Positions 1 to 64,000 of a stretch of 64,000 bases of DNA are shown in pieces (within the stretch, counting starts at the first letter, position 1; the number at the start of each line of letters is the position of its first letter). Made by a program: the position numbers and the translations under genes. The notes under the pieces are model-generated. The model had not been told where the DNA came from. It ran no database searches and saw only the letters and a list, made by a program, of their open reading frames with translations. Where the stretch lies: positions 372,001 to 436,000 of the forward strand of contig NZ_CP050299.1 in the NCBI RefSeq assembly GCF_014189455.1. Reading direction: 5' to 3'. The DNA comes from Mesorhizobium huakuii. Its GTDB lineage: Bacteria; Pseudomonadota; Alphaproteobacteria; Rhizobiales; Rhizobiaceae.

Positions 1-501
1 CTTCCACATGCCGAAAAGCAAGATAAGAAAGGTGGTGCTGAGGACCACTACCTTAAACAGTGTCTTCCCAAGCTCGACTGCTGAACGCGCAGACACCATG
101 CGTTTCAGCCCTTGAAAAGGGTCAATCTTCTCAAACTTGGGCTTCATAGGCTCGAGAGAGAAGACAAATCCACCATTGGCTATCAATCCCGCCAAAATTA
201 CCGCGGCGACGAGAGCTCCAAGCAGCGGGCCAACGGCCCCCAGGGTGAGTTCGATCAGCAGGACCAATGCCTGCCGGACCGCGATATCGAAAGGAAGGTT
301 CTGCAGCTTGTCGACCAATAATAGCGCTTCCTGGCATTTGTCTTCGATCACGCTCCCTCTCAGCCAAAGGTAGCCGAACCCAGCGCAAGTGCCGGCCGCG
401 CGGACGAAATCGGCGCTGCGCGGTATCTGCCCGTTTTTGCGCGCTTCCCTTAGCTTCGTCGGGGTGGCGGCGTGATTCTTTTCTTCACTCGTGTCGCTCA
501 T
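1..501 (-). CDS. rhcU: RhcU, T3SS export apparatus switch protein (partial)
   Basis: This is the N-terminal ~167 residues of the SctU/FlhB-family inner-membrane protein of the T3SS export gate; the gene runs off the left edge. The protein begins [20 protein letters not shown], the charged N-terminus with a 'TP.KLR.AR..G' motif typical of SctU/FlhB, followed by hydrophobic segments. The self-cleaving NPTH cytoplasmic domain lies outside the window. Its ATG overlaps the rhcT stop (ATGA), so it is the last visible gene of the minus-strand rhc operon. The family is clear from the motif and from the rhcR-S-T-U order. Confidence 0.9.
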
Positions 502-1316
502 TTCAGCAACTTGCCGAACCACTCAAGCGCGCCATTCGCTTGTGCAATCTCCAGTTTCATGCCCTCGACCAGATAGGCGGTGTAGGTGACCATGATAATC
601 GGAAAGCCGATATTCTTGAGCGTCGGGGACAGTTGGCTCGACTTGAATTGCGGCGCAAAGCGACGGAGTATCATCATTGATACATCCACCAGCAGCAGGA
701 AGATCACTACAGGGCCGGAGACCAATAATGTCGTGCGCATAATGTGGTCGAGGAGCCCTAATAGCTCCATTGCTCCTTGCGGGCTCAATGTGGGGTGAAA
801 CCGAAAAACGGGCCAGATCAGGTAGCTGCCATAAAGAGCACTGATGACAGCCTCCATACCTCCTGATGCGACGAAGATCGTAATTGCAGTGATCCCGAGA
901 AAAACGCCCATAGCGGAAGCCTGGCTGTTCGTCGCGGGGTCGGTCGGAGCGGACGGGCTGGTGATGCCACGTTGGTTATCGATAAACTCACCAGCCGCCT
1001 GAAGGCCCCATAGGGGGATGCCGAGCAAGGTGCCAAGTAGCACGCCGACAAAAACCTCCTTCAAACCGAGCAGAGTTACATGGATTAGAACCGTTTCAGG
1101 ATCCAGCGCGTGCAGCCCGTCGCTCACCTGTGCCAAGCACGGCAGTCCGAAGGCAACAGCCAGGCAGCTGCGGATCAGCCCACCGACCTGAGATCGTGTA
1201 AATACAGGAAGTACCAGCATAATGCCTATCGCGCGGGCTGCGCCAAGACTGGCCACAACGACGAGCTCGAGAGCCGCATGGATCAGGATTTGAATCTCGC
1301 CCGATGACGCATACAT
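498..1316 (-). CDS. rhcT: RhcT, T3SS export apparatus membrane protein
   Basis: This 272-residue multi-pass membrane protein belongs to the SctT/FliR/SpaR family, which forms the export gate with RhcR and RhcS. The N-terminal half has hydrophobic segments carrying the SctT-like stretch '[20 protein letters not shown]', and a conserved 'GEFIDNQRG' motif lies near the middle. The length is normal for the family. It sits between rhcS (8 bp gap) and rhcU (4 bp overlap) and is probably translationally coupled to both. No frameshift is visible. Confidence 0.95.
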
Positions 1317-1324
1317 GGCGGAGG

Positions 1325-1600
1325 CTAGTAGCTTGGTGTCATTGCGGGAAACTCAGTAAAGATCTGGTCGGCAAGCTCTATGAGTGGGGCGCTCAGCACA
1401 GGGGCAAACAGGCCAATTACCGCGACAACGACCAGAAGCTTCACCGTCAGCGGCAAGCTTTCATCCTGAATCTGCGTTGCCGCCTGGATGATGCCAATGC
1501 CCAGGCCAACAACCACCGATGCAATGAGCGGCGGCAGAATCCAGATCATGAAAACCATCAAAGATTGGCTCATAAGTGTGACAATAGTCGATTCAGTAAT
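1325..1600 (-). CDS. rhcS: RhcS, small T3SS export apparatus membrane protein
   Basis: This is the ~91-residue SctS/FliQ-family protein with two transmembrane helices. The sequence '[20 protein letters not shown]' and the following '[15 protein letters not shown]' are typical of the family. The start is unusual. The expected N-terminus ([13 protein letters not shown]) is preceded by a good GGGAGG ribosome-binding site, but the codon in start position is ATT. The first ATG in frame (about 1573) lacks an evident ribosome-binding site and would shorten the protein by nine residues. I give the ATT start because its length and spacing fit the family; the start is uncertain, the identity is not. 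Confidence 0.88.
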
Positions 1601-1602
1601 AG

Positions 1603-2268
1603 TTAACCTCCCGGTATCGTGTAACTCAACACAAGTCCGTGCATCAATCTCGACCAACCATCAATAGCGACGAACAAAAATAGTTTGAAAGGTACAGATA
1701 TAACCGTCGGGGATACCATTGACATGCCCATCGCCATCAAGATTGTCGTTACGATAAGATCGATGACGATAAAGGGCAGATAAAGGAGAAAGCCGATTTC
1801 GAATGCACGCTTGAGTTCTGAAATTAGAAAAGATGGTACGAGAATGGCAAAATCATCAGGTGTGGCTTTGGCGCGCATTTCCTCTGGCCAGACTTTTTCA
1901 GTCGAGGAAAGGAAAAATCGCCGCTGCTCTTCGTTCGTGAACTTCTTGAGATGATCGCGCAAGGGTTCACTTCCTTCGTGGGCGGCGTTTATCCAGTCAT
2001 CGATCGTCTGATAACGCAGTTTCGGATCCGTGAGGCGATCATAGGTCTGTTCAATAACAGGCGCGCTAACGAACATGGTGAGGATCAATGCCGCGGCGTA
2101 TAGTACCACGTTCGGTGGTATCGTCTGGGTCCCGAGCGCATTGCGGACGAGGAATAGAACAACCGATACCTTTACGAACGCCGTGGTCGTGGCGACTGCT
2201 AAAACCAGCAGCCCGAGTCCGGCGGTAACCGCAAGAAGCGTCAGGACGGCCGGCTGAATCTCAGTCAT
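1603..2268 (-). CDS. rhcR: RhcR, T3SS export apparatus membrane protein
   Basis: This is a 221-residue SctR/FliP-family core export-gate protein. N-terminal hydrophobic segments are followed by the family sequence 'KVSVVLFLVRNALGTQTIPP' and a C-terminal 'PSFLISELKRAFEIGFLLYL..IDLIV' region that is nearly invariant in the family. I chose the ATG giving MTEIQPAVL, because the longer reading frame begins inside rhcQ with TTG and exceeds the family length. That start overlaps the 3' end of rhcQ by 8 bp. The protein should assemble with RhcS and RhcT at the inner membrane. Confidence 0.94.
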   Translation of the reverse strand: MTEIQPAVLTLLAVTAGLGLLVLAVATTTAFVKVSVVLFLVRNALGTQTIPPNVVLYAAALILTMFVSAPVIEQTYDRLTDPKLRYQTIDDWINAAHEGSEPLRDHLKKFTNEEQRRFFLSSTEKVWPEEMRAKATPDDFAILVPSFLISELKRAFEIGFLLYLPFIVIDLIVTTILMAMGMSMVSPTVISVPFKLFLFVAIDGWSRLMHGLVLSYTIPGG

Positions 2269-3352
2269 TGCATGCCAATCTGCCGCAGAGTCTGATGCCC
2301 AGCTCATCTCCGATGCGCACAATGTCGCCACGCCCGATACGCCGACCATTAGCAACTATGTCGACTGGACCATCGATCGGCCGACCAAGTTCGAAAACAT
2401 GCCCTTCGCCGGCACTCCTCAATTCTCCTAGAGGGATAGGCCAGCGGCCGCATTCAAAGACAAGCACGATCTCGATTTCGTCGAGATCGGCTTCCGACGG
2501 CCCTAGTTGAGATTCGGGTTGTTTCATATGCGCATTCTCCAACGGGCACGATCGCGGGCGGAAAGGCGCCCGCAGGATTAGGTGGTCGCCCTCATGATCT
2601 GCCTCGGTCCATAACTGACCCACTGATAGGGTGATCTGGCCACGGCCGAACGGCGCGATGTCTGGTATCAGAGCATCACCGGCACATGCTCTTCGAAGAA
2701 GCGCCGCCGGAACGCGAAGCGTGCCGATCTCTCCTGCAACTATGACCGGAAGCTCTGTGGAAAGCCCGCGCGGCTGTCGTGGCACCTGCCCAATCAGTAC
2801 GCCCAAAGCGCGGAACGCAGACGGCACCAAGCCATCAAGAGGCGAGAACAGGCACAGACGACCCTTGCCACTGACGGGACCGAAGACGATATCCAGCTCG
2901 AGATAAGGTGCCGGTGTCATGGCTTCACGCACGCAAAGGAGGTGCACGCTCCGCTGTGTCCTATGCTCCAGGCGAGCTATCAGCGGCTCGAGTGCAAGTT
3001 CGAGAATGAGCGAAGCAGTTGGCTCGGAAGGGAAAGCAAGGCCACTCTGCACTGTCGAGACGAGCGCCTCTACAAGCGGTCGGGACAGCGACAAGACGAC
3101 CGTTTCACCTCCCACCCGCCAAATGCAGTCAAGCATCGGAATGGCAGTAGGTTCCTGCTGCCACACAACTCCGCCCATCCGCAGCGATAGCGACTTGTCG
3201 CCGATCCGGCTCTGAAACGGCGTGCGGGAAGTCGCTATATCATTGAGCCACGAGGCGACCTCGTGGGACAGTGTTAGCGCTGGTTCGAGCATAGCGGGTC
3301 TGACCACAGTGGTTACCAAAGCGGCTCTAAACTGCACGAGCGCGTCATTCAC
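2261..3352 (-). CDS. rhcQ: RhcQ, T3SS cytoplasmic ring (C-ring/sorting platform) protein
   Basis: This 363-residue protein matches SctQ/FliN-type proteins of the cytosolic sorting platform. The N-terminal two thirds are weakly conserved. The last ~75 residues form a SpoA-like domain ('LGELRSAGEGHVFELGRP...VDIVANGRRIGRGDIVRIGDELGIRL'), the most recognisable part of the family. It lies between rhcZ upstream (12 bp gap) and rhcR downstream (overlap), the standard rhizobial order. Confidence 0.9.
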   Translation of the reverse strand: MNDALVQFRAALVTTVVRPAMLEPALTLSHEVASWLNDIATSRTPFQSRIGDKSLSLRMGGVVWQQEPTAIPMLDCIWRVGGETVVLSLSRPLVEALVSTVQSGLAFPSEPTASLILELALEPLIARLEHRTQRSVHLLCVREAMTPAPYLELDIVFGPVSGKGRLCLFSPLDGLVPSAFRALGVLIGQVPRQPRGLSTELPVIVAGEIGTLRVPAALLRRACAGDALIPDIAPFGRGQITLSVGQLWTEADHEGDHLILRAPFRPRSCPLENAHMKQPESQLGPSEADLDEIEIVLVFECGRWPIPLGELRSAGEGHVFELGRPIDGPVDIVANGRRIGRGDIVRIGDELGIRLCGRLACND

Positions 3353-3363
3353 AGAACCTGCGG

Positions 3364-3900
3364 TTATCGGATCTGGCTGCGCGACATCTGGGCGAGAGAA
3401 ACCCTCCCATACCGAAGCAACATTTCATCGTCGGCCTCTATCTCGCCTGCGGCATCCGACTGAATATCGACGGCGCGCCTGACGTCATCGTCGATTTGTT
3501 GCCATTTGTGCGTTGCCGCCGAACATCTGACCCATAGCTCCCTCTTCTCAGATGCCGCTATCTCGGCCTTTTCTTGAGCAAGGCGTGCATCATCAAGCAT
3601 CTGGCGTTTGAAAGCGATCTCAGCCGCAAGCCGCTCAATACAAAGGTCGTGACGGTCGAGTGCTGCGCTGGACAAGCTGTCGAGCGTCATCAGCTCTTGG
3701 TAGAGCGCTGCTTCGGCCGAAGCGCAATGTTGCTGTGCGATTGCAAGCCCCTGCGAGGCATTGTGTACTGCTAAGGTGGCCATATGGCGCTCGGTTTCCT
3801 TCCTGGACAGCTCCCTACGGGCACCACGCTCTTGCATTTCCTTCAGGAGCCGTAACCTCGAGGCCTGAACACGATTCACGCGGTCAGACGCGACATCCAT
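3364..3900 (-). CDS. rhcZ: RhcZ (Y4yJ/SctO-like) coiled-coil T3SS stalk protein
   Basis: This ~178-residue, charged, mostly helical protein lies between the ATPase gene rhcN and rhcQ, the position of SctO/FliJ-type stalk proteins (Y4yJ in Sinorhizobium NGR234). Heptad-like stretches rich in Leu, Glu, Arg and Ala run through most of its length, and sequence conservation in this family is low. I chose the ATG giving MDVASDRVNRV, which overlaps the end of rhcN by 25 bp. The assignment rests mainly on position, length and coiled-coil character. Confidence 0.8.
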   Translation of the reverse strand: MDVASDRVNRVQASRLRLLKEMQERGARRELSRKETERHMATLAVHNASQGLAIAQQHCASAEAALYQELMTLDSLSSAALDRHDLCIERLAAEIAFKRQMLDDARLAQEKAEIAASEKRELWVRCSAATHKWQQIDDDVRRAVDIQSDAAGEIEADDEMLLRYGRVSLAQMSRSQIR

Positions 3901-5234
3901 GCGACCGTCTCCTCGAAATGCGACGCCTCGCCTTCGGTCTGGCACAAAAATTCCCTCAGCTCGCCAATCGACGCGACAGCCCGGTCAGTTAGGGGGTCGC
4001 CGCCTTGCTTGTATTCGCCGACATTGATCAAAAACTCGTTCTCGGCATAGCGCGACAGGAGATCGCGGAAGAAGGATGCTGCCTTGCGATGTGTCCCAGA
4101 AACGACCGCATCCATCACGCGGCTGCGACTCTGCAGCACATCGATAGCGGGGAAATGCGATCGCGCCGCGATAGCGCGTGAGAGGACGACATGGCCATCG
4201 AGAATGCCGCGCGATTCCTCGGCGATTGGATCACCTGTGCCATCACCTTCGACAAGCACAGTGTAGAAGGCCGTGATCGAGCCGCGCTCACCCATGCCGG
4301 CCCGCTCCAGCAGGCCTGGCAGCATGCCAAACACGGAAGGAGGAAAGCCCCGTCGGGTCGGCGGCTCACCAGCAGCGAGGCCTATTTCTCGCATGGCGCG
4401 GCAGAAGCGCGTCAGCGAGTCCATCATGAGAGCGACGCGTAGTCCCTGTTCGCGAAAATATTCGGCGAGCGCAGTCGCCATAGGAGCACATTGCGCCCGC
4501 TCCACTGCTGAGCGGTCGGACGTTTCAACGACAACGACCGTACGGCGCAGGCCGGCCTCCCCAAGATGCCGCTCGATGAATTCACGAACTTCACGTCCGC
4601 GTTCGCCTATGAGGGCGACAATGACAACGTCAGCGGCGGCACCTTTTACGATCTGCGACAATAACGTCGACTTGCCACAACCAGGCTCGCCATAGATCCC
4701 GATTCGCTGGCCCTCGCCGCATGTCAGGAGACCATCCAGGGCACGGACTCCGAGCGGGAATGGCCGCTCAACAATGCGCCTTGTCATCGGATTGGGTGCC
4801 CTGCCGCGCAGCGGACGAGTTTCGGCCGTTTTAACTTCGCCTTTGCCGTCAAGTGGACGGCAACGGCTGTCAATCACGCGGCCGAGCAAATCGGGGCCGA
4901 CTGGCACTTCACGCATTCGTCCGGTGGCCACGACTTCTGTTCGGCTGGACAGGCCGACCAAGTCGCCAATCGGCGTAAGCAACACCCCATCATCCAACAG
5001 GCCGATCACCTCGGCTTCCAGCGACAGTCCGGTTCGCGGATCCTGTAGGAGACAAAGTTCCCCAATACGAGTGTCCGGCAAGACAGCATGGACCAGTGTA
5101 CCGATAGCCCGCGTGATCCGTCCGCGCACCACACGCGTGTCGATTTGCTTTGCTGCAGACCTCAAAGACGAGATCGCCGGATCGGGAGCCCGGATGCCAG
5201 CGAAATTATTATGCTCTGGTACCGGCGTGGTCAC
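3876..5234 (-). CDS. rhcN: RhcN, T3SS ATPase
   Basis: This 452-residue F1-type ATPase powers unfolding and chaperone release of T3SS substrates at the export gate. The Walker A loop 'GEPGCGKSTLLSQI' lies around residue 180. The Walker B-like 'VALMMDSLTRFCRAMREIGL' and 'GEPPTRRGFPPSVF', both characteristic of SctN/FliI ATPases, are present. The length is typical. Its start overlaps the nolV stop by 4 bp and its end overlaps rhcZ. Confidence 0.97.
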   Translation of the reverse strand: MTTPVPEHNNFAGIRAPDPAISSLRSAAKQIDTRVVRGRITRAIGTLVHAVLPDTRIGELCLLQDPRTGLSLEAEVIGLLDDGVLLTPIGDLVGLSSRTEVVATGRMREVPVGPDLLGRVIDSRCRPLDGKGEVKTAETRPLRGRAPNPMTRRIVERPFPLGVRALDGLLTCGEGQRIGIYGEPGCGKSTLLSQIVKGAAADVVIVALIGERGREVREFIERHLGEAGLRRTVVVVETSDRSAVERAQCAPMATALAEYFREQGLRVALMMDSLTRFCRAMREIGLAAGEPPTRRGFPPSVFGMLPGLLERAGMGERGSITAFYTVLVEGDGTGDPIAEESRGILDGHVVLSRAIAARSHFPAIDVLQSRSRVMDAVVSGTHRKAASFFRDLLSRYAENEFLINVGEYKQGGDPLTDRAVASIGELREFLCQTEGEASHFEETVAWMSRLTA

Positions 5235-5854
5235 GGTTCGCCTTCCTCAGACAGCAACCCGAAGCCGAGACGCAGCGCGCGCATCTGTGCGTCAAGTCCC
5301 AGATCGACATTGCCATACTCGCTCCACAGCACGCACTGTTGAAGCGACAACGTCGGATCCGGATCGATCCGAACCCTCGGCCGACCCTCCCTTCCGTCGC
5401 ATCCAGCAAACTCGCGCGCGAGCATATCGACTTGCATGGGGCATACATGAAGGCAAACTTCCGCGCCGCTGTACTTGCGCTCAATGGCGTGACGAACAGC
5501 CCTCACCAAGAGCTCACCCGGGTCGAAAGCGCCCAGAATATCGCTTAGGACCTCCATCACGAGCTGTGGCAGTTCCTGCTCCAGAACCGCCTTTCGTTGC
5601 GCCACTTCGGAGACTGTCCCCGCAATCAGCCGTGCCAATTCCTCCGCGCCTGCATTCAAACCCTCGATTTGGCCGCGCGCCCGCTCACGCTGATAAGCGG
5701 CGCGTGCCCAACTGCGAACCCGCTGCTGATGCCGTTCTGCCGCAGCGCGCGCCTCTGCGGCGCACTGCCAGATTTCGAGCTCACTTGCCGGTATCAGTGG
5801 CCCAACTGGGCGCATTTGCGGTGCGACGGGCGCCGCGGAAACATCGGCTGTCAT
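5231..5854 (-). CDS. nolV: NolV (RhcL/SctL), T3SS ATPase regulator/stator
   Basis: This 207-residue protein corresponds to NolV of rhizobia, the SctL/FliH-type stator that binds the RhcN ATPase. An alanine- and arginine-rich helical N-terminal half is followed by a C-terminal domain with the FliH-like pattern 'LVRAVRHAIERKY' and 'VRIDPDPTLSLQQCVLWSEYG'. It overlaps nolU upstream and rhcN downstream by 4 bp each, indicating a tightly coupled operon. Confidence 0.92.
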   Translation of the reverse strand: MTADVSAAPVAPQMRPVGPLIPASELEIWQCAAEARAAAERHQQRVRSWARAAYQRERARGQIEGLNAGAEELARLIAGTVSEVAQRKAVLEQELPQLVMEVLSDILGAFDPGELLVRAVRHAIERKYSGAEVCLHVCPMQVDMLAREFAGCDGREGRPRVRIDPDPTLSLQQCVLWSEYGNVDLGLDAQMRALRLGFGLLSEEGEP

Positions 5855-6495
5855 AGCGCCGGGATCTCCGTCTCAAAATGGGCTAGCACGAGCGAAAACA
5901 ACTGGCCTGAGGCATTGCCGTGCTCGGGCGCTGGATTCTCGGCGGCTGTCCCGAGGGGCAACCGTAGAAGCACGCGGTTACGCTCAAGCACTGGACTCTG
6001 ATCGAGCCAAGCACCAAGGCAGGCATGTCCATCGTGTTCAATTTGGAGCGCGAGTTTTTTCGGATCAGCGATCAAATTGCCTGTGATCGCATACGCCAGA
6101 TGTCGGATGCCAAAAGCGTGCGCATCAGCGCCGATATGTTCAACTAGCACCGTGAGGTGACGTTGTGAAACAAGCTTCAGCAGCGAACGAGCATGCCAAA
6201 CACTGCCCGCAAAGAGGGCAGCCCGACGCGGGTCATGCCCCTTCAGAAGATCCGGCCCCCAGCCGCATCCATTCGAATCCGTGTCATTGTCAAGCAGCAA
6301 TTCTGCCAATTTTGGCTGCAGCCGGGCACAGGTCTGCAGCTGCACCACTGTCGCAGCCGATAACGTCGGATCCAGACAGGCGGCAATACGAGTCGGATGG
6401 GCCGAAGCAGCAAGCTTGCTCCAGTACACGGAACGTAATTGCGACGAATGATCGCGATCGCTAGTCTGCATCGAAATGGGCATTGAGAATATCAC
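5851..6495 (-). CDS. nolU: NolU (SctK-like), T3SS accessory protein
   Basis: This 214-residue protein matches NolU in length and position, between nolT and nolV. It is SctK-like; SctK proteins link the sorting platform to the inner-membrane ring. I see no catalytic motif. The identification rests on the invariant rhizobial order nolB-nolT-nolU-nolV-rhcN. The start used has no strong competitor within the expected length. Confidence 0.88.
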   Translation of the reverse strand: MIFSMPISMQTSDRDHSSQLRSVYWSKLAASAHPTRIAACLDPTLSAATVVQLQTCARLQPKLAELLLDNDTDSNGCGWGPDLLKGHDPRRAALFAGSVWHARSLLKLVSQRHLTVLVEHIGADAHAFGIRHLAYAITGNLIADPKKLALQIEHDGHACLGAWLDQSPVLERNRVLLRLPLGTAAENPAPEHGNASGQLFSLVLAHFETEIPAL

Positions 6496-7362
6496 CTATG
6501 CCGCACGGCCAATGATTTTTTTTCGAATGGCCTCGACAGCGGAAACACCCGAGGGGCCCCCGATCTTGGATAATTCGCCCGATGATTGTCTGCGCCGATG
6601 CCGAAGAACACTTGCTAAGAGATAGCACGCCACAGCGAATACAGCTGCGGCAACACCCATCACGATCGCCAGAAGTGGCGCGGGAAAGGATTTAGACGCT
6701 TGGGCCAACGCAGTCGCCGGTACGGAGGGTTGCTCATGTACGGACCGTTCCACTGGCACCAAAACCACTTCGACCTTTTCGTAGGACAAGCCTTCGATGC
6801 TGTCGGCGACGAGCATCTTTATTTTCGGCAGCAGAACGGAAAGATTTGCTTTGGCGTCGTGCCGGATAAAGACCGAGGCCGAGGATGGCGTGCCGCCCGC
6901 TCGTAACAGGTCGTTATTCGGCAGAACGACATGAACACGTACTGAGAAGACGCCATCAATATCGCTGATCGTGCGCGACAACTCTTCGCTCAGAGCATAA
7001 ACGTAACGGGCACGCTCCTCGGTCGGCGAGGCAATCAGTCCTGATCCTTCGAATATCTCGCCGATGTTCTTGAAAGACTGGCGCGGCAGCCCCTTGGCAT
7101 TCAAGAGGTTGATTGAGAAGGCAATGAGCTTTTCGTCGACCTGGATCGTGCTGGTCCCGTCCTTAGCGGCAACCCGGACCGCGTCAACTCCGTTGTCTAT
7201 CAGAAGCGCCAGCATCTCATTCGCCTCGCGCTCCTGCAATTGCGTGTAGAGATCGACCTTGCAACCACTCAAGGCGAAGAAAAGTGGCAGCACGACAAAA
7301 TGAAGCGATCGCCGACCAGACGGGCGACTACGCATGATTTCGCCGTGGGCTAAGCCAATCAT
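6496..7362 (-). CDS. nolT: NolT (RhcJ/SctJ), T3SS inner-membrane ring lipoprotein
   Basis: This 288-residue YscJ/FliF-family lipoprotein forms the inner ring of the basal body. A signal peptide ends in the lipobox 'ALSGC' at about residue 34, giving mature Cys-Lys-Val-Asp. Conserved YscJ features follow: 'LYTQLQEREANEMLALLIDNGV', 'GLPRQSF' and 'EERARYVYALSEELSRTISDIDGV'. A C-terminal hydrophobic segment at about residues 230-250 anchors the protein. It overlaps nolB by 4 bp and abuts nolU directly. Confidence 0.96.
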   Translation of the reverse strand: MIGLAHGEIMRSRPSGRRSLHFVVLPLFFALSGCKVDLYTQLQEREANEMLALLIDNGVDAVRVAAKDGTSTIQVDEKLIAFSINLLNAKGLPRQSFKNIGEIFEGSGLIASPTEERARYVYALSEELSRTISDIDGVFSVRVHVVLPNNDLLRAGGTPSSASVFIRHDAKANLSVLLPKIKMLVADSIEGLSYEKVEVVLVPVERSVHEQPSVPATALAQASKSFPAPLLAIVMGVAAAVFAVACYLLASVLRHRRRQSSGELSKIGGPSGVSAVEAIRKKIIGRAA

Positions 7363-7865
7363 TCGCGCCGTTCATCCTTCTTTATTAGTTTGTTCACCGA
7401 TGAGGTGATGCCGCTGACACCTTTGGAAACAAGGGCAACCTGGGTGACGCCGTTGTAGAGATCCCGCAGACCAGCAACCATCGCTTCGAAGTCACCCCCT
7501 GCTCGCGGAACGTCCGACGTCCCCGTTGCCCCACCTTCGACCGGAAGCCTCTCAGCCGCACCCGGTGGAGCGCCCTTCGGAAGGGCTACCTGATGGTCGG
7601 GCGCGGCAGAAGTAACTGCATTGTCCCCGTGCATCGAAGAAATCGCCTGCAGCACGCGGTGTCCCAGTGGACTTGTCTGCGCAGTCGCGCGTTGAACATC
7701 CAAGGGCGGAGGAACAGGCGCCGCCGCAGCGGTATCGTTTTTCATCGAGGCAGCCGCCTGGGCTAGAGCGTGGTCAAACTGGGCCTGCTCGCCGAATGAC
7801 GGTGAGCCAACCCTGGAGAGACTGTCAGTAACACTGGAAGGGATCGACGTGACAGGCATCACCAT
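7359..7865 (-). CDS. nolB: NolB, T3SS-associated protein (inner rod/needle region)
   Basis: This ~168-residue protein is the first gene of the nolB-rhcU operon. NolB family proteins are about 164 residues, start like MVMPVTSIPSSV and are thought to contribute to the inner rod. The C-terminus 'VAGLRDLYNGVTQVALVSKGVSGITSSVNKLIKK' is the part most like SctI inner-rod proteins. A longer frame begins at 7961, but its first residues would overlap the tts box, so the internal ATG at 7865 is preferred; an ATG at 7916 is another candidate. Confidence 0.85.
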   Translation of the reverse strand: MVMPVTSIPSSVTDSLSRVGSPSFGEQAQFDHALAQAAASMKNDTAAAAPVPPPLDVQRATAQTSPLGHRVLQAISSMHGDNAVTSAAPDHQVALPKGAPPGAAERLPVEGGATGTSDVPRAGGDFEAMVAGLRDLYNGVTQVALVSKGVSGITSSVNKLIKKDERRE

Positions 7866-7937
7866 ACAAGGACTCGATTGCTTCTCTTTAACGTGTGATG
7901 AGTCCAGCCGGTTCATCGCCCGCTGTTGAGTCAATCC

Positions 7938-7968
7938 CTTAGGGAGGCGAGCTGACGACAAGCTGACG
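7938..7968 (-). promoter_or_regulatory. tts box upstream of nolB operon
   Basis: Read on the minus strand, the sequence contains GTCAGCTTGTCGTCAGCT followed by CGCCTCCC, which fits the tts-box pattern GTCAGC-TT-TCG--AGCT bound by TtsI. It lies about 75 bp upstream of the preferred nolB start and should drive the whole nolB-rhcU operon. Confidence 0.85.
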
Positions 7969-8050
7969 GGAGCGTCGGTTGGTCATTTAAAGTCACTTTG
8001 ACGACTTTGGTGACTTGTGAAAATTCCATCCTTTGGTTTATCAGGGCGAG

Positions 8051-8755
8051 ATGCCAAGAACGCTCATACGATCCACCATCCTGCACAGCTTGAAAAGACT
8101 TCTCTGTGTCGGGTTTTTTCTCTCCGCCAGCATCCAAACAACTGTCGGCGCCCCCCTATCGCTTCCCTCGACACCCTACAGGTATACGGTTCTAGATCAG
8201 GATCTCACTGCCGCGTTGCAGGAATTCGGCAACAACCTGAACATCAGGGTCAATATCAGCGCCGAGGTGAAGGGGCGGATTCGCGGGCGTATGCCGGATT
8301 TGCCACCGCGCGAGTTCCTGGACCGCTTGACCAACCTGTACCATCTCCAATGGTACTATGATGGGCTTGTGCTCTATGTGTCCGATGCAAAAGAAGCGCA
8401 AACTCGGATGCTTGTGCTCACTTCGGTTCGTTTCGATGCCTTCAACGGCGCCCTCGATAGGCTTGGCATCTCCGATGACCGCTATGTAGTGAGACCCACG
8501 CCCGGAAATGGCCTCGTCCTGGTTTCCGGTCCACCGCGCTTCATCGCGCTCGTGGAGCAGACGTTCAACGGCCTTGTGGCCGAGGCGCAGGCGCAGCCTC
8601 ACGTCGCTGAGACGCCACCAAGGGAATCGGTACTGATATTGTTTCGGGGTTCCTCCACCACAGTCGTCCGTAACGGACAACCGGAAGCCTCTTATTCTTC
8701 TGACGTGCCGCAACCGGATAGCGTTGCAGGGAAGCCTGAGCTGAGCCAGAAATGA
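8051..8755 (+). CDS. rhcC1: RhcC1, N-terminal half of the split T3SS secretin
   Basis: This ~234-residue protein is the N-terminal (N0/N1) part of the outer-membrane secretin, which rhizobia encode as two proteins, RhcC1 and RhcC2. A signal peptide covers about residues 1-34 (hydrophobic run, then 'TVGA-PLSLPSTPYRY'). The N0-type 'YTVLDQDLTAALQEFGNNL' and 'LPPREFLDRLTNLYHLQWYYDG' match HrcC/YscC N-terminal domains. The ATG at 8051 is preferred over a TTG at 8033. It is divergent from nolB. No secretin pore domain is present, as expected; rhcC2 supplies it about 4 kb away. Confidence 0.9.
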   Translation: MPRTLIRSTILHSLKRLLCVGFFLSASIQTTVGAPLSLPSTPYRYTVLDQDLTAALQEFGNNLNIRVNISAEVKGRIRGRMPDLPPREFLDRLTNLYHLQWYYDGLVLYVSDAKEAQTRMLVLTSVRFDAFNGALDRLGISDDRYVVRPTPGNGLVLVSGPPRFIALVEQTFNGLVAEAQAQPHVAETPPRESVLILFRGSSTTVVRNGQPEASYSSDVPQPDSVAGKPELSQK

Positions 8756-8828
8756 CATCTAAGGAGACGCCGCAGCTTCTGGAGAAATCATCACGTCGGC
8801 CGCTCCTGATTGTGAATTCTTCTGAAAT

Positions 8829-8858
8829 TCGTCAGTTTCTCGAAAGCTAAGCCGCTCA
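8829..8858 (+). promoter_or_regulatory. tts box upstream of nopX
   Basis: The plus strand reads TCGTCAGTTTCTCGAAAGCT followed by AAGCCGCTC, a near-consensus tts box. It lies about 185 bp upstream of the nopX start with no gene between, so nopX is very likely a TtsI-activated gene. Confidence 0.88.
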
Positions 8859-9042
8859 TGATGGGAATGCCCCATGTCGCTGGCTTTTGGCTGGAATTGA
8901 CCTTGGGGCTAACAACGAGCGGAGCGATTAAAGGCACTGCTAGGGGCCATTTTGGCGACCGGCCAACGCTCGGAACGTTCGTGAAACATTGGCTTACATG
9001 AGGCCTTTGTTGGGATTTCAACGTCACGTCTGAGGATGCACA

Positions 9043-10881
9043 ATGTCGGCCAGCAACCTTTCATCATCCATCACCTCGAATCTCCCACAGCCCGTACAGG
9101 CATGGTCGGGCCTGAAGCCTTCTGCCGCGGTATTGCAGACTCAGCAAAGCGCATCGTCCTTCGAGGCAATGCTGTCCACCTACTTGGTCGGAGACATGAC
9201 CAATCCTGGCGCGCTCCGGGGTCCGCTGGCGCCGGATGTCGAATCGACGTTGGAAGATTTGCGGCAGCACCCATTGGACCTGCTGCCGTCGCATATGAAG
9301 GCGGCAATCGAATCGATGGATCAGGCCCCGCAGCCTCCTGCGATCGCCTCCGATTTCATATCGCCGGCTCCCGTGCCAAGCTCGAGAATCACGTGGAACG
9401 GCGGCTCGCTAACCAAGGCCGAGTTGCAGATCGTGGCAGTGCTGAACCGTCACAAGGACCAATGCCCACTCAGTTGGGAGTCGCTTGGCGATAAAGCCAA
9501 TGATCCCTCTACGCCGCCGGATCTGAAAGCGGCGATCGAAGGACTGCAGCAGGATCCCGAACTCTTTTACGCGATCGGATCGCAGGGCGATGGTCGCTGT
9601 GGAGGCAAGATCACGGCGAAGGATTTGTCTGGATTTTCCCGCCATCACTCACAAGTTGCCGAATTTCAGGACCGGCAGGCGCAAAGCTACCAGCAGAACT
9701 ACATTCCATCCGACAGCGCCGGAAATGCTCAGCCTTCGGTCATGACCTTGAGCGATGCGTTGCGCGAGCTTTACCGGTACTCCGACGACCTGCCTAAGGA
9801 TCTAAGCCTGGCTGATTTCAAGCGGATCGTCGACGGCCAAGCGAAAACCGGCAAATGTCCGCCTCAGGTCATTGCGGCTGCTCAACACTTCCTAAATCAC
9901 CCGGATGCCTGGAAGCAGCTGTGCGGTGGTTCAGATACGGTCCATAAAGACGAGTTCCTCAAAGCCGCTACATCGTCAATGAGCCTCACGCAAACCGAGC
10001 TGAACACGCTCAAGATGATTAACAGCAATCAGCGCGCCTTCTTTGGGAGCGGTGACCTGACTCGTGACAAGCTGGCGAGCATGGCAGACGACAAGAGCCT
10101 CGATCCGAAGGTACGCCAAACGGCCTCGCAGTTACTCTCCGATCCGCTTTTGTTCGGTTTGCTGAACAATTCAATTACGGGCTATAAGACCCACAATGAG
10201 TTCTTCGACTTCGGCGGCGGGCATACGGTCGATTCCGGTAACATCAGCAAAAAAGACTTCGCGCAATTCTACGGCAACATGTCTGTTGCGAACAGCACCG
10301 TTCAGAAAACGAAAACCCATGTGCCTGAAGCCGCTGCAGAGCAGGAGGCCGTCGCGGACATGATGATGGGTGCGGCCGACCAGCCCGATATCAAGTCTTC
10401 CAAACAGAACGGCGGGGCCTTCATCCACACAGTCGGCGACGTGCTCAAGGTGTACTCGACAGTGGTTGATTGGACTGCGACGGCGGTTGGTCTACTCAGC
10501 TTCATTCCGGCCGTGGGCCAAGTGGCCGATCTCGCATCGATGGCGCTTGCGTGCGAGGCGCAAGCGTTAAATGTTGTCCGTACAGCTATTACCGGAGGCA
10601 ATATGAAGCAGGCGCTGCTAGAAGCTGGCCTCGGTGTCGCAGCGCAGGCGGTCAGTCTTGTCGCCGGCCCCCAGGTCAAACTCGCGATTCGCAACGGGCT
10701 CATCAGGAAGGCAATGGAAGAGGCTGCGACGGCCGGCATCAATCTGCCGCTTTCAACGGCGCAAACCTATGCAGAAGAGTATTTGAACAATCTGCAGGCA
10801 CGCCTGAATGCGGAACCGATCCCCGCCGCAGGTATTCCTAGCCCGATCGGCACGCCGCAATTATCTCAGAACGTGGCCTGA
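9043..10881 (+). CDS. nopX: NopX (NolX/HrpF family) secreted T3SS translocon protein
   Basis: This 612-residue protein matches the rhizobial NopX/NolX family, related to Xanthomonas HrpF, a secreted protein thought to form the translocon pore in the plant membrane. Two internal repeats are visible, each with an EF-hand-like or HrpF-like pattern ('LTKAELQIVAVLNRHKDQCP' and 'LTQTELNTLKMINSNQRAFF'). A hydrophobic region spans about residues 465-550 ('WTATAVGLLSFIPAVGQVAD'). There is no Sec signal peptide; the Ser/Asn-rich N-terminus is typical of T3SS substrates. It follows a tts box. Confidence 0.92.
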   Translation: MSASNLSSSITSNLPQPVQAWSGLKPSAAVLQTQQSASSFEAMLSTYLVGDMTNPGALRGPLAPDVESTLEDLRQHPLDLLPSHMKAAIESMDQAPQPPAIASDFISPAPVPSSRITWNGGSLTKAELQIVAVLNRHKDQCPLSWESLGDKANDPSTPPDLKAAIEGLQQDPELFYAIGSQGDGRCGGKITAKDLSGFSRHHSQVAEFQDRQAQSYQQNYIPSDSAGNAQPSVMTLSDALRELYRYSDDLPKDLSLADFKRIVDGQAKTGKCPPQVIAAAQHFLNHPDAWKQLCGGSDTVHKDEFLKAATSSMSLTQTELNTLKMINSNQRAFFGSGDLTRDKLASMADDKSLDPKVRQTASQLLSDPLLFGLLNNSITGYKTHNEFFDFGGGHTVDSGNISKKDFAQFYGNMSVANSTVQKTKTHVPEAAAEQEAVADMMMGAADQPDIKSSKQNGGAFIHTVGDVLKVYSTVVDWTATAVGLLSFIPAVGQVADLASMALACEAQALNVVRTAITGGNMKQALLEAGLGVAAQAVSLVAGPQVKLAIRNGLIRKAMEEAATAGINLPLSTAQTYAEEYLNNLQARLNAEPIPAAGIPSPIGTPQLSQNVA

Positions 10882-11728
10882 TAAACGGATTGCGCTTCCT
10901 CGGCGCGATCCCCCATCCTGCCAATCAGCGGCCGCGTAAACTTTGCTGCCGCGGCGCTATCGATCTGACCGGCGCGCCTGGAAGATCGCCATCTATTCCA
11001 AAGTGTCTAGAGCAGGTCCGGCTTGATCCGGCTGACCTGCGCCTTTGAAGTGGTGTCACACCGGGCGGGTGAGAAGGAGAGCTCGACAAAAGAACCCGGC
11101 AGAGGGGATTGTGCGCGCCAAAGCAGAGCGATCATCAAGGCCCAATGCGACTTGGGTTTGACAACGCGTTCTCGATTGCGGCAGAAAATTAAGCGTGGCG
11201 CCGGCCAGCTCGGTCGCGCCGACGCACGGCGCCATCAAGCTGAGGCGCAGCGCCCGCTGAAGAAAGTGGTCCTCCGGCGGCCATGGGGCACCGCCGGCAC
11301 CGCTCACTCGCCGCCTGGAGCGCGGCGCCGCGCCATCTTGTTCGACACGAACCGGGCAATATTTGGGCGCCTGGCCATTGATCCAAGCGGTGGCACTTCA
11401 GGTACGCGAAGCTTAAAACGCCGTCAAAGAGTCCGCTCAGTGCGCATGCCATCGTCTTGCCCTCAAAAGGTGCCTTGGAGCGGATCCTCTCAACTCCGTT
11501 CACACCATCAGCGTGACAGTAACGGCTGTCTCACCAAGGAAAGTCGCGAGCCTGCAGCGTCCACTCAAGTGCGCCCTAGTGTGGTGAGGGAGCATCTGCT
11601 ATCCATCTGGATCGTCGCAGGTCAACGACCTCGATGAGGCGATGATCGTGCTCCAAATCCGATGGGTCCGCGCGTAGGTGCTGGAGCAGCTGCCAGGGTG
11701 TACCAGGTAGAGACGAGACGACTTGACA
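10882..11728 (+). other. Intergenic region, no convincing gene
   Basis: This ~850-bp stretch between nopX and the CpaD-like gene has several overlapping open frames on both strands. None shows a recognisable family, a good ribosome-binding site or coding-type composition. I see no tts box, nod box or terminal repeats. It is probably decayed sequence. Confidence 0.5.
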
Positions 11729-12292
11729 TCAGCCGTCTTTGTCCTTCGCGAAGGTCCTGTATCTGGCTACTGGTACAGCCGCACGATCGCCATCGCTTGA
11801 TTTGACAGCCCTGTTGTCGAGCAAATCGCGCGGATCGCTGACCATTGCCGCCAGGTTATGGCGTATCGAACAGCCAAGCGTCTGGTCGAAGGACTTGTCA
11901 TTGAGTAAAGGGCCGGAATACGAGGGACAGACAGGAGGGCGGGCACGATAGACAATCGCCTCTAACCGCACTGCGCCGCCGTTGGTTTGGTCGAGCAAAT
12001 GGATGTTGTAGGCGCCGATGCCCATCTGCCTGGCCTCATGGACGGCCTCTGCGCTGAGCCCGGACGCCCCGCTGATGAGGAGGTGAAGGGCATCGCGCCG
12101 GCCGTGACTTGCCGTTTCAAGGAAAACGCGCAAACGCCGCCGTTCGGAAGCGCGAAGGCTGTGTAACGTTAGTACGGTGGTCTCCTGCCCGATAAGGATC
12201 GGTGCCAATGGCTCAACAATCGGCGCGGTGCTTGTGCAGCCACTTACGCTTACCGTCAGAGTGACCACCAGACTTATGATCCGCAACGTCAT
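11729..12292 (-). CDS. CpaD-like lipoprotein associated with rhcC2 (Y4xK-like)
   Basis: This ~187-residue lipoprotein has a signal peptide ending at the lipobox 'VSGC' (about residue 18 from the ATG at 12292). The rest has the CpaD pattern: 'RRLRVFLETASHGRRDALHL', then 'CPSYSGPLLNDKSFDQTLGC' and 'NLAAMVSDPRDLL'. CpaD proteins are outer-membrane partners of Tad-pilus secretins. In rhizobial T3SS loci a similar gene (y4xK in NGR234) follows the secretin rhcC2, as here. It overlaps neither neighbour (10 bp gap). Its role may be to help RhcC2 insertion or assembly (inference). Confidence 0.8.
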   Translation of the reverse strand: MTLRIISLVVTLTVSVSGCTSTAPIVEPLAPILIGQETTVLTLHSLRASERRRLRVFLETASHGRRDALHLLISGASGLSAEAVHEARQMGIGAYNIHLLDQTNGGAVRLEAIVYRARPPVCPSYSGPLLNDKSFDQTLGCSIRHNLAAMVSDPRDLLDNRAVKSSDGDRAAVPVARYRTFAKDKDG

Positions 12293-12302
12293 TCGTAGAC
12301 CG

Positions 12303-13793
12303 CTATTCAATGATAAAGCCGAGGCCGCCCTTGGCGCCTGACGCACCAGTGCGGGGACTAGGGCGCTGGTCTCCTGGCGGACTTGCCAACGAATTCGTCA
12401 GAGTGGCCCCCTGGTCCAAAGGCGACCCCATCCGGTCCGTCGGTGCGCTCATCTGGTTGGGGTTCGATCCTGGCCTTACGATGTAAGGCGTCACCAGAAT
12501 AACCAGTTCCGTCTCTTGCTTTTGAAATGAGGACGAACGAAACAGGGCGCCAAGGACCGGCAACTCGCCCAGCCAAGGAAAAACACTGATATCAGTGTTG
12601 ACGCTCCGCCTGATGAGTCCACCAATCGCGAAGCTCTGCCCGCTGGCGAGTTCGACGACCGTGTCGGCACGGCGGGTGGAAATTGCCGGCACGGAGATGC
12701 CGTTGATTTGAACAGCACCTTGAGACGATAGTTCGCTGACTTCCGGCTTTACGCGAATATTGATTTGGTCGTTGTTGAGAACGGTTGGCACGAATTCTAG
12801 GCTGACGCCGAAGTGACGGAATTCAACCGAGACTTGCCCCTTTTCCTGCAAGACAGGGATGGGAAATTCGCCACCGGCCAGGAAGCTGGCCGTTTCACCT
12901 GACATAGCGGTGAGGTTTGGCTCGGCCAACACGGAAGCGATGTGCTCCTCGGCGAGCGCATCGAGAACCGCGCCGACGTTCACAACACCATTGTCGAATC
13001 CGATTTCTGCTGTACCGCCCCCATTCGCCGCACCAGCGCCAGCACCTTTGCCGCTTAATAAACCCACTTTGAAATTGCCGACTTGACCGAAGGCGGACAG
13101 GTTAATGCCGAGTGCCTTCATCGCGCTACGGGAGACCTCCGCTACGCGGACACTGAGGTTAACCTGCAAGGATCCAGCGACCTTGATGTTATTGACGACC
13201 TGCGCACCGTCCCCGAGAAATTGCTCAGTAACTCTTTTCGCCGTGTCGACGGTCTCGGCATCGGGCGCTGTACCGCTTAAGATGGCACCGCGCGGCGTAT
13301 AGCTGACTCGGATCGGATAGTCGCCAACTTGGTCCCTCAACATGGCGCGCAGTTCCCCGATCGGTTGCGTGACGACGATACGAAACTCAGCGAGAGCCTC
13401 GCCGTTTTCGTCCAGGGCGAATAGGCTCGTTTGCCCGGATTTCTTGCCAAATACGAAGATGGTTTTACTTGAGGGTGCCTGATAATCGGCGATCGCCGGG
13501 TCGGCAACAAAGATAGTCGCGGCTGCCGCGGGCAAATGAACTGTCTTGCCGAGCGAAGAGGAAAGGTTCAGCGTGGCGTTGATGCTGTTGGAAGCGGCAC
13601 GCGGTGCCGCTTGAACCTGCTTGTTCTGGGCAGCAGCGGGAAGGGGAGAAAACAAAGTGAGCGCGCAGAGGACATGACTCAAGTAGCGCGAAAAAATAGG
13701 TCTCTGGCCGACGATGAGCGGCGGCCGCGGATCAGTGCCCGCATGACCAGTTGGAATGATTTTCAAGGCAGTCTTTTCTTTCAATTCGACCAA
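12303..13793 (-). CDS. rhcC2: RhcC2, C-terminal secretin part of the T3SS outer-membrane ring
   Basis: This ~496-residue secretin has an N-terminal signal-like segment ('FSRYLSHVLCALTLFSPLPA'), a BON/N1-type region (about residues 60-200) and a C-terminal secretin domain. The latter contains the hallmarks 'VPTVLNNDQINIRVKPEVSE' and 'LGELPVLGALFRSSSFQKQETELVILVTPYIV'. It resembles Tad-pilus CpaC as much as classical T3SS secretins, as known for rhizobial RhcC2. No ATG is available near the N-terminus; the frame opens with TTG directly after the ttsI stop. It lies in a ttsI-rhcC2-cpaD-like unit. Confidence 0.88.
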   Translation of the reverse strand: MVELKEKTALKIIPTGHAGTDPRPPLIVGQRPIFSRYLSHVLCALTLFSPLPAAAQNKQVQAAPRAASNSINATLNLSSSLGKTVHLPAAAATIFVADPAIADYQAPSSKTIFVFGKKSGQTSLFALDENGEALAEFRIVVTQPIGELRAMLRDQVGDYPIRVSYTPRGAILSGTAPDAETVDTAKRVTEQFLGDGAQVVNNIKVAGSLQVNLSVRVAEVSRSAMKALGINLSAFGQVGNFKVGLLSGKGAGAGAANGGGTAEIGFDNGVVNVGAVLDALAEEHIASVLAEPNLTAMSGETASFLAGGEFPIPVLQEKGQVSVEFRHFGVSLEFVPTVLNNDQINIRVKPEVSELSSQGAVQINGISVPAISTRRADTVVELASGQSFAIGGLIRRSVNTDISVFPWLGELPVLGALFRSSSFQKQETELVILVTPYIVRPGSNPNQMSAPTDRMGSPLDQGATLTNSLASPPGDQRPSPRTGASGAKGGLGFIIE

Positions 13794-14483
13794 CTATGCG
13801 GATGTCGCGCTAGTCGGACACTCGAGAATGTAACCAATGCCACGCACGGTCTTGATCCGTGGCGTTGCACCTGACCTATTGAGATGTCCGCGTAAGCGAT
13901 AGATTCCGACTTCAAGCGCGTTGGCAGATACTTCATCGTTGAACGAATAGATGTGATCTTCCAAGTGCGCACGCGGCACGATGCGGCCTGCACGGTTGAG
14001 CAGATGCTCTAGAATACATAGTTCACGGCGTGCGGCCATCAGCGGATGACCAGCAACGGAAACCTGACGGCCGATCGGATCGAAGTGGAGATTGCCAAAT
14101 ACGATGATCGGGTCGGTCATCTGTGTCGACCGGCGCAGAACAGCTCGCATTCTGGCGATGAGTTCGTCCGTAAACACCGGCTTGACCAGAAAGTCGTCCG
14201 CGCCACCATTGAAAACCGCAATTCGCTGCTCAAGATGGTCGATGTTGCTCATCACGACGGCAGGAACTGAATGTCCGTCACTCCTTAGCTGCCTCAGCCA
14301 ATCCAGACCATCGCCATCCGGCAGAACCAACTCCAGCAGAAGAATTTCATAGCTCGCGCAACAAAATGCACTCGACGCCTGTTCCAGTGTACCAACGACG
14401 TCAACGGCGAAACCGCTATCGCCGAGCGCAACTCGCACGGCGCGCGTAAGATCCGCATGATGGTCAACGAGCAGCGTTCGCAT
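13794..14483 (-). CDS. ttsI: TtsI, response-regulator-type activator of T3SS genes
   Basis: This 229-residue OmpR-type regulator has an N-terminal receiver domain (residues ~1-115) and a C-terminal winged-helix DNA-binding domain ('RRELCILEHLLNRAGRIVPR', 'VGIYRLRGHLNR', 'IKTVRGIGYIL'). At the phosphoacceptor position the receiver has Glu ('ILLLELVLPDGDGL') instead of Asp, which fits TtsI acting without phosphorylation. The ATG at 14483 has the ribosome-binding site GGAGATGA. TtsI binds tts boxes, and two are present in this window. The gene is first in the ttsI-rhcC2 unit, downstream of a nod box. Confidence 0.95.
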   Translation of the reverse strand: MRTLLVDHHADLTRAVRVALGDSGFAVDVVGTLEQASSAFCCASYEILLLELVLPDGDGLDWLRQLRSDGHSVPAVVMSNIDHLEQRIAVFNGGADDFLVKPVFTDELIARMRAVLRRSTQMTDPIIVFGNLHFDPIGRQVSVAGHPLMAARRELCILEHLLNRAGRIVPRAHLEDHIYSFNDEVSANALEVGIYRLRGHLNRSGATPRIKTVRGIGYILECPTSATSA

Positions 14484-14811
14484 TTCATCTCCTATCAAGG
14501 TAGGACAGGTGACCGACCGCTATGGGATGGCGCGACAGCAGAAGTCGCGCAACTCGTCGCAGTATTCGTAACCCTCTCTCCGACGGGTAATCGCAGGAGC
14601 GTGCAAGCCGCACTCCTGCAATAGGCGGGGATGGAACATGTGAAGACGAGTTGACGGGCCGAAATGCCGCTTGGTCAACGCAAAATGCCACAACTCCGCC
14701 TGCAATTTCTCTGCGCATCGTCCACCTACGTGCGGCCCCTGCATTCGTTAGGCCGAGGTCGCCCCGAGAACCCCATGATCCCGTGGCTACGAAGGGTTAG
14801 CTTTCGAGAAG

Positions 14812-14859
14812 TGACTTGAACAATCGAATGTTCGGATTGTAGGTATACACATAATGGAT
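14812..14859 (-). promoter_or_regulatory. nod box upstream of ttsI
   Basis: Read on the minus strand, the sequence begins ATCCATTATGTGTATA and continues with CAATCCGAACATTCGATTG, which follows the nod-box arrangement (ATCCA, then an ATC, then an AAACAATCGATT-like part) with mismatches. It lies about 330 bp upstream of ttsI. NodD control of ttsI through a nod box is established in other rhizobia. Confidence 0.75.
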
Positions 14860-15111
14860 GCATTCGCATTTCAGCCAGGCGCGGCGAGTCGCACGCTGCC
14901 TGCCGGTGGCATGATGTGTTCGCACCGAAGGGCGGGCCCGATCAAGCTCATCTAGGGTGACACGCCGCGGCCAGAGGCTGATGCTCGTGCCGCGGCCGGG
15001 AGCTTGCGCTCGGGTCATCAGAGCGTCGAGAGCGGCGATCACTGACCAGGCTGCCGCCCCATCTGAGCGCGGAGAAACCGGCTCTGGTGGTTTCAAGGCG
15101 ACCTCGGTGAC

Positions 15112-15440
15112 CGTTTCTGACCAAATATCGAGAGGCCCGCCTGCCTTGGTACACCATCTATTCGACTGTGCCGGAGTTCTCCGCGGCGGTCAGTGCCAGG
15201 GCTCATGGTCAATGCCAGGGCTCATGGTCAATGGCTGAGGGACCTGCCGGCTCAGTGTCGCTCTATCTCCACATTCCGTTCTGCCGATCGGTGTGCTGGT
15301 ATTGCGGCTTCCCTACCACCATCACCCGCCAAGATGCGGCGGTGGTGCGTGACGAGATCCGTTTGGTCTCGGAGCAAACACCGCAGCCACTGCCCGTGAG
15401 CGACGTCCATTTCGGCGGCGGAACGCCGGCGCCGCCTGGC
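15112..15440 (+). pseudogene. hemN: Truncated duplicate of hemN
   Basis: This segment repeats the first ~100 codons of the intact hemN at 19418 with high identity: 'LPWYTIYSTVPEFSAAV', 'SLYLHIPFCRSVCWYCGFPT' and 'VRDEIRLVSEQTPQPLPVSD'. The homology stops at 'HFGGGTPAPPG'. The N-terminal part is disrupted where an 18-19 bp unit (AGGGCTCATGGTCAATGCC) is tandemly duplicated at about 15197-15234, and an internal deletion removes ~6 codons. The iron-sulfur Cys motif remains, but the rest of the protein is missing, so it cannot be functional. Confidence 0.9.
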
Positions 15441-15913
15441 GCTATGGCTGCCGCGGCGACTAAGATCCGTAGCACTGGCATCGTTCACTGGCACGAACAG
15501 GAACTCGGCTGTGTCGTTACCGTCTGATTATGGGCGATGCGCTGGAATGCGCGTAGCGGCTTCTCTGGCCAGCCGATTGTCTCCTACGGCGCGCTGTGCT
15601 GCGCGGCGGCCTCCCGAACGGGACGGGCCTCCACGCCGACCGCGTCTTCCGGCAGCAAGGGCAAATTCTGGCCTGAGTATCGCGCGCAGCAGGAACTTCT
15701 AAATGAACCAGTACAGCACCGGTCGTCAAGATCGTGCTGCAAAGCAACCAGAGCAACACGGGGTTTTAGAATTCCTGGGACTGAGCTGTCGCACTATCGG
15801 CTGAGATGCAGCAATTTCGAGTTCCTCATGACCCTGCTAACACTCGCTTTCGCTCACACAGACGCGGCAATAGGTCCGCTCAATAGGACACCGAGATGCA
15901 GCTTTTCAGTCCG
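15441..15913 (+). other. Region without recognisable gene between hemN relic and porin relic
   Basis: Short open frames exist on both strands but none resembles a known protein or starts after a convincing ribosome-binding site. I take it as decayed sequence. Confidence 0.45.
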
Positions 15914-17066
15914 TTAGAATGAGTATTGAAACGGACGATGCCGCCGACGCTGTTCTTTTTGTCGGCGTTAGTCCAATTCACGTTGGAAGGGTCGACCATG
16001 CCGACGCCGAAATTGCCGTAGTGATAATGGTCGACTTCGACCGTCGCTGTAAAACCTGGCACGACCGTATAGGCGACGTTGGCAGCCAGACCATAGTTCT
16101 TGAACTGATCGCCCGATAGTCGAAGGTTCAACGACGTCTTCTCGTTTAGCAAATAGGCGCCGCCGACCCAGAAGGCCCAATTGCCCCCCACTGCTTGTAG
16201 AAACCACGACCGTGGGCGTCGATGAGGTTAGTGGAGTCATCGTTGAGCGTGCCGTTAGAACCGTAGCCGACCATTCCGAATAGTGAAAGTTCGCTGGTGA
16301 CATTCACGTCAAGGCGGACCTTGCTGGCCACCGACCCGTAATTGCTATCATAAGCGACAACGCCAGTGATCGCGCCCCAGCCTTGCGTATACCTCATGCC
16401 GCCGACGACGTGCGGAACATAGCTGTCGATAGTACCGACTGCGCTCGAGCCTTCCTCGAGTGAAACTAAAGTCGAAAGGCCATTGCTGGCGTCGAAGTAG
16501 TACTGAATTACGTTGGTGTCAGCGTCGCCGTAAGGAGCAAGCTTGCCATTGAGAACGTTGCCGGCGTGGCCAATAAAGGTGTCGAAGGCCGACCAGTCCT
16601 TACCAACTCGCAGGCCACCAAGCTGAACCCAGGCGAAAGTCAACATGACCTCACTGTTGAAGGCATAGTTCTGAGGACTATCCGGACCCGGATAAAAGTT
16701 GCGGTTGCCGAAGTTGAAATGGGTTTCGGAATAGGTCTTAAAAGTACCGAGTTCGGTCTCCTGGCCCGTCCATGTTTTTAATGCCAAAAGCGCGTTGTTC
16801 CGCCATGTTCCCCGATCCTCGCCAGTTCTCACAGCTGAAATTCTTGCGCCGTCATTCGAGCCGAGGTCGCCGGCGCCGATGTCATAACGAACATAGCCGC
16901 CAATGCGCAGGCAGGTCTCGGTGCCGGGAATGTAGAAGTAGCCAGCGCCGTAGACGTCGCAGATCTTGACGTGTTCAGCGGGTCCCAGCTCGGCGTCGGC
17001 GCCGCGCGCACCGGAAATTGCGGCCAGGGCCGCAGCGGAGCCGACAAGAAGGCTATTGATATTCAT
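15914..17066 (-). pseudogene. Alphaproteobacterial porin (Omp2b/RopA-like) with two frameshifts
   Basis: The sequence encodes an outer-membrane porin typical of Rhizobiales. The ATG at 17066 follows GGAGATCAAGA, a signal peptide (MNINSLLVGSAAALAAISGA) comes next, then porin motifs such as 'VKICDVYGAGYFYIPGTETC' and 'LRIGGYVRYD'. The frame breaks at a run of six C (plus strand 16184-16189), after which 'NWAFWVGGAYLLNEKT' continues in another frame. A second one-base loss near 15929 would be needed to restore the usual ending RFQYSF. Either the gene is dead or two homopolymer-type sequence errors are present. Confidence 0.88.
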
Positions 17067-17690
17067 TCTTGATCTCCATTCAAAGATTAAAAGGGGGCGG
17101 GCGACCAAGAATGAGCCCTTCACCAGTCCCTTGTTCGAAGGAGAATGGCATAGCGCTGCTTCTCCGCCATTATCCGTCACACTGATCTGGGTCGGCGCCC
17201 TGCGCTCGACGCTACTCGTCAGCCTAAATCGTCAGTTGGCCCGTGGAATCGCATTTCTGAGCCATGGCCATAGGCATCTCCGCTATTGTCGGCAGACCGT
17301 CACAACCGCTTTCGGAGTCGATTGTGCAAGTCACGTGCCACGCTGAAGACGTGAGTTGCGGGCTGACCCTCAAATTGGCCAGTCTCATTCGCGTCGCGTT
17401 TCTTGTTTTTGGGCGTCAGGCTGAGCACGAAGGGCAAATGTTTGGAATCTGGTTTGTTTGTTCGATATGCGACAGTTTCGTTCAATGGTGACAGCATTTG
17501 TTCGGCTTGGAACCTCGGGAGACATCATTGCGCGGAACCGCTCGATGATCAGACGAGACCCCAACTGACCCTGACACAATCCACGAGCAAGGTCGGGCAC
17601 GCGATTGTCGAAGGACGGCCGGGCCGGTTGGGGCGGAGGGCCGCGCCTAGTCGGTATGAAGCCGGCCATGATCGCGTGGAAACCAGTCCG
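17067..17690 (-). other. Region upstream of porin relic without clear gene
   Basis: This ~620-bp stretch should contain the promoter of the porin gene. Open frames here look like shadows, and I find no family match or distinctive motif. Confidence 0.4.
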
Positions 17691-17699
17691 GACAAGGTG

Positions 17700-18190
17700 A
17701 TTTCGCAGATCTGGGAAGACCGACGCGAACCGTTGTAAACCGCCTCTGAATCGCTGGCCGGGATGGCCCGTTCGGTTTTTGCAGCAGCATGCGAATTCTC
17801 GGTGCGATTGTTCAGACCGTGTGAGAACGATGTTCGACTTGCCGCACCACCTGGCGCTTTGCCGTTGCATCGATCATCGTGCGCCTTGGGCGCGGTCCTG
17901 CTATCGGCATCAGGTAAGCAGGTGCGTGGCAGTTTCGGCATTGCGGCGGCCTCGATAATCCCGTCGCATTCCCGTCCTGATCAACGCGTGACCACGAGCT
18001 CATCGAAATGTCAGATGGTCTTTATAAGCCTCAACCAGCAGCCGGCGAGCAAAGTCTCGTACTTCGTCAGGATTCGGCAATGCCGCGCTCCACCAACGTT
18101 TCATCTAGGCGCCCGGCTGAAAATGAGTGCGGAAGTAGAGCCGAACGGTGTGGGCGATGGTCTCGGGGGAAGCGATAGCGCCGTAGCTAA
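17700..18190 (-). mobile_element. IS6-family transposase relic
   Basis: Scattered across frames on the minus strand are pieces of an IS6 (IS26)-type transposase: an N-terminal 'SPETIAHTVRLYFRTHF', 'ETLVERGIAES', a 'VDQDGNAT' fragment and the highly typical 'LNNRTENSH' followed by 'KTERAIPASDSEAV'. Frameshifts and stops interrupt all of it. No terminal repeats were identified. Confidence 0.6.
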
Positions 18191-18197
18191 CCCGCTA

Positions 18198-19247
18198 GAG
18201 CATTTTCCGTGAACGCCGAGTCACATTTGGGATTCACGCGGTGGCGGAAGTCTGTTTCATTTTCCCTGTGATTTGCAGGGAGATGACGATGACACGCAGC
18301 TTGAGTGCGGACCTTCGCGGTCGGGTGATTTTGGCTATATCGGAGGGTGTTTCGACGCGGGAGGCAGCACGCCGGTTCCGGATCGGGATTGCTACGGCGG
18401 GGAACTGGTATCGCCGCTATCGCGAGACGGGTGAGATGGCGGCACGCAAGCAGGGCCAACCGTCGCGCTCGAAGCTTGATCCTCACGAAGCCTTCATCCT
18501 CGGCCTGATCGAGGAGACGCCCGACATCACTCTGGCGGAGATTGCCGAGAGGCTGGCGGCCGGGCATGGCGTGCGCGTGGTTCCTTCGACGATCTGGATG
18601 TTTCTCGACAGGCGCTGCGTCACGTTTAAAAAAGACGGCGCATGCCAGCGAACAACAGCGCCCCGACGTCAAGGCGCGCCGTTGCGCCTGGTTCGACGGC
18701 CAGCTCGATCTCGACCCCGAGAAGCTGATCTTCATTGATGAGACTGCGGCCTCCACCAAGATGGCGCGGCTGCGCGGGCGGGCCAAATGTGGCGAACGCT
18801 GCCGTGCGCCGGTTCCTCATGGTCATTGGAAGACCACGACCTTCACCGCTGGACTGCGGCTGAACGGCCTGACCGCACCGATGCTGCTCGACGGGCCGAT
18901 GAACGGCGCCGCCTTCCTGGCCTATGCCGAACAGGTGCTCGCGCCTGAACTTTCTCCCGGCGACATCGTCGTCATGGACAACCTGCCGGCTCACAAGATC
19001 ACCGGCGTTCGCGAGGCCATCCAAAGGACCGGCGCACGGCTTCTGTTGCTGCCGCCATATTCGCCCGACTTCAATCCCATCGAGATGGCGTTCTCGAAGC
19101 TCAAAGCCCTACTCAGAAAAGCAGCCGCCCGCTCCATCGATCAACTCTGGTCCGTCATCGCCGACTGCCTCGACGCCTTCAAACCGGCCGAATGCCGAAA
19201 CTACTTCGAGGCAGCCGGGTATGACCCGGAGTAAGTCGAATCTGCTC
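18198..19247 (+). mobile_element. IS630-family insertion sequence, apparently complete
   Basis: The element is 1050 bp and is flanked on both sides by TA (18196-18197 and 19248-19249), the expected target duplication of IS630. Its ends are imperfect inverted repeats (left GAGCATTTTCC, right complement GAGCAGATTCG). It carries one transposase gene in two overlapping frames and sits just upstream of hemN. Confidence 0.9.
18283..19234 (+). CDS. IS630-family transposase, two frames joined by a likely programmed frameshift
   Basis: The first frame (ATG at 18283 after GCAGGGAG) encodes the helix-turn-helix domain ('[20 protein letters not shown]'). The second frame encodes the DDE catalytic domain: '[19 protein letters not shown]', '[10 protein letters not shown]' and '[20 protein letters not shown]', giving the D, D and E residues. 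The frames meet at TTTAAAAAAG (18625-18634), a slippery A6 run of the kind used for programmed frameshifting in IS630 elements. A one-base change there gives a continuous ~316-residue transposase, so I treat it as one gene. Confidence 0.88.
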
Positions 19248-19417
19248 TAGGTGTTCATACCATCCCAACGGAGACTCATCGGCGGTGGCATCGCCCCGTG
19301 AGCATTAACACTGGCAAAAGGCAAATTGCAGCGAAAAGCGGAACGGACTGACATAGCGCAAAGACACAGGAGAGCGCAGCGGTAAGGATGACCGTTATCA
19401 GCATGGGACGGTAACTG

Positions 19418-20746
19418 TTGCAGACTTCGTTTCTGGCCAAATATCGCGAGGCCCGCCTGCCCTGGTACACCATCTATCCGACTGTGCCGGAGTTCTCCGC
19501 GGCGGTCGGTGCAGAGGCTTATGCGGAATGGCTCAGGGACCTACCGGCTGACGATTCGGTGTCACTCTATCTCCACGTTCCATTCTGCCGATCGACGTGC
19601 TGGTATTGCGGCTTCCCTACCACCATCACCCGCCAAGATGCTCCGATTCTCAAGTATCTGGCGGTGGTGCGTGACGAGATCCGTTTGGTCTCGGAGCAAC
19701 CGCCGCAGCCGCTGCCCGTGAGCGACGTCCATTTCGGCGGCGGAACGCCAACCCTCATCGGGCCAGCGGAGTTCTTGGCCATCATGGAGTGCCTACGGCG
19801 CCGCTTCGCGTTCAGGAAGACGACCGCCGTTGCAGTCGAGATCGATCCGCGCACGTTCACGGCCGAGATGGCCGAAGCCTTAGCAGCAGCCGGCGTGAAC
19901 CGCGCCAGCCTCGGCGTGCAGAGCTTCGATCCCATTGTTCAAAAAGCGATCAACCGGGTCCAGAGTGAGGCGCAGACGGCGGCTGCCGTCGAAATGCTGC
20001 GCCGGCATGGAGTAAGCCGCATCAACTTCGACCTGATCTTCGGTCTCCCGCATCAGACGGTGCGGTCCTGCGTCGAGACCGCGACGGCGGCGGTCGCCAT
20101 ACGCCCCAACCGGCTTGCGGTGTTCGGCTACGCGCACATTCCATCCGCTATAAAGAATCAGCGCCTGATCGAGGAGACAGCGCTGCCGGACAGCGCTGCC
20201 CGTGCCGAACAGGCTGCAGCCGTGGCCGAGACGCTGGTTGCCGCCGGCTACCGAGAGATCGGGCTCGACCATTTCGCCTTGCCCGACGACGAACTCGCGC
20301 TGGCGCAGGAAACCGGGCGCCTGCGGCGCAACTCACTGGGCTACTCGGCTGACACCTGCAAAACGCTGATCGGTTTCGGCGCGTCCGCTATCGGGCGGGT
20401 TGGCGAGGGTTACGTCCAGAACGAGGTCACACGGGATTGCTACAGCCGTCATATCGCAGCTGGCCGTCTGGCGACGTCACAGGGCTATCGTCTCACCGAC
20501 GAAGACCGCGTGCGAGCCGCAATCATCGAGCGGCTGATGTGCGATTTGGAGGCCGATGTGCCGGCAATCTGTGCCGCCCACGAATTTGATCCGATCCGTT
20601 TTCCCGATTCCGCCGAACGCTTGGCGATGCTGGTCAAGGACGGGATCGTCGACATCGAAGATGGTATCATCCGCGTGCGGCAGGAACATCGCTTTGTGAT
20701 TCGCGCTGTTGCTGCCGCCTTCGATGCCTTTCTCGCAAATCGCTGA
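19418..20746 (+). CDS. hemN: Oxygen-independent coproporphyrinogen III oxidase (HemN)
   Basis: This 442-residue radical SAM enzyme converts coproporphyrinogen III to protoporphyrinogen IX without oxygen, which suits haem synthesis in low-oxygen nodules. The [4Fe-4S] motif CRSTCWYCG (CX3CX2C) lies at about residues 55-63. 'HFGGGTPTLIGP', 'VEIDPRTF', 'LGVQSFDPIVQKAINR' and 'NFDLIFGLPHQT' follow in the usual HemN order. The length is normal. No ATG is available at the expected N-terminus; the frame opens with TTG (MQTSFLAKYREARLPWY). A truncated copy lies 4 kb upstream, separated by IS debris. Confidence 0.95.
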   Translation: MQTSFLAKYREARLPWYTIYPTVPEFSAAVGAEAYAEWLRDLPADDSVSLYLHVPFCRSTCWYCGFPTTITRQDAPILKYLAVVRDEIRLVSEQPPQPLPVSDVHFGGGTPTLIGPAEFLAIMECLRRRFAFRKTTAVAVEIDPRTFTAEMAEALAAAGVNRASLGVQSFDPIVQKAINRVQSEAQTAAAVEMLRRHGVSRINFDLIFGLPHQTVRSCVETATAAVAIRPNRLAVFGYAHIPSAIKNQRLIEETALPDSAARAEQAAAVAETLVAAGYREIGLDHFALPDDELALAQETGRLRRNSLGYSADTCKTLIGFGASAIGRVGEGYVQNEVTRDCYSRHIAAGRLATSQGYRLTDEDRVRAAIIERLMCDLEADVPAICAAHEFDPIRFPDSAERLAMLVKDGIVDIEDGIIRVRQEHRFVIRAVAAAFDAFLANR

Positions 20747-21088
20747 GCGAAGGCCAAGCGGGAGGCCGAGCGGGGAAAAGGCCCGCAGGTTCGCACTCCA
20801 GAGGCAATTGGTCTTCAGCGACACGCACCGGGTGCGGCTGACAAACCGTCGAGCTCACCCGCATCTCGGCGCGGCCACGACACAGCCTTGGCGCCCATCT
20901 CGGCCACAGAAGGAGGGCGTCTCTAAGCGCAATATGGTGGGTGTCTGTGGATTGACATTCCACACTGCATCTACGGGACTTTTGGCCATAGGTCAGTCTC
21001 AGCAAAGCTGAGAGGGCCATGATAACCCTCACCTGGCCAATCGACATTCTCGATTCAAATCTGCGTTGAGATTCGATCTGGAGCGAGG
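20747..21088 (+). other. Region after hemN, nothing recognised
   Basis: No convincing gene or RNA is visible. The sequence leads directly into an IS5-family relic. Confidence 0.4.
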
Positions 21089-21290
21089 GATGGCCCGGCG
21101 ATATGAACTGAGCAGCGAGCAATGCCAGCGCCTCGAAAGCCTGCACACTTCAGGCGCGGTAAGGCCGGTATGGGAACGGATATTCGCTGACCTGATCGGG
21201 ATCCTCAGAATTACCAAGTGATGCTCGACAGCACATTGGTTCGTGCCAACCAGCAGGCAGCGACCGGGAAGAAGGGCCATAACCAGCCTT
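21089..21290 (+). mobile_element. IS5-family transposase relic
   Basis: The start (MARRYELSSEQCQRLESL) and the next frame's 'VMLDSTLVRANQQAATGKKG' are the N-terminus and the first catalytic-Asp region of an IS5-family transposase. The segment between them is deleted and the frame shifted, and the rest of the transposase is missing. Confidence 0.7.
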
Positions 21291-21299
21291 CGATTACCA

Positions 21300-21545
21300 A
21301 GATCCGAATGTCGGTCGACGGCCAGGGGCGCCAGATCACTCACCGCAGCCAAAGCGAAAGCGGCCAGCGGTCCAAAGAATGCCAGGATTACGCCGCCAAA
21401 AGCCGTACCAACGCTGCGCACAATATTGTATCGGACAGACATAAGCGGTGATGGCAACCATTTCAGCGTCCGATTTGATGGTTGCGCTCGTGCAGGCCGC
21501 ATCCACATTGCCAGTATTCTTCCTCTCAACCCTTGCCCAACTGAT
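21300..21545 (-). pseudogene. Fragments of a major-facilitator transporter, inverted relative to each other
   Basis: On the minus strand (about 21325-21450) lies 'NIVRSVGTAFGGVILAFFGP' followed by 'LAAFALAAVSDLAPLAV'. On the plus strand (about 21448-21540) lies 'ATISASDLMVALVQAASTLP' followed by 'VFFLSTLAQLMA'. Both resemble parts of one MFS permease family, in opposite orientations and directly adjacent. They are too short to function. Confidence 0.45.
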
Positions 21546-21895
21546 GGCAACCGTTTGCACGAGCCACCCGAGGCTGGATATTTGTGTGGCCGTCCAGATC
21601 GGGCGAAACACCTGGTTTCGAAATGGAGCGAGCGTCGTTGAAAACGGGCATATGGGGGGTTTTTTCGCACTGCATGACGTTGCCGGGTTCGGTCACCTCC
21701 ACGCCGGCAGCCATCGCCAGGCAGTCCTCGCCCAGTCAGGTAGCCTTGCCGCTCGTCGTGCTCGAAAAAGGTGGTCGGCACGGTGATTGGCTCTCGCGTC
21801 AGGGAACCAGAGCCATGGAGCCTGCAGGCGACTATTTTCGCATTGGGCCATCCTAGCTTCATTCATGACAGTCCTGTGCGTGGCCGAGCGTTCCG

Positions 21896-22879
21896 CTAAG
21901 TTCCAACAATGAGGGCCCCGCCGCTGAGACCCGCACCCGCTGCCGCCAGAAGGATCTTCTCGCCCTGCCGGAACGGCTCCGCTTGGTTGGCCAGCGACAG
22001 CGACAGTGGGATCGTCGCGGCGGAAGAGTTGCCGTAGTCGACGATCGTCTTGATGATCGCATGATCTGCTATGCCGAGGTTTCTCCCAACGGCATCGAAA
22101 ATGCGCGCGTTGGCCTGGTGCGGCACGAACCGGTCGATGTCCTGCGGCCGCATTCGGGCAGCAGTGAGCGCGTCCTGCGAGCAGGCAGTCATCATCTCGA
22201 CCGCCTTGGCGAACACTTCACGGCCGTCGGTGATCGTCATTCGAGTCTGCTCGAGGTCGAGGTCGCCGTGGAACGGCTTGTTGCTTCCTCCGGCAGGAAT
22301 CTGGATCAGCCCGTAGCGCGAGCCATCGGAATCCACCGAGGCACCGAGAATGCCGTGATCGGGGTCCTCGCAGGGGCCAATCACCAGGGCGCCGGCGGCA
22401 TCGGCAAACAGCACGGCGCTGGCACGCTCAGCGGGATTGATGCGACGGCTGAGGATGTTGGCGGCGATGACAAGGGCCGATTTGCCATGCAGGCGTGTGA
22501 ACCCGTCCGCGAACATCAGCGCATAGATGAAGCCGGCGCAAGCACCAGCGAGGTCGACCGCGCCTGCACGGCCGAGCCCCAGCCCGTGTGCGACCAGCGG
22601 CGCGCTGGGCGGCAGGAGGTGATCGGGTGTCGAGGTGGCAAGCAACAGCAGCCCGATGTCGCTGCGCTTGATGCCGGCATTCGCCAGCGCCATGTCGCCG
22701 GCATACGCGGCAAGGCCAGACAGCGTGTCTTCGTCCGTTGCCCAGAAGCGTGACCGTATCCCGGTCCGCCGCTCGATCCACCCGGGTTCGAGGCCGAGAC
22801 TGTTCTCGATTTCCGGGTTCTCGACCCTGCGCGCCGGCGCATGATGGCCAAACCCAAGAATGCGCGACGATCTGCTCAT
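21896..22879 (-). CDS. bioZ: BioZ, beta-ketoacyl-ACP synthase III-like enzyme for the biotin precursor
   Basis: This 327-residue FabH-like condensing enzyme has the active-site Cys at residue ~114 ('[13 protein letters not shown]'), the His of '[20 protein letters not shown]' and the Asn of '[15 protein letters not shown]'. As the last gene of bioBFDA it corresponds to BioZ, described from the Mesorhizobium loti R7A symbiosis island, which starts pimelate-moiety synthesis by condensing a glutaryl unit with malonyl-ACP. Its ATG overlaps the bioA stop by 4 bp. Alone it could be taken for fabH; the operon decides. Confidence 0.94.
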
Positions 22880-24141
22880 GGCCTCGAGCCGAAGCGTTCG
22901 CCCGCCTCCTCAATGGCGTCATAGAGTCGCTCGAGCTCGTCGCCGGTGATGCAATACGGCGGCAGAAGGTAGAGGACATTGCCGAGCGGACGCACGAGCA
23001 GCCCCTTGTCGAGGAAGAACGCGCGCAGTTTCGGGCCGATCTCGGCCAGATAGCCGGCGGAGCCGGTGCGCAGATCGAGTGCCGCGATCGTGCCGGTCGC
23101 CCGGCAGTCGGTGAAGAAAGGGTTGTCGCGAAAGCGTCGAAGCCCGGCGGTCTGCATCGCGCTCAAGGCCGCAATGCGCTCGGCCACCGGCTCGTCCCGC
23201 CAGATCTCGATATTGGCAAGTGCCGCCGCGCAGGCAATCGGATTGGCGGTGTAGGAACTCGAATGGAAAAACGTCTTCTTCCGGTCCGTCGAATAGTGGG
23301 CGCGGAAGATCGCATCGGTGGCGAGCGTGGCGGCCAGTGGGATCACGCCGCCGGTCAGGCCTTTCGAGGTGCACAGGATATCTGGAGAAATCGATGCCTG
23401 CTCGCAGGCGAACATGGTTCCAGTGCGCCCCCAACCGGTCATCACCTCGTCGGCGATCAACAGCGTGCCGGAGGCCTCTGCGATCTTCTTCAATTCGGTC
23501 AGAACCGAGGCCGGATACATCAGCATGCCGCCGGCGCCAAGCACCAGCGGCTCGACGATCAGCGCGGCGGCGCGCAGGTCGCGGCAGACAGCCTCGAACC
23601 GATCCAGTGTCTCCTGCTCGCGCCCGGCGGCCAGGAAGGGGATGGTGTCGACTTCGAACAGCAAGGGCTCGTAGGCGGCGTTGAACACGCCGCGGGCACC
23701 GACGCTCATCGTGCCGATCGTGTCGCCATGATAACTGTGCGCCATGACGACGATGCGCGAGCGCGGTGCGCCGATGTTGCGGAAATAGCCGAGCGCCATC
23801 TTCAGCGCGACTTCGACGGAGGTCGAGCCGCTGTCGGAATAGAACACCCAGTCGAGACCGGCGGGCGCGAGACCGACAAGCGCCTTGGCCAGACGTTCGG
23901 CTGGCTCGTGCGTGAAGCCCGCAAAGATGATCTGGTCGAGAGCCGACGCGGTCGTCTCGATGGCCTTCATGATGCGGGGATGGCGGTGGCCATGGGTGAC
24001 CACCCACCAGGAGGAGATGGCGTCCAGGATGCGCGTGCCGTCGGCCTTGTGGAGATAGGCGCCTTCGGTCATGACGATTTCAGGAATCGCCGGCTCGAGC
24101 GCATGCTGGGTGAAGGGGTGCCAGACATGGGACTGCGACAT
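22876..24141 (-). CDS. bioA: BioA, adenosylmethionine-8-amino-7-oxononanoate aminotransferase
   Basis: This 421-residue class III PLP aminotransferase converts KAPA to DAPA with SAM as amino donor. Visible features are '[11 protein letters not shown]', '[15 protein letters not shown]', '[16 protein letters not shown]', '[20 protein letters not shown]' and the PLP lysine in '[16 protein letters not shown]'. The length is normal. Its ATG shares one base with the bioD stop (TGATG) and its stop overlaps bioZ. Confidence 0.97.
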
Positions 24142-24791
24142 CAGTCACCTCCCGCAATCGAGGCGAAGGCGAAGCCGGCAATCATTGCGTCTCGCAGCGT
24201 TTTGTCCGTCAGCGGATCGAGATAGGGCAGCCTGCCGAGCTGCGGCACCCCGCCCATTTCCACGATTGTCCGTTGTGTATCGGCCATCTCATCGCCGATG
24301 AAAGCGATGCCGGCCAGCGGGATGGAGCGGGCGCGCAGGGCCTCGATCGACAGCAGCGTGTGGTTGATGGTGCCGAGCGTGGTGCGGGCACACAAAATAA
24401 CTGGCAGCCGCCACTCAGCGAAGATGTCGATGAACCTTGTGCGCCGGTTGAGCGGCACCATCAGCCCGCCCGCGCCCTCGATGACGAGCGGCGTCGGCAG
24501 GACGGGAAAAGTAAGATCGGCAGCCTTGATCGCGACGCCGTCGATCTCGGCCGAACGATGCGGCGACAGCGGGCTCTTCAAGCGGTAGGCTTCCGGCAGC
24601 ACGCGCTCCGAGGGCAAGCCGGCAAGCCGCGCAACCACCTCGCTGTCGGTCTCGCCGTCGAGGCCCGATTGCACCGGCTTCCAGTAGAAACCGTCGAGCA
24701 AACCGGCGAGCCCAGCCGCAAACACGGTCTTGCCAATTCCGGTGTCGGTTCCGGTGATGACGATGCGTTGGGTCATGCCGCCTCCGGTCAT
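24141..24791 (-). CDS. bioD: BioD, dethiobiotin synthetase
   Basis: This 216-residue ATP-dependent carboxylase closes the ureido ring of dethiobiotin. The P-loop '[18 protein letters not shown]' lies at about residues 13-30; '[17 protein letters not shown]' and '[16 protein letters not shown]' are also typical. The first ATG overlaps the bioF stop (ATGA); a second ATG five codons later is also possible. Confidence 0.95.
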
Positions 24792-25927
24792 GTTTGGGCC
24801 AACACCTCAACGAGCGCCTCGACCATCGCGGAAATCTCGGCTTCGTCGACGTTGAGCGTCAGCGAAATGCGTAGGCGCGACGTGCCCTCGGGCACCGTCG
24901 GCGGGCGGATGCCGCGGATGTCGAAGCCGCGGGCCTGCAGTTCCGCCGCCACCACCATGGTGCGCCCGACATCGCCGATGGCAAAGGGCTGGATCTGCGA
25001 GCCGCTCGGCTTCACGCCGCAGCGCTCGGCCAATTGACGGCCGGCGAAGGCAACGCGATCCTGCAGCTGAACGCGGCGCATGGGCTCGTCGGACAGCATG
25101 GCGAGCGCTTCGCGCACTGCCACCGCCATCAGCGGCGATGGCGCGGTGGCGTAGATGAATGGCCGGCACCGATTGATGAGATAGTCGCACAGCGTTCGCG
25201 GTCCGGTGACCAGTGCGCCCGACGCGCCGAGCGCCTTGCCGCAAGTATGGAGCGCGACGATGTTGTCGCGGCCCTTCAATGCGGCGGCCAGCCCCCGGCC
25301 ATCCGGTCCCCAGACACCGGTGGCATGCGCTTCGTCGACGACAAGGAATGCCTCGTGCCTATCGGCAAGCGCGACAAGACTTTTTAGCGGCGCGCGGTCA
25401 CCATCCATGCTGTAGAGGCTTTCGATCGCGATCCAGACGCGTCCCATGCCGCCTTCGGCGCGCCAGCGCGTGATCGCGTCCTCGGCAGCATCGACGTCGT
25501 TGTGCGCAACCAGCTTCAACAGGGCGCGTCCTGCCCGCGCCCCCTCATGCATGCTGGCATGGGCGAGTTCGTCGAGGACCAGCAGGTCGCCCTTCTGTGG
25601 CAGCGCGGTCAGAAGGGCGAAGTTGGCGATGTAGCCGCTGCCAAAGAACAGCGCGCGTTCGGTGCCGAAGAACGCCGCCGCGTCTGCCTCCAGTTGCTCA
25701 TGCTCCGGCGCGTTGCCGCGCAACAGCCGCGACCCGGTTGCGCCAACCGGCGTACCCTGCGCAATGGCAGCCGCAACCGCCTCGCCAAGTCTCCTGGAGG
25801 CGGCCAGCCCGAGATAGTCGTTCGACGAGAAGTCGAGCCCGGCGCGTGGCAACAGCGTCCGCAGCCGGTCCTTGCGCGCCAGCCCCTGCAAGGTCGCGTC
25901 ATAGCGGGCGAGAGGTGCCCCGTTCAT
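24788..25927 (-). CDS. bioF: BioF, 8-amino-7-oxononanoate synthase
   Basis: This ~379-residue PLP enzyme condenses a pimeloyl thioester with alanine to KAPA. It shows '[20 protein letters not shown]', '[11 protein letters not shown]', '[16 protein letters not shown]' and the PLP lysine in '[14 protein letters not shown]'. The frame is open far upstream into bioB, but the ATG at 25927 ([13 protein letters not shown]) overlaps the bioB stop by 4 bp and gives the normal family length, so it is chosen. Confidence 0.96.
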
Positions 25928-26940
25928 TGCGCCTCGAGTGCCATCGGCTCGATGCCGAGACGCCGGAACAGCAGAGTGTCCTTGTCCTCGCCGGGATTTT
26001 CTGCCGTCAGCAGCGTGTCCCCAACGAATATGGAATTGGCGCCGGCGAAAAAGCACAGTGCCTGCATTTCGTCGCTCATCGCCGTCCTGCCGGCGGACAG
26101 CCTTATAAAGGACTTGGGCATCATGACGCGAGCGAGCGCAATTGTACGCACGAAGGCGAGCGGGTCGAGGGGGCCGGCCTCGGCAAGCGGCGTGCCCTTG
26201 ATGGGGATCAGAAGGTTGATCGGCACGCTTTCGGGCGGCTCAGGCAAGTTGGCCAGCGTGACCAGCATGTCGATGCGGTCGGCCTTTTCCTCGCCCATCC
26301 CGAAAATGCCACCGCAGCAGACCTTTATGCCAGCCTCGCGCACGTGGCCAAGCGTTTGCAGCCGGTCGGCAAAGGTGTGGGTCGAGACAACCTCTGGGTA
26401 GTAGCGCTCGGAGGTGTCGATGTTGTGGTTATAGTAGTCGAGGCCGGCCGCCTTCAAGCGTTGCGCCTGGCCAAGTTCGAGCATGCCGAGCGTCATGCAG
26501 GTCTCCATGCCGAGTGCCTTTATGCCCTCGACCATGGCGATCAGGGCGTTCATGTCACGCTCCTTCGGGTGGCGCCAGGCCGCGCCCATGCAATAGCGGG
26601 TGGCGCCGGCGTCACGCGCCTTGGTCGCCTCAGTGATGACCCGTTCGACCTCCATCAGCTTCGTGGCCATCAAGCCGGTCTCGTGATGTGCCGACTGGCT
26701 GCAATAACCGCAATCCTCCGGGCATCCGCCGGTCTTGATACTGAGCAGCCGCGACAGCTGCACCCGGTTGCGATCGAAGTTCTGGCGGTGAACCGTCTGA
26801 GCCAGGAAGAGCAGGTCATTGAACGGCATGGCGTGGATCGCCTCCGCCTCCTTGCTGCTCCATCGGGGTAGCGCTACGTCGATGGTGTCCACAACCTGGT
26901 TCACATCGGTTTCCGCGTTCATTTCAATCGTCATCTTCAA
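25924..26940 (-). CDS. bioB: BioB, biotin synthase
   Basis: This 338-residue radical SAM enzyme inserts sulfur into dethiobiotin. The SAM cluster motif [13 protein letters not shown] (CX3CX2C) lies around residues 72-84. '[20 protein letters not shown]', '[15 protein letters not shown]' and '[10 protein letters not shown]' are standard. It is the first gene of bioBFDAZ. The ~180 bp upstream to nadC must hold the promoter; I looked for the BioR-type palindrome (TTATMKATAA-like) and did not see one. Confidence 0.97.
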
Positions 26941-27124
26941 AAGGCCTTTGTTGCTGGTTGGCGAGCGCGTGCAGGGGTCAATCGACCGGCGGGGCTCGCA
27001 GCGCTATGACCGTCGTCAGCGCAATGCGCCTCGAATCTCACGTCGTTGAACGGTAACAGGCTCGCTTCGAGCACCTTTTCGCTGCGTGCAGGTCCGAGGG
27101 GTACTGCTCTTCATTTCGTCTCCA

Positions 27125-28006
27125 TCAGTTCAAGCGGGTGCCGATGTTTCCCAGGGCTGGCATGTCCAGGCCGATATCGAGGATCGGCGCGCTGTGGGTC
27201 AGCCAGCCCATGGAAATGAGATCGACACCGGTGGCTGCGATTGCGGGAGCCGTTTTCGGTGTCACCCGACCTGAGGCCTCGGTGATTGTGCGGCCGCCGA
27301 CCGTTGCCACGGCGCGGGCAAGGTCCTCGACTGACATATTGTCCAGCAGCACCGCGTCGACTCCAACTGTAAGCGCGATATCCAGCTGTTCCAGCGTGTC
27401 GACCTCAACCTCGATCTTCACCATGTGGCCTGCGGCGGCGCGCGCCCGCTCTATAGCTGTGCGGATGTCACCGGCGATCGCTATGTGGTTGTCCTTGATA
27501 AGCACGCCGTCGTCGAGCCCGAAGCGGTGATTGGCGCCGCCGCCGACGCGCACGGCGTATTTCTCCAACGCGCGCAAGCCGGGAGTCGTCTTTCGAGTGC
27601 ATACGATCCTCGCCTTGTGGCCACGCACGGACTCCACCATCGCCGCTGTGGCAGTGGCAATGCCGCTCAGGCGACACAGGAAATTGAGCGCTGTGCGCTC
27701 GGCTGCGAGCAGGCCGCGCGCCGGTCCGCACAGCTTCGCGATGGTTTCGCCCGCCCCGACATCACTGCCGTCAGGACGCCAAATGTGCATGTCGATCGCG
27801 GGCTCCACGAGCAGGAAGGCGTACGCGACCAGATCGAGCCCGGCAACGATGCCCGCCTGTCGCGATTTGAGCACCAAGGTGGCAATGCAATCGTGGGGGA
27901 TCACTGCATCGCTGGTCAGGTCGCCGCATCTGCCAAGGTCTTCGAGAAGGGCACCGCGCACGATCGGTTCGATCAGCGTCGAGGGGAGGGGTGAGAATGA
28001 AACCAT
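27125..28006 (-). CDS. nadC: NadC, quinolinate phosphoribosyltransferase
   Basis: This 293-residue enzyme converts quinolinate and PRPP to nicotinate mononucleotide, the last step of the nadABC route. 'EDLGRCGDLTSDAVIP', 'ALNFLCRLSGIATATAAMVE', 'IVCTRKTTPGLRALEKYAV', 'GGGANHRFGLDDGVLIKDNH' and 'EVEVDTLEQLDIAL' are family hallmarks. It begins one base after the nadB stop. Confidence 0.97.
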   Translation of the reverse strand: MVSFSPLPSTLIEPIVRGALLEDLGRCGDLTSDAVIPHDCIATLVLKSRQAGIVAGLDLVAYAFLLVEPAIDMHIWRPDGSDVGAGETIAKLCGPARGLLAAERTALNFLCRLSGIATATAAMVESVRGHKARIVCTRKTTPGLRALEKYAVRVGGGANHRFGLDDGVLIKDNHIAIAGDIRTAIERARAAAGHMVKIEVEVDTLEQLDIALTVGVDAVLLDNMSVEDLARAVATVGGRTITEASGRVTPKTAPAIAATGVDLISMGWLTHSAPILDIGLDMPALGNIGTRLN

Positions 28007-28007
28007 A

Positions 28008-29549
28008 TCACGTGCTCCGTATCGGCGCCCGGCAACTGAGTGCGGCGGCGGCCTGCATTGCGCTGTTCAGCGTCAGCCGTGACGTACACGCGTCTGCATC
28101 GCGCCGGGGGAAATCGGATCGACAGTGCGCGCCGCGGCTCTCTTCTCGCCGTAGGGCTGCAACGGCCAGCATCAGTGAGACCAAAGCCGGGCCGGACTTG
28201 GGGCCGTCGTGACCTGCCATCGGCAGCAGGGTCGCCACCGCTTCGCGCATCGTCTGGCCATCGCGGATGATGCCGAGTGCGGCGGAGACGACCGCCCTGA
28301 TGCCTGAAGCGTCTGGCCGTGGAGGCACCAACGTGGAACATACACGCCGTCGCCGGGTATACGATGCGCCGGCAACGCTTTCAGCAACCCAGCTCGCGGT
28401 GACCGCCGCTTCGGTGAGCGAGTTGCTTGCGAGACGATTGGCGCCGTGCAGGCCAGTACAAGCAACCTCGCCGCACGCCCACAATCCCTCGACGGAGCTG
28501 CGGCCGGCGGCGTCTACGGCAACGCCGCCCATGTGATAATGTGCCGCTGGGCGCACCGGAATCGGGTCGGTCGCAGGATCTACGCCTGCCTCGCGGCACA
28601 AACCGGCAATGCCTGGGAAGCGCTTTTCAAAACTAGGGCCGAGACATCGCCGCGCGTCCAGGAACACGCGGCCCCCGGCAGCAAGCTGATGCCAAACGGC
28701 GCGCGCCACCACGTCGCGAGGCGCAAGCTCGCCGCCAGGCGTTTCAGCGAGGAAGCGCTCTCCTCGCTCGTCAATGAGCATCGCGCCTTCGCCGCGCACT
28801 GCTTCGCTCACCAGCGGCATCGGCCGACGCGGGGTGTCGAGGGCGGTCGGATGGAACTGCACGAATTCCAGGTCGGCGAGCTCTGCCCCGGCCCAGGCAG
28901 CGAGTGCCAGCCCGTGTCCCCATGAGCCAGGCGGGTTTGTCGTGTCGAAAAACAGGCCGCCGATGCCGCCGGTTGCCAGCACCGCGCGGCGCGTGGGCAA
29001 AGCGACCGCACCCGCGTACCCGACCGCGACCACGGCGATGACCGACCCGTCTTCCACGATCAGGCGGCGGACCTCCACGTTTTCGAGAATAGTGATCGAG
29101 GCTGTCCGGCGCGCTGCGGCGATGAGTGCGCGGACCAGCTCCCGACCCGTGGCGTCGCCGCCGGCATGCACGATCCGCCGTTGCGAATGTGCTGCCTCAA
29201 GCCCGAGCCGCAAAGCGCCTTCAGGGTAGCGGTCGAAGGCGACGCCGAAGCGGTCCAGGGTCTTGATCGCATTGGTTGCAGCCCGGACCACTCGCCGCAC
29301 CGTCGCCTCGTCGCAGAGGCCGTCGCCGGCTGCAATTGTGTCGCAAAGATGAAGTTCGGGGTCGTCGTCGCCGCCGAGACTTGCCGCAAGACCACCCTGA
29401 GCGAGCTCGCTGCAGACTCCGGTTCCAAGCGGCGCATTGGACAGAAGCACGACCGGTTCCGGCGCAAGATGAAGCGCCGTCATCAGGCCGGCAATGCCGG
29501 CGCCGATGACGACCGGCGCTCCGGCGATGTCGAGGACATCAAGGTTCAT
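28008..29549 (-). CDS. nadB: NadB, L-aspartate oxidase
   Basis: This ~513-residue FAD enzyme oxidises aspartate to iminoaspartate for quinolinate synthesis. The dinucleotide motif [14 protein letters not shown] is near the N-terminus. '[20 protein letters not shown]' and '[20 protein letters not shown]' followed by '[20 protein letters not shown]' are diagnostic. The ATG at 29549 overlaps the nadA stop (ATGA); the long upstream extension of the frame lies within nadA and is not used. Confidence 0.96.
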
Positions 29550-30520
29550 ATTGAAAGCATGCGCTCGACCGCGCGGCGGGCGGGGTCGGCTATCCCGGGA
29601 TCGATCCGGATCTCGTACCGGTTCTCCTCGAGCGCGGCGCGAATGTTGGCGAGCGTGATGCGCTTCATGTGTGGGCAAAGATTGCAGGGGCGAACGAACT
29701 CGACGTCGGGATGCGCGACCGCGACGTTGTCGCTCATCGAACATTCCGTCATCAACACGACCCGTGCCGGTTTCTCCCGCTCGACATAATCCGACATGGC
29801 GGCCGTCGACCCCGAGAAATCCGCCTCTCTGACAACGTCGGGCGGACATTCGGGATGGGCGAGTACGACCACGCCCGCGTGTGCAGCGCGCAGCTCGCGG
29901 ATATCGGCCGGCGTGAAGCGCTCATGCACCTCGCAATGACCCTTCCAGGCGATGATCTCGACCTTCGTCTGGGCGGCGATGTTCTTCGCAAGAAATTCAT
30001 CGGGCAGCATGATCACACGCGGCACGCCGAGCGATTCCACTACCGCCTTGGCGTTGCCCGAGGTGCAGCAGATGTCGGATTGGGCCTTCACAGCGGCGGA
30101 CGTATTGACATAGGTGACAACCGGGACCTCCGGATAGCGCTGTCGCATCAGCTGCACATCTTGTGCCGTGATCGAATCCGCCAGTGAGCAACCGGCGCCC
30201 ATGTCCGGGATGAGCACAGTCGTGTTCGGATTTAGCAGCTTTGCGGTCTCGGCCATGAAATGCACGCCGGCAACCACGATGATGTCGGCATCCACCGCCA
30301 TTGCTTTACGGGCCAGTGCGAGGCTGTCGCCGACGACGTCTGCGACGCAATGGAATATCTCAGGCGTCTGATAATTGTGCGCCAGGATGATGGCGTTGCG
30401 CTCCCGCTTCAGCGCGAGGATGGCATCAATGTCGTTTGCAAAGGCCGACCATTCGACTGGCGGGACCACGCGCCGGACGCGCTCGTACAACGACGCGGCA
30501 GTAGGTAACGCCCCAGTCAT
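29546..30520 (-). CDS. nadA: NadA, quinolinate synthase
   Basis: This 324-residue [4Fe-4S] enzyme condenses iminoaspartate with dihydroxyacetone phosphate to quinolinate. Features include '[20 protein letters not shown]', '[17 protein letters not shown]', '[15 protein letters not shown]', '[12 protein letters not shown]' and the cluster region '[15 protein letters not shown]'. It is the first gene of nadABC; only 63 bp separate it from the upstream regulator gene. Confidence 0.97.
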
Positions 30521-30590
30521 CAGCGCCTCCGATTATATTCGATCTGATAATAAGGGGATATGTCTACCTTGACTATAAGGTTGTCAAGCC
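30521..30590 (-). promoter_or_regulatory. nadA promoter region with candidate NadQ operators
   Basis: The short nadQ-nadA interval holds an inverted repeat CTTGAC-9 bp-GTCAAG (30568-30588), an overlapping CCTTGACTATAAGG palindrome, and an A/T-rich TTAT..ATAA symmetric stretch near 30531-30552. Since a NadQ/NrtR-type regulator is encoded next to it, this is the most likely operator region. The exact site is a guess. Confidence 0.45.
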
Positions 30591-31543
30591 CGCGTCAGCG
30601 GCAATTTCGTGCCCGCGACCGCCCTTTCATCGAGGACCCCACGGCGGAAACGATAGAGCTTTGCTGGTCGCCCCCCCGTATCAACGGAAGTCTCGCCAGT
30701 TTTCTCGACCAGCTCCTGCTGCTCAACAAGCCTGCGGAAGTTCGGCTTGTTGATGAGCCTGCCAGCTAAGGCTTCCACCGTTCGCTGCAGCTGCAGCAGT
30801 GTGAAAGTCGGCTGCATAAGCTCGAAGACGACCGGCCGGTATTTGATTTTGGAGCGCAGCCGCGCAATGCCGGTCGCCACGATGCGGCGATGATCGACGA
30901 CCATGGACTCGCTGGGCACCAGGGGAAGCGGGGTCGCGTCCGTGCCGCTTCCGGCCTCCTGAACCAGGCCTGCTTCGTAAAGCAACTCATAGCGTTGAAG
31001 CGCGAGTTCCTCGTTCCAATGGCGATCATCGAAGCCGAACGCTATCGCCGACCGCTGACGGCGTTCGCGTCGCGTGGCTGCGTCGCTTGCGCCATCCGCC
31101 CACTCGATCAAGCGCGGTCGCACAAAATCCAGCATCACCGGCGGCGTGCCGGAGCGGTGATCCTCCCATGGAAAATATTCGTACCAACTTCGCCAGCCGC
31201 ACTCGGTCGAGCTCTGTTCCTTGCGGGTCAGTGCGAGATAGCTGATGGAGATGGCGCGCTCGCGCTCGGCGCCGATGCGGTCCCGATCCGCGAACGTGTA
31301 GAGTTGCTCGGTATACCCAAGCGGATGGCCGGTCTGCTGCTCGACCCACCCCCTCAGGCCGGATTGCAGCGATCGGTGCTCGAGCGCAAACGGTCCGGAG
31401 GGAAGGGTGTTCATCCGGCCGATTGTTAGGACACAGGGTTCACTGTCATTGACGGCGACGACAACGGCGATCAAATCTACTTTGACTTGGCCGGCCTTGA
31501 TGGCGGCTCTGTCTTTCCCGGTTCCTGTTTTCTTGTGGTCCAT
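30584..31543 (-). CDS. nadQ: NadQ/NrtR-family regulator of NAD biosynthesis
   Basis: This 319-residue protein has an N-terminal Nudix-like fold ('KVDLIAVVVAVNDSEPCVLT') that lacks a recognisable GX5EX7REUXEE catalytic box. A C-terminal winged-helix region follows ('FELMQPTFTLLQLQRTVEAL' and 'RRLVEQQELVEKTGETSVDT'). That layout is typical of NrtR regulators, and alphaproteobacteria have a nadABC-linked branch called NadQ. The position directly upstream of nadABC in the same orientation agrees. It presumably represses nadABC in response to an NAD-related metabolite (inference). Confidence 0.8.
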   Translation of the reverse strand: MDHKKTGTGKDRAAIKAGQVKVDLIAVVVAVNDSEPCVLTIGRMNTLPSGPFALEHRSLQSGLRGWVEQQTGHPLGYTEQLYTFADRDRIGAERERAISISYLALTRKEQSSTECGWRSWYEYFPWEDHRSGTPPVMLDFVRPRLIEWADGASDAATRRERRQRSAIAFGFDDRHWNEELALQRYELLYEAGLVQEAGSGTDATPLPLVPSESMVVDHRRIVATGIARLRSKIKYRPVVFELMQPTFTLLQLQRTVEALAGRLINKPNFRRLVEQQELVEKTGETSVDTGGRPAKLYRFRRGVLDERAVAGTKLPLTRA

Positions 31544-31736
31544 GTCCGCGAAGTGGTTGGCCCAGAGCTAGGGGCGCCTTAATCGATTTAGTGTAAGCGT
31601 GGAGGTCTGCGCGTCAACACCGCAGATCCGCAAGTCCGCTTTTTTAGCTCTTCGCATTTGCACAAAAATATGCCAAACGCGACACCCGCAGCGGGTAACG
31701 CAAGGGAAGGAGGCGCGGGTTGAGCGCAGCTGGCTG

Positions 31737-32190
31737 TCGATGGTGTGGCGACGGTCGTGGCCAAGCTCTTTCCGCAGACCGGCGCTGACTTCGCGTTTTT
31801 TGGCGAGAAGGATTTCCAGCAGCTTCAGACTGTCAGACGCATGGTGAGGGACCTTGATATTGCGCAACGTCCGGCTCTCGCCAGCGGAACGCGTCATCGC
31901 CCCAAAGCTGGCATCGGTCCTCTTCGATACGGCCGAGCGGCTTGAGCGCGGCTCTCCCGTCAGCCAACGCTTGATGAAGCGCGTGCAACAATTCTGGCCG
32001 CCGGCTATCGCGAGGTCGAATACCTGGAACTTCGCGGGGAAACAGATCTGCGAGCTTTGGCAAGCCTTGACCGACCGGCACGGCTGCTTGTCGCGGCTTG
32101 GCTGGGCGACACACGGCTCATCGACAATGTGTCAACGTCACCGCCTGGCAATTGGTCAGGTTCGCGGCGTTGTCTTCAAGCAGAAGCAGG
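31737..32190 (+). pseudogene. panC: Relic of pantoate-beta-alanine ligase (panC)
   Basis: Pieces of PanC occur in order but in different frames: '[20 protein letters not shown]' followed by '[19 protein letters not shown]', then '[20 protein letters not shown]', 'YREVEYLELRGETDLRALAS' and 'LLVAAWLGDTRLIDNV'. The N-terminal half is absent, the region after RDLDI is deleted, and several frameshifts are present. It is a decayed vitamin gene next to the nad/bio block. Confidence 0.85.
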
Positions 32191-32308
32191 AAAGTAATGG
32201 GAGCGATGATGGGGACGAGATCCTGCGCGTCGCTTCGATTCGCGATCGTTTAGCCCGAGCCCCGCGCCTGAGCATCGAGGAACATCCGCGGAGTTTACGC
32301 AAAACCAG

Positions 32309-33017
32309 ATGCATCGGCTATTTGAAAAATTCATCGAGCAACTTTCAGCAAGCGTCGATGCTGCGGATCTCCACGAGGCAATGGCCTCGGCCGCCGCCGG
32401 CTTGGAATTTCCGCTCTTCGCTTACTTCACTTACCCGCCAGCCTCCAGCGACACGCCGTTAGTGATCTCGAATTATCCTTCTTCCTGGACCTCCAATTAT
32501 CTGCGACTGCGCTACCACAGCGTCGATCCGGTGATCCTGCGCGGGCTGCGAGGCTTGAATACTTTCCACTGGGGGCTGGATCGAGATCATCGGTATTTGC
32601 CAGCCTCGCAGCAAGAAGTTTTGGAAAACGCAGCTCAGTTTGGCATTCGGTGCGGCTTGACCATGTCCATACATGATCATCGCGGCCGCTTTGCTGGCTG
32701 ACCTTCGCTTCAGATGAGGCGCGTCCGCCTGTCTTGCGGTCGCTGGAATGCTACGAAAAAGCCTTGCAGTTGGTAGCGATCAACTTCCACATTCATGTCC
32801 GGCGCAGGCTCGCCGGCAATTGCGTGGTGGATGGCGCAAAGACGCGGGAGTTCGAAGCTCTGAAATGGGCGGCGCGGCGTGGGATATCAGCCAGATCCTC
32901 GGCCTCTCGAAACGCACCGTGACCTTCCATCTGGAAAACGCCAAGGCAAAGCTTGGCGTGCGAACCATCAATCAGGCTGTAGCAAGGATGGCCGCTTCCG
33001 GTCACGCCACAACCTGA
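32309..33017 (+). pseudogene. LuxR/TraR-type quorum-sensing regulator, frameshifted
   Basis: The first ~125 codons encode an autoinducer-binding domain ('YPSSWTSNYLRLRYHSVDPV' and 'DRDHRYLPASQQEVLENAAQ'). Near 32695 the frame shifts, and 'LTFASDEARPPVLRSLECYE' continues in another frame. A further shift leads to the C-terminal helix-turn-helix 'WDISQILGLSKRTVTFHLEN' and 'AKAKLGVRTINQAVARM'. All domains of a ~236-residue LuxR solo or TraR-like protein remain, but at least two frameshifts make it a pseudogene unless these are sequence errors. Confidence 0.85.
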
Positions 33018-33101
33018 TCGTCTCGTTCGCCTCTATCTGAACCGAGCATCGTCTGCGCCAGTCTCCTTAATTCCGGCAGTGAAGGCACCCGGGGGGCATG
33101 C

Positions 33102-33149
33102 ATCCATCAATTGGATGGGGCCGCATAAACAAAATCGATTTGCTCAATA
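33102..33149 (+). promoter_or_regulatory. nod box upstream of acyltransferase gene
   Basis: The sequence ATCCATCAATTGGATG, then a spacer, then ATAAACAAAATCGATTTG fits the nod-box layout (ATCCA, GATG, AAACAAtcgATTT) with few mismatches. The next gene downstream on the same strand is the acyltransferase at 33501, about 350 bp away. Confidence 0.8.
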
Positions 33150-33500
33150 GCGCGAGGAGACGTTAGTCCGCCGTCGACTAAGTTTTGGTGCCGATTTTTG
33201 GAACCGACTACGCAGCATCGCAATGGATCCTCATGCTTCGAAATCACGTCAGGACACCTGGCACAGGATGTTTCTTGGTTCGGCGGTCAATAGCAGAGAA
33301 CGCCTTTAACCCGAATGCCTTCCCCGAAAATGTCATTGTCCCAGCGAAGGAGGCTGGCGTCGATGACATGGTCGTACACGTCCGGAGAGCTTTGCGGGCG
33401 ACCGGAAGGGGAGTGGCCGCCAAGGGCTGCGGGTACCGACGCCAGCCCAAACTGTGTGCTGCCGACACTCGCCTTGGCCTGTGAACAGAGGACTAATTTA

Positions 33501-35372
33501 ATGACATACAGGCGTGATATCGATGGCCTTCGGGCCCTTGCGGTGTTGCCGGTCGTACTGTTCCATTTCGGAATCTCGGCAATTCCCGGCGGTTTTACCG
33601 GCGTGGACATCTTCTTCGTCATATCTGGCTACCTGATCACCGGAAGCCTTCTGGACGACCTTGAACGCGGCGAGTTTTCGATCGTCAGCTTCTACTGGCG
33701 CCGTGCCCGACGCATTCTGCCGGCCCTGATCTTTGTCACGCTCCTCACCTGCATCGCGGCATTGTTCATTCTTCTGCCGTCAGATCTGCACGAATTCAGT
33801 CTCAGCGTCATAGCGGCATCGACTTTCTGGTCAAACATCTATTTTTGGAAAACGTCAAATTACTTCTCCATCGATGCCGAGCTCCGACCGCTGTTGCACA
33901 CGTGGTCGCTTTCGGTCGAGGAGCAGTACTATATCTTTGCCCCAATCCTGATGTTCCTGATCTATCGCTATTTTGCGAAGCGCTGGCTGACAGCACTCCT
34001 ACCGATCATTCTCGGCAGCTTCGTGCTCGCGGTCATGGCGACATGGCTGGCGCCAAGCGCTGGATTCTACCTGCTGCCGACACGAGTCTGGGAACTCATG
34101 CTGGGCGCCGTGCTCATGCTGAAACGGCCCCCGCCGTTGAACAATCAATTTCTTATGGAAATGGTAGGGCTGGCCGGATTTGGCCTTCTCGCCATCGGGT
34201 TCTTCGCGATTTCGGAGAGCGATCCGTTCCCGGGCTACAACGCGCTGTATCCGTGCCTCGGAACGGCCCTCCTTATCTATGTCGGCCAAAATAGCCCATC
34301 GACGATTGCTAGCCGCATACTCGAAGTCCGGCCACTGGTCTTGATCGGCCTCATCTCCTATTCGCTGTATCTTGTTCACTGGCCGATCAATGCGTTCGCG
34401 CACTATCTTTCGTTACAAAATCTCGACCCGTCGATAATCATTGCGATGACGGTTGCAAGCTTCGCATTGGCTGCATTCTCCTGGAAGTATATCGAGCAGC
34501 CGTTTCGGCAGAAAAGGTCCTTCACCGCCCCGTTGCCGATCTTCGCCTTTTCAGCGGGTGCGATCGCTCTTGTTTGCGTTGGCGGGGCGGCCGGGGCGAT
34601 CGGCAACGGCTTTCCGCAACGGTTCCCGGAGTATGCCCAGCAGCGGATTCCTGCCGGGGACTGGCTCGAGGGGACCTGTTTCAACGAGGGCTCGAGCCGG
34701 ATCGAAAGCTGGAACATCGAGGACTGCACACGCACTCGCGGCTTCGCTACGACCGTTTTGTTGTGGGGCGACTCCTTCGCCGCCCACTATGTTTCAGGGC
34801 TGGAGGCCAACAAAAAGAAAATTCAAGCCAACGTCGTGGAATATACTTACGCAGGCTGTCCACCGATTCTCTCTTACTTCTCGTATGCACGCCCGGATTG
34901 CATACGGTTCAATCAGAAGGCCCTGGAGATCATCCGGGACGCAGGCATCAAGACGGTTGTCCTCAGCGGGCGGTGGACCGACTACGAGGCGAGAAGTTTC
35001 GACGGTCTCCAGCAAACGATCGATACGCTTCGTGGCCGGGGCGTGCGCATGTTCGTCATCGGCCAGTCTCCGCAATTCATAACCGACGTTCGGAAAATCG
35101 CATTCTTCGCAAAGCGCAGAAATTCGGATGATACATACTGGCCAATGGCCATGGATCCCGACATCAACAATCGTATGCGCTCATTTACCAAAGGCGCCAC
35201 TTTCATCGATCCGCTGAAATTCCTCTGTAGCGCAGGACGCTGCCCCTACGCCGACGCAGGCGAGTTTCTCTATTTCGACTACGGTCATTTTTCTTCCGTC
35301 GGCGCCATTCTGGCAATTTCGAAATACTGGCCGGTTTTAGCCACAGACAATGCCCTTGCTGTGACGAAATAA
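33501..35372 (+). CDS. Nod-box-controlled acyltransferase-3/SGNH membrane protein, candidate Nod factor O-acetyltransferase (NoeT-like)
   Basis: This 623-residue protein starts 'RRDIDGLRALAVLPVVLFHF', the signature of acyltransferase family 3 (OafA/NodX type). About ten membrane segments follow (to residue ~370), with 'GVDIFFVISGYLITG', 'FYWRRARRILPA' and 'HTWSLSVEEQYYIFAP'. The C-terminal ~240 residues form an SGNH-type domain ('TVLLWGDSFAAHYVSGLE' with the Ser; the late 'DYGHFSSVGA' supplies Asp/His). Such proteins O-acetylate surface sugars. A nod box upstream points to Nod factor decoration. Neorhizobium galegae NoeT is a comparable nod-regulated acetyltransferase; orthology is not proven here. 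Confidence 0.78.
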   Translation: MTYRRDIDGLRALAVLPVVLFHFGISAIPGGFTGVDIFFVISGYLITGSLLDDLERGEFSIVSFYWRRARRILPALIFVTLLTCIAALFILLPSDLHEFSLSVIAASTFWSNIYFWKTSNYFSIDAELRPLLHTWSLSVEEQYYIFAPILMFLIYRYFAKRWLTALLPIILGSFVLAVMATWLAPSAGFYLLPTRVWELMLGAVLMLKRPPPLNNQFLMEMVGLAGFGLLAIGFFAISESDPFPGYNALYPCLGTALLIYVGQNSPSTIASRILEVRPLVLIGLISYSLYLVHWPINAFAHYLSLQNLDPSIIIAMTVASFALAAFSWKYIEQPFRQKRSFTAPLPIFAFSAGAIALVCVGGAAGAIGNGFPQRFPEYAQQRIPAGDWLEGTCFNEGSSRIESWNIEDCTRTRGFATTVLLWGDSFAAHYVSGLEANKKKIQANVVEYTYAGCPPILSYFSYARPDCIRFNQKALEIIRDAGIKTVVLSGRWTDYEARSFDGLQQTIDTLRGRGVRMFVIGQSPQFITDVRKIAFFAKRRNSDDTYWPMAMDPDINNRMRSFTKGATFIDPLKFLCSAGRCPYADAGEFLYFDYGHFSSVGAILAISKYWPVLATDNALAVTK

Positions 35373-35479
35373 GCCCGCGGGCGGCTGGCAAAGCACGAAA
35401 GCGAGGCGCACTCGCGCGCGTAGCAAAACTCACACATGTGTTGGGGCAAGTTTGGAGACACTGTCGTCTATTAGCTTAG

Positions 35480-36893
35480 CATTACAGTTGCATATTTATC
35501 TACGGTCTGAATCTATGGGTCTCCATGATTCGGAGGTCATGGATGACAGGTGCATCAATCGAGACGACGCTTGAGCTTTGGGCATCATCGCTGCGTGACG
35601 TGAAGGCTCGCATGCGCGGACTGTTTACGCAGGAGCGAGTTGCAGCCTCTGCGAACCTCTTCCTGGACGGCCTGCTGGGTGACGAGCGGCGTAAGACAGG
35701 TTGGATGCGCGCTGAGGCGGCCGGTGACCCCGGCCCGTGGCGGCAACAAGCCGTTCTGGGTCGCGGGCGTTGGGACGCGGACGCACTTCGCGACATCGTG
35801 CGAGAGTATGTTGTAGAAAACCTCGCCACGGATGATGCGGTCCTGGTCATCGACGAGACGGGCTTCCTCAAGCAGGGCAAGACGTCGTGCGGTGTTGCGC
35901 GTCAATATACAGGTTCGGCAGGCAAGATAACGAACTGCCAGATCGGTGTGTTCGCCGCCTATGTGTCCGCTCGCGGTCATGCCTTTATCGACCGGGCCTT
36001 GTACTTGCCCAAAAGCTGGACCGGAGATCGGGCAAGGCTTGCAGCAACCCATGTTCCTGAGGCTATAGCCTTCGCTACCAAGCCAGGCTTGGCTGTCGAT
36101 ATGATACGGCGTGCGCTGGCAGCCGATGTGCCGTTTTCATGGGTGGCCGCAGATGCGGTGTATGGCGTCGGGGACGTCGAAGGAACCCTGCGCCGAGCCT
36201 GCAAAGGCTACGTTCTTGGGGTCAAATCGGACCACCATTTCGGCTCCTGGTCGGGTAAGCCTCCGGTCGCCGGCACAGCTCAGGAGATCGCCCGTGATCT
36301 TGATCCAACTGCATGGCAGCGTCTTTCCGCCGGTGAGGGCACCAAAGGCGCGCGGCTTCATGACTGGGCCTACTGCGAACTCGCCGATCTCGATGCCGAC
36401 GAATATAACGAGACGAAATCGGGGCTTTGGACCCGTGGCCTCCTAATCCGGCGCAATATCAGCGACGGTGATCTCGCATTCTTCACCACATGGTGCCCGG
36501 CCGGGACGGGCATCCAGACGCTCGTTTCCGTTGAAGGCCATCGCTGGGCGATCGAAGACAGCTTCGAGACCGCCAAGAACGAGCTCGGACTCGATCACAA
36601 CGAAACCCGGTCATGGCATGGCTGGCATCGCCACGTCTCCCTCGTCATGCTGGCCTTCGCCATGATGGCGGTGATCCGATACCGCGCCAATGACGTGACG
36701 CCCCAAAAAAGACCGCGGATGCCGACCATCAGGATTTGATCCGCTGGTCTATCCAGGAAGTCCGGCGCATCGCCATCAGACTCGCCCAGCGTCGCATAAA
36801 ACCCGCCTACGTCATCGCATGGTCATGCTGGAGGCGCGCCCATCAGGCGGCCGCTCGACGAGCTCATCTGAAATCTAAACCGCAACTGTAATG
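35480..36893 (+). mobile_element. IS701-family insertion sequence with perfect ends
   Basis: The element is 1414 bp, bounded by the inverted repeat CATTACAGTTGC at both ends (perfect over 12 bp) and a 4-bp target duplication TTAG (35476-35479 and 36894-36897). It carries one transposase gene. The intact ends suggest recent insertion between the acyltransferase gene and the nod cluster. Confidence 0.9.
35543..36891 (+). CDS. IS701-family transposase with a frameshift near the C-terminus
   Basis: The ATG at 35543 follows GGAGGTCATGG. Family features are '[20 protein letters not shown]' followed by '[20 protein letters not shown]', '[13 protein letters not shown]' and '[20 protein letters not shown]' followed by '[16 protein letters not shown]'. 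The frame ends early at 36739 but continues in another frame from the A6 run at 36705-36710 ('[20 protein letters not shown]') to a stop at 36891. Joining the frames gives ~449 residues, normal for the family. Either a real indel, a sequence error or slippage at the A-run explains it. Confidence 0.85.
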
Positions 36894-36950
36894 TTAGGCT
36901 TCGTGGACAAAGCTTGACGCTAGACTCGGTCGCTGATTCAAGGCTGTCTT

Positions 36951-37182
36951 TTGGAGGCAGCGTTGGGCGCGCGGATTGGGGTATCGGACGAGGAATGGGC
37001 ACTGATCGGGCCGCTGCTGCCAGCACAGCGGGGTCGAGGGTGCCGTCCGGCGCAGGATAATCGGCGCTATTTCGAAGGCATGATATGTATGGCCCGAACC
37101 GGGGCGCAATGGCGTCATCTGCCTGATGAATATGGCAAATGGAACAGTGTCTTCCGCCGATGCCGACGATGGGTCGCGACGG
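36951..37182 (+). mobile_element. IS5-family transposase N-terminal remnant
   Basis: The text '[20 protein letters not shown]' and '[20 protein letters not shown]' followed by '[13 protein letters not shown]' is the N-terminus of an IS5-family transposase. It ends abruptly at the nodD relic, so it probably marks an IS end that truncated nodD. Confidence 0.8.
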
Positions 37183-37186
37183 GGGT

Positions 37187-37561
37187 TCAAGCAAGAACCA
37201 TTCCTCGATGGAGGGCTTCAGAATACGCCCGAACCTGACCGAGACGTGCCTCATCGACATGTATCTCTCGAACGTAAGCTGCCGGACAGCTGCTTGTGGT
37301 GGACAGCCATAATCGAGCACTGGATGTGCAGAGATCGTCGCGAACCGCGGGGGCAAGTGCTGCCGCACGCGGGGTCACAAAACGTTCGCGGCCGCTCGTC
37401 GTAAACAGTTCATCGCCGAAAAAATCGCGCAGCGGGGGCGACGGCCGCACTCATGGCCGGCTGACTGAGGTTGATGGGGCGGGCCGCCGCCGAGAGGCTG
37501 CGCTCCACCAGCAGCGCGTCGAGCACAACGAGGAGATTTAGGTCAATCCCTTTGAAACGCA
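37187..37561 (-). pseudogene. nodD: nodD relic 1 (N-terminal part only)
   Basis: On the minus strand, [20 protein letters not shown] begins exactly like NodD, continues with '[20 protein letters not shown]' and, after a frameshift, '[19 protein letters not shown]'. Only about the first 120 codons remain before the IS5 remnant. It is divergent from nodA with a nod box between, the classical nodD-nod box-nodA arrangement. Confidence 0.88.
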
Positions 37562-37572
37562 TGTCTTTAGCT

Positions 37573-37621
37573 ATCCATAGCGTGGATGCCGTCAATCGAA
37601 ACAAACGATTTTACCGATTCT
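37573..37621 (+). promoter_or_regulatory. nod box 1 (nodAFEG)
   Basis: ATCCATAGCGTGGATGCC, then ATCGAAACAAACGATTTTAC and CGATT, is an almost perfect nod box. It lies about 265 bp upstream of nodA and should be the NodD-dependent promoter of nodA-nodF-nodE-(nodG). Confidence 0.95.
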
Positions 37622-37672
37622 GGAGAACGTCGCATAGGGAGAATTCAAAGAAGCCCTAAAGGAAAATCGTCG

Positions 37673-37846
37673 ATGTTTGCGTTAGCTCCAAGGAGCATTC
37701 TCGGCTCGGAGGAGCATCTTCTGGTGTACGCCTTCCGGCATACGCCGAAACATCAATCAACTCGCATGTCGGTTGCGGCTTGGTTCTTCGGTGATCCGCG
37801 CAAGGTCCATCGCGTCAGCTCGACGCGACAAGCTCTCCATGCGTAG
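37673..37846 (+). CDS. Small leader open reading frame between nod box 1 and nodA
   Basis: A 57-codon frame starts MFALAPRSILGSEEHLLVYA. The same start and first ~25 codons occur in the duplicated leader behind nod box 2, where the frame is later shifted. About half of the differences in that part are silent. It may be a chance frame in a conserved leader; no family is recognised. Confidence 0.25.
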   Translation: MFALAPRSILGSEEHLLVYAFRHTPKHQSTRMSVAAWFFGDPRKVHRVSSTRQALHA

Positions 37847-37886
37847 GCGCTTATCTCAAAAACAGCAATCAAGATGAGGTATTTCC

Positions 37887-38477
37887 ATGGGCTCTGACGT
37901 ACGGTGGAAGTTGTGCTGGGAAAATGAGTTGCAACTGGCCGACCATGTCGAACTCTCCGATTTCTTTCTAAAGACTTATGGACGGCATGGGGCCTTCCTC
38001 GCAAAGCCATTCGAAGGCGGCCGTAGCTGGGCCGGTGCAAGGCCGGAATTCCGCGCAATCGGTTACGACGCGCACGGCATAGCGGCTCATATTGGCATAC
38101 TGCGCCGCTTCATCAAAGTTGGCGAGGTCGATCTACTGGTGGCCGAAATTGGCTTATACGGGGTCCGTCCGGATCTTGAGGGACTCGGAATCAGCTTTTC
38201 ACTGAGCGTTGTGTACCCATTGCTGCAGCGGATGGGGGTTCCATTTGTGTTCGGCACGGTTCGGCAGGCAATGCGGAACCACGTTGAGAGGTTCTGCCGC
38301 GGCGGTCTGGCGAGCATTGTGTCGGGGGTTGAGGTACGGTCCACCCTCGCAAATATACATCCCTACATGCCGCCTACCCGCGTCGAGGACGTGATCGTCT
38401 TCGTTGCGCCAATTGGACGCTCGATGGACGAGTGGCCGCCCGGCACCCTGATCGACCGAAACGGTCCAGAATTGTAA
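37887..38477 (+). CDS. nodA: NodA, Nod factor N-acyltransferase
   Basis: This 196-residue acyltransferase transfers a fatty acid from an acyl carrier protein to the free amino group of the chitin oligomer made by NodC and NodB. The sequence shows the conserved blocks '[20 protein letters not shown]', '[20 protein letters not shown]' and '[20 protein letters not shown]', and the ending '[18 protein letters not shown]'. The length is normal. It follows nod box 1, and a nodB relic rather than nodB lies downstream, so nodA is separated from nodBC in this strain. Confidence 0.98.
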
Positions 38478-38481
38478 GCAG

Positions 38482-38650
38482 GACTACACATGTGAGTGCC
38501 GGGTGATGCGCTGACGCCGACCTTTGAGGACTGGCCTAACCCACATTGCATACCGCAGATCCGTCATCTGCTGGCGCCACATCGGGTGCCGGCGACCTTC
38601 TTCGTCATCAGAGCCTACGCCGCCGATCGGCCGGAACTCAGCCCGCCCTT
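38482..38650 (+). pseudogene. nodB: nodB relic downstream of nodA
   Basis: The DNA aligns to the start of the intact nodB at 42490. Shared stretches include CACCGCAGATCC-like and 'GCGACCTTCTTCGTCATC'-like sequence (encoding VPATFFVI as in VAATFFVI), followed by a stretch matching 'ADQPELIRR'. Internal deletions and frameshifts are present, and the remaining two thirds of the gene are gone. Confidence 0.85.
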
Positions 38651-38749
38651 ATGAGCATGAGCTTTGTCGGTGGCTATTTTCGCAACGCGGCCCGCAGGAG
38701 TTGAGCCGCGCCCACGTCAAACCAGCTGAAATCGAAAGGAACAGACAGA

Positions 38750-39031
38750 ATGGCTGATCAACTCGCGACGGAAATCATTACCATAATCAAGAAACGCGTC
38801 GAATCTGAGAACTTTGCGGGAGCGTTTCGACCCATCGTCGGCGAAATAACGACGGAGACGGAAGTGACCGCGCTCGGCATCGATTCGCTGGGACTGGCGG
38901 ACGTGCTCTGGGACCTCGAGCAAGCCTATGGCATTAAGATCGAAATGAACACATCGGAGGCGTGGTCGGATCTGCAGAATGTTGGCGACATCGTGAAAGC
39001 CATCCGCAGCTTGCTTGCTGAGGCAGCTTGA
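38750..39031 (+). CDS. nodF: NodF, specialised acyl carrier protein
   Basis: This 93-residue acyl carrier protein carries special polyunsaturated fatty acids for Nod factors. The 4'-phosphopantetheine Ser is in '[16 protein letters not shown]'. The length and the insertion relative to AcpP are typical of NodF. The stop is directly followed by the nodE start. NodF works with NodE to make alpha,beta-unsaturated acyl chains passed to NodA. Confidence 0.96.
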
Positions 39032-40240
39032 ATGGACAGGCGGGTCGTCATCACCGGAATAGGCGGGCTGTGCGGGCTGGGCACTGATGCCCCCTCCATC
39101 TGGAAAGAGATGCGCGAAGGTCGCTCAGCAATCGGCCCGATTGTCACTTCAGAGCTTCATGGGTTGACCGGCACGATCGGTGCCGAGATCAAGACGCTCC
39201 CTGAGCACGACATCGACCGCAAGCAGCTCGTCACCATGGACCGCTTCAGCCTGCTTGCCGTGCTTGCAGCGCGGGAAGCCATGCGACAGGCCGGACTTTC
39301 CTGCGATGAACGAAATGCCTATCGCTTCGGTGCGATAGTGGGCGTCGGCGGCAGCGGCTGGGAAGCGATCGAGGCAAGCTACCGCGCTCTCCTTTTGAAC
39401 GGCGCGCGCCGTGCTGGCGTCATGGACGTACCCAAGGCGATGCCGAGTGCCGCTGCCGGCCAGGTCAGCATGAGCCTCGGCCTGCGCGGGCCGGTCTTCG
39501 GCGTCACCTCCGCCTGCGCCTCTGCCAACCATGCGATTGCCTCAGCCGTAGACCAGATCAGGTGCGGCCGGGCCGACGTGATGCTTGCCGGAGGCAGCGA
39601 CGCGCCATTCGTATTTTGTGTGGTGAAAGCGTGGGAAGCAATGCGCGTGATTGCGCCAGATACCTGCAGGCCCTTCTCCTCCGACAGGAGGGGCTTGGTG
39701 CTGGGCGAGGGTGCGGGGATGGCAGTGCTGGAAAGCTATGAACATGCCACTGCTCGCGGCGCAACGATTATTGCCGAGATCGCCGGCATCGGCCTTTCCG
39801 CTGATGCCTTCAACCTCGTCGCGCCGGCTGTCGAGGGGCCGGAGGCGGCGATGCGCGCCTGCCTTGCCGATGCCGGGCTGAATGCCCAGGATGTCGACTA
39901 CATCAATGCGCACGGCACGGGCACCAAGGCCAATGATCGGATGGAGACGGAGGCGATCAAGCGAGTCTTCGGTGGCCACGCCAACTCGATGTCCATCTCT
40001 TCCACCAAGTCCATGCATGCGCATTGCCTCGGCGCCGCGAGCGCGCTTGAAATGATCGCCTGCGTGATGGCAATCCAAGAGGGTGTCGTGCCGCCGACCG
40101 CCAATTATCGCGAGCCAGACCCCGATTGCGATCTCGATGTCACGCCCAACGTCGCGCGCGAGCGCAAGGTCCGCGTGGCACTGAGCAACGCCTTCGCCAT
40201 GGCCGGCATGAACGCAGTTCTGGCATTCAGGCAGGTGTAG
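39032..40240 (+). CDS. nodE: NodE, beta-ketoacyl synthase for Nod factor acyl chains
   Basis: This 402-residue KAS II-type condensing enzyme has the active-site Cys in '[20 protein letters not shown]' and the two His in '[17 protein letters not shown]' and '[20 protein letters not shown]'. NodE determines chain length and unsaturation with NodF and is a host-range determinant. It starts immediately after nodF. Confidence 0.97.
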
Positions 40241-40517
40241 GACGACATGCCGGCAAGGTCACCTTCCGTATCCCGATGTTTGCGGAATCCCCGATCGGTC
40301 CGTGGCGGCCTCCTTGCTCAGGTGGGCTGAAGGGTTGGAGTGCAAGTACTTGCAGTAGCCCAGTGAAGCAGCAGATTGAGGTGATCACGTCGGTCATCCG
40401 GCGCCTGGAATTATCGTGGCCGAGACCTCTGCGCTGCGCGAGTTCGCGGCGAGGAAGCTGCCACGAACCGAGACTTCTGGCGCGGCGATGCTGCAGCATT
40501 TGAAAAGAGCATAATAA

Positions 40518-41255
40518 ATGTTGGAACTGACTGGCCGCAAGGCGCTCGTCACCGGCGCATCCGGGGGCATCGGCGAGGCGATCGCCAGGGTGCTGCATGC
40601 GCAAGGCGCCGTCGTCGGCCTGCACGGCACCCGCGTCGAGAAGCTGGAGACGCTGGCCGCCGAGCTTGGCGACCGGGTCAAGCTGTTTCCGGCCAACCTG
40701 TCGAACCGCGACGAGGTCAAGGCGCTCGGCCAGAAGGCGGAGGCCGATCTCGAAGGTGTCGACATCCTGGTCAACAACGCCGGCATCACCAAGGACGGCC
40801 TGTTCGTGCGCATGTCTGACGCCGACTGGGACACCGTGCTCGAAGTCAATCTGACCGCCGTGTTCAGGCTGACGCGCGAACTCACCCATCCAATGATGCG
40901 CCGCCGCCACGGCCGCATCATCAACATCACCTCGGTGGTCGGCGTCACCGGCAATCCCGGCCAGACCAACTACTGCGCCTCCAAGGCCGGCATGATCGGT
41001 TTTTCCAAGTCGCTGGCGCAGGAGATCGCCACCCGCAACATCACCGTCAACTGCGTCGCTCCGGGCTTCATCGAATCGGCGATGACCGGCAAGCTCAACG
41101 ACAAGCAGAAGGAGGCGATTATGGCGGCGATCCCGACGCGCCGCATGGGCACCAGCGCTGAAGTCGCGTCCGCCGTTGCCTATCTCGCCTCCAACGAAGC
41201 CGGCTACGTCACCGGCCAGACCATCCATGTGAATGGCGGCATGGCGATGATCTGA
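40518..41255 (+). CDS. nodG: NodG, FabG-like 3-oxoacyl-ACP reductase
   Basis: This 245-residue short-chain dehydrogenase has the NAD(P) motif 'VTGASGGIGEAIAR', 'VNNAGITKDGLFVRM', the catalytic Ser region 'INITSVVGVTGNPGQ' and YCASKAG (Tyr/Lys). It reduces 3-oxoacyl-ACP in fatty acid elongation. It lies 277 bp after nodE on the same strand, matching nodFEG clusters. Its composition is more GC-rich than nodA/nodB, closer to a chromosomal fabG, so it may be a recruited housekeeping copy. Confidence 0.9.
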   Translation: MLELTGRKALVTGASGGIGEAIARVLHAQGAVVGLHGTRVEKLETLAAELGDRVKLFPANLSNRDEVKALGQKAEADLEGVDILVNNAGITKDGLFVRMSDADWDTVLEVNLTAVFRLTRELTHPMMRRRHGRIINITSVVGVTGNPGQTNYCASKAGMIGFSKSLAQEIATRNITVNCVAPGFIESAMTGKLNDKQKEAIMAAIPTRRMGTSAEVASAVAYLASNEAGYVTGQTIHVNGGMAMI

Positions 41256-41520
41256 GCACGGGCTGACCGGAGCTTACCTGTTCCAAAACGCCCTTGCGTC
41301 ACGGTCCGCGACCTGCGCAACCAGCTATCTGCCACGAAGATCTGGGATTCATCCAGCATCACCGAAGGGGCAGCAATATGCGTGATTTCAGATAGCCCAG
41401 CAGAGCGGCGTGATCGCCCTTGGCCGTCGGCCGCCCTGATGGCCAAGAGCCGCAGGTAGTGGCGGCCGAGATTACGCGGGAGATGGGCCACCGTGCGGGT
41501 AGGCATCACGCGAGAGGTCT
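41256..41520 (+). other. Intergenic region after nodG, nothing recognised
   Basis: No gene, terminator or repeat is convincing here. The sequence leads into the second nodD relic. Confidence 0.4.
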
Positions 41521-42108
41521 CCACTCTAACGAACTTAGGGGGCGAGTGCTTCCGCACGCGGTATTAGAATACGTTCGCGGCTGTTCATGGCAATATTTCA
41601 TCGCGGAAAGAATCGTGCAGCCCCGCGACGACATGGCCGGTTGGCTTAGAGCATTTTGATGGAAGCATACCCACGAGCGTTTGCGAGGTAGTTTGCGCAT
41701 TCGGTGGATGTGGTTTTATGGATGAGCTGGCCCATCTCCACCCCTCGCGCCTGAGAAACTGCCAAACCGCATTACGGGACACTAAGATACCGCGTGCGGC
41801 CAGCTTCTGCCGATGCAGCGTCAGATTCGAGGTCTGCTCGATCCGCTCGATGATGATGAACGCCCGATGCTCCAGAACGCTGTGGCGATGGCCACCCCAG
41901 GCCGAGCGCTACCCGTAGCTCGATAGCGCTGGACCACACAAAGCGACGCCAAAGCGCGCCGCAAGCTGGCGGGCTAGTCCCGAAGATTGTTCGAAAGGGC
42001 TCGTGTCATCCGATGCTTCGGCTTGCCGCGGCAGTGAGGCCGCGCCCGGCGAGCGCGCGTCGTGCACCACGAGGAGATTTACATCGAGCCGTTTGAAAAC
42101 GCATGTCA
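41520..42108 (-). pseudogene. nodD: nodD relic 2, interrupted by an IS630 scrap
   Basis: At about 41950-42105 (minus) the start 'CVFKRLDVNLLVVHDARSPG' is a degenerate NodD N-terminus. At about 41525-41630 a further piece parallels nodD relic 1 (the '[14 protein letters not shown]' region). The two are separated by IS-derived sequence. With relic 1 it forms half of a duplicated nodD-nod box segment. Confidence 0.7.
41640..41945 (-). mobile_element. IS630-family remnant with internal deletion
   Basis: The minus strand contains 'VSRNAVWQFLRREG' (an N-terminal-domain motif of IS630 transposases) close to a tail resembling 'ECANYLANARGYASIK', the usual C-terminus; the catalytic core is missing. 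The outer sequence TAGAGCATTTTGATGG resembles the end of the IS630 element at 18198. It splits nodD relic 2. Confidence 0.5.
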
Positions 42109-42113
42109 TCAGC

Positions 42114-42163
42114 TATCCAAAGCGTGGATGCATCTGATCGAAACAAACGATTTTACCGATTTT
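42114..42163 (+). promoter_or_regulatory. nod box 2 (nodBCIJ-nodH-nodPQ)
   Basis: ATCCAAAGCGTGGATGC, then ATCGAAACAAACGATTTTAC and CGATT, is nearly identical to nod box 1. It lies about 330 bp upstream of nodB and should drive the long nodB operon. Confidence 0.93.
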
Positions 42164-42379
42164 GCAGAACGTCGCATAGGGAGAATTCAAGGAAGTCCTA
42201 AAGGAACGTTGTCGATGTTTGCCTTAGCTCCGAGGAGCACTTTCGGCTCCGAGGAGCATTTTCTGGTGTACGCCTTCCGGCATACGCCCAACATCAATCA
42301 AGTCGCATGTCGATTGCGGCTTGGTTCTTCGGTGACCCGTGCAAGGTCCATCGCGTCGACACGACGCGACAACCTCTCC

Positions 42380-42493
42380 ATTCCATCCGACACGGTTTGG
42401 CAGGCGATGCCGAACCATGTTGCGCCAATTCGATGCTCGATGGGCGAGTGGCCGCCCGGCACCCTGATCGATCGGAGCGTTCCAAACCTATGA
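42380..42493 (+). pseudogene. nodA: nodA relic upstream of nodB
   Basis: Downstream of nod box 2, a stretch equal to an internal piece of nodA (TTTGGCAGGCGATGCCGAAC, compare the 'TVRQAMRNH' region) is joined directly to the nodA 3' end. There '[18 protein letters not shown]' parallels '[18 protein letters not shown]' of the intact nodA. The stop overlaps the nodB ATG (ATGA). Most of nodA is deleted. Confidence 0.9.
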
Positions 42494-43146
42494 AAAATGT
42501 GGACTACATGTGCGAAGTGCCCAGTGACTGCGCTGACGGCACTCAAGATCGCAGCGTCTATTTGACGTTTGACGACGGGCCCAATCCAGTTTGCACACCG
42601 CAGATCCTCGATTTGTTGGCGCAACATCGGGTGGCGGCGACGTTCTTCGTCATCGGTGCCCACGCAGCAGACCAGCCGGAACTCATCCGACGAATGATTG
42701 CAGAAGGGCACGAGGTAGCCAATCACACGATGACTCATCCGGACCTGTCCAGATGCGAACCCGGCGAAGTCGAACGTGAAATAGTCGAGGCAAGCAACGC
42801 CATCAGGATGGCGTGTCCCGAGGCCACGGTGCGGCGCATGCGCGCGCCGTATGGGGTCTGGACCGAGGACGTGCTCACTACGTCGGCGCGCGCTGGATTG
42901 GCATGCGTCCATTGGTCAGTTGACCCGCGAGACTGGGCTCGCCCTGGCGTCGACGCGATTGTCGATGAGGTGCTCACCGGTGTTGGGCCGGGCGCAATTG
43001 TGCTCTTGCACGACGGGTGGCCCGAGGAGTTGAAATCGGCCACCTACGCCAGTCTGCGTGACCAGACTGTCACGGCGCTATCCATCCTGATTCCAGCGCT
43101 GCATCACCGCGGTTTTGTAATCCGCCCGCTCCCTCAACATCACTGA
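42490..43146 (+). CDS. nodB: NodB, chitooligosaccharide deacetylase
   Basis: This 218-residue carbohydrate esterase family 4 enzyme removes the acetyl group from the non-reducing end of the NodC product. Metal-binding motifs are present: 'VYLTFDDGPNPVCTP' (Asp-Asp) and 'EVANHTMTHPDLSR' (HxxxH). 'RMRAPYGVWTEDVL' and 'GAIVLLHDGWPEE' complete the active site. The ATG overlaps the stop of the nodA relic. Confidence 0.98.
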   Translation: MKNVDYMCEVPSDCADGTQDRSVYLTFDDGPNPVCTPQILDLLAQHRVAATFFVIGAHAADQPELIRRMIAEGHEVANHTMTHPDLSRCEPGEVEREIVEASNAIRMACPEATVRRMRAPYGVWTEDVLTTSARAGLACVHWSVDPRDWARPGVDAIVDEVLTGVGPGAIVLLHDGWPEELKSATYASLRDQTVTALSILIPALHHRGFVIRPLPQHH

Positions 43147-43160
43147 ACATACGAGATCCC

Positions 43161-44513
43161 ATGGACCTGCTTACCACGACCAGTACTGTCGCCGTCGCGT
43201 GCTATGCACTGCTCTCGACTGTTTATAAGGGCATGCAGGCGGTTTATTCCCTGCCGCCAACCGTTGCACCGGCGTCGGAAGACCTGGTCGGCTCCGACCT
43301 CTGGCCGAGCGTGGATGTCATCATCCCCTGCTACAACGAAGGCCCGCTTACGCTCTCGGCGTGCCTAGATTCCATTGCAAACCAGGAATACGCCGGAAAG
43401 CTACGTGTCTACGTGGTTGATGACGGTTCTGGAAATCGCGACGCCGTCATTCCCATTCACGACAATTACGCCGGCGACCCGCGATTCGACTTCATTCTGC
43501 TCCCAGAGAATGTCGGCAAGCGCAAAGCGCAGATCGCCGCGATACGTCGCTCATCTGGAGATTTGGTGCTCAACGTCGACTCGGACACGACACTTGCGTC
43601 CGACGTCATCAGGAAGCTTGCACGGAAGATGCAGGATCCAGCAATCGGCGCTGCCATGGGCCAGTTGACGGCAAGCAACCGGAGCGACACTTGGCTGACC
43701 CGATTGATCGATATGGAGTACTGGCTGGCCTGCAACGAGGAGAGGGCGGCGCAAGCCCGCTTCGGTGCCGTCATGTGCTGTTGCGGCCCCTGTGCTATGT
43801 ACCGCCGATCTTCGCTGCTTTCGCTGCTAGACCAGTACGAGACGCAGATGTTTCGGGGCAAGCCAAGCGACTTCGGTGAGGATCGCCATCTTACGATCCT
43901 CATGCTGGAGGCAGGCTTTCGAACCGAGTACGTTCCGGACGCTATTGCTGTAACGGTGGTTCCCGATAGGTTAGGACCTTATCTGCGCCAACAACTGCGC
44001 TGGGCACGGAGCACTTTCCGGGACACGCTGCTTGCGCTGCGCCTGTTGCCCGGCCTCGATCGCTATCTTACATTGGACGTCGTCGGACAGAATCTTGGCC
44101 CGCTACTTCTTGCCCTGTCTGTAATAGCCGGGATTGCGCAGTTTGCACTGACAGCCACGCTGCCGTGGCCGACAATCCTCGTTATTGCAGCAATGACCAT
44201 CATTCGGTGCACCGTGACAGCATGTCGAGCTCGGCAAGCTCGATTTATCGGCTTTTCACTGCACACTTTTATCAACATCTTTCTGTTACTCCCCTTGAAA
44301 GCCTATGCTTTGTGCACCTTGAGCAATAGTGATTGGCTTTCACGCAAGACTGCCACCCTGCCCAACGCCGACAAAAAGCAGATCATCGTCGCAAACCCGA
44401 TTGCCGGAGTTGGTACAGGCAGTTCGGGAAGTGCTGAGGCAATTCGAAGAACGGATCTTCCGCGCGATTCTTCAAAGTTGGTGAACGCGGACAGCGTTTG
44501 CAGCGCTGAGTGA
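43161..44513 (+). CDS. nodC: NodC, chitin oligosaccharide synthase
   Basis: This 450-residue family 2 membrane glycosyltransferase makes the N-acetylglucosamine backbone. An N-terminal membrane segment is followed by 'VDVIIPCYNEGPLTLSACLD', 'VVDDGSGN' (residue ~86), 'LVLNVDSDTT' (~139), 'GEDRHLT' (~239) and the processivity motif QQLRWAR (~277). C-terminal membrane helices occupy ~310-386. It starts 14 bp after nodB. Confidence 0.98.
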   Translation: MDLLTTTSTVAVACYALLSTVYKGMQAVYSLPPTVAPASEDLVGSDLWPSVDVIIPCYNEGPLTLSACLDSIANQEYAGKLRVYVVDDGSGNRDAVIPIHDNYAGDPRFDFILLPENVGKRKAQIAAIRRSSGDLVLNVDSDTTLASDVIRKLARKMQDPAIGAAMGQLTASNRSDTWLTRLIDMEYWLACNEERAAQARFGAVMCCCGPCAMYRRSSLLSLLDQYETQMFRGKPSDFGEDRHLTILMLEAGFRTEYVPDAIAVTVVPDRLGPYLRQQLRWARSTFRDTLLALRLLPGLDRYLTLDVVGQNLGPLLLALSVIAGIAQFALTATLPWPTILVIAAMTIIRCTVTACRARQARFIGFSLHTFINIFLLLPLKAYALCTLSNSDWLSRKTATLPNADKKQIIVANPIAGVGTGSSGSAEAIRRTDLPRDSSKLVNADSVCSAE

Positions 44514-44744
44514 TCGAGTGCGTTGGCTGGATGGACACGTTGTGAGCTTGGGCAACATCCATCAATTGTCAGCACGGCGATCGATTGCATCTCGACGCTA
44601 ATCCGTCCGGTGAGAGCGACACACGCTTGCTTCGGCTGTGACTATCCAAAGGGGCCGTCACTATGCGATGGCCGGTTCTGCCAAGAAATATTCGCAAGTA
44701 AGCTACCGGGCCGGCTGATGGCCTCTTAAGACTGAGATAGACAC

Positions 44745-45659
44745 ATGTCCAAAGTAGCAATCGACCTTGCCGGCGTGAAGAAGTCCTTCGGCGACAAGCT
44801 TGTTGTGAACGGGCTGTCGTTCACCGTTGCGTCGGGAGAGTGCTTCGGTTTGCTGGGGCCGAACGGTGCGGGCAAGAGCACGATTGCGCGTATGCTCCTT
44901 GGCATGACAGTGCCTGATGCGGGCAAGATCACGGTTCTTGGAGAGCCAGTGGGTGCGCGGAGTCGCTTGGCACGCAAGAGCATCGGCGTGGTTCCGCAGT
45001 TCGACAACCTTGACCAGGAATTCACCGTACGAGAGAACCTGTTGGTGTTCGGGCGCTACTTCGGCATGAGCACACGCAAGATCAAAGAGGTCATCCCGTC
45101 GCTCCTCGAGTTCGCCCGTCTTGAGAGCAAGGCGGATGCACGTGTCGGCGAACTATCTGGCGGCATGAAACGGCGTTTGACACTGGCACGTGCGCTGATC
45201 AACGACCCCCAGCTACTCGTGATGGACGAGCCGACGACCGGCCTCGACCCGCACGCGCGACACCTGATTTGGGAGCGTCTGCGTTTCCTGCTGGGGCGCG
45301 GTAAGACGATCATTTTGACTACCCATTTTATGGAAGAGGCCGAGCGTTTATGCGATCGGCTGTGCGTTCTGGAGCATGGACGCAAACTCGCCGAAGGCAG
45401 CCCTCATGCCCTGATTGAGGAACACATCGGGTGCCAGGTGATCGAGATCTTCGGCGGGAATCCCCAGGAGTTGGTTTCGCTGATCAGGCCATACGTGCAG
45501 CGCGTCGAGGTGAGCGGCGAGACGCTCTTTTGCTATACGGCCGATCCGGAGCAGGTTCGCGTACAACTGCGCGGGCGCGCGGGTCTGCGCCTTCTGGAGC
45601 GTCCACCCAGTCTGGAGGACGTTTTCTTGCGGCTGACCGGACGCGAGATGGAGAAGTGA
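44745..45659 (+). CDS. nodI: NodI, ATP-binding subunit of the Nod factor exporter
   Basis: This 304-residue ABC ATPase exports Nod factors with NodJ. Walker [17 protein letters not shown], the signature [15 protein letters not shown], Walker [21 protein letters not shown] and the H-loop '[20 protein letters not shown]' are all intact. It lies 231 bp after nodC, an unusually wide gap in which I recognise nothing, and 3 bp before nodJ. Confidence 0.97.
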
Positions 45660-45662
45660 ACG

Positions 45663-46451
45663 ATGGGTAAAGGGTTTTCGGCGGCTCTACCCGCCAACGC
45701 TTGGAACTGGATTGCGGTATGGCGCCGCAACTATCTGGCATGGACGAAGGTCGCGCTCGCGTCGATTCTCGGTAACCTCGCCGATCCTATGATCTACCTG
45801 TTCGGACTCGGCACTGGTCTCGGAATGATGGTAGGTCGCGTTGAAGACGCGTCGTACCCTGCTTTTTTGGCAGCCGGCATGGTCGCGACAAGTGCGATGA
45901 CCGCGTCCACCTTCGAAACAATTTATGCGACTTTCCCTCGCATGAACGAACAGCGGACCTGGGAAGCGATCCTGCACACACAACTTACCCTCGGCGACAT
46001 CGTTCTCGGTGAGTTGGTGTGGGCAACCACAAGGGCCTTTCTGGCCGGCACGGCAATTGCGATGGTGGCCGTCATAGCGGGCTACTCAGCATGGTCGTCC
46101 GTCCTCTATGTGCTACCAGTCATCGCTCTCACTGGGTTGGCCTTTGCGAGCCTGGCGATGATCGTAACCGCGCTTGCGCCCAGTTACCACTACTTCATAT
46201 TCTACCAGACGCTCTTCCTCACACCCATGTTGTTCCTGTCCGGCGCTGTCTTCCCGGTCACTCAACTGCCAAGCACCTTTCAGCACATAGCGGGCATCTT
46301 ACCGCTGGCGCATTCGATCGACCTGATTCGTCCGGGCATGCTTGATCGCCCGGCTGGGGACATCGCCCTGCACATTGGTGCGCTTTGCATATACGCGGTA
46401 GTGCCGTTCTTCCTCTCGATGGTGCTGCTTCGCCGGCGCCTGCTGCGTTGA
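45663..46451 (+). CDS. nodJ: NodJ, membrane subunit of the Nod factor exporter
   Basis: This 262-residue ABC-2 permease has about six membrane helices. '[20 protein letters not shown]', '[14 protein letters not shown]', '[20 protein letters not shown]' and '[20 protein letters not shown]' are typical of NodJ. It begins directly after nodI. Confidence 0.97.
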
Positions 46452-46740
46452 TGCTACTTACGAATACAAGAAGGAGAACGAGAGTCGGCATCGCGAACGG
46501 CTACAGCCGCGAACGTGCTTGGCCCAGCGACTGTGAGTTGGGGACAGCAGAACACACAAGCTGAGGCGCACACGCGACTGGACGCAGCCTTGCACGCCGG
46601 TCTGCGATACCAGAACCTCATGGCGCGATCCGGCTGCATGAGCGCGGATTGCATCCGTCCGCGTCTCAAGAGATCACATCCAGTATTCTTGTCCTGGGCG
46701 CCCTGAACCGTCGAAACTATCATCAGCTGGAACACACACC

Positions 46741-47487
46741 ATGACCCACATTTCACCGACACCTGAGCCTTTTGCCATCCTTGCTATGCCAAGGACCGGG
46801 ACACACTACCTGGAAGTATTGCTAAACGAGCATCCGAACATATTGAGTAACGGTGAGTTGCTCAACGAGTACGACACCAACTGGCCCGATAAGGATCGCT
46901 TGCTGCTCGGCGATCGCGAGCTCCTAGAGCTTGCTTACGTGCGCTGTCCCACTTGGAGCGACAAGACGGTGACGCATGTTGGCTGCAAGGTCAACGAACC
47001 TCAGTTTCACGATCATCCGGGCTTTTTTGCGGAACTGGCCCGTTGGCCAGGACTCAAGGTCATCCTCGTGGTCCGGAGAAACATACTGGAATCGCTAAGG
47101 TCGCTCGTGCAGGCACGGCAAAGCGGCCAATGGCTGAAGTTCAGTTCGGACAAGGATGGGGCTCCGCCACCACGGGTCAGATTGCCAATCGACAACTGCG
47201 AGGCGTACTTCAAAACCGCCGACGCTTTCTACGCTCGAGTTGCGCACGCCTTCGCGCCGTCCAACGTGCTGGTAATCGAATATGAGAGCCTTCTTCAAGA
47301 ACCCGCCGCATGTTTGGGAGCGGTTTGGGATTTCTTGGGGGTTCCGGGGCTTCAGCTTTCCGGTCGCGCCATCCTTCAGCGCCAGGAAGCGCGACCGCTC
47401 GACGAAACGGTAGAGAACTTCGACGAGTTGCGGCTTCACTTCGCAGACGGACCTTATGCGAGGTTCTTTGACGTCGCTGCCGTGTGA
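46741..47487 (+). CDS. nodH: NodH, Nod factor sulfotransferase
   Basis: This 248-residue protein transfers sulfate from PAPS to the 6-O position of the reducing-end sugar of Nod factors. The 5'-phosphosulfate-binding motif AMPRTGTHYLEVLL is at the N-terminus and the 3'-phosphate region 'KVILVVRRNILESLRSLVQA' lies near residue 105-125. The length is normal. It is in line with nodBCIJ (289 bp after nodJ, a gap with no recognisable gene) and upstream of nodPQ, which makes its co-substrate. Confidence 0.95.
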   Translation: MTHISPTPEPFAILAMPRTGTHYLEVLLNEHPNILSNGELLNEYDTNWPDKDRLLLGDRELLELAYVRCPTWSDKTVTHVGCKVNEPQFHDHPGFFAELARWPGLKVILVVRRNILESLRSLVQARQSGQWLKFSSDKDGAPPPRVRLPIDNCEAYFKTADAFYARVAHAFAPSNVLVIEYESLLQEPAACLGAVWDFLGVPGLQLSGRAILQRQEARPLDETVENFDELRLHFADGPYARFFDVAAV

Positions 47488-47697
47488 CTGGCCTTCGCAG
47501 CCAGTAGCGGGCTTGCTCCACGACGGGGCTGCCACTTGGCCGCGATTGGCATCAACTAAGGGCGTTCTTGTTGCAGACTTGCCAAGAAGGGCATGACCGC
47601 CAACGTACTTCCTCCCCGACCTGATCGACAGGCAGGATCAAGAACGTTCCCACCATCAATGACCAAATCAGGTCGGTTTTGACGTCCCCTGGAGCGA

Positions 47698-47937
47698 TTG
47701 CGCATGTTCATTCCTGTTCCCGAGACCCACGGCAGATCCATAGCCAAGGCTGTCAGCTGGCGCATCACAGGCAGTATCGATACGTTCGCGCTGAGCTGGC
47801 TCATAACTGGAAACGTCGTTTCCGCGGGATCGATCGCCAGTGCTGAAGTTATTACAAAAATCGTGCTGTACTATCTCCACGAACGGGCATGGTCGTTCAT
47901 TCCGTTTGGCCGGCGCATGATATTGCCGGCTGATTGA
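47698..47937 (+). CDS. Small membrane protein, DUF2061-like, between nodH and nodP
   Basis: This 79-residue protein has 'HGRSIAKAVSWRITGSIDTF' followed by 'ALSWLITGNVVSAGSIASAE' and 'HERAWSFIPFGRR', the pattern of DUF2061 membrane proteins, which in several bacteria sit beside sulfate-activation genes. Two hydrophobic segments are predicted. Its place directly before nodPQ suggests it came along with them. Its function is unknown. Confidence 0.75.
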   Translation: MRMFIPVPETHGRSIAKAVSWRITGSIDTFALSWLITGNVVSAGSIASAEVITKIVLYYLHERAWSFIPFGRRMILPAD

Positions 47938-48132
47938 ACAGCACACCATTGGGGCAATCTCTCGGATGTCTCAGATCGTCGCGATGACGAAAGCTGTGAT
48001 CATATGGTTTCAGCAAGCGTCGAACGTCCGGCGCACATTCGCGCTTGCAAGGGCCCGCTTCGGGGATGACTGGCAGCTCTGCCCGGGGCGGTGCTTTACG
48101 CGCCGTCAAAGGCTGGATTGGAAAGTGCCGAC

Positions 48133-49038
48133 ATGAATGTTCCTTTGACGCACCTGCAACGGCTTGAGGCCGAGTCCATCCATATCTTCCGCGAGGTTGC
48201 AGCCGCTTTTGCCAAGCCGGTCATGCTCTATTCGGTCGGCAAGGACTCCTCCGTGCTGATGCATCTGGCGATGAAGGCGTTTTATCCCGCCAAGCCGCCA
48301 TTCCCCTTCCTTCATGTCGACACGACGTGGAAATTCCGCGAGATGATCGCCTTTCGCGATCAGATGGCGCAGAAACTCGGCTTCGATCTGCTCGTTCATG
48401 TCAACGAAGATGGCGTGCGCGACAACATCAATCCGTTCGATCACGGTTCCAACACGCACACCCATGTGATGAAGACCGTGGCGCTGCGCCAGGCGCTCGA
48501 CAAATACGGTTTCGATGCCGCCTTTGGCGGGGCCCGTCGCGACGAGGAGAAATCGCGCGCCAAAGAGCGCATATTCTCCTTCCGCAACGCGCAGCATGTG
48601 TGGGACCCGAAGAACCAACGGCCCGAGATGTGGAAGATATTCAACACCCGCATCGCATCGGGTGAATCGATCCGCGTCTTTCCGTTGTCGAATTGGACCG
48701 AGCTCGACATCTGGCAGTACATTCTGCAGGAAAACATCCCGATCGTGCCGCTCTATTTCGCCAAGCAACGGCCCGTCGTCGAGCGCGACGGCATGTTGAT
48801 CCTGCGGGATGACGAGCGCATGAAACTGCGCCCCGGCGAGACTGTGGAGGACCGCCTTGTGCGGTTCCGCACGCTCGGCTGCTATCCGCTGACCGGCGCC
48901 ATCGAATCGGATGCCGACACGCTGGAAGCCATCGTCGGCGAAATGCTGACCGCGCGCACCTCCGAGCGGCAGGGTCGCCTGATCGACCGCGATGAAGCCG
49001 GCTCGATGGAAAAGAAGAAGCGCGAGGGGTATTTCTGA
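48133..49038 (+). CDS. nodP: NodP, sulfate adenylyltransferase small subunit
   Basis: This 301-residue CysD-type ATP-PPi hydrolase-fold protein forms ATP sulfurylase with NodQ, giving adenosine 5'-phosphosulfate. Features: '[20 protein letters not shown]' (PP-loop), '[20 protein letters not shown]', '[20 protein letters not shown]' and '[20 protein letters not shown]'-like C-terminal text. The ATG at 48133 ([17 protein letters not shown]) is chosen over an upstream GTG. nodQ follows after 2 bp. Confidence 0.95.
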
Positions 49039-49040
49039 CC

Positions 49041-50981
49041 ATGCGCCACATCATGGCAAAGAGTCTCGCCCCCACCGACGGCGTCCGCGACTATCTGGCG
49101 GCGCAGGAGAAGAAATCGCTGCTGCGCTTCCTCACCTGCGGTTCCGTCGATGATGGCAAGTCGACGCTGATCGGGCGCCTGCTTTCCGACACCAAGCAGA
49201 TTTTCGAGGACCAGCTCGCCGCGCTCGAACGCGATTCGCGCAAGCACGGCACGACCGGCGACGACATCGATTTCGCGCTTCTGGTCGATGGCCTCGAGGC
49301 CGAGCGCGAGCAAGGCATCACCATCGACGTCGCCTATCGCTTCTTCGCCACGCCGAAGCGCAAGTTTATCGTTGCCGACACGCCCGGCCACGAACAATAC
49401 ACCCGCAACATGGCGACCGGCGCGTCGACCGCCGACCTGGCCATCGTGCTGATCGATGCCCGGCAAGGGGTGCTGCGCCAGACCAGGCGCCATTCGATCA
49501 TCGCTTCGCTACTCGGCATCCGGCACGTCGTTCTGGCCATCAACAAGATCGACCTCGTCGGCTTCGACGAAGCGGTCTTCGAACGGATCGTCGAAGATTA
49601 CAGGCAGTTCTCGCAGAAACTCGGCTTCCAGACCATCGTGCCGATCCCGATGTCTGCCCGCTACGGCGACAACGTCACCAACCGTTCGGACAAGACGGAA
49701 TGGTATTCCGGCCCGACGCTGATCGAACATCTCGAAACCGTGTCGGTCGACGAGGCCGCGGTTGAATTGCCGTTCCGCTTTCCGGTGCAGTATGTGAACC
49801 GTCCCAATCTCGACTTTCGCGGTTTTGCCGGCACCATTGCGTCGGGCTCGGCTGCGCCGGGCGACGAGGTCGTCGTCGCCAAATCCGGAAAATCCTCCCA
49901 TGTCCGGCGCATCGTCGCGCATGGCGGTGATTTGCAGAAGGCGGTCGCCGGCCAGGCCATCACCCTTGTCCTCGACGACGAGGTCGAGGTTTCCAGAGGT
50001 AACATGCTGGTGTCGCCGGCAGCGCGGCCGCAGGTCGCCGACCAGTTCGCTGCCAACATCGTCTGGTTCGACGAGCATGCGCTGCTGCCGGGCCGCTCCT
50101 ACATCCTGCGCACAGAGACCGACCAGACCAGCGCCACCGTCACCGACCTGAAATACCGGGTCAACGTCAACGACTTTGCCCATGAGGCGGCCAAGTCGCT
50201 GGAGATGAACGAAGTCGGCATCTGCAACATCTCGACGCGGGCGCCGATCGCCTTCGACACCTTCGCCGAAAACCGCACCACCGGCGCCTTCATCCTGATC
50301 GACCGCATCACCAACGCCACGGTCGGCACCGGTATGATCCTGCATTCGCTGCGCCGCGCCGAAAACATCCACTGGCAGTCGCTCGATGTCGGCAAGCGCG
50401 TCCGCGCCGACATGAAGAACCAGCGGCCCGCCGTGTTCTGGTTCACCGGGCTTTCCGGCTCCGGCAAGTCGACCATCGCCAATCTGTTCGAAAAGAAACT
50501 CTACGCCACCGGCCGCCATACCTACATCCTGGATGGGGATAATGTCCGCCACGGCCTCAACCGCGATCTCGGCTTCACCGACGCCGATCGCGTCGAAAAT
50601 ATCCGCCGCGTCGCCGAAGTGGCACGCCTGATGGCCGATGCCGGTCTGATCGTCATCGTCTCCTTCATTTCACCGTTCAGCGCCGAGCGGCGCATGGCGC
50701 GGGAATTGATGGCCGACGGTGAATTCGTCGAGGTGTTTGTCGACACGCCGTTCGAAGAATGCGCGAGACGCGACCCAAAGGGCCTGTATGCCCGGGCGCT
50801 GAATGGCGAGATCAAGAATTTCACCGGCGTCGATTCACCGTATGAAGTACCGGAAAAACCCGAAATCCATCTCAAGACACTCGGCAAGTCAGCCGAAGAG
50901 ATGGTAGAGGCCCTGGAACTTTGGCTGAACGAGCGCGACATTGCGCAACCACCTCCTGCCGACAATGGTGGATCCATCTGA
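49041..50981 (+). CDS. nodQ: NodQ, bifunctional ATP sulfurylase GTPase subunit and APS kinase
   Basis: This 646-residue fusion has a CysN-like GTPase (residues ~1-440): P-loop [15 protein letters not shown], '[19 protein letters not shown]' and '[14 protein letters not shown]'. The APS kinase domain (~455-635) has [20 protein letters not shown], '[20 protein letters not shown]' and '[16 protein letters not shown]'. With NodP it supplies PAPS to NodH. A second ATG lies four codons in. nodPQ look more GC-rich and chromosome-like than nodABC. Confidence 0.96.
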
Positions 50982-51423
50982 TGACAGGGCAGTCCTCGCC
51001 CTGTTCGAAGGGTCGGCACTGGCGGCGAGTGGCGCCATCGGCTGTCTTTGATGCCGGATTTAGCCATGAGACGAAGGCGGACGCCTCGCCCCACCTGCAG
51101 GGATTGTTGAGCCGGGGTCGCACACATCAGTTCGATGTCGGTTGCAAACTCAAAAACAACGAAACAGCCGGAGACCACCCACCTGATCACGCAGCATCGC
51201 CCTGAACTATGCGCTTCCCGACCAGATGGATGGAGCTCGTGGGTTGCTGCCGAGATCGTCAATTTTGCCGGTATGTGGCAATCGGCCATGGTTTGTGCCA
51301 CAGGCTGACATAATTCCGATAGGTCGAATTCAGATCCAACAAGTGCATTGCATTACGATATCGGACCGGGAACCGTAGACTGTGTTCCAGGCTGATGCGG
51401 ACGCATAAAAACGAGGAAGAAGG
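50982..51423 (+). other. Intergenic region after nodQ, nothing recognised
   Basis: No convincing gene, repeat or terminator is visible in this ~440-bp stretch. It probably separates the nod operon from an unrelated catabolic gene pair. Confidence 0.4.
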
Positions 51424-52866
51424 ATGGGAGCTGGAGCCTTGACCAGGGATGTTGAACCCGAGAATGCCGAGCGCCAGCGATGGCTGGCCCTGGCGGAAAA
51501 GGCGTTGGCCGGCGCATCCTTCGAGGAAAAGCTGGTCTCGCACACCGACGACAACATCCGCATCGAACCACTTTACGACCGCAGCACCGCAGCGGAACCA
51601 ACCGTGCGCGCAAACCCGAAATCGCCCTGGATCGTCAGCCAGCGCGTCGACGATCCGGATATCGACCGCGCCAGGGCCCAGGCCCTGGAGGACGTAGCGC
51701 AAGGCGCGACGGGATTGTCGCTTGTTTTTGAAGGCGCGCCCAACGCATTCGGCTACGGCTTGCCGAGGACGGCGCAGGCACTGGAGACAGTGCTGGACGG
51801 TGTGCCGCTCAACCGTATCCAGATCCGCATCGATGCCCATCCCTGGAGCCGGGCCGTGGCCGACTGGCTGGTGGCGCTCCTGAGCAAGCGCCGTTCGGAC
51901 CCGGCAAAGCTCAACCTCTCCTTCGGCATCGATCCGGCGGCGATCTTCGCCGGGACCGGCCGGCTGCGCATGTCGATCGAGGCGTTGCAGGCGTCGATGC
52001 CGCAGTCGTTGGCGCATTTCTTCTCGATGGGCGTTCCGGGCGTGCTCCTGGAGGCGGACGGCCGCGTGCTCCACAATGCCGGCGCCACGGAGGCGCAAGA
52101 GCTTGGCATCATGCTGGCTTCGGCGGTCTCCTATCTCAGAATGTTCGAGACGGCGCGGCAGCCGCTTGTCTATGCCGCACCCCATATCGGCTTTGCGCTC
52201 AGCGTCGACCAGGACCAATTCCTGTCGGTGGCCAAGGTTCGGGCACTGCGCAGGCTCTGGGCACGGCTGCAGGAAGCCTGTTCGATCCCCAATTCCACCG
52301 CCAATATCCACGCAGAGACGTCGTTTCGCATGATGACGGCATTGGACCCCGAAACCAACATCCTGCGCACCACGATTGCCTGCTTTGCGGCAGCATCAGG
52401 CGGCGCCGATTCGATCTCAATCCTGCCGCACACGATCGCGCATGGTCTGCCGGCGGGTTTTGCCCGCCGCGTTGCCCGCAACGCGCAACTGATCATGGCC
52501 AATGAAAGCCATATCGATCATGTCGCCGATCCTGCCTACGGATCCGGCGCGGTCGAAGCGCTGACCGCGGAACTGTGCGAGATGGCCTGGGCGGAATTGC
52601 AGACAATCGAGGCCGAGGGCGGCGTCTTGTCCAGCCTCCAGGGCGGGCATATCCAGGCACGCGTTCATGCCGCGGCAGCGCGGCGCAACGCAGCCTATCA
52701 GGCAGGCGAGCCAACCATCATCGCCACCACGCTCTATCCGTTGAAAAGCGAACGTCCGGTCGAGACGCTGGCAGCGGAACGACGGCCCGCCTTCACCGAA
52801 GGCGTTGCCGTCTGCGAGCCCCTGTTTGCGGTTCGCATCGACCAATCGATCGGAGCCTCCTCTTGA
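51424..52866 (+). CDS. Methylmalonyl-CoA mutase small-subunit-like protein
   Basis: This 480-residue protein matches the small (beta) subunit of two-subunit methylmalonyl-CoA mutases: N-terminal 'RQRWLALAEKALAGASFEEK', 'RIEPLYDRSTAAEP' and 'WIVSQRVDDPDIDRARAQAL', then the (beta/alpha)8 barrel with 'AETSFRMMTALDPETNILRT'. Small subunits lack B12 binding and need the large subunit, which here is truncated after ~30 codons. The enzyme is therefore probably inactive unless another large subunit exists. The ATG follows GAGGAAGAAGG. Confidence 0.85.
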   Translation: MGAGALTRDVEPENAERQRWLALAEKALAGASFEEKLVSHTDDNIRIEPLYDRSTAAEPTVRANPKSPWIVSQRVDDPDIDRARAQALEDVAQGATGLSLVFEGAPNAFGYGLPRTAQALETVLDGVPLNRIQIRIDAHPWSRAVADWLVALLSKRRSDPAKLNLSFGIDPAAIFAGTGRLRMSIEALQASMPQSLAHFFSMGVPGVLLEADGRVLHNAGATEAQELGIMLASAVSYLRMFETARQPLVYAAPHIGFALSVDQDQFLSVAKVRALRRLWARLQEACSIPNSTANIHAETSFRMMTALDPETNILRTTIACFAAASGGADSISILPHTIAHGLPAGFARRVARNAQLIMANESHIDHVADPAYGSGAVEALTAELCEMAWAELQTIEAEGGVLSSLQGGHIQARVHAAAARRNAAYQAGEPTIIATTLYPLKSERPVETLAAERRPAFTEGVAVCEPLFAVRIDQSIGASS

Positions 52867-52950
52867 TCCCTGATTTCAGCCAGATCGGCTGGGTGCCGCC
52901 ACGCCGCGCACCCATCGAGGTCAAAGGCCAGCGGATGACGCCGGAAGGCC
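52863..52950 (+). pseudogene. Truncated start of methylmalonyl-CoA mutase large subunit
   Basis: Overlapping the end of the small subunit, the frame 'IPDFSQIGWVPPRRAPIEVK' followed by 'GQRMTPEG' is the usual N-terminus of the large subunit, opening with TTG. Homology stops at about 52950, shortly before IS110-associated sequence; the rest of the gene is missing. Confidence 0.75.
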
Positions 52951-53307
52951 TTGTCAGCATTGATGCGGTCAATCTCCACGACGCAGGCTCCGGTCAGGCG
53001 AATCTTGGCCGCGTCGTTCGCTAGCAAGCTTCTCTGATTGGGGTCGTTGAGGTCAAGCTCCTCCTGATATTTTTCCGGACCATGTCGCCCCGCGGGTCAC
53101 TCGCTTCTCTTCGCGGTCGACGTTAGGCCGCCGCATGATGGGGTCAGTAGAGCGAGGCGTCTCAATCTGTTGAACGACTTTGGGAGAGTTCGCCCAGGAT
53201 CGTGCCTGCTAACGAGATCACCTTGCCCATCGTCCCCACGGGAACGATCCGGATCACGCCCTTTCGGGCGGAATAAACTCCTCCTTCGTTGGTCCGTTAT
53301 CCCCATT
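52951..53307 (-). other. Junction sequence and IS110 flank without recognised gene
   Basis: This stretch lies between the truncated mutase gene and the IS110 transposase stop. It probably contains the 3' non-coding end of the element plus foreign debris. I could not place the exact IS boundary. Confidence 0.4.
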
Positions 53308-54345
53308 TCATGCCGATACGCGGCCGGGTGCCTTGCCGAAGCGGAATTCTGTTGCATCACTCCACATGCGATGCAGAATGACAGCGAGCTTGCGGGCAAC
53401 AGCAACTCGGGCTCGAGCCATACCGCGCCGTTTGGCGACGTTCATGCCCCAGGCTCTGAGGCTCGACCATTTCTTGCTGAGCACGAGCAGCGAATGGGCT
53501 GCCTCATAGAGAGCCGTGCGGGCGAGTTCGTCACCGCATCGGCTGACCTTGCCCTGAATGTCCGTCTCACCAGATTGATAGCGTGCCGGGGTCAGACCCA
53601 GATGCGCGCCGACATCCCTCGAGCGACGAAAGCGGTCCGGCTGATCAATCGTGGCACGAAAGGCGAGCGCGGTGATGGGTCCCACACCTGGAACGCTCAT
53701 CAGCCGCCGACAGACCTCTTCCTGGCGAACGAGACCGAGAACCTGCTTCGTCAGGCGGGCGAACTCTCCCAGCATTGTAGCGAGGATCGTCAGCAGTGGC
53801 TCGACCAAAGGCATGACAACCGGATCCGTGCCGGCCAACTCGCGCACACGACTGGCGAAGGCGGTTCGCGACGGCGTGCCCAGCTTGATGCCGGCCTCCC
53901 GCAGGATCGCCCGAACCACGTTCTCGATGGTGCGCGTTTCGTTCAGCACCGTGCGGCGGGCGACGAGGAGGGATCGCCAGAGACGGCACTGCCGGCTCTT
54001 GACATGCACCTGTCGATACCAGCCGGTGCGCATGATCTGCGCCAGCGCGCGGGCGTCATTCCGATCCGTCTTGTTTGGCATCATCTTCATCGCCGCATTG
54101 GCCTGCCGGGTCTCGATGCAAATGGCCGGCAGGCCATCGGCGCACATCCCGTCGTGAAGCCAGGCCGTCAGCGAACACGCTTCGAGCCCGATGCGCTCCA
54201 GCGGCAGATCGACTTTCCGCAACGCTTCGATCAACGCCTGCGGCTCGCTCGCCGCACGCGTCTCCTTCACGATCCGCCCGGCCTCGTCGACCACGCAAAT
54301 CGCGGTCTCTTCCAAAGACACGTCAAGTCCGGCAAAATACTTCAT
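53308..54345 (-). CDS. IS110-family transposase (DEDD recombinase)
   Basis: This 345-residue protein has an N-terminal RuvC-like DEDD domain ('YFAGLDVSLEETAICVVDEA', 'RIGLEACSLTAWLHDGM', 'KTDRNDARALAQIMRTGWYR') and a C-terminal transposase_20 domain ('LMSVPGVGPITALAFRATI' and 'GAHLGLTPARYQSGETDIQG'). The length is normal and the gene intact. IS110 elements lack terminal inverted repeats. In the IS110 group a bridge RNA is encoded in the non-coding end upstream of the gene, which here would be about 54346-54480. Confidence 0.93.
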   Translation of the reverse strand: MKYFAGLDVSLEETAICVVDEAGRIVKETRAASEPQALIEALRKVDLPLERIGLEACSLTAWLHDGMCADGLPAICIETRQANAAMKMMPNKTDRNDARALAQIMRTGWYRQVHVKSRQCRLWRSLLVARRTVLNETRTIENVVRAILREAGIKLGTPSRTAFASRVRELAGTDPVVMPLVEPLLTILATMLGEFARLTKQVLGLVRQEEVCRRLMSVPGVGPITALAFRATIDQPDRFRRSRDVGAHLGLTPARYQSGETDIQGKVSRCGDELARTALYEAAHSLLVLSKKWSSLRAWGMNVAKRRGMARARVAVARKLAVILHRMWSDATEFRFGKAPGRVSA

Positions 54346-54545
54346 GGCTGCTCCTCCTGATGTTTGTGGCGATCTACATCGACCACGTTCTCACATCTCG
54401 ACAGGAGCAGCCGCCCTCAATCTGGCTCGGGCGAGACCCCAATCACCCCATCTGTAAAGGTCTACAGGCTGCATCAATGGCGGCTTTGCCCTTCGATGGC
54501 GGGAACACATCCCGCATGGAGGCGACGCATGCGCCAACGACGTCC

Positions 54546-54683
54546 TGTCGGGACCCTCAAAGTTTGCCTCGCATCGTCGTGTAACTATTTGAAATATCTC
54601 AATATTTTATACAGAAATGCCTCACGAATTCAGGCTTTAGACACAACAGGACGCCTCGCTTTGGACACGACAGTGCGCCTCAC
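54546..54683 (-). mobile_element. Candidate Tn7-like transposon end with repeated binding-site motifs
   Basis: Starting at TGTCGGGACCCTC, the motif ACA...GCCTCRC recurs four times, at about 54554-54572, 54607-54625, 54636-54659 and 54660-54683. The last two are adjacent 24-bp repeats (TTTAGACACAACAGG.. and TTTGGACACGACAG.., 19 of 24 bases equal). Such short ordered repeats behind a TGT end are typical of TnsB/TniA transposase-binding sites. The next gene inward looks TniQ-like, which supports this reading. Confidence 0.5.
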
Positions 54684-54695
54684 TTGTGCTGGGGT

Positions 54696-54725
54696 ACAAA
54701 AAACCCGGCAGGCGCCGGGCTTTGT
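54696..54725 (-). terminator. Rho-independent terminator hairpin
   Basis: ACAAAAAACCCGGC-AGGC-GCCGGGCTTTGT forms a strong GC stem flanked by A and T runs that work in either direction. It lies just downstream of the stop of the TniQ-like gene. Confidence 0.75.
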
Positions 54726-54743
54726 ATTGATGGACGTCTTGGG

Positions 54744-55898
54744 TCAAACGGACGGCAGCGAGTCTCGACGATAAAACCTCGTGCTGATCGTTTCGCGGTC
54801 GAATGCCAGCGGGACGCCGGACTCTTCAAGAGCCGACTTCAATCCGCTGAAATGAACTCCCCGTTCCTTTGCGAGCCGAATGAGCGACACATAGGTTCTC
54901 ATGAATTCATCAAGGTCGGCTCGCATCACCAGTTTCTGCGGGCAACGGTTGACGGGATTGATGCCAACCCTGAATGGGAGGTGGCCTTGCGCGAGGAGGG
55001 CGGTAAGAACTTCAGATCTTACGCCGAGGCTCTTTTCGGTTTCGCGAAGGGACAGTCCGCCATGCTCCTCTCGTCGCACCAGTAGGCGGACCTCATCCGG
55101 ATCGACCAGGAGAGAAAGGAAACCGCAGTCAGTCGGCGACTTTCTCGTGCGCGTCAGTTTCCCTTCGAGCTTAAGCCTGACGATCTCCATGACAGCGCAG
55201 CATGCTTGCTTTCCGGCACTGAGGAGATTGCAGAACCCGGGGTCCGCCTCGCCAGGTTCGTCTGCGCCGGCGAGGAGGCGCGCCAGGAAATCATCCAGGG
55301 CCGCCTTTGCAAAATTGTAGTGCGTAAGAACTCCTTGGTCGAGTTCGATCACGGGTCGGATGAACCCGTGCTCCAGCAGGCCGCGGTCGTGGAGGCGAGG
55401 CACGTTGAGGTATTTCGCAGCATCCGTCATAGGCAAAGCGTCGAACACGCGCCGGATGAACGTGCGGCCTTCTTCGGCATCGAAGAGCACCTTGTCATCG
55501 GGGACAGTTCGTGTCGTCTCATCGATCAACTTGCCAAGAAGGAGCAGTTTGCGAAGGCGTTTGGGATGAGTTTCGAACTCGATGGATGCGGTTCGTACGG
55601 AATGCAACTTCCGGGTAGATACCGGCCTTCCGAAGATCTCATCCTCTGGACCGACCGGCATCGTCTCGATCGAGTGGCGCATGATGATGTCACGAAGGGG
55701 TTCATAGGCGTCGTCGTCGGACTCGTGGGCGAGCCAGTCATACAGGCGGCAGAAAGCGGTTTTGGGACCGGTCTGCAGTTTCCTGTGATTGGACTTCGAC
55801 TGGAGCAAATTCAATAGTTCCCGGATCGCAGGCTCGCCGAGCCGGGCGATTTCGAAACCCCTGAGGGAAGCGCGATGGCCCGCCGTCACCCGCCCCAA
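54744..55898 (-). CDS. TniQ-like transposition protein, probably 5'-truncated
   Basis: This 384-residue protein has no certain family, but it resembles the C-terminal part of TniQ-type target-selection proteins of Tn7-like elements. It has helix-turn-helix-like stretches ('LPMTDAAKYLNVPRLHDRGL' and 'LSLRETEKSLGVRSEVLTAL' followed by 'LAQGHLPF'), a 'INPVNRCPQKLVMRADLDEF' segment and a 'FYRRDSL' ending. The N-terminal zinc-binding part of TniQ is not visible, and the sequence upstream appears shifted or lost. It stands beside the candidate transposon end. Confidence 0.55.
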   Translation of the reverse strand: MGRVTAGHRASLRGFEIARLGEPAIRELLNLLQSKSNHRKLQTGPKTAFCRLYDWLAHESDDDAYEPLRDIIMRHSIETMPVGPEDEIFGRPVSTRKLHSVRTASIEFETHPKRLRKLLLLGKLIDETTRTVPDDKVLFDAEEGRTFIRRVFDALPMTDAAKYLNVPRLHDRGLLEHGFIRPVIELDQGVLTHYNFAKAALDDFLARLLAGADEPGEADPGFCNLLSAGKQACCAVMEIVRLKLEGKLTRTRKSPTDCGFLSLLVDPDEVRLLVRREEHGGLSLRETEKSLGVRSEVLTALLAQGHLPFRVGINPVNRCPQKLVMRADLDEFMRTYVSLIRLAKERGVHFSGLKSALEESGVPLAFDRETISTRFYRRDSLPSV

Positions 55899-56541
55899 CC
55901 TTTCGGGCTCGCAAAGGTTCCGAGGCGCAGTATCTCAGGCGCCAGCTGAACGCATCCACTATACCTCTGGATACGGCATTAGATATTTTGCAATCTCGTC
56001 GTGATACGCCACTTGGTCGAAGGTCCGCAGCGATCGATCCCAGCGAAGGTCGCTCCCGCAGACTATGGCGGTCATGAAGTTTTCATGAGGTGGCACTGTC
56101 TTGGGACGAGGCCCGTAAGAATCTGGCTCGGTTTCCAGAGATGGGTAAAACGTTCGATCGCCTGCCGATCCCAGGTTCCCATCGATTGGTGATTGGAGAC
56201 TATCTTCTCTGGCGGTGCCACCGAATAGCGGATGGCGTCGGAGGCAAATCACGTCCTCGTCATGGCGGGTCGCAGTAAGCTGGCAGGCTTGGCCCCCGGT
56301 TTTTGCGCTGCGCCGCCATCAACTCGGTCGAATGCCCTATCAGGCATATTCAGCGCATTTTTACTCCCAAAAGCTTAGGCCCCACAGGCGTGAACCTGCA
56401 GGGCCTTGACGATCTATCTTGCCGAATGGGTACGGCTGACATTCGTAAATATGGTGGCTCACAGGTGCTCTGTCAAGCGACTGAGGCCTAGCCAGTGCAA
56501 AATAGCCTTACGCACCTCCAACAAGTCCACTTTCGAGAGGC
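55899..56541 (-). other. Region of short frames, nothing recognised
   Basis: The first part may contain the decayed 5' end of the TniQ-like gene. The rest shows only short frames on both strands with no family resemblance that I trust. Confidence 0.4.
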
Positions 56542-56898
56542 TCACGTTAGACCTCTTCCCTGCCAAAAAGGCTGGTCGAGGCGTTCGTTGCTAACGGTCT
56601 CCAGCATGTCGGCCTTGAGCCAGTTTTCCTCATGCGGATCAAAAAATGGGTACGCCCCCGGAGGAATGCAATAATGATACTTTTGCGGTGTTTTTGGAGC
56701 GACAGTTGAGAACGGTGCGATGGTGGTGAGTCCTCGGCCGGCACTCAGCGCGACACAGTGACGCTCCTTGTACATCTCAGGTTTGACACCGAGCGGGCCC
56801 TTCATGATCCCTGGTTCCGCAATCTTGTCGGGTTCTGGTCCAAAATCGCATATCAACACTTGTCCCGGTTGAGGGAAAATTCCTGCCCTTAGCGCCAT
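56542..56898 (-). CDS. PemK/MazF-family toxin-like protein
   Basis: This 118-residue protein shows 'PGQVLICDFGPEPDKIAEPG', 'IMKGPLGVKPEMYKERHCVA' and 'TIAPFSTVAPKTPQKYHYCI', the pattern of a rhizobial PemK/MazF-type endoribonuclease branch. The C-terminus 'LKADMLETVSNERLDQPFWQ' is slightly short. I see no antitoxin gene immediately upstream, so it may be an orphan or a relic. Confidence 0.7.
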   Translation of the reverse strand: MALRAGIFPQPGQVLICDFGPEPDKIAEPGIMKGPLGVKPEMYKERHCVALSAGRGLTTIAPFSTVAPKTPQKYHYCIPPGAYPFFDPHEENWLKADMLETVSNERLDQPFWQGRGLT

Positions 56899-57576
56899 AC
56901 GTCGGCACTACAACCTATGCGTCAGTTCGACAAGACCAGGCGGCAGGTCCTGTGTCGCTGCCTACGAGAAATCGGGTCTGCTCAGGACCCACCAAGGATT
57001 AGCCTACGATAGAACGGTCGCTGCGGCGGAGCGGTTGGCAGAGGCCGCGGGCAGCCGCTGCCTTCGAAGGACGTCGGCCGAGGCCGGGACGGTGAGGAAA
57101 CTGACGGAACGGGGGGCTTCGGGGAAGCCGTGCCGCGCATGAAAGCCTGCGGCGGTGACGTGACGTCAACCCTGAATCGAAAGACCTGGCGCCCGAGGAG
57201 CGCGCCGGGGAGGGGCGGATGCTCGCGTCAATCCTTTCGCAAAGGACTCCCGTGATGGTGCAGCCGCTTTCGCAAGGAGTCGTTTCCGCGCGGGGTGGGG
57301 GCATGGGGGCGCACCGGTCCACGCCCGCGGGCCTCCTGATGCTGTTCACCGAGGACTGGCAAAGGAACATCACCATGCCTGAGAGAACGAGTTAAGCAGT
57401 GCCGAAGAGAACGCCCGCAGGATAGGATTTGTGTTCACTAAGAGCTTGGCTGCGTTGCGCGCGAGGGCGGAGGCATCCACCACGAAAAGGCTGTCGATCC
57501 TGCTTGATAGAACCCCAAGGCAAGGGCTAACGGGATCGAGCCTATCTACCAAACACAGGCGACCCTTTTGGAGTCC
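56899..57576 (+). other. GC-rich intergenic region, nothing recognised
   Basis: No gene is convincing. Two near copies of TTTCGCAAAGGACTCC / TTTCGCAAGGAGTC occur around 57233-57286, but they do not build a clear RNA structure by eye. Confidence 0.4.
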
Positions 57577-57846
57577 TCACATTTTCGGGCTAACCGAACT
57601 TCCTTCCTCTACAAGCTCGTCTCCTGGATCTGGCGCGACATCCGGCGCGCGATCCAAGATCGCCAAGGCCGCATCGGTACTGCCGCGCGCGGCCCTTTTC
57701 TTGAGACTGAGGATTGCGCGCCGATGGCCGACACCGTCGGCAATGAACGCCGATAGGAGCTGGTTCAGCGACACGTTGTCTTCTGCTGCAGCCTGCTTGG
57801 CCTCTTCCATCACATGGTCGGCAAGCCTCAACGGATATGTGCTCAT
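57577..57846 (-). CDS. Antitoxin of a PIN-type toxin-antitoxin pair
   Basis: This 89-residue protein starts 'STYPLRLADHVMEEAKQAAA' and 'DNVSLNQLLSAFIADGVGHR', a ribbon-helix-helix/HicB-like pattern ('PLRLPDHL...AKRLAEEDGVSLNQFI..A') common in antitoxins. The remaining tail is probably the toxin-binding part. Its ATG overlaps the stop of the PIN toxin gene by 4 bp, giving toxin-first order. Confidence 0.82.
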   Translation of the reverse strand: MSTYPLRLADHVMEEAKQAAAEDNVSLNQLLSAFIADGVGHRRAILSLKKRAARGSTDAALAILDRAPDVAPDPGDELVEEGSSVSPKM

Positions 57847-58280
57847 GATGGTTGGTTCCTTCTTCTGAATTCGGCGACGAAAGCTCCTGCCTTGATGATC
57901 GAAATGCCAAAATCGCCTACTGCCGGAATGTCAAAATGCCGATCACTGGTGACGATGGTCCTCGCTCCGGCGGCGAGGGCACATTCGATGTAAAGGTCGT
58001 CCTTGGGATCGGTCAGGAACGGCCTGAACCGGAACCAAGGGGAGACCAGTTTGGCGCGCTTGAATACCGCGTCGAGGACAACATCGATCTCTTCGTTTGT
58101 GATCCATGGGTTCTCTCCGAGAATCCCGGCACGCTTCAGCACGTCCTCGTATTCGAGCGAGACGGCAGGCGACACGGCGAAAGGGACGTTTCCCTGGATC
58201 ATCTCGCGGACGATCACGTTCGAAGCACCGTTCGATGACCGCAATCCAGCCAGCAAGACATTGGCATCGAACACATTCAT
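57843..58280 (-). CDS. PIN-domain toxin
   Basis: This ~145-residue PIN-domain ribonuclease has the first acidic residue in 'NVFDANVLLAGLRSSNGASN', Glu in 'VSLEYEDVLKRAGIL', and Asp residues in 'LTDPKDDLYIECALAAGART' and 'IVTSDRHF', matching the toxin family of the type 'putative toxin, PIN family'. The ATG at 58280 (MNVFDANV) is preferred over one at 58301, which would sit inside the palindrome that is probably the operator. Confidence 0.85.
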   Translation of the reverse strand: MNVFDANVLLAGLRSSNGASNVIVREMIQGNVPFAVSPAVSLEYEDVLKRAGILGENPWITNEEIDVVLDAVFKRAKLVSPWFRFRPFLTDPKDDLYIECALAAGARTIVTSDRHFDIPAVGDFGISIIKAGAFVAEFRRRNQPS

Positions 58281-58290
58281 AGCTTCAATA

Positions 58291-58310
58291 TGATATCTCA
58301 TGTGATATCA
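58291..58310 (-). promoter_or_regulatory. Palindromic operator candidate of the PIN toxin-antitoxin operon
   Basis: TGATATC-6 bp-GATATCA has two perfect 7-bp arms and lies directly upstream of the toxin start. Toxin-antitoxin pairs usually repress themselves at such palindromes. Confidence 0.6.
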
Positions 58311-58519
58311 TGTCAAGTGGCGGAAGGCGCTTGAGGATATCCCAGCGCTATCAACGCCCGGATGAAGGCAGGAGGCGCGCAAGTCGTCAGGGACGATGTA
58401 GGCGTGAAGGTGCGCATGGGCTTCGTCGGTTTGCCGGACGCCGACAGAAGGCGGTCGCCATACTGTCGCTCCATTGCCGTCGGCTCTCGGAGGGCCTTTG
58501 CCGAGGCTAGCAGAACTGG

Positions 58520-58757
58520 ACAGGTAACCTTTTCCGCTGAACACGAGCAACCAACCCCCTTGTTGGTCGAGTACAATTTTGCCGACACCGTGACACAGCG
58601 ACGTGCGCAGGCTCTCATGGGCGCGGAATGTCGACAATGCTGCTGCGGATGCCTTGCCTTCCAAAGCGAAAGCTCCGGCCGGCCCGATCAAGTTTGCCAA
58701 CTCCTCGAATCGCTGGCCGACCAGATGGGGCAGTCTCACTCTCCCGTTGGCAGCCAT
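58520..58757 (-). CDS. Truncated conserved hypothetical protein
   Basis: The minus strand encodes 'HLVGQRFEELANLIGPAGAF', 'ALSTFRAHESLRTSLCHGVG' and 'KIVLDQQGGWLLVF', a style I associate with small hypothetical proteins of rhizobial accessory regions. After 'SGKGYL' the text no longer looks conserved, although the frame stays open to about 58308. I suspect a truncated gene; the function is unknown. Confidence 0.35.
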
Positions 58758-58856
58758 TCATCAACGATGATCGGCAATCCGTAGAAAAGATCATGCGCTT
58801 GCCAATGCAGAGCTAGGCGGCTTTCCTGTTCGAACAACGTGATTGCTCAGCGGCGA

Positions 58857-59336
58857 TCAAGCCATCGGCTTTCGGAATGACCGGCGACGCTTCGTCTCAA
58901 CGACTATTCCGGTCGGGCTGTGGGCCGTATTCTTTGCCTTGAACACGACCGTTTGCTTCGGTTTCCGTTTGGGTGGCGCTTCAGGCTTTGCGCTTGGCTC
59001 CGGCGTTTGCTTGGTCTCTTGCTTGTCCTTGCGGGCGCACAGCAAAGCCTTGGCGGTCGCCGCGTCCGCATCCGATACCTCGCCGGCCGGCTTGCCGTCG
59101 AGATCAACCCGCGCGGCGCCTGCATCCAGCCTGGCCAAGTATCTGGCCATTCTGGTGTAGGCGCGCAGGGCTCTCCTCAATTCATCATCAGACAGTTCGC
59201 CATCAAGCGCGCGAATGTCATGATGGATGCCGATCTTGAGCGGCCTGGGGGCTTTCGGATTGAACGCTGAAGGCCACTTTGCCGATAGATGGCGGAAAAG
59301 CTGTGCGGAGGATTTCCCTCGGCTAGCGGTCGACAT
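58857..59336 (-). CDS. ProQ/FinO-family RNA-binding protein
   Basis: This ~159-residue protein has the ProQ/FinO core 'LFRHLSAKWPSAFNPKAPRP' followed by 'LKIGIHHDIRALDGELSDDE' and 'LRRALRAYTRMARYLARLDA' followed by 'GAARVDLDGKPAGEVSDADA', then a Lys/Pro-rich tail. Such proteins bind structured RNAs and include plasmid FinO regulators and small-RNA chaperones. The ATG giving MSTASRGKSSAQ is chosen; the longer frame upstream looks non-coding. It is common on plasmids and integrative elements. Confidence 0.85.
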   Translation of the reverse strand: MSTASRGKSSAQLFRHLSAKWPSAFNPKAPRPLKIGIHHDIRALDGELSDDELRRALRAYTRMARYLARLDAGAARVDLDGKPAGEVSDADAATAKALLCARKDKQETKQTPEPSAKPEAPPKRKPKQTVVFKAKNTAHSPTGIVVETKRRRSFRKPMA

Positions 59337-59650
59337 GATCAAGCCTCGCCCGATTTGGTTTCGTTCCCAATTCTGACCCTTCGTAGCGCGCATATATGCA
59401 ATGATTATGGGCGTCTGAGAAAAAATGGGCATTCATCCCGCAAGGGCAAAGCAGCAGGTCCTGGCTCCTCCAGATCGAGTACCGTTGCCCGGATTTCGAG
59501 ATACATGAGATGTCGCTCCCCAACCTCTCGCGACTTCTGAGGAACGGAATCGATCAGCCGGACGACGACATCGCGAACGCGTGCGGCGCGGCAATCAATG
59601 TGAGAGCGCGCATTGCATCGCCTGAACTGCTCCCGGATGTTGGGCCGTTG

Positions 59651-59702
59651 CCTCATCTGATTTGCTCCCCGCAGTTTTGGGGCGGGAGCAAATCAGATGA
59701 GG
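59651..59702 (+). repeat. Perfect 19-bp inverted repeat just before an IS transposase
   Basis: CCTCATCTGATTTGCTCCC (59651-59669) is repeated as its exact complement at 59684-59702 with a 14-bp centre. It lies 9 bp before the transposase ATG at 59712. It may be an IS end, two abutted IS ends, or a strong hairpin. Confidence 0.8.
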
Positions 59703-59711
59703 CGGATAAGC

Positions 59712-60845
59712 ATGGCGACGCGGGATGAGCTGGTGAAGGTGGTAGCGGAGCGCTACGCCCGAGGCGATCGGGCAGAGAAGTCGCGCATTCTCGATGAATT
59801 CGCGGCGGTAAGCGGCGTTCACCGCAAGCATGCCATGCGGTTGCTGCGGAATGGACCACAGGCGCAGCGTTCGGGCCCGCGACCGGAGCGCCGGCTTTAT
59901 GACGACGCGGTGCGCGAAGCGCTGATCGTGCTCTGGGAAGCTTCGGATCGCATCTGCGGCAAGCGTCTGAAGATGCTGATTCCGATTCTGGTGGAGGCAA
60001 TGGAGCGTCACGGGCATCTGCACCTAACCGCCGAGATCCGCACACGGCTATTGGCGATGAGCGCGGCCACGATCGATCGCGCCCTTCGCGAGGTTCGAGA
60101 CATCGCTGGTGGGCCGAGACGCCGTCGCAGTACAGCGTCCACCGCGCTGCGGCGCAGCATTCCGATCCGAACCTTCTCCGATTGGCAGGATCCTCCGCCT
60201 GGATTCGTCGAGGCCGACCTGGTGGCGCACAGTGGACCGACGACGCGGGGAAGCTTCATACAAACGCTTTGTCTTACCGACATCGCGAGCGGGTGGACGG
60301 AATGCGCGCCCTTGCTGGTGCGTGAACAGAAGCTGTTGAGCGAGGTGCTGACGGTATTACGGCGGCTCCTGCCATTTCAGCTTCTCGGATTCGACACGGA
60401 CAATGACAGCGTGTTCCTGAACGAGACGATACGCGACTACTGTCTGGATGCCGGCATCGAGTTCACCCGCTGCCGTCCTTACCGCAAAAATGACCAGGCC
60501 TTCGTCGAACAGAAGAACGGCGCCGTGGCGCGACGCATCGTCGGCTGGAGGGGCGTGAAGCCGCTGCTGCCCTTGCACAGCTCTATTCGACGGTTCGGCT
60601 GTTCGTGAACTTCTTCCAACCCTCCTTCAAGCTGGCCGGAAAGGAACGGGACGGCGCCCGCGTGCGCAAGCGCTATCACCCTGCGGCAACACCGTGCCAG
60701 CGACTGCTGGCAGATCCACGCACGCCTGAACCGGTTCGTGCCAGGCTTGCGCAAACACAGGCGAGGCTGGACCCGGTAAAGCTGCTGCAGGAGATGCGAT
60801 CGGCGCAGCAGCGCCTCGTCGACATCGCCGATGAATCCTGCACGC
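59712..60845 (+). pseudogene. DDE integrase-type transposase (ISNCY-like), frameshifted and truncated
   Basis: The first frame encodes 'ATRDELVKVVAERYARGDRA', 'SGVHRKHAMRLLRNG' and an integrase core with 'GFVEADLVAHSGPTTRGSFI', 'LGFDTDNDSVFLNE' and 'CRPYRKNDQAFVEQKNGAVA' (D, D, E). Near 60563 a one-base change shifts the frame, and 'LAQLYSTVRLFVNFF' and 'QPSFKLAGKERDGARVRKRY' continue elsewhere. At about 60845 the gene runs into an IS630 remnant. The family name is tentative. Confidence 0.8.
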
Positions 60846-60849
60846 CGGC

Positions 60850-61170
60850 GCTGGTGGTGGGCGTTTCCAGCGTCAGCGCGATCACCTGATCGACCAGTTC
60901 GGGATCGAGTGGCGCAATGCCTGGCGGGCGGCTCTTGTCGCGCAAAAGGCCATCCACGCCTTCGGCCATAAAACGCTCCTGCCATCGCCACACGCAGGTC
61001 TTCGATTTGCCGGTAGCCTCCATAATGGTCACGGTTCCCAAGCCGTCATCGCTCATCAGAATGATCTTCGCCCGCCACGCATGCTTCTGCGGCGAACCGT
61101 GCTTTGCCACGATGGCTTCGAGCCGGATCCTGTCGGCGGCAGTGACGTCAAATGTAATACCGGTGCGCAT
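60850..61170 (-). mobile_element. IS630-family transposase N-terminal remnant
   Basis: The minus strand encodes 'VTAADRIRLEAIVAKHGSPQ' followed by 'KHAWRAKIILMSDDGLGTVT' and 'GKSKTCVWRWQERFMAEGVD' followed by 'GLLRDKSRPPGIAPL', the helix-turn-helix part of an IS630-type transposase. After about 107 codons it is cut off by the neighbouring IS relic. Confidence 0.8.
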
Positions 61171-61265
61171 GCCCGATCGTCGCACATGCGAAAACCGATG
61201 GGAATCCAACATCGGACTCTTTTGTCTCGATCAATCCACTAGATAGACCGTCGAAAGGACGATGC

Positions 61266-61310
61266 AGAAGGCCGCTGCATTAATCAGAGTTGGGCTTAAA
61301 GCGGCCTTCT
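61266..61310 (+). terminator. Inverted repeat, possible terminator or IS end
   Basis: AGAAGGCCGCT and its complement AGCGGCCTTCT are separated by about 23 bases. There is no clear U-run, so its role is open. Confidence 0.35.
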
Positions 61311-61551
61311 CCCGTTCGTTGAATTCCATAGATCCCCTCCCAACTTTGCGAAGAACTGGATCGAAAAAACACGAATAACTGACGGCTGATCTCAAGGGAA
61401 ACTGAAGTCATAAAAATGCATGAAGTGTATAAATAACTGGCCCCCTCTTGCAAAAATATGCAAATCCAGCAATGATTCTGAGGTTCGCAGCGGGGGCTTG
61501 CGACCAACAAGCCTCCCGCTACTTGTCACCAAAAGCTAGTAGGAGCTTCCA

Positions 61552-61782
61552 ATGACCGATTGTGTTAATACCACGAAAATATCCCGCCGCTCAATACTTG
61601 ACGGATTAGCCCCCGCGACCTCGACCAGGGCGCTGCCGGCGTCACCCCTGGCAAAGCAAATGAGCCCTAATTTAGTAGAGGTCTTACATGAGATCGAGGA
61701 GTATTACCGGGACCGACCTGTGGAGGATATCCTTGCGCTTCGAGCATGGATGATAGCCACGTTCCCCCATCTGCGGCCTTGA
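61552..61782 (+). CDS. Small hypothetical protein
   Basis: This 76-residue protein follows a good AGGAGCTTCC ribosome-binding site. The C-terminal half ('LVEVLHEIEEYYRDRPVEDI' followed by 'LALRAWMIATF') looks like a folded helical domain. No family is recognised. Confidence 0.5.
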   Translation: MTDCVNTTKISRRSILDGLAPATSTRALPASPLAKQMSPNLVEVLHEIEEYYRDRPVEDILALRAWMIATFPHLRP

Positions 61783-61838
61783 CGCGGCCCGCCTGATTAC
61801 CCGGCCGCCAATGGTGGCGTTGGCCAAGCCGTCCCCTT

Positions 61839-62039
61839 TTATCGGGGGCGGCTTTTCTCTAGGCGCCGCTTGAATTCTTCAAGGAGATCATCGTGCCGAT
61901 CCGGCTTCGCTAATTCGGGCTTTTCCTTCACGAGTTGATTCAGAATAGCCAGTTCGGCTGCCCTCATCTCTCTCATCGACTTTTGCAACTCGTCGACGCC
62001 AGCTAGACCTCCCTTGGGTGGCTTTGGTGTCCTGCTCAT
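61839..62039 (-). CDS. Small charged hypothetical protein
   Basis: This 66-residue basic/acidic helical protein (MSRTPKPPKGGLAGVDELQK, then 'SMREMRAAELAILNQLVKEK' and 'HDDLLEEFKRRLEKSRPR') has coiled-coil-like composition. A GGGAGG-type site precedes the ATG on the minus strand. No family is recognised. Confidence 0.5.
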   Translation of the reverse strand: MSRTPKPPKGGLAGVDELQKSMREMRAAELAILNQLVKEKPELAKPDRHDDLLEEFKRRLEKSRPR

Positions 62040-62208
62040 CGAGTTCCCTCCCCCTTTTTCCTGCCGCCAATATGCGCACCCTGCGAGGCAACGGCAACCC
62101 GGCGTCAGTATGGTGCAATGGCTGCCGAAAAGAGCGCTCGGCAGCGATCAAGGCCGGGGCGAAAAAGGGCAAGCTCCTGCAGTTTCCAAAAAAAGTTTGA
62201 AACCCGCG

Positions 62209-62280
62209 AAGACTCGAACTTCCACGGGTTGCCCCACAGCGACCTCAACGCTGCGCGTCTACCGTTTCGCCACGACCGCA
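62209..62280 (-). tRNA. tRNA-Leu (GAG) lacking its 3' acceptor strand
   Basis: The minus strand reads GCGGTCGTGGCGAAACGGTA, GACGCGCAGC and GTTGAGGTCGC (anticodon GAG), a long variable arm around TGTGGGGCAACCCGTGG, and the T-loop GAAGTTCGAGTCTTC. All parts of a bacterial tRNA-Leu are present up to the T-stem. The bases after it (GCGGGTTTCA) cannot pair with the 5' acceptor GCGGTCG and give no CCA end. It is therefore a tRNA fragment or disrupted gene, with its broken end facing the accessory region. Confidence 0.7.
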
Positions 62281-62561
62281 ATTCCTTTGGCTTCGGCCCA
62301 ATTCGGACCGGAGCGCTGCCCTTATAGGACGGGCAAATCTTCCCTTCGTACCGACGAAGGGCTTCCTGCGCATCCGCAAAAAAGTGCTCAACTCTGTTTT
62401 GGAGAGCGCATTCGCGAACCGACGCGGATGCTGGAAGCCATGCTGCACAAGGCATTCAAGGACAGTGAACAGGTCACATGGACTCGTGATATCAAAAACC
62501 GAGTGTGACGCACCATGTGGTGGGGTCCCTCCGATTATCGTGAAGCGACGCCGAGGATATC

Positions 62562-64000
62562 ATGCAGGAAACGGAACTGAAGCTCGAGCTCTCGCGGTCG
62601 GGTGCAGCGTCGCTGCTGAGGAAAAATCCTTTCGGATCCTCGCCCACCATTCTTCAGCAGAGATCCATCTATTTCGACACCCCTGGATGGGATCTGTCCA
62701 AGCGCGGCCTGTCGCTTCGCATTCGGCAATCGGGAAATGAACGGATACAAACCGTCAAAGCCGGCGATGGTGCCGCGGTCGGATCGTTCACGCGCGAGGA
62801 ATGGGAGCGACCGGTCTACGGCGATACCCCGATACTTGACGGTCCGCAGATTCGAGACCTGCTTGCAGGGGCTGGCCCAAAGCTTGCGCCCTTGTTCGAG
62901 GTTCATGTCAAACGGCATCGTTGGAATGTGATGGATGGCGACGCCACGATCGAAGTCGCTTTGGATCTTGGCAAGGTCCTTGCGGCCGATCGTGAGGCGC
63001 CGCTCTGCGAGATAGAGTTGGAAAAGAAGGCGGGTTCACGACAGCGCTGTTTGCGCTCGCCCGGAAAGTCGACCTGATCACGCCGGCACATCTTGGGGTG
63101 CTGAGCAAAGCGGAACGGGGCTATCGTCTGCTTGGCTCGGCGCCCTGTGCTGTGAACGCGGCCGCGACCCCGCTTACATGCGAGATGAGCGCGGCAACGG
63201 CTTTCGCGCGCATCGCAGCGGCGTGTCTCAAACAGTTTCGTCTCAATGAAACGGCGCTGGGCTGGTTTCGCGATGCCGAGGCCGTACACCAGGCTCGCGT
63301 GTCGCTGCGACGGCTGCGCTCCCTATGCTCGATCTGCAAGTCGCAGTTCGACGACTGCCGTTTCGACCGCCTGCGCGAAGAATTGACATGGCTCGCCTCG
63401 GAATTTGGCGATGCGCGCAATATCGACGTGATGATCGACCGCGCTTCGAGCGAGGCTCTTTCAATCCGTCTTCAAGACGCGCGCGACGAAGCCTATGCGG
63501 CGGTCGAAGCATCGCTCTCCTCGGCGCGCGCCCGCACGTTGATGATCGATGCCGCCGAGTGGATTTCCATCAGGGACTGGCGAACCGACCAAACGGACGA
63601 AACGTTGCACGAGCAGTCGTCGCGGGATTTCGCCTCCGGTGTATTTGATAGACTTTGGAAAAAGGTGGCGAAGGGCGGCAACAATCTGATCGATGCCGAT
63701 GACGAGACCCGCCATGAAGTGCGCATCGCCGCAAAGAAACTGCGCTATGCGGCGGAGTTCTTCGAGCCGCTTTACAAGAGCAAGGCGGAAGCCAAACGCC
63801 ATCGACGGTTCATCATGGCGATGAAGGACCTGCAGGATCAGCTCGGCAGCCTCAACGATCTCGCCACCGCCCCCGATATGCTGGCAGCGCTGGCGCTTTC
63901 GGACGTGGCTGGTGCGACGGATCTCTTCCGCTCCGAAGACAAGTCCAAGCTTCTTGAAGACGCCGCAGAAGCGCATGACACCTTTGTTAACACGAGGCGC
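62562..64000 (+). pseudogene. CYTH-CHAD domain protein with a frameshift, partial at window edge
   Basis: The first frame encodes a CYTH (triphosphate tunnel) domain: 'ETELKLELSRSGAASLLRKN', 'SIYFDTPGWDLSKRGLSLRI' and 'AREAPLCEIELEKKAG'-like text. A one-base loss near 63036 shifts the frame; from there 'TTALFALARKVDLITPAHLG' and a CHAD domain follow ('AVHQARVSLRRLRSLCSICK', 'DETRHEVRIAAKKLRYAAEF') to the window end. Joined, it is a normal CYTH-CHAD protein, probably inorganic-polyphosphate related. It may be a core-genome gene. The indel could be real or an error. Confidence 0.85.

What the first reader, a model, noticed from the sequence alone, without database searches (positions are those of the whole stretch)
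37187..42720. nodA and nodBC were separated by duplication and reciprocal loss, and both relics are still visible
Two segments share the same layout: nodD relic, nod box, ~250-bp leader, nodA, nodB. In copy 1 (37187-38650) nodA is intact and nodB is a fragment. In copy 2 (41520-43146) nodB is intact and nodA is reduced to an internal scrap plus its 3' end. nodFEG sits between them. This explains the split nodA / nodBCIJ arrangement known in some Mesorhizobium by a visible mechanism: tandem duplication of nodD-nodA-nodB, insertion or retention of nodFEG, then complementary decay.
Basis: seen in the sequence. Interest (0 to 1): 0.85.

Follow-up and report, generated by a model that had tools for sequence, protein, structure and literature searches.

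The report
Split nodA and nodBC nodulation operons
In this root-nodule bacterium two gene sets that build the nodulation signal are scarred copies of one operon; related genomes suggest that the copying is old, that one of the scars stands before the signal's fatty-acid genes in several genera, and that the nodA gene was lost from one or the other copy several times.

Summary
Copy 1: nodD relic, nod box, leader, intact nodA, nodB fragment, nodFEG. Copy 2: nodD relic, nod box, leader, two nodA scraps, intact nodBCIJ. The predicted intermediates exist: 10 of 146 Mesorhizobium genomes keep nodA in both places (hand tally; five read in full).

Two parts of the proposed history change. First, copy 1's nodB did not decay in complement to nodA. 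In 31 of 35 distinct nodF loci nodB similarity stops at nodB base 191-201, 77-126 bp before nodF, in Sinorhizobium and Rhizobium too; with twelve more loci, 36 of 47. So a truncated nodD-nodA-nodB copy was probably joined to nodFE long before this split; only nodA was lost reciprocally.

Second, the two leaders are sisters (99/94), but genome G308 made its own near-identical pair, and there the junction also removed nodA. The nodBC-side nodA was lost by four different deletions, the nodFE-side nodA by others. Copy 1's nodD relic changes partner at the nod box.

The split, and 'DNA rearrangements' in Oxytropis strain N33, are in print. Eight full-text searches listed no report of the nodB-nodF scar; the key 1997 paper was not readable.

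The parts
37187..37563 (-). nodD relic of copy 1 (N-terminal part with internal deletion)
   Evidence: 90-95% to nodD1, nodD2 and nodD3 of the same genome in its two pieces; similarity to the nodD1 site breaks at the nod box
37573..37619 (+). nod box 1
   Evidence: 3 mismatches to the recalled consensus, 0 expected by chance
37571..37886 (+). leader 1 (316 bp, long type) before nodA
   Evidence: in one clade with leader 2, 99/94; length table
37887..38477 (+). nodA, intact (196 aa)
   Evidence: Pfam PF02474 4.4e-93; the only full-length NodA place listed for this genome (its row counts a second, weaker match that is not listed); dN/dS 0.28 against L059 and L100, 0.66 against AR10 on few changes
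38519..38643 (+). nodB scar: nodB nt 75-199 (80.8% to the intact nodB at 42490)
   Evidence: end point shared with other nodF loci
38644..38749 (+). spacer between the nodB/nodF junction and nodF (106 bp)
   Evidence: alignment
38750..39031 (+). nodF (acyl carrier protein)
39032..40240 (+). nodE (beta-ketoacyl synthase)
40518..41255 (+). nodG (3-oxoacyl-ACP reductase type)
41530..41649 (-). nodD relic of copy 2, first piece
   Evidence: 72-77% to copy 1 relic; best outside this strain group 80.5% over 128 (G291) and 85.1% over 94 (G308)
41650..42018 (.). about 370 bp of other sequence inside the copy 2 nodD relic; probable insertion remnant
   Evidence: absent from copy 1; AR10 has IS5 transposase genes at the same point
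42019..42110 (-). nodD relic of copy 2, second piece
42111..42381 (+). nod box 2 (about 42113-42159) and leader 2
   Evidence: 86.6% to leader 1; trees
42388..42422 (+). nodA scrap (nodA nt 366-400)
   Evidence: 85.7% over 35 bp
42422..42484 (+). nodA 3' scrap (nodA nt 520-582)
   Evidence: 88.9% over 63 bp
42490..43146 (+). nodB, intact
   Evidence: Pfam PF01522 4.4e-38
43161..46451 (+). nodC (43161-44513), nodI (44745-45659), nodJ (45663-46451)

Best explanation
These are two nod-box operons made from one by an old partial duplication, later reshuffled. Step 1 (inferred): in an ancestor, a nodD - nod box - nodA - nodB copy that stopped at nodB base about 200 became joined in front of nodFE. 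This gave the acyl-chain genes a NodD-controlled promoter and a nodA, and left a nodB scar before nodF. Step 2 (shown by sequence): some Mesorhizobium lineages still carry two nodA genes, one before nodFE (short leader) and one before nodBC (long leader), diverged by dS 0.31-0.88. Step 3 (shown by relics): one of the two was lost repeatedly. The nodBC-side nodA went in the window type, in 7653R/G040, in G009/G034 and in G308, leaving different pieces; the nodFE-side nodA decayed in other lineages. Step 4 (strong in G308, inferred for the window): recombination between the two leaders made the promoters alike, and in G308 the same junction removed most of nodA. Step 5 (function, inferred): in this strain NodA is made with NodFEG from one nod box and NodBCIJ from another, so acyl transfer is co-regulated with synthesis of the special acyl chain.
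For: Scar: 31 of 35 distinct nodF loci (32 of 36 rows; L061 repeats AR10) match nodB at BLAST E <= 0.05 with the match ending at nodB nt 191-201 in window numbering. Shuffle control: seven of twelve tested loci 0/300 (S. meliloti, S. numidicum, Rhizobium sp. 007, L102, L104, L063, L068), R. johnstonii 4/300; six regions before nodE, nodG or nodH give 135-291/300. Further loci: 4 of 10 and 1 of 2 with the same end point. NodE tree: 2-3 changes of the scar state. Two-nodA genomes: 10 of 146 (hand tally). nodA tree: nodFE-side copies of five two-copy genomes plus 7653R form one clade (100/97), their nodBC-side copies fall elsewhere. Leaders in the five two-copy genomes 149-150 bp (nodFE side) against 288-298 bp (nodBC side). 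Within each side dN/dS is 0.13-0.27 (nodFE) and 0.26-0.40 (nodBC) between genomes. Distinct deletion remnants. G308: its two leaders 98% alike; its 5' nodA piece 45/45 to its own nodFE-side nodA, its 3' piece 75% to that gene but 87% to a nodBC-type nodA. Window leaders in one clade, 99/94.
Against: By simple distance leader 1 is nearer to G291's nodBC leader (0.105) than to leader 2 (0.130). nodFE-side nodAs do not form one clade (AU p 1.5e-5 with L101, 0.043 without), and the protein tree leaves the window's nodA unresolved. Eleven of 47 distinct nodF loci show no significant scar: three end at the same base but are marginal (26, 34, 54 of 300), and one of these, 54/300, is no better than R. 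jaguaris at 52/300, whose match ends elsewhere. N. galegae and R. leguminosarum trifolii lie inside the scar-bearing NodE group without it, which needs losses. Protein-level matches run past codon 67 in some loci (codons 70-88, mostly with stops), so the end point rests on the DNA alignments. G007 has a nodA before nodFE with no scar, so not every nodA-nodFE linkage is of this origin. No expression or Nod-factor data were available.
Confidence: 0.73

Rival explanations
1. One reading: one tandem duplication of complete nodD-nodA-nodB in this lineage, with nodFEG between, then complementary decay of nodB in copy 1 and nodA in copy 2.
For: Same order of parts in both copies; leaders in one clade; two-nodA genomes exist.
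Against: In the 32 matching rows nodB DNA similarity never continues past base 201 before nodF, across genera; the nodA duplication is older than this lineage.
Confidence: 0.12
2. Two separate acquisitions: the nodA-nodFEG block and the nodBCIJ block came from different donors and look like duplicates because nod loci share the layout.
For: Copy 1's nodD relic has a different closest relative from copy 2's; relics near two open nodD genes (G000:C4, about 81-83 kb) fall in other leader clades; leader 1 is slightly nearer G291 by distance.
Against: Leaders 1 and 2 (with AR10's) form one clade at 98/94.9 and 99/94; the tree joining leader 1 with the other long nodFE-side leaders is rejected (AU p 4.5e-99).
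Confidence: 0.13
3. The two leaders are alike only because regulation conserves them, so their similarity says nothing of history.
For: A nod box was found before nodA in most loci examined.
Against: Similarity covers about 200 bp beyond the box and reaches nodD and nodA scraps that can no longer code; other lineages' leaders differ more.
Confidence: 0.02

Closest known systems
nodAFEG and nodBCIJ of Rhizobium (Mesorhizobium) sp. N33 from Oxytropis arctobia (Cloutier et al. 1996, MPMI 9:523; 1997, MPMI 10:401, titled 'evidence of DNA rearrangements'; seen only as citations in PMC4432818)
   Same: Same operon contents and host group; very probably the same arrangement as this window (inference).
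   Different: I could not read these papers or obtain the N33 sequence, so how much of the scar they report is unknown.
Mesorhizobium huakuii 7653R, nodA separated from nodBC (PMC4072884, passages read; record CP006582.2)
   Same: nodA with nodFEG, nodBCIJ apart; nodBC-side nodA remnant present (nt 1-71); nodB scar present. G040 has the same layout.
   Different: Keeps a short-leader nodFE-side nodA; different remnant. The paper gives a 22-kb separation; in CP006582.2 about 8 kb lie between nodA and nodB on one strand.
nodA2/nodFEG and nodFEGA of Loteae symbiosis islands (PMC7643969, passages; PMC4070662, passages)
   Same: An extra nodA linked to nodFEG; in G013, G021 and G025, which have nodFEG then nodA, the nodB scar is also before nodF.
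   Different: nodA lies after nodG there; PMC7643969 describes nodA2 and nodFEG as acquired, and the passages I saw mention no relics.
nodFE of Sinorhizobium meliloti and Rhizobium leguminosarum
   Same: The nodB scar lies before nodF with end points 191-201.
   Different: No nodA piece was found in the 400 bp before nodF in S. meliloti 2011, S. numidicum and R. johnstonii. In R. johnstonii nodABC is complete and beside nodD. R. leguminosarum trifolii WSM2304 shows no scar.

Membership tests
Common nod gene operon (nodABC) | nodA, nodB and nodC under one nod box | tested here: not met
   nodA ends 4.0 kb before nodB, each with its own leader
Split nodA-nodFEG / nodBCIJ arrangement (N33, 7653R type) | intact nodA followed by nodF, nodE, nodG | tested here: met
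Split nodA-nodFEG / nodBCIJ arrangement (N33, 7653R type) | nodBCIJ with its own leader and no intact nodA in front | tested here: met
Split nodA-nodFEG / nodBCIJ arrangement (N33, 7653R type) | sequence identity with the N33 locus itself | not tested
   no N33 record appeared in the listings I obtained; closest listed are 582, AR07, AR02, AR10
Duplication with reciprocal loss | two copies share descent | tested here: met
   leader clade 99/94, with the distance caveat
Duplication with reciprocal loss | each copy once held both genes complete | tested here: not met
   nodA yes (two-copy genomes); nodB no sign of it: truncated at a shared point before nodF
Duplication with reciprocal loss | losses found in both directions, with different remnants | tested here: met
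Gene conversion between paralogous leaders | within-genome copies closer than orthologues, with sharp tract ends | tested here: inconclusive
   met in G308 (leaders 98% alike; nodA 5' piece 45/45, 3' piece 75%); in the window the first part is met by the tree only
Flavonoid-induced nod operon | NodD-dependent transcription | not testable with these tools
   nod box sequence only

The most novel reading that the evidence does not exclude
The acyl-chain genes nodFE entered the NodD regulon by being joined behind a truncated nodD-nodA-nodB copy, and the nodB scar of that event still stands before nodF in Mesorhizobium, Sinorhizobium and Rhizobium. Ever since, the paired promoters have recombined, and nodA has repeatedly been settled in the nodFE or the nodBC operon, which couples or uncouples the acyltransferase from its special fatty acid.
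Probability: 0.58. Interest if true: 0.72.

Novelty: new variant of a known kind. Interest (0 to 1): 0.57.

Why it matters
It gives an order of events, read from scars in DNA, for how the host-specific nodFE genes may have come under the control of the common nod genes, and it turns the odd split of nodA from nodBC into one outcome of a process seen in several states in living strains. It also makes a question testable: whether the nodFE-side and nodBC-side NodA proteins, kept side by side in ten genomes, prefer different acyl chains and so different hosts.

Tried and rejected
Rejected: complementary decay of nodB; one clade for all nodFE-side nodAs; leader 1 with other nodFE-side leaders, and leader 2 with G308's nodBC leader (AU tests). 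Insertion of nodFE into a nodB gene has no support: the tblastn annotations showed no nodB or nodC piece directly after nodE or nodG in the loci read. Led nowhere: the search for a nodB fragment before nodF (mostly ecology papers using the index NODF); searches listed nothing on the scar. The nodA protein tree leaves the window's nodA unresolved. No absolute dating was attempted.

Limits of the counts. The genome tally was made by eye from coordinates. The match lists were cut short, and one search kept only E <= 1e-150, so weaker nodE genes may be missed. Of the ten two-copy genomes, G036, G005, G032, G106 and G139 were read in full and G008, G037, G143, G039 and G014 by coordinates only. Of 166 plasmid records with a NodF match I read loci from 15 chosen from its listing, plus S. 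alkalisoli, 7653R, 582 and AR10 found. Many nodF loci counted are close relatives, so the counts are not independent. Rows left out: L035 and L045 from the nodA trees; from the leader trees L028, L035, L045, L106 and one L060 row, and also L104, L012 and the other L060 row; L058 and L112 had no box match. For that I lowered two probabilities slightly.
Full report
What is there. The window lies on a 686-kb contig of a Mesorhizobium-type genome (G000:C4:372001-436000). Copy 1 runs nodD relic, nod box, 316-bp leader, intact nodA, nodB fragment, nodF, nodE, nodG. Copy 2 runs nodD relic, nod box, leader, two nodA scraps, intact nodB, nodC, nodI, nodJ. Alignment of the two copies gives 86.6% over 359 positions for the leader and shorter matches for the nodD, nodA and nodB pieces; at E <= 1e-5 the whole-window self-comparison shows only one other repeat, in a different gene. 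Three plasmid records hold the whole query at 98.1-98.7%: M. loti 582 from Oxytropis kamtschatica and the Oxytropis isolates AR07 and AR02. The Astragalus isolate AR10 has the same parts with an insertion.

The nodB fragment looks like a joining scar. I compared up to 400 bp before nodF with intact nodB genes for 36 nodF rows, 35 of them distinct loci (L061 repeats AR10's). In 31 of the 35 there is a match (BLAST E <= 0.05), and each match ends at nodB base 191-201 in the window's numbering, 77-126 bp before nodF; L060, L106, L111 and L112 have none. In G368 the piece is still nodB bases 1-200 at 88.5-89%, after an intact nodA. The scar is found in S. meliloti 2011, S. numidicum, Rhizobium sp. 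007 and R. johnstonii 3841. Against 300 dinucleotide shuffles each, the first three gave 0/300 and R. johnstonii 4/300; six control regions before nodE, nodG or nodH gave 135-291/300, and a seventh, before nodC, contains nodB itself and says nothing. Of ten more loci outside Mesorhizobium, 4 of 10 gave 0/300 with the end at base 200-201 (S. medicae, S. garamanticum, Rhizobium sp. T1473, R. leguminosarum A1); of two more Mesorhizobium loci, G040 has it and G007 does not. In all, 36 of 47 distinct loci carry a match by these tests. Three of one NodE clade (S. alkalisoli, G216, A. pusense) are marginal (34, 26 and 54 of 300) but end at base 201; that shared end is their only support, since R. jaguaris reaches 52/300 with a match that ends elsewhere. 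Eight have none: N. galegae, R. leguminosarum trifolii WSM2304, CB3171, CC1099, R. jaguaris, S. americanum, G117 and G007. On a NodE tree the scar needs two to three changes, with N. galegae and WSM2304 lacking it inside the scar-bearing group. Protein-level alignments run on to codons 70-88 in some loci, mostly with stops, so the end point rests on DNA. My reading is that nodB in copy 1 was already cut when nodFE was joined on, long before nodA was lost from copy 2.

Intermediates. Searching 146 Mesorhizobium genomes for NodA, NodB and NodE and comparing coordinates by hand, 10 of 146 have an intact nodA before nodFE and another directly before nodB; five were read in full (L050-L054). Nine of 146 have nodA only before nodFE: five of the window type, G009, G034, G040 and the divergent G007. 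G043 has a nodFE-side nodA together with a nodABC set of another type. Among the 20 loci L050-L069, eight (L055, L056, L057, L063, L064, L067, L068, L069) have the nodFE-side nodA as a relic or missing, while another nodA stands elsewhere in the genome. In the nodA DNA tree the nodFE-side copies of the five two-copy genomes and 7653R form one clade (100/97), apart from the nodBC-side copies; the window's nodA groups with the nodFE-side nodAs of G009, G043 and G308 (94/94). The paralogues differ by dS 0.31-0.88; between genomes dN/dS is 0.13-0.27 on the nodFE side and 0.26-0.40 on the nodBC side, so both sides look constrained.

Different losses. The remnants of the nodBC-side nodA differ: window and AR10 keep bases 360-394 and 517-582; G308 keeps 1-46 and 476-582; G009 and G034 keep mainly 492-588; 7653R and G040 keep 1-71 (numbering varies by six bases with the reference). 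In the other direction G006, G003, G140 and G047 keep nodFE-side bases 1 to 234-244; G291, G025, G021 and G080 keep other pieces; and G020 has a nearly full-length pseudogene.

Recombining leaders. In the five two-copy genomes the nodFE-side leaders are 149-150 bp and the nodBC-side leaders 288-298 bp; 7653R (152) and G368 (154) have short nodFE-side leaders; the window (316), G043 (311) and G308 (315) have long ones and G009 an intermediate one (196). Some outgroup nodBC leaders break the rule (G117 267, G216 152). The leaders of the window and AR10 form one clade (99/94). In G308, of another genus, the nodFE-side and nodBC-side leaders lie about 290 kb apart on one contig, are 98% alike and group together (98/84). 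Trees joining leader 1 with the other long nodFE-side leaders, or leader 2 with G308's nodBC leader, are rejected (AU p 4.5e-99 and 6.7e-9). So the two pairs became alike separately. In G308 the first 45 bases of the nodBC-side nodA remnant are identical to its nodFE-side nodA, while the 3' remnant is 75% to that gene and 87% to a nodBC-type gene: one junction appears to have replaced the promoter and removed most of nodA. In the window the shared tract stops about 46 bp before the nodA start; that a similar event removed nodA there is inference.

Relative age. Leaders 1 and 2 differ by a corrected distance of 0.130, while window and AR10 differ by 0.012-0.013 in leaders and by dS 0.018-0.020 in nodB, nodC and nodE. 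The leader pair is about ten times older than the split of these strains and younger than the split from the G308 and G043 types (0.20-0.25). Against this, leader 1 is 0.105 and leader 2 0.118 from G291's nodBC leader, so by distance alone the pair is no younger than that split.

The nodD relics. Copy 1's relic is 94-95% (262-bp piece) and 90-94% (122-bp piece) identical to three open nodD genes of the same genome, two in tandem at about 81-83 kb of C4 and one on C3. Similarity to the first of these holds up to the nod box and stops there, while similarity to G308's nodFE-side leader begins there. Copy 2's relic is at most 80-85% to nodD genes outside this strain group. In front of the tandem nodD genes lie further short scraps of leader, nodA and nodB; one leader groups with the short nodFE-side leaders (95/82), the other with long nodBC-side leaders (94/97). 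The genome thus seems to keep remains of an older pair as well.

Function. Both operons keep a nod-box-like site. That NodA determines the acyl group is stated in PMC4619719 (passages), whose reference list holds the 2001 report of methyl-branched unsaturated chains in the Nod factors of N33 (title only). That co-transcription of nodA with nodFEG couples transfer to synthesis of that chain is inference.

What is in print. The split in 7653R is described in PMC4072884 (passages). nodA2/nodFEG and nodFEGA are described in PMC7643969 and PMC4070662 (passages). For N33, two papers on nodBCIJ and nodAFEG, the second titled with 'evidence of DNA rearrangements', were seen as citations only. Eight full-text searches listed no title or abstract start reporting the nodB scar before nodF; I did not read the listed papers through, and the library lacks most subscription journals, so this is weak evidence of novelty.

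Noticed in passing
window 15112-15427 and 19428-19749: A second direct repeat (82% over 334 positions): a fragment of the gene at 19418-20746, which looks like an oxygen-independent coproporphyrinogen oxidase (HemN-like; name from memory, not searched), left as a relic.
   Followed up: partly
L013 6900-9650 (G000:C4, about 81-83.6 kb): Two open tandem nodD genes (91.8% alike over 955 bp), each with a nod-box leader and short scraps of nodA or nodB in front, remains of an older nod cluster in the same genome.
   Followed up: partly
L014 8396-9319 (G000:C3): A third open nodD on another contig, about 94-95% to copy 1's relic, beside transposase-like frames.
   Followed up: no
window 35525-37238: A long transposase-like frame (404 aa) and a short transposase-like frame lie directly before copy 1 (names by eye).
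   Followed up: no
L055, L056 and L064: The unit nodD-nodA'-nodB'-nodF-nodE occurs twice before nodABCIJ in G006, G140 and G003, giving two different nodFE pairs.
   Followed up: partly
L144 (S. americanum CCGM7): A divergent NodE (end branch 0.68) with annotated nodA genes on both sides of nodFE.
   Followed up: no
L149 8317-9060 (G007:C60): A nodB starting at codon 58 and a second nodB 3' piece around a nodC start: a small internal duplication in a nodBCIJH operon without nodA.
   Followed up: no
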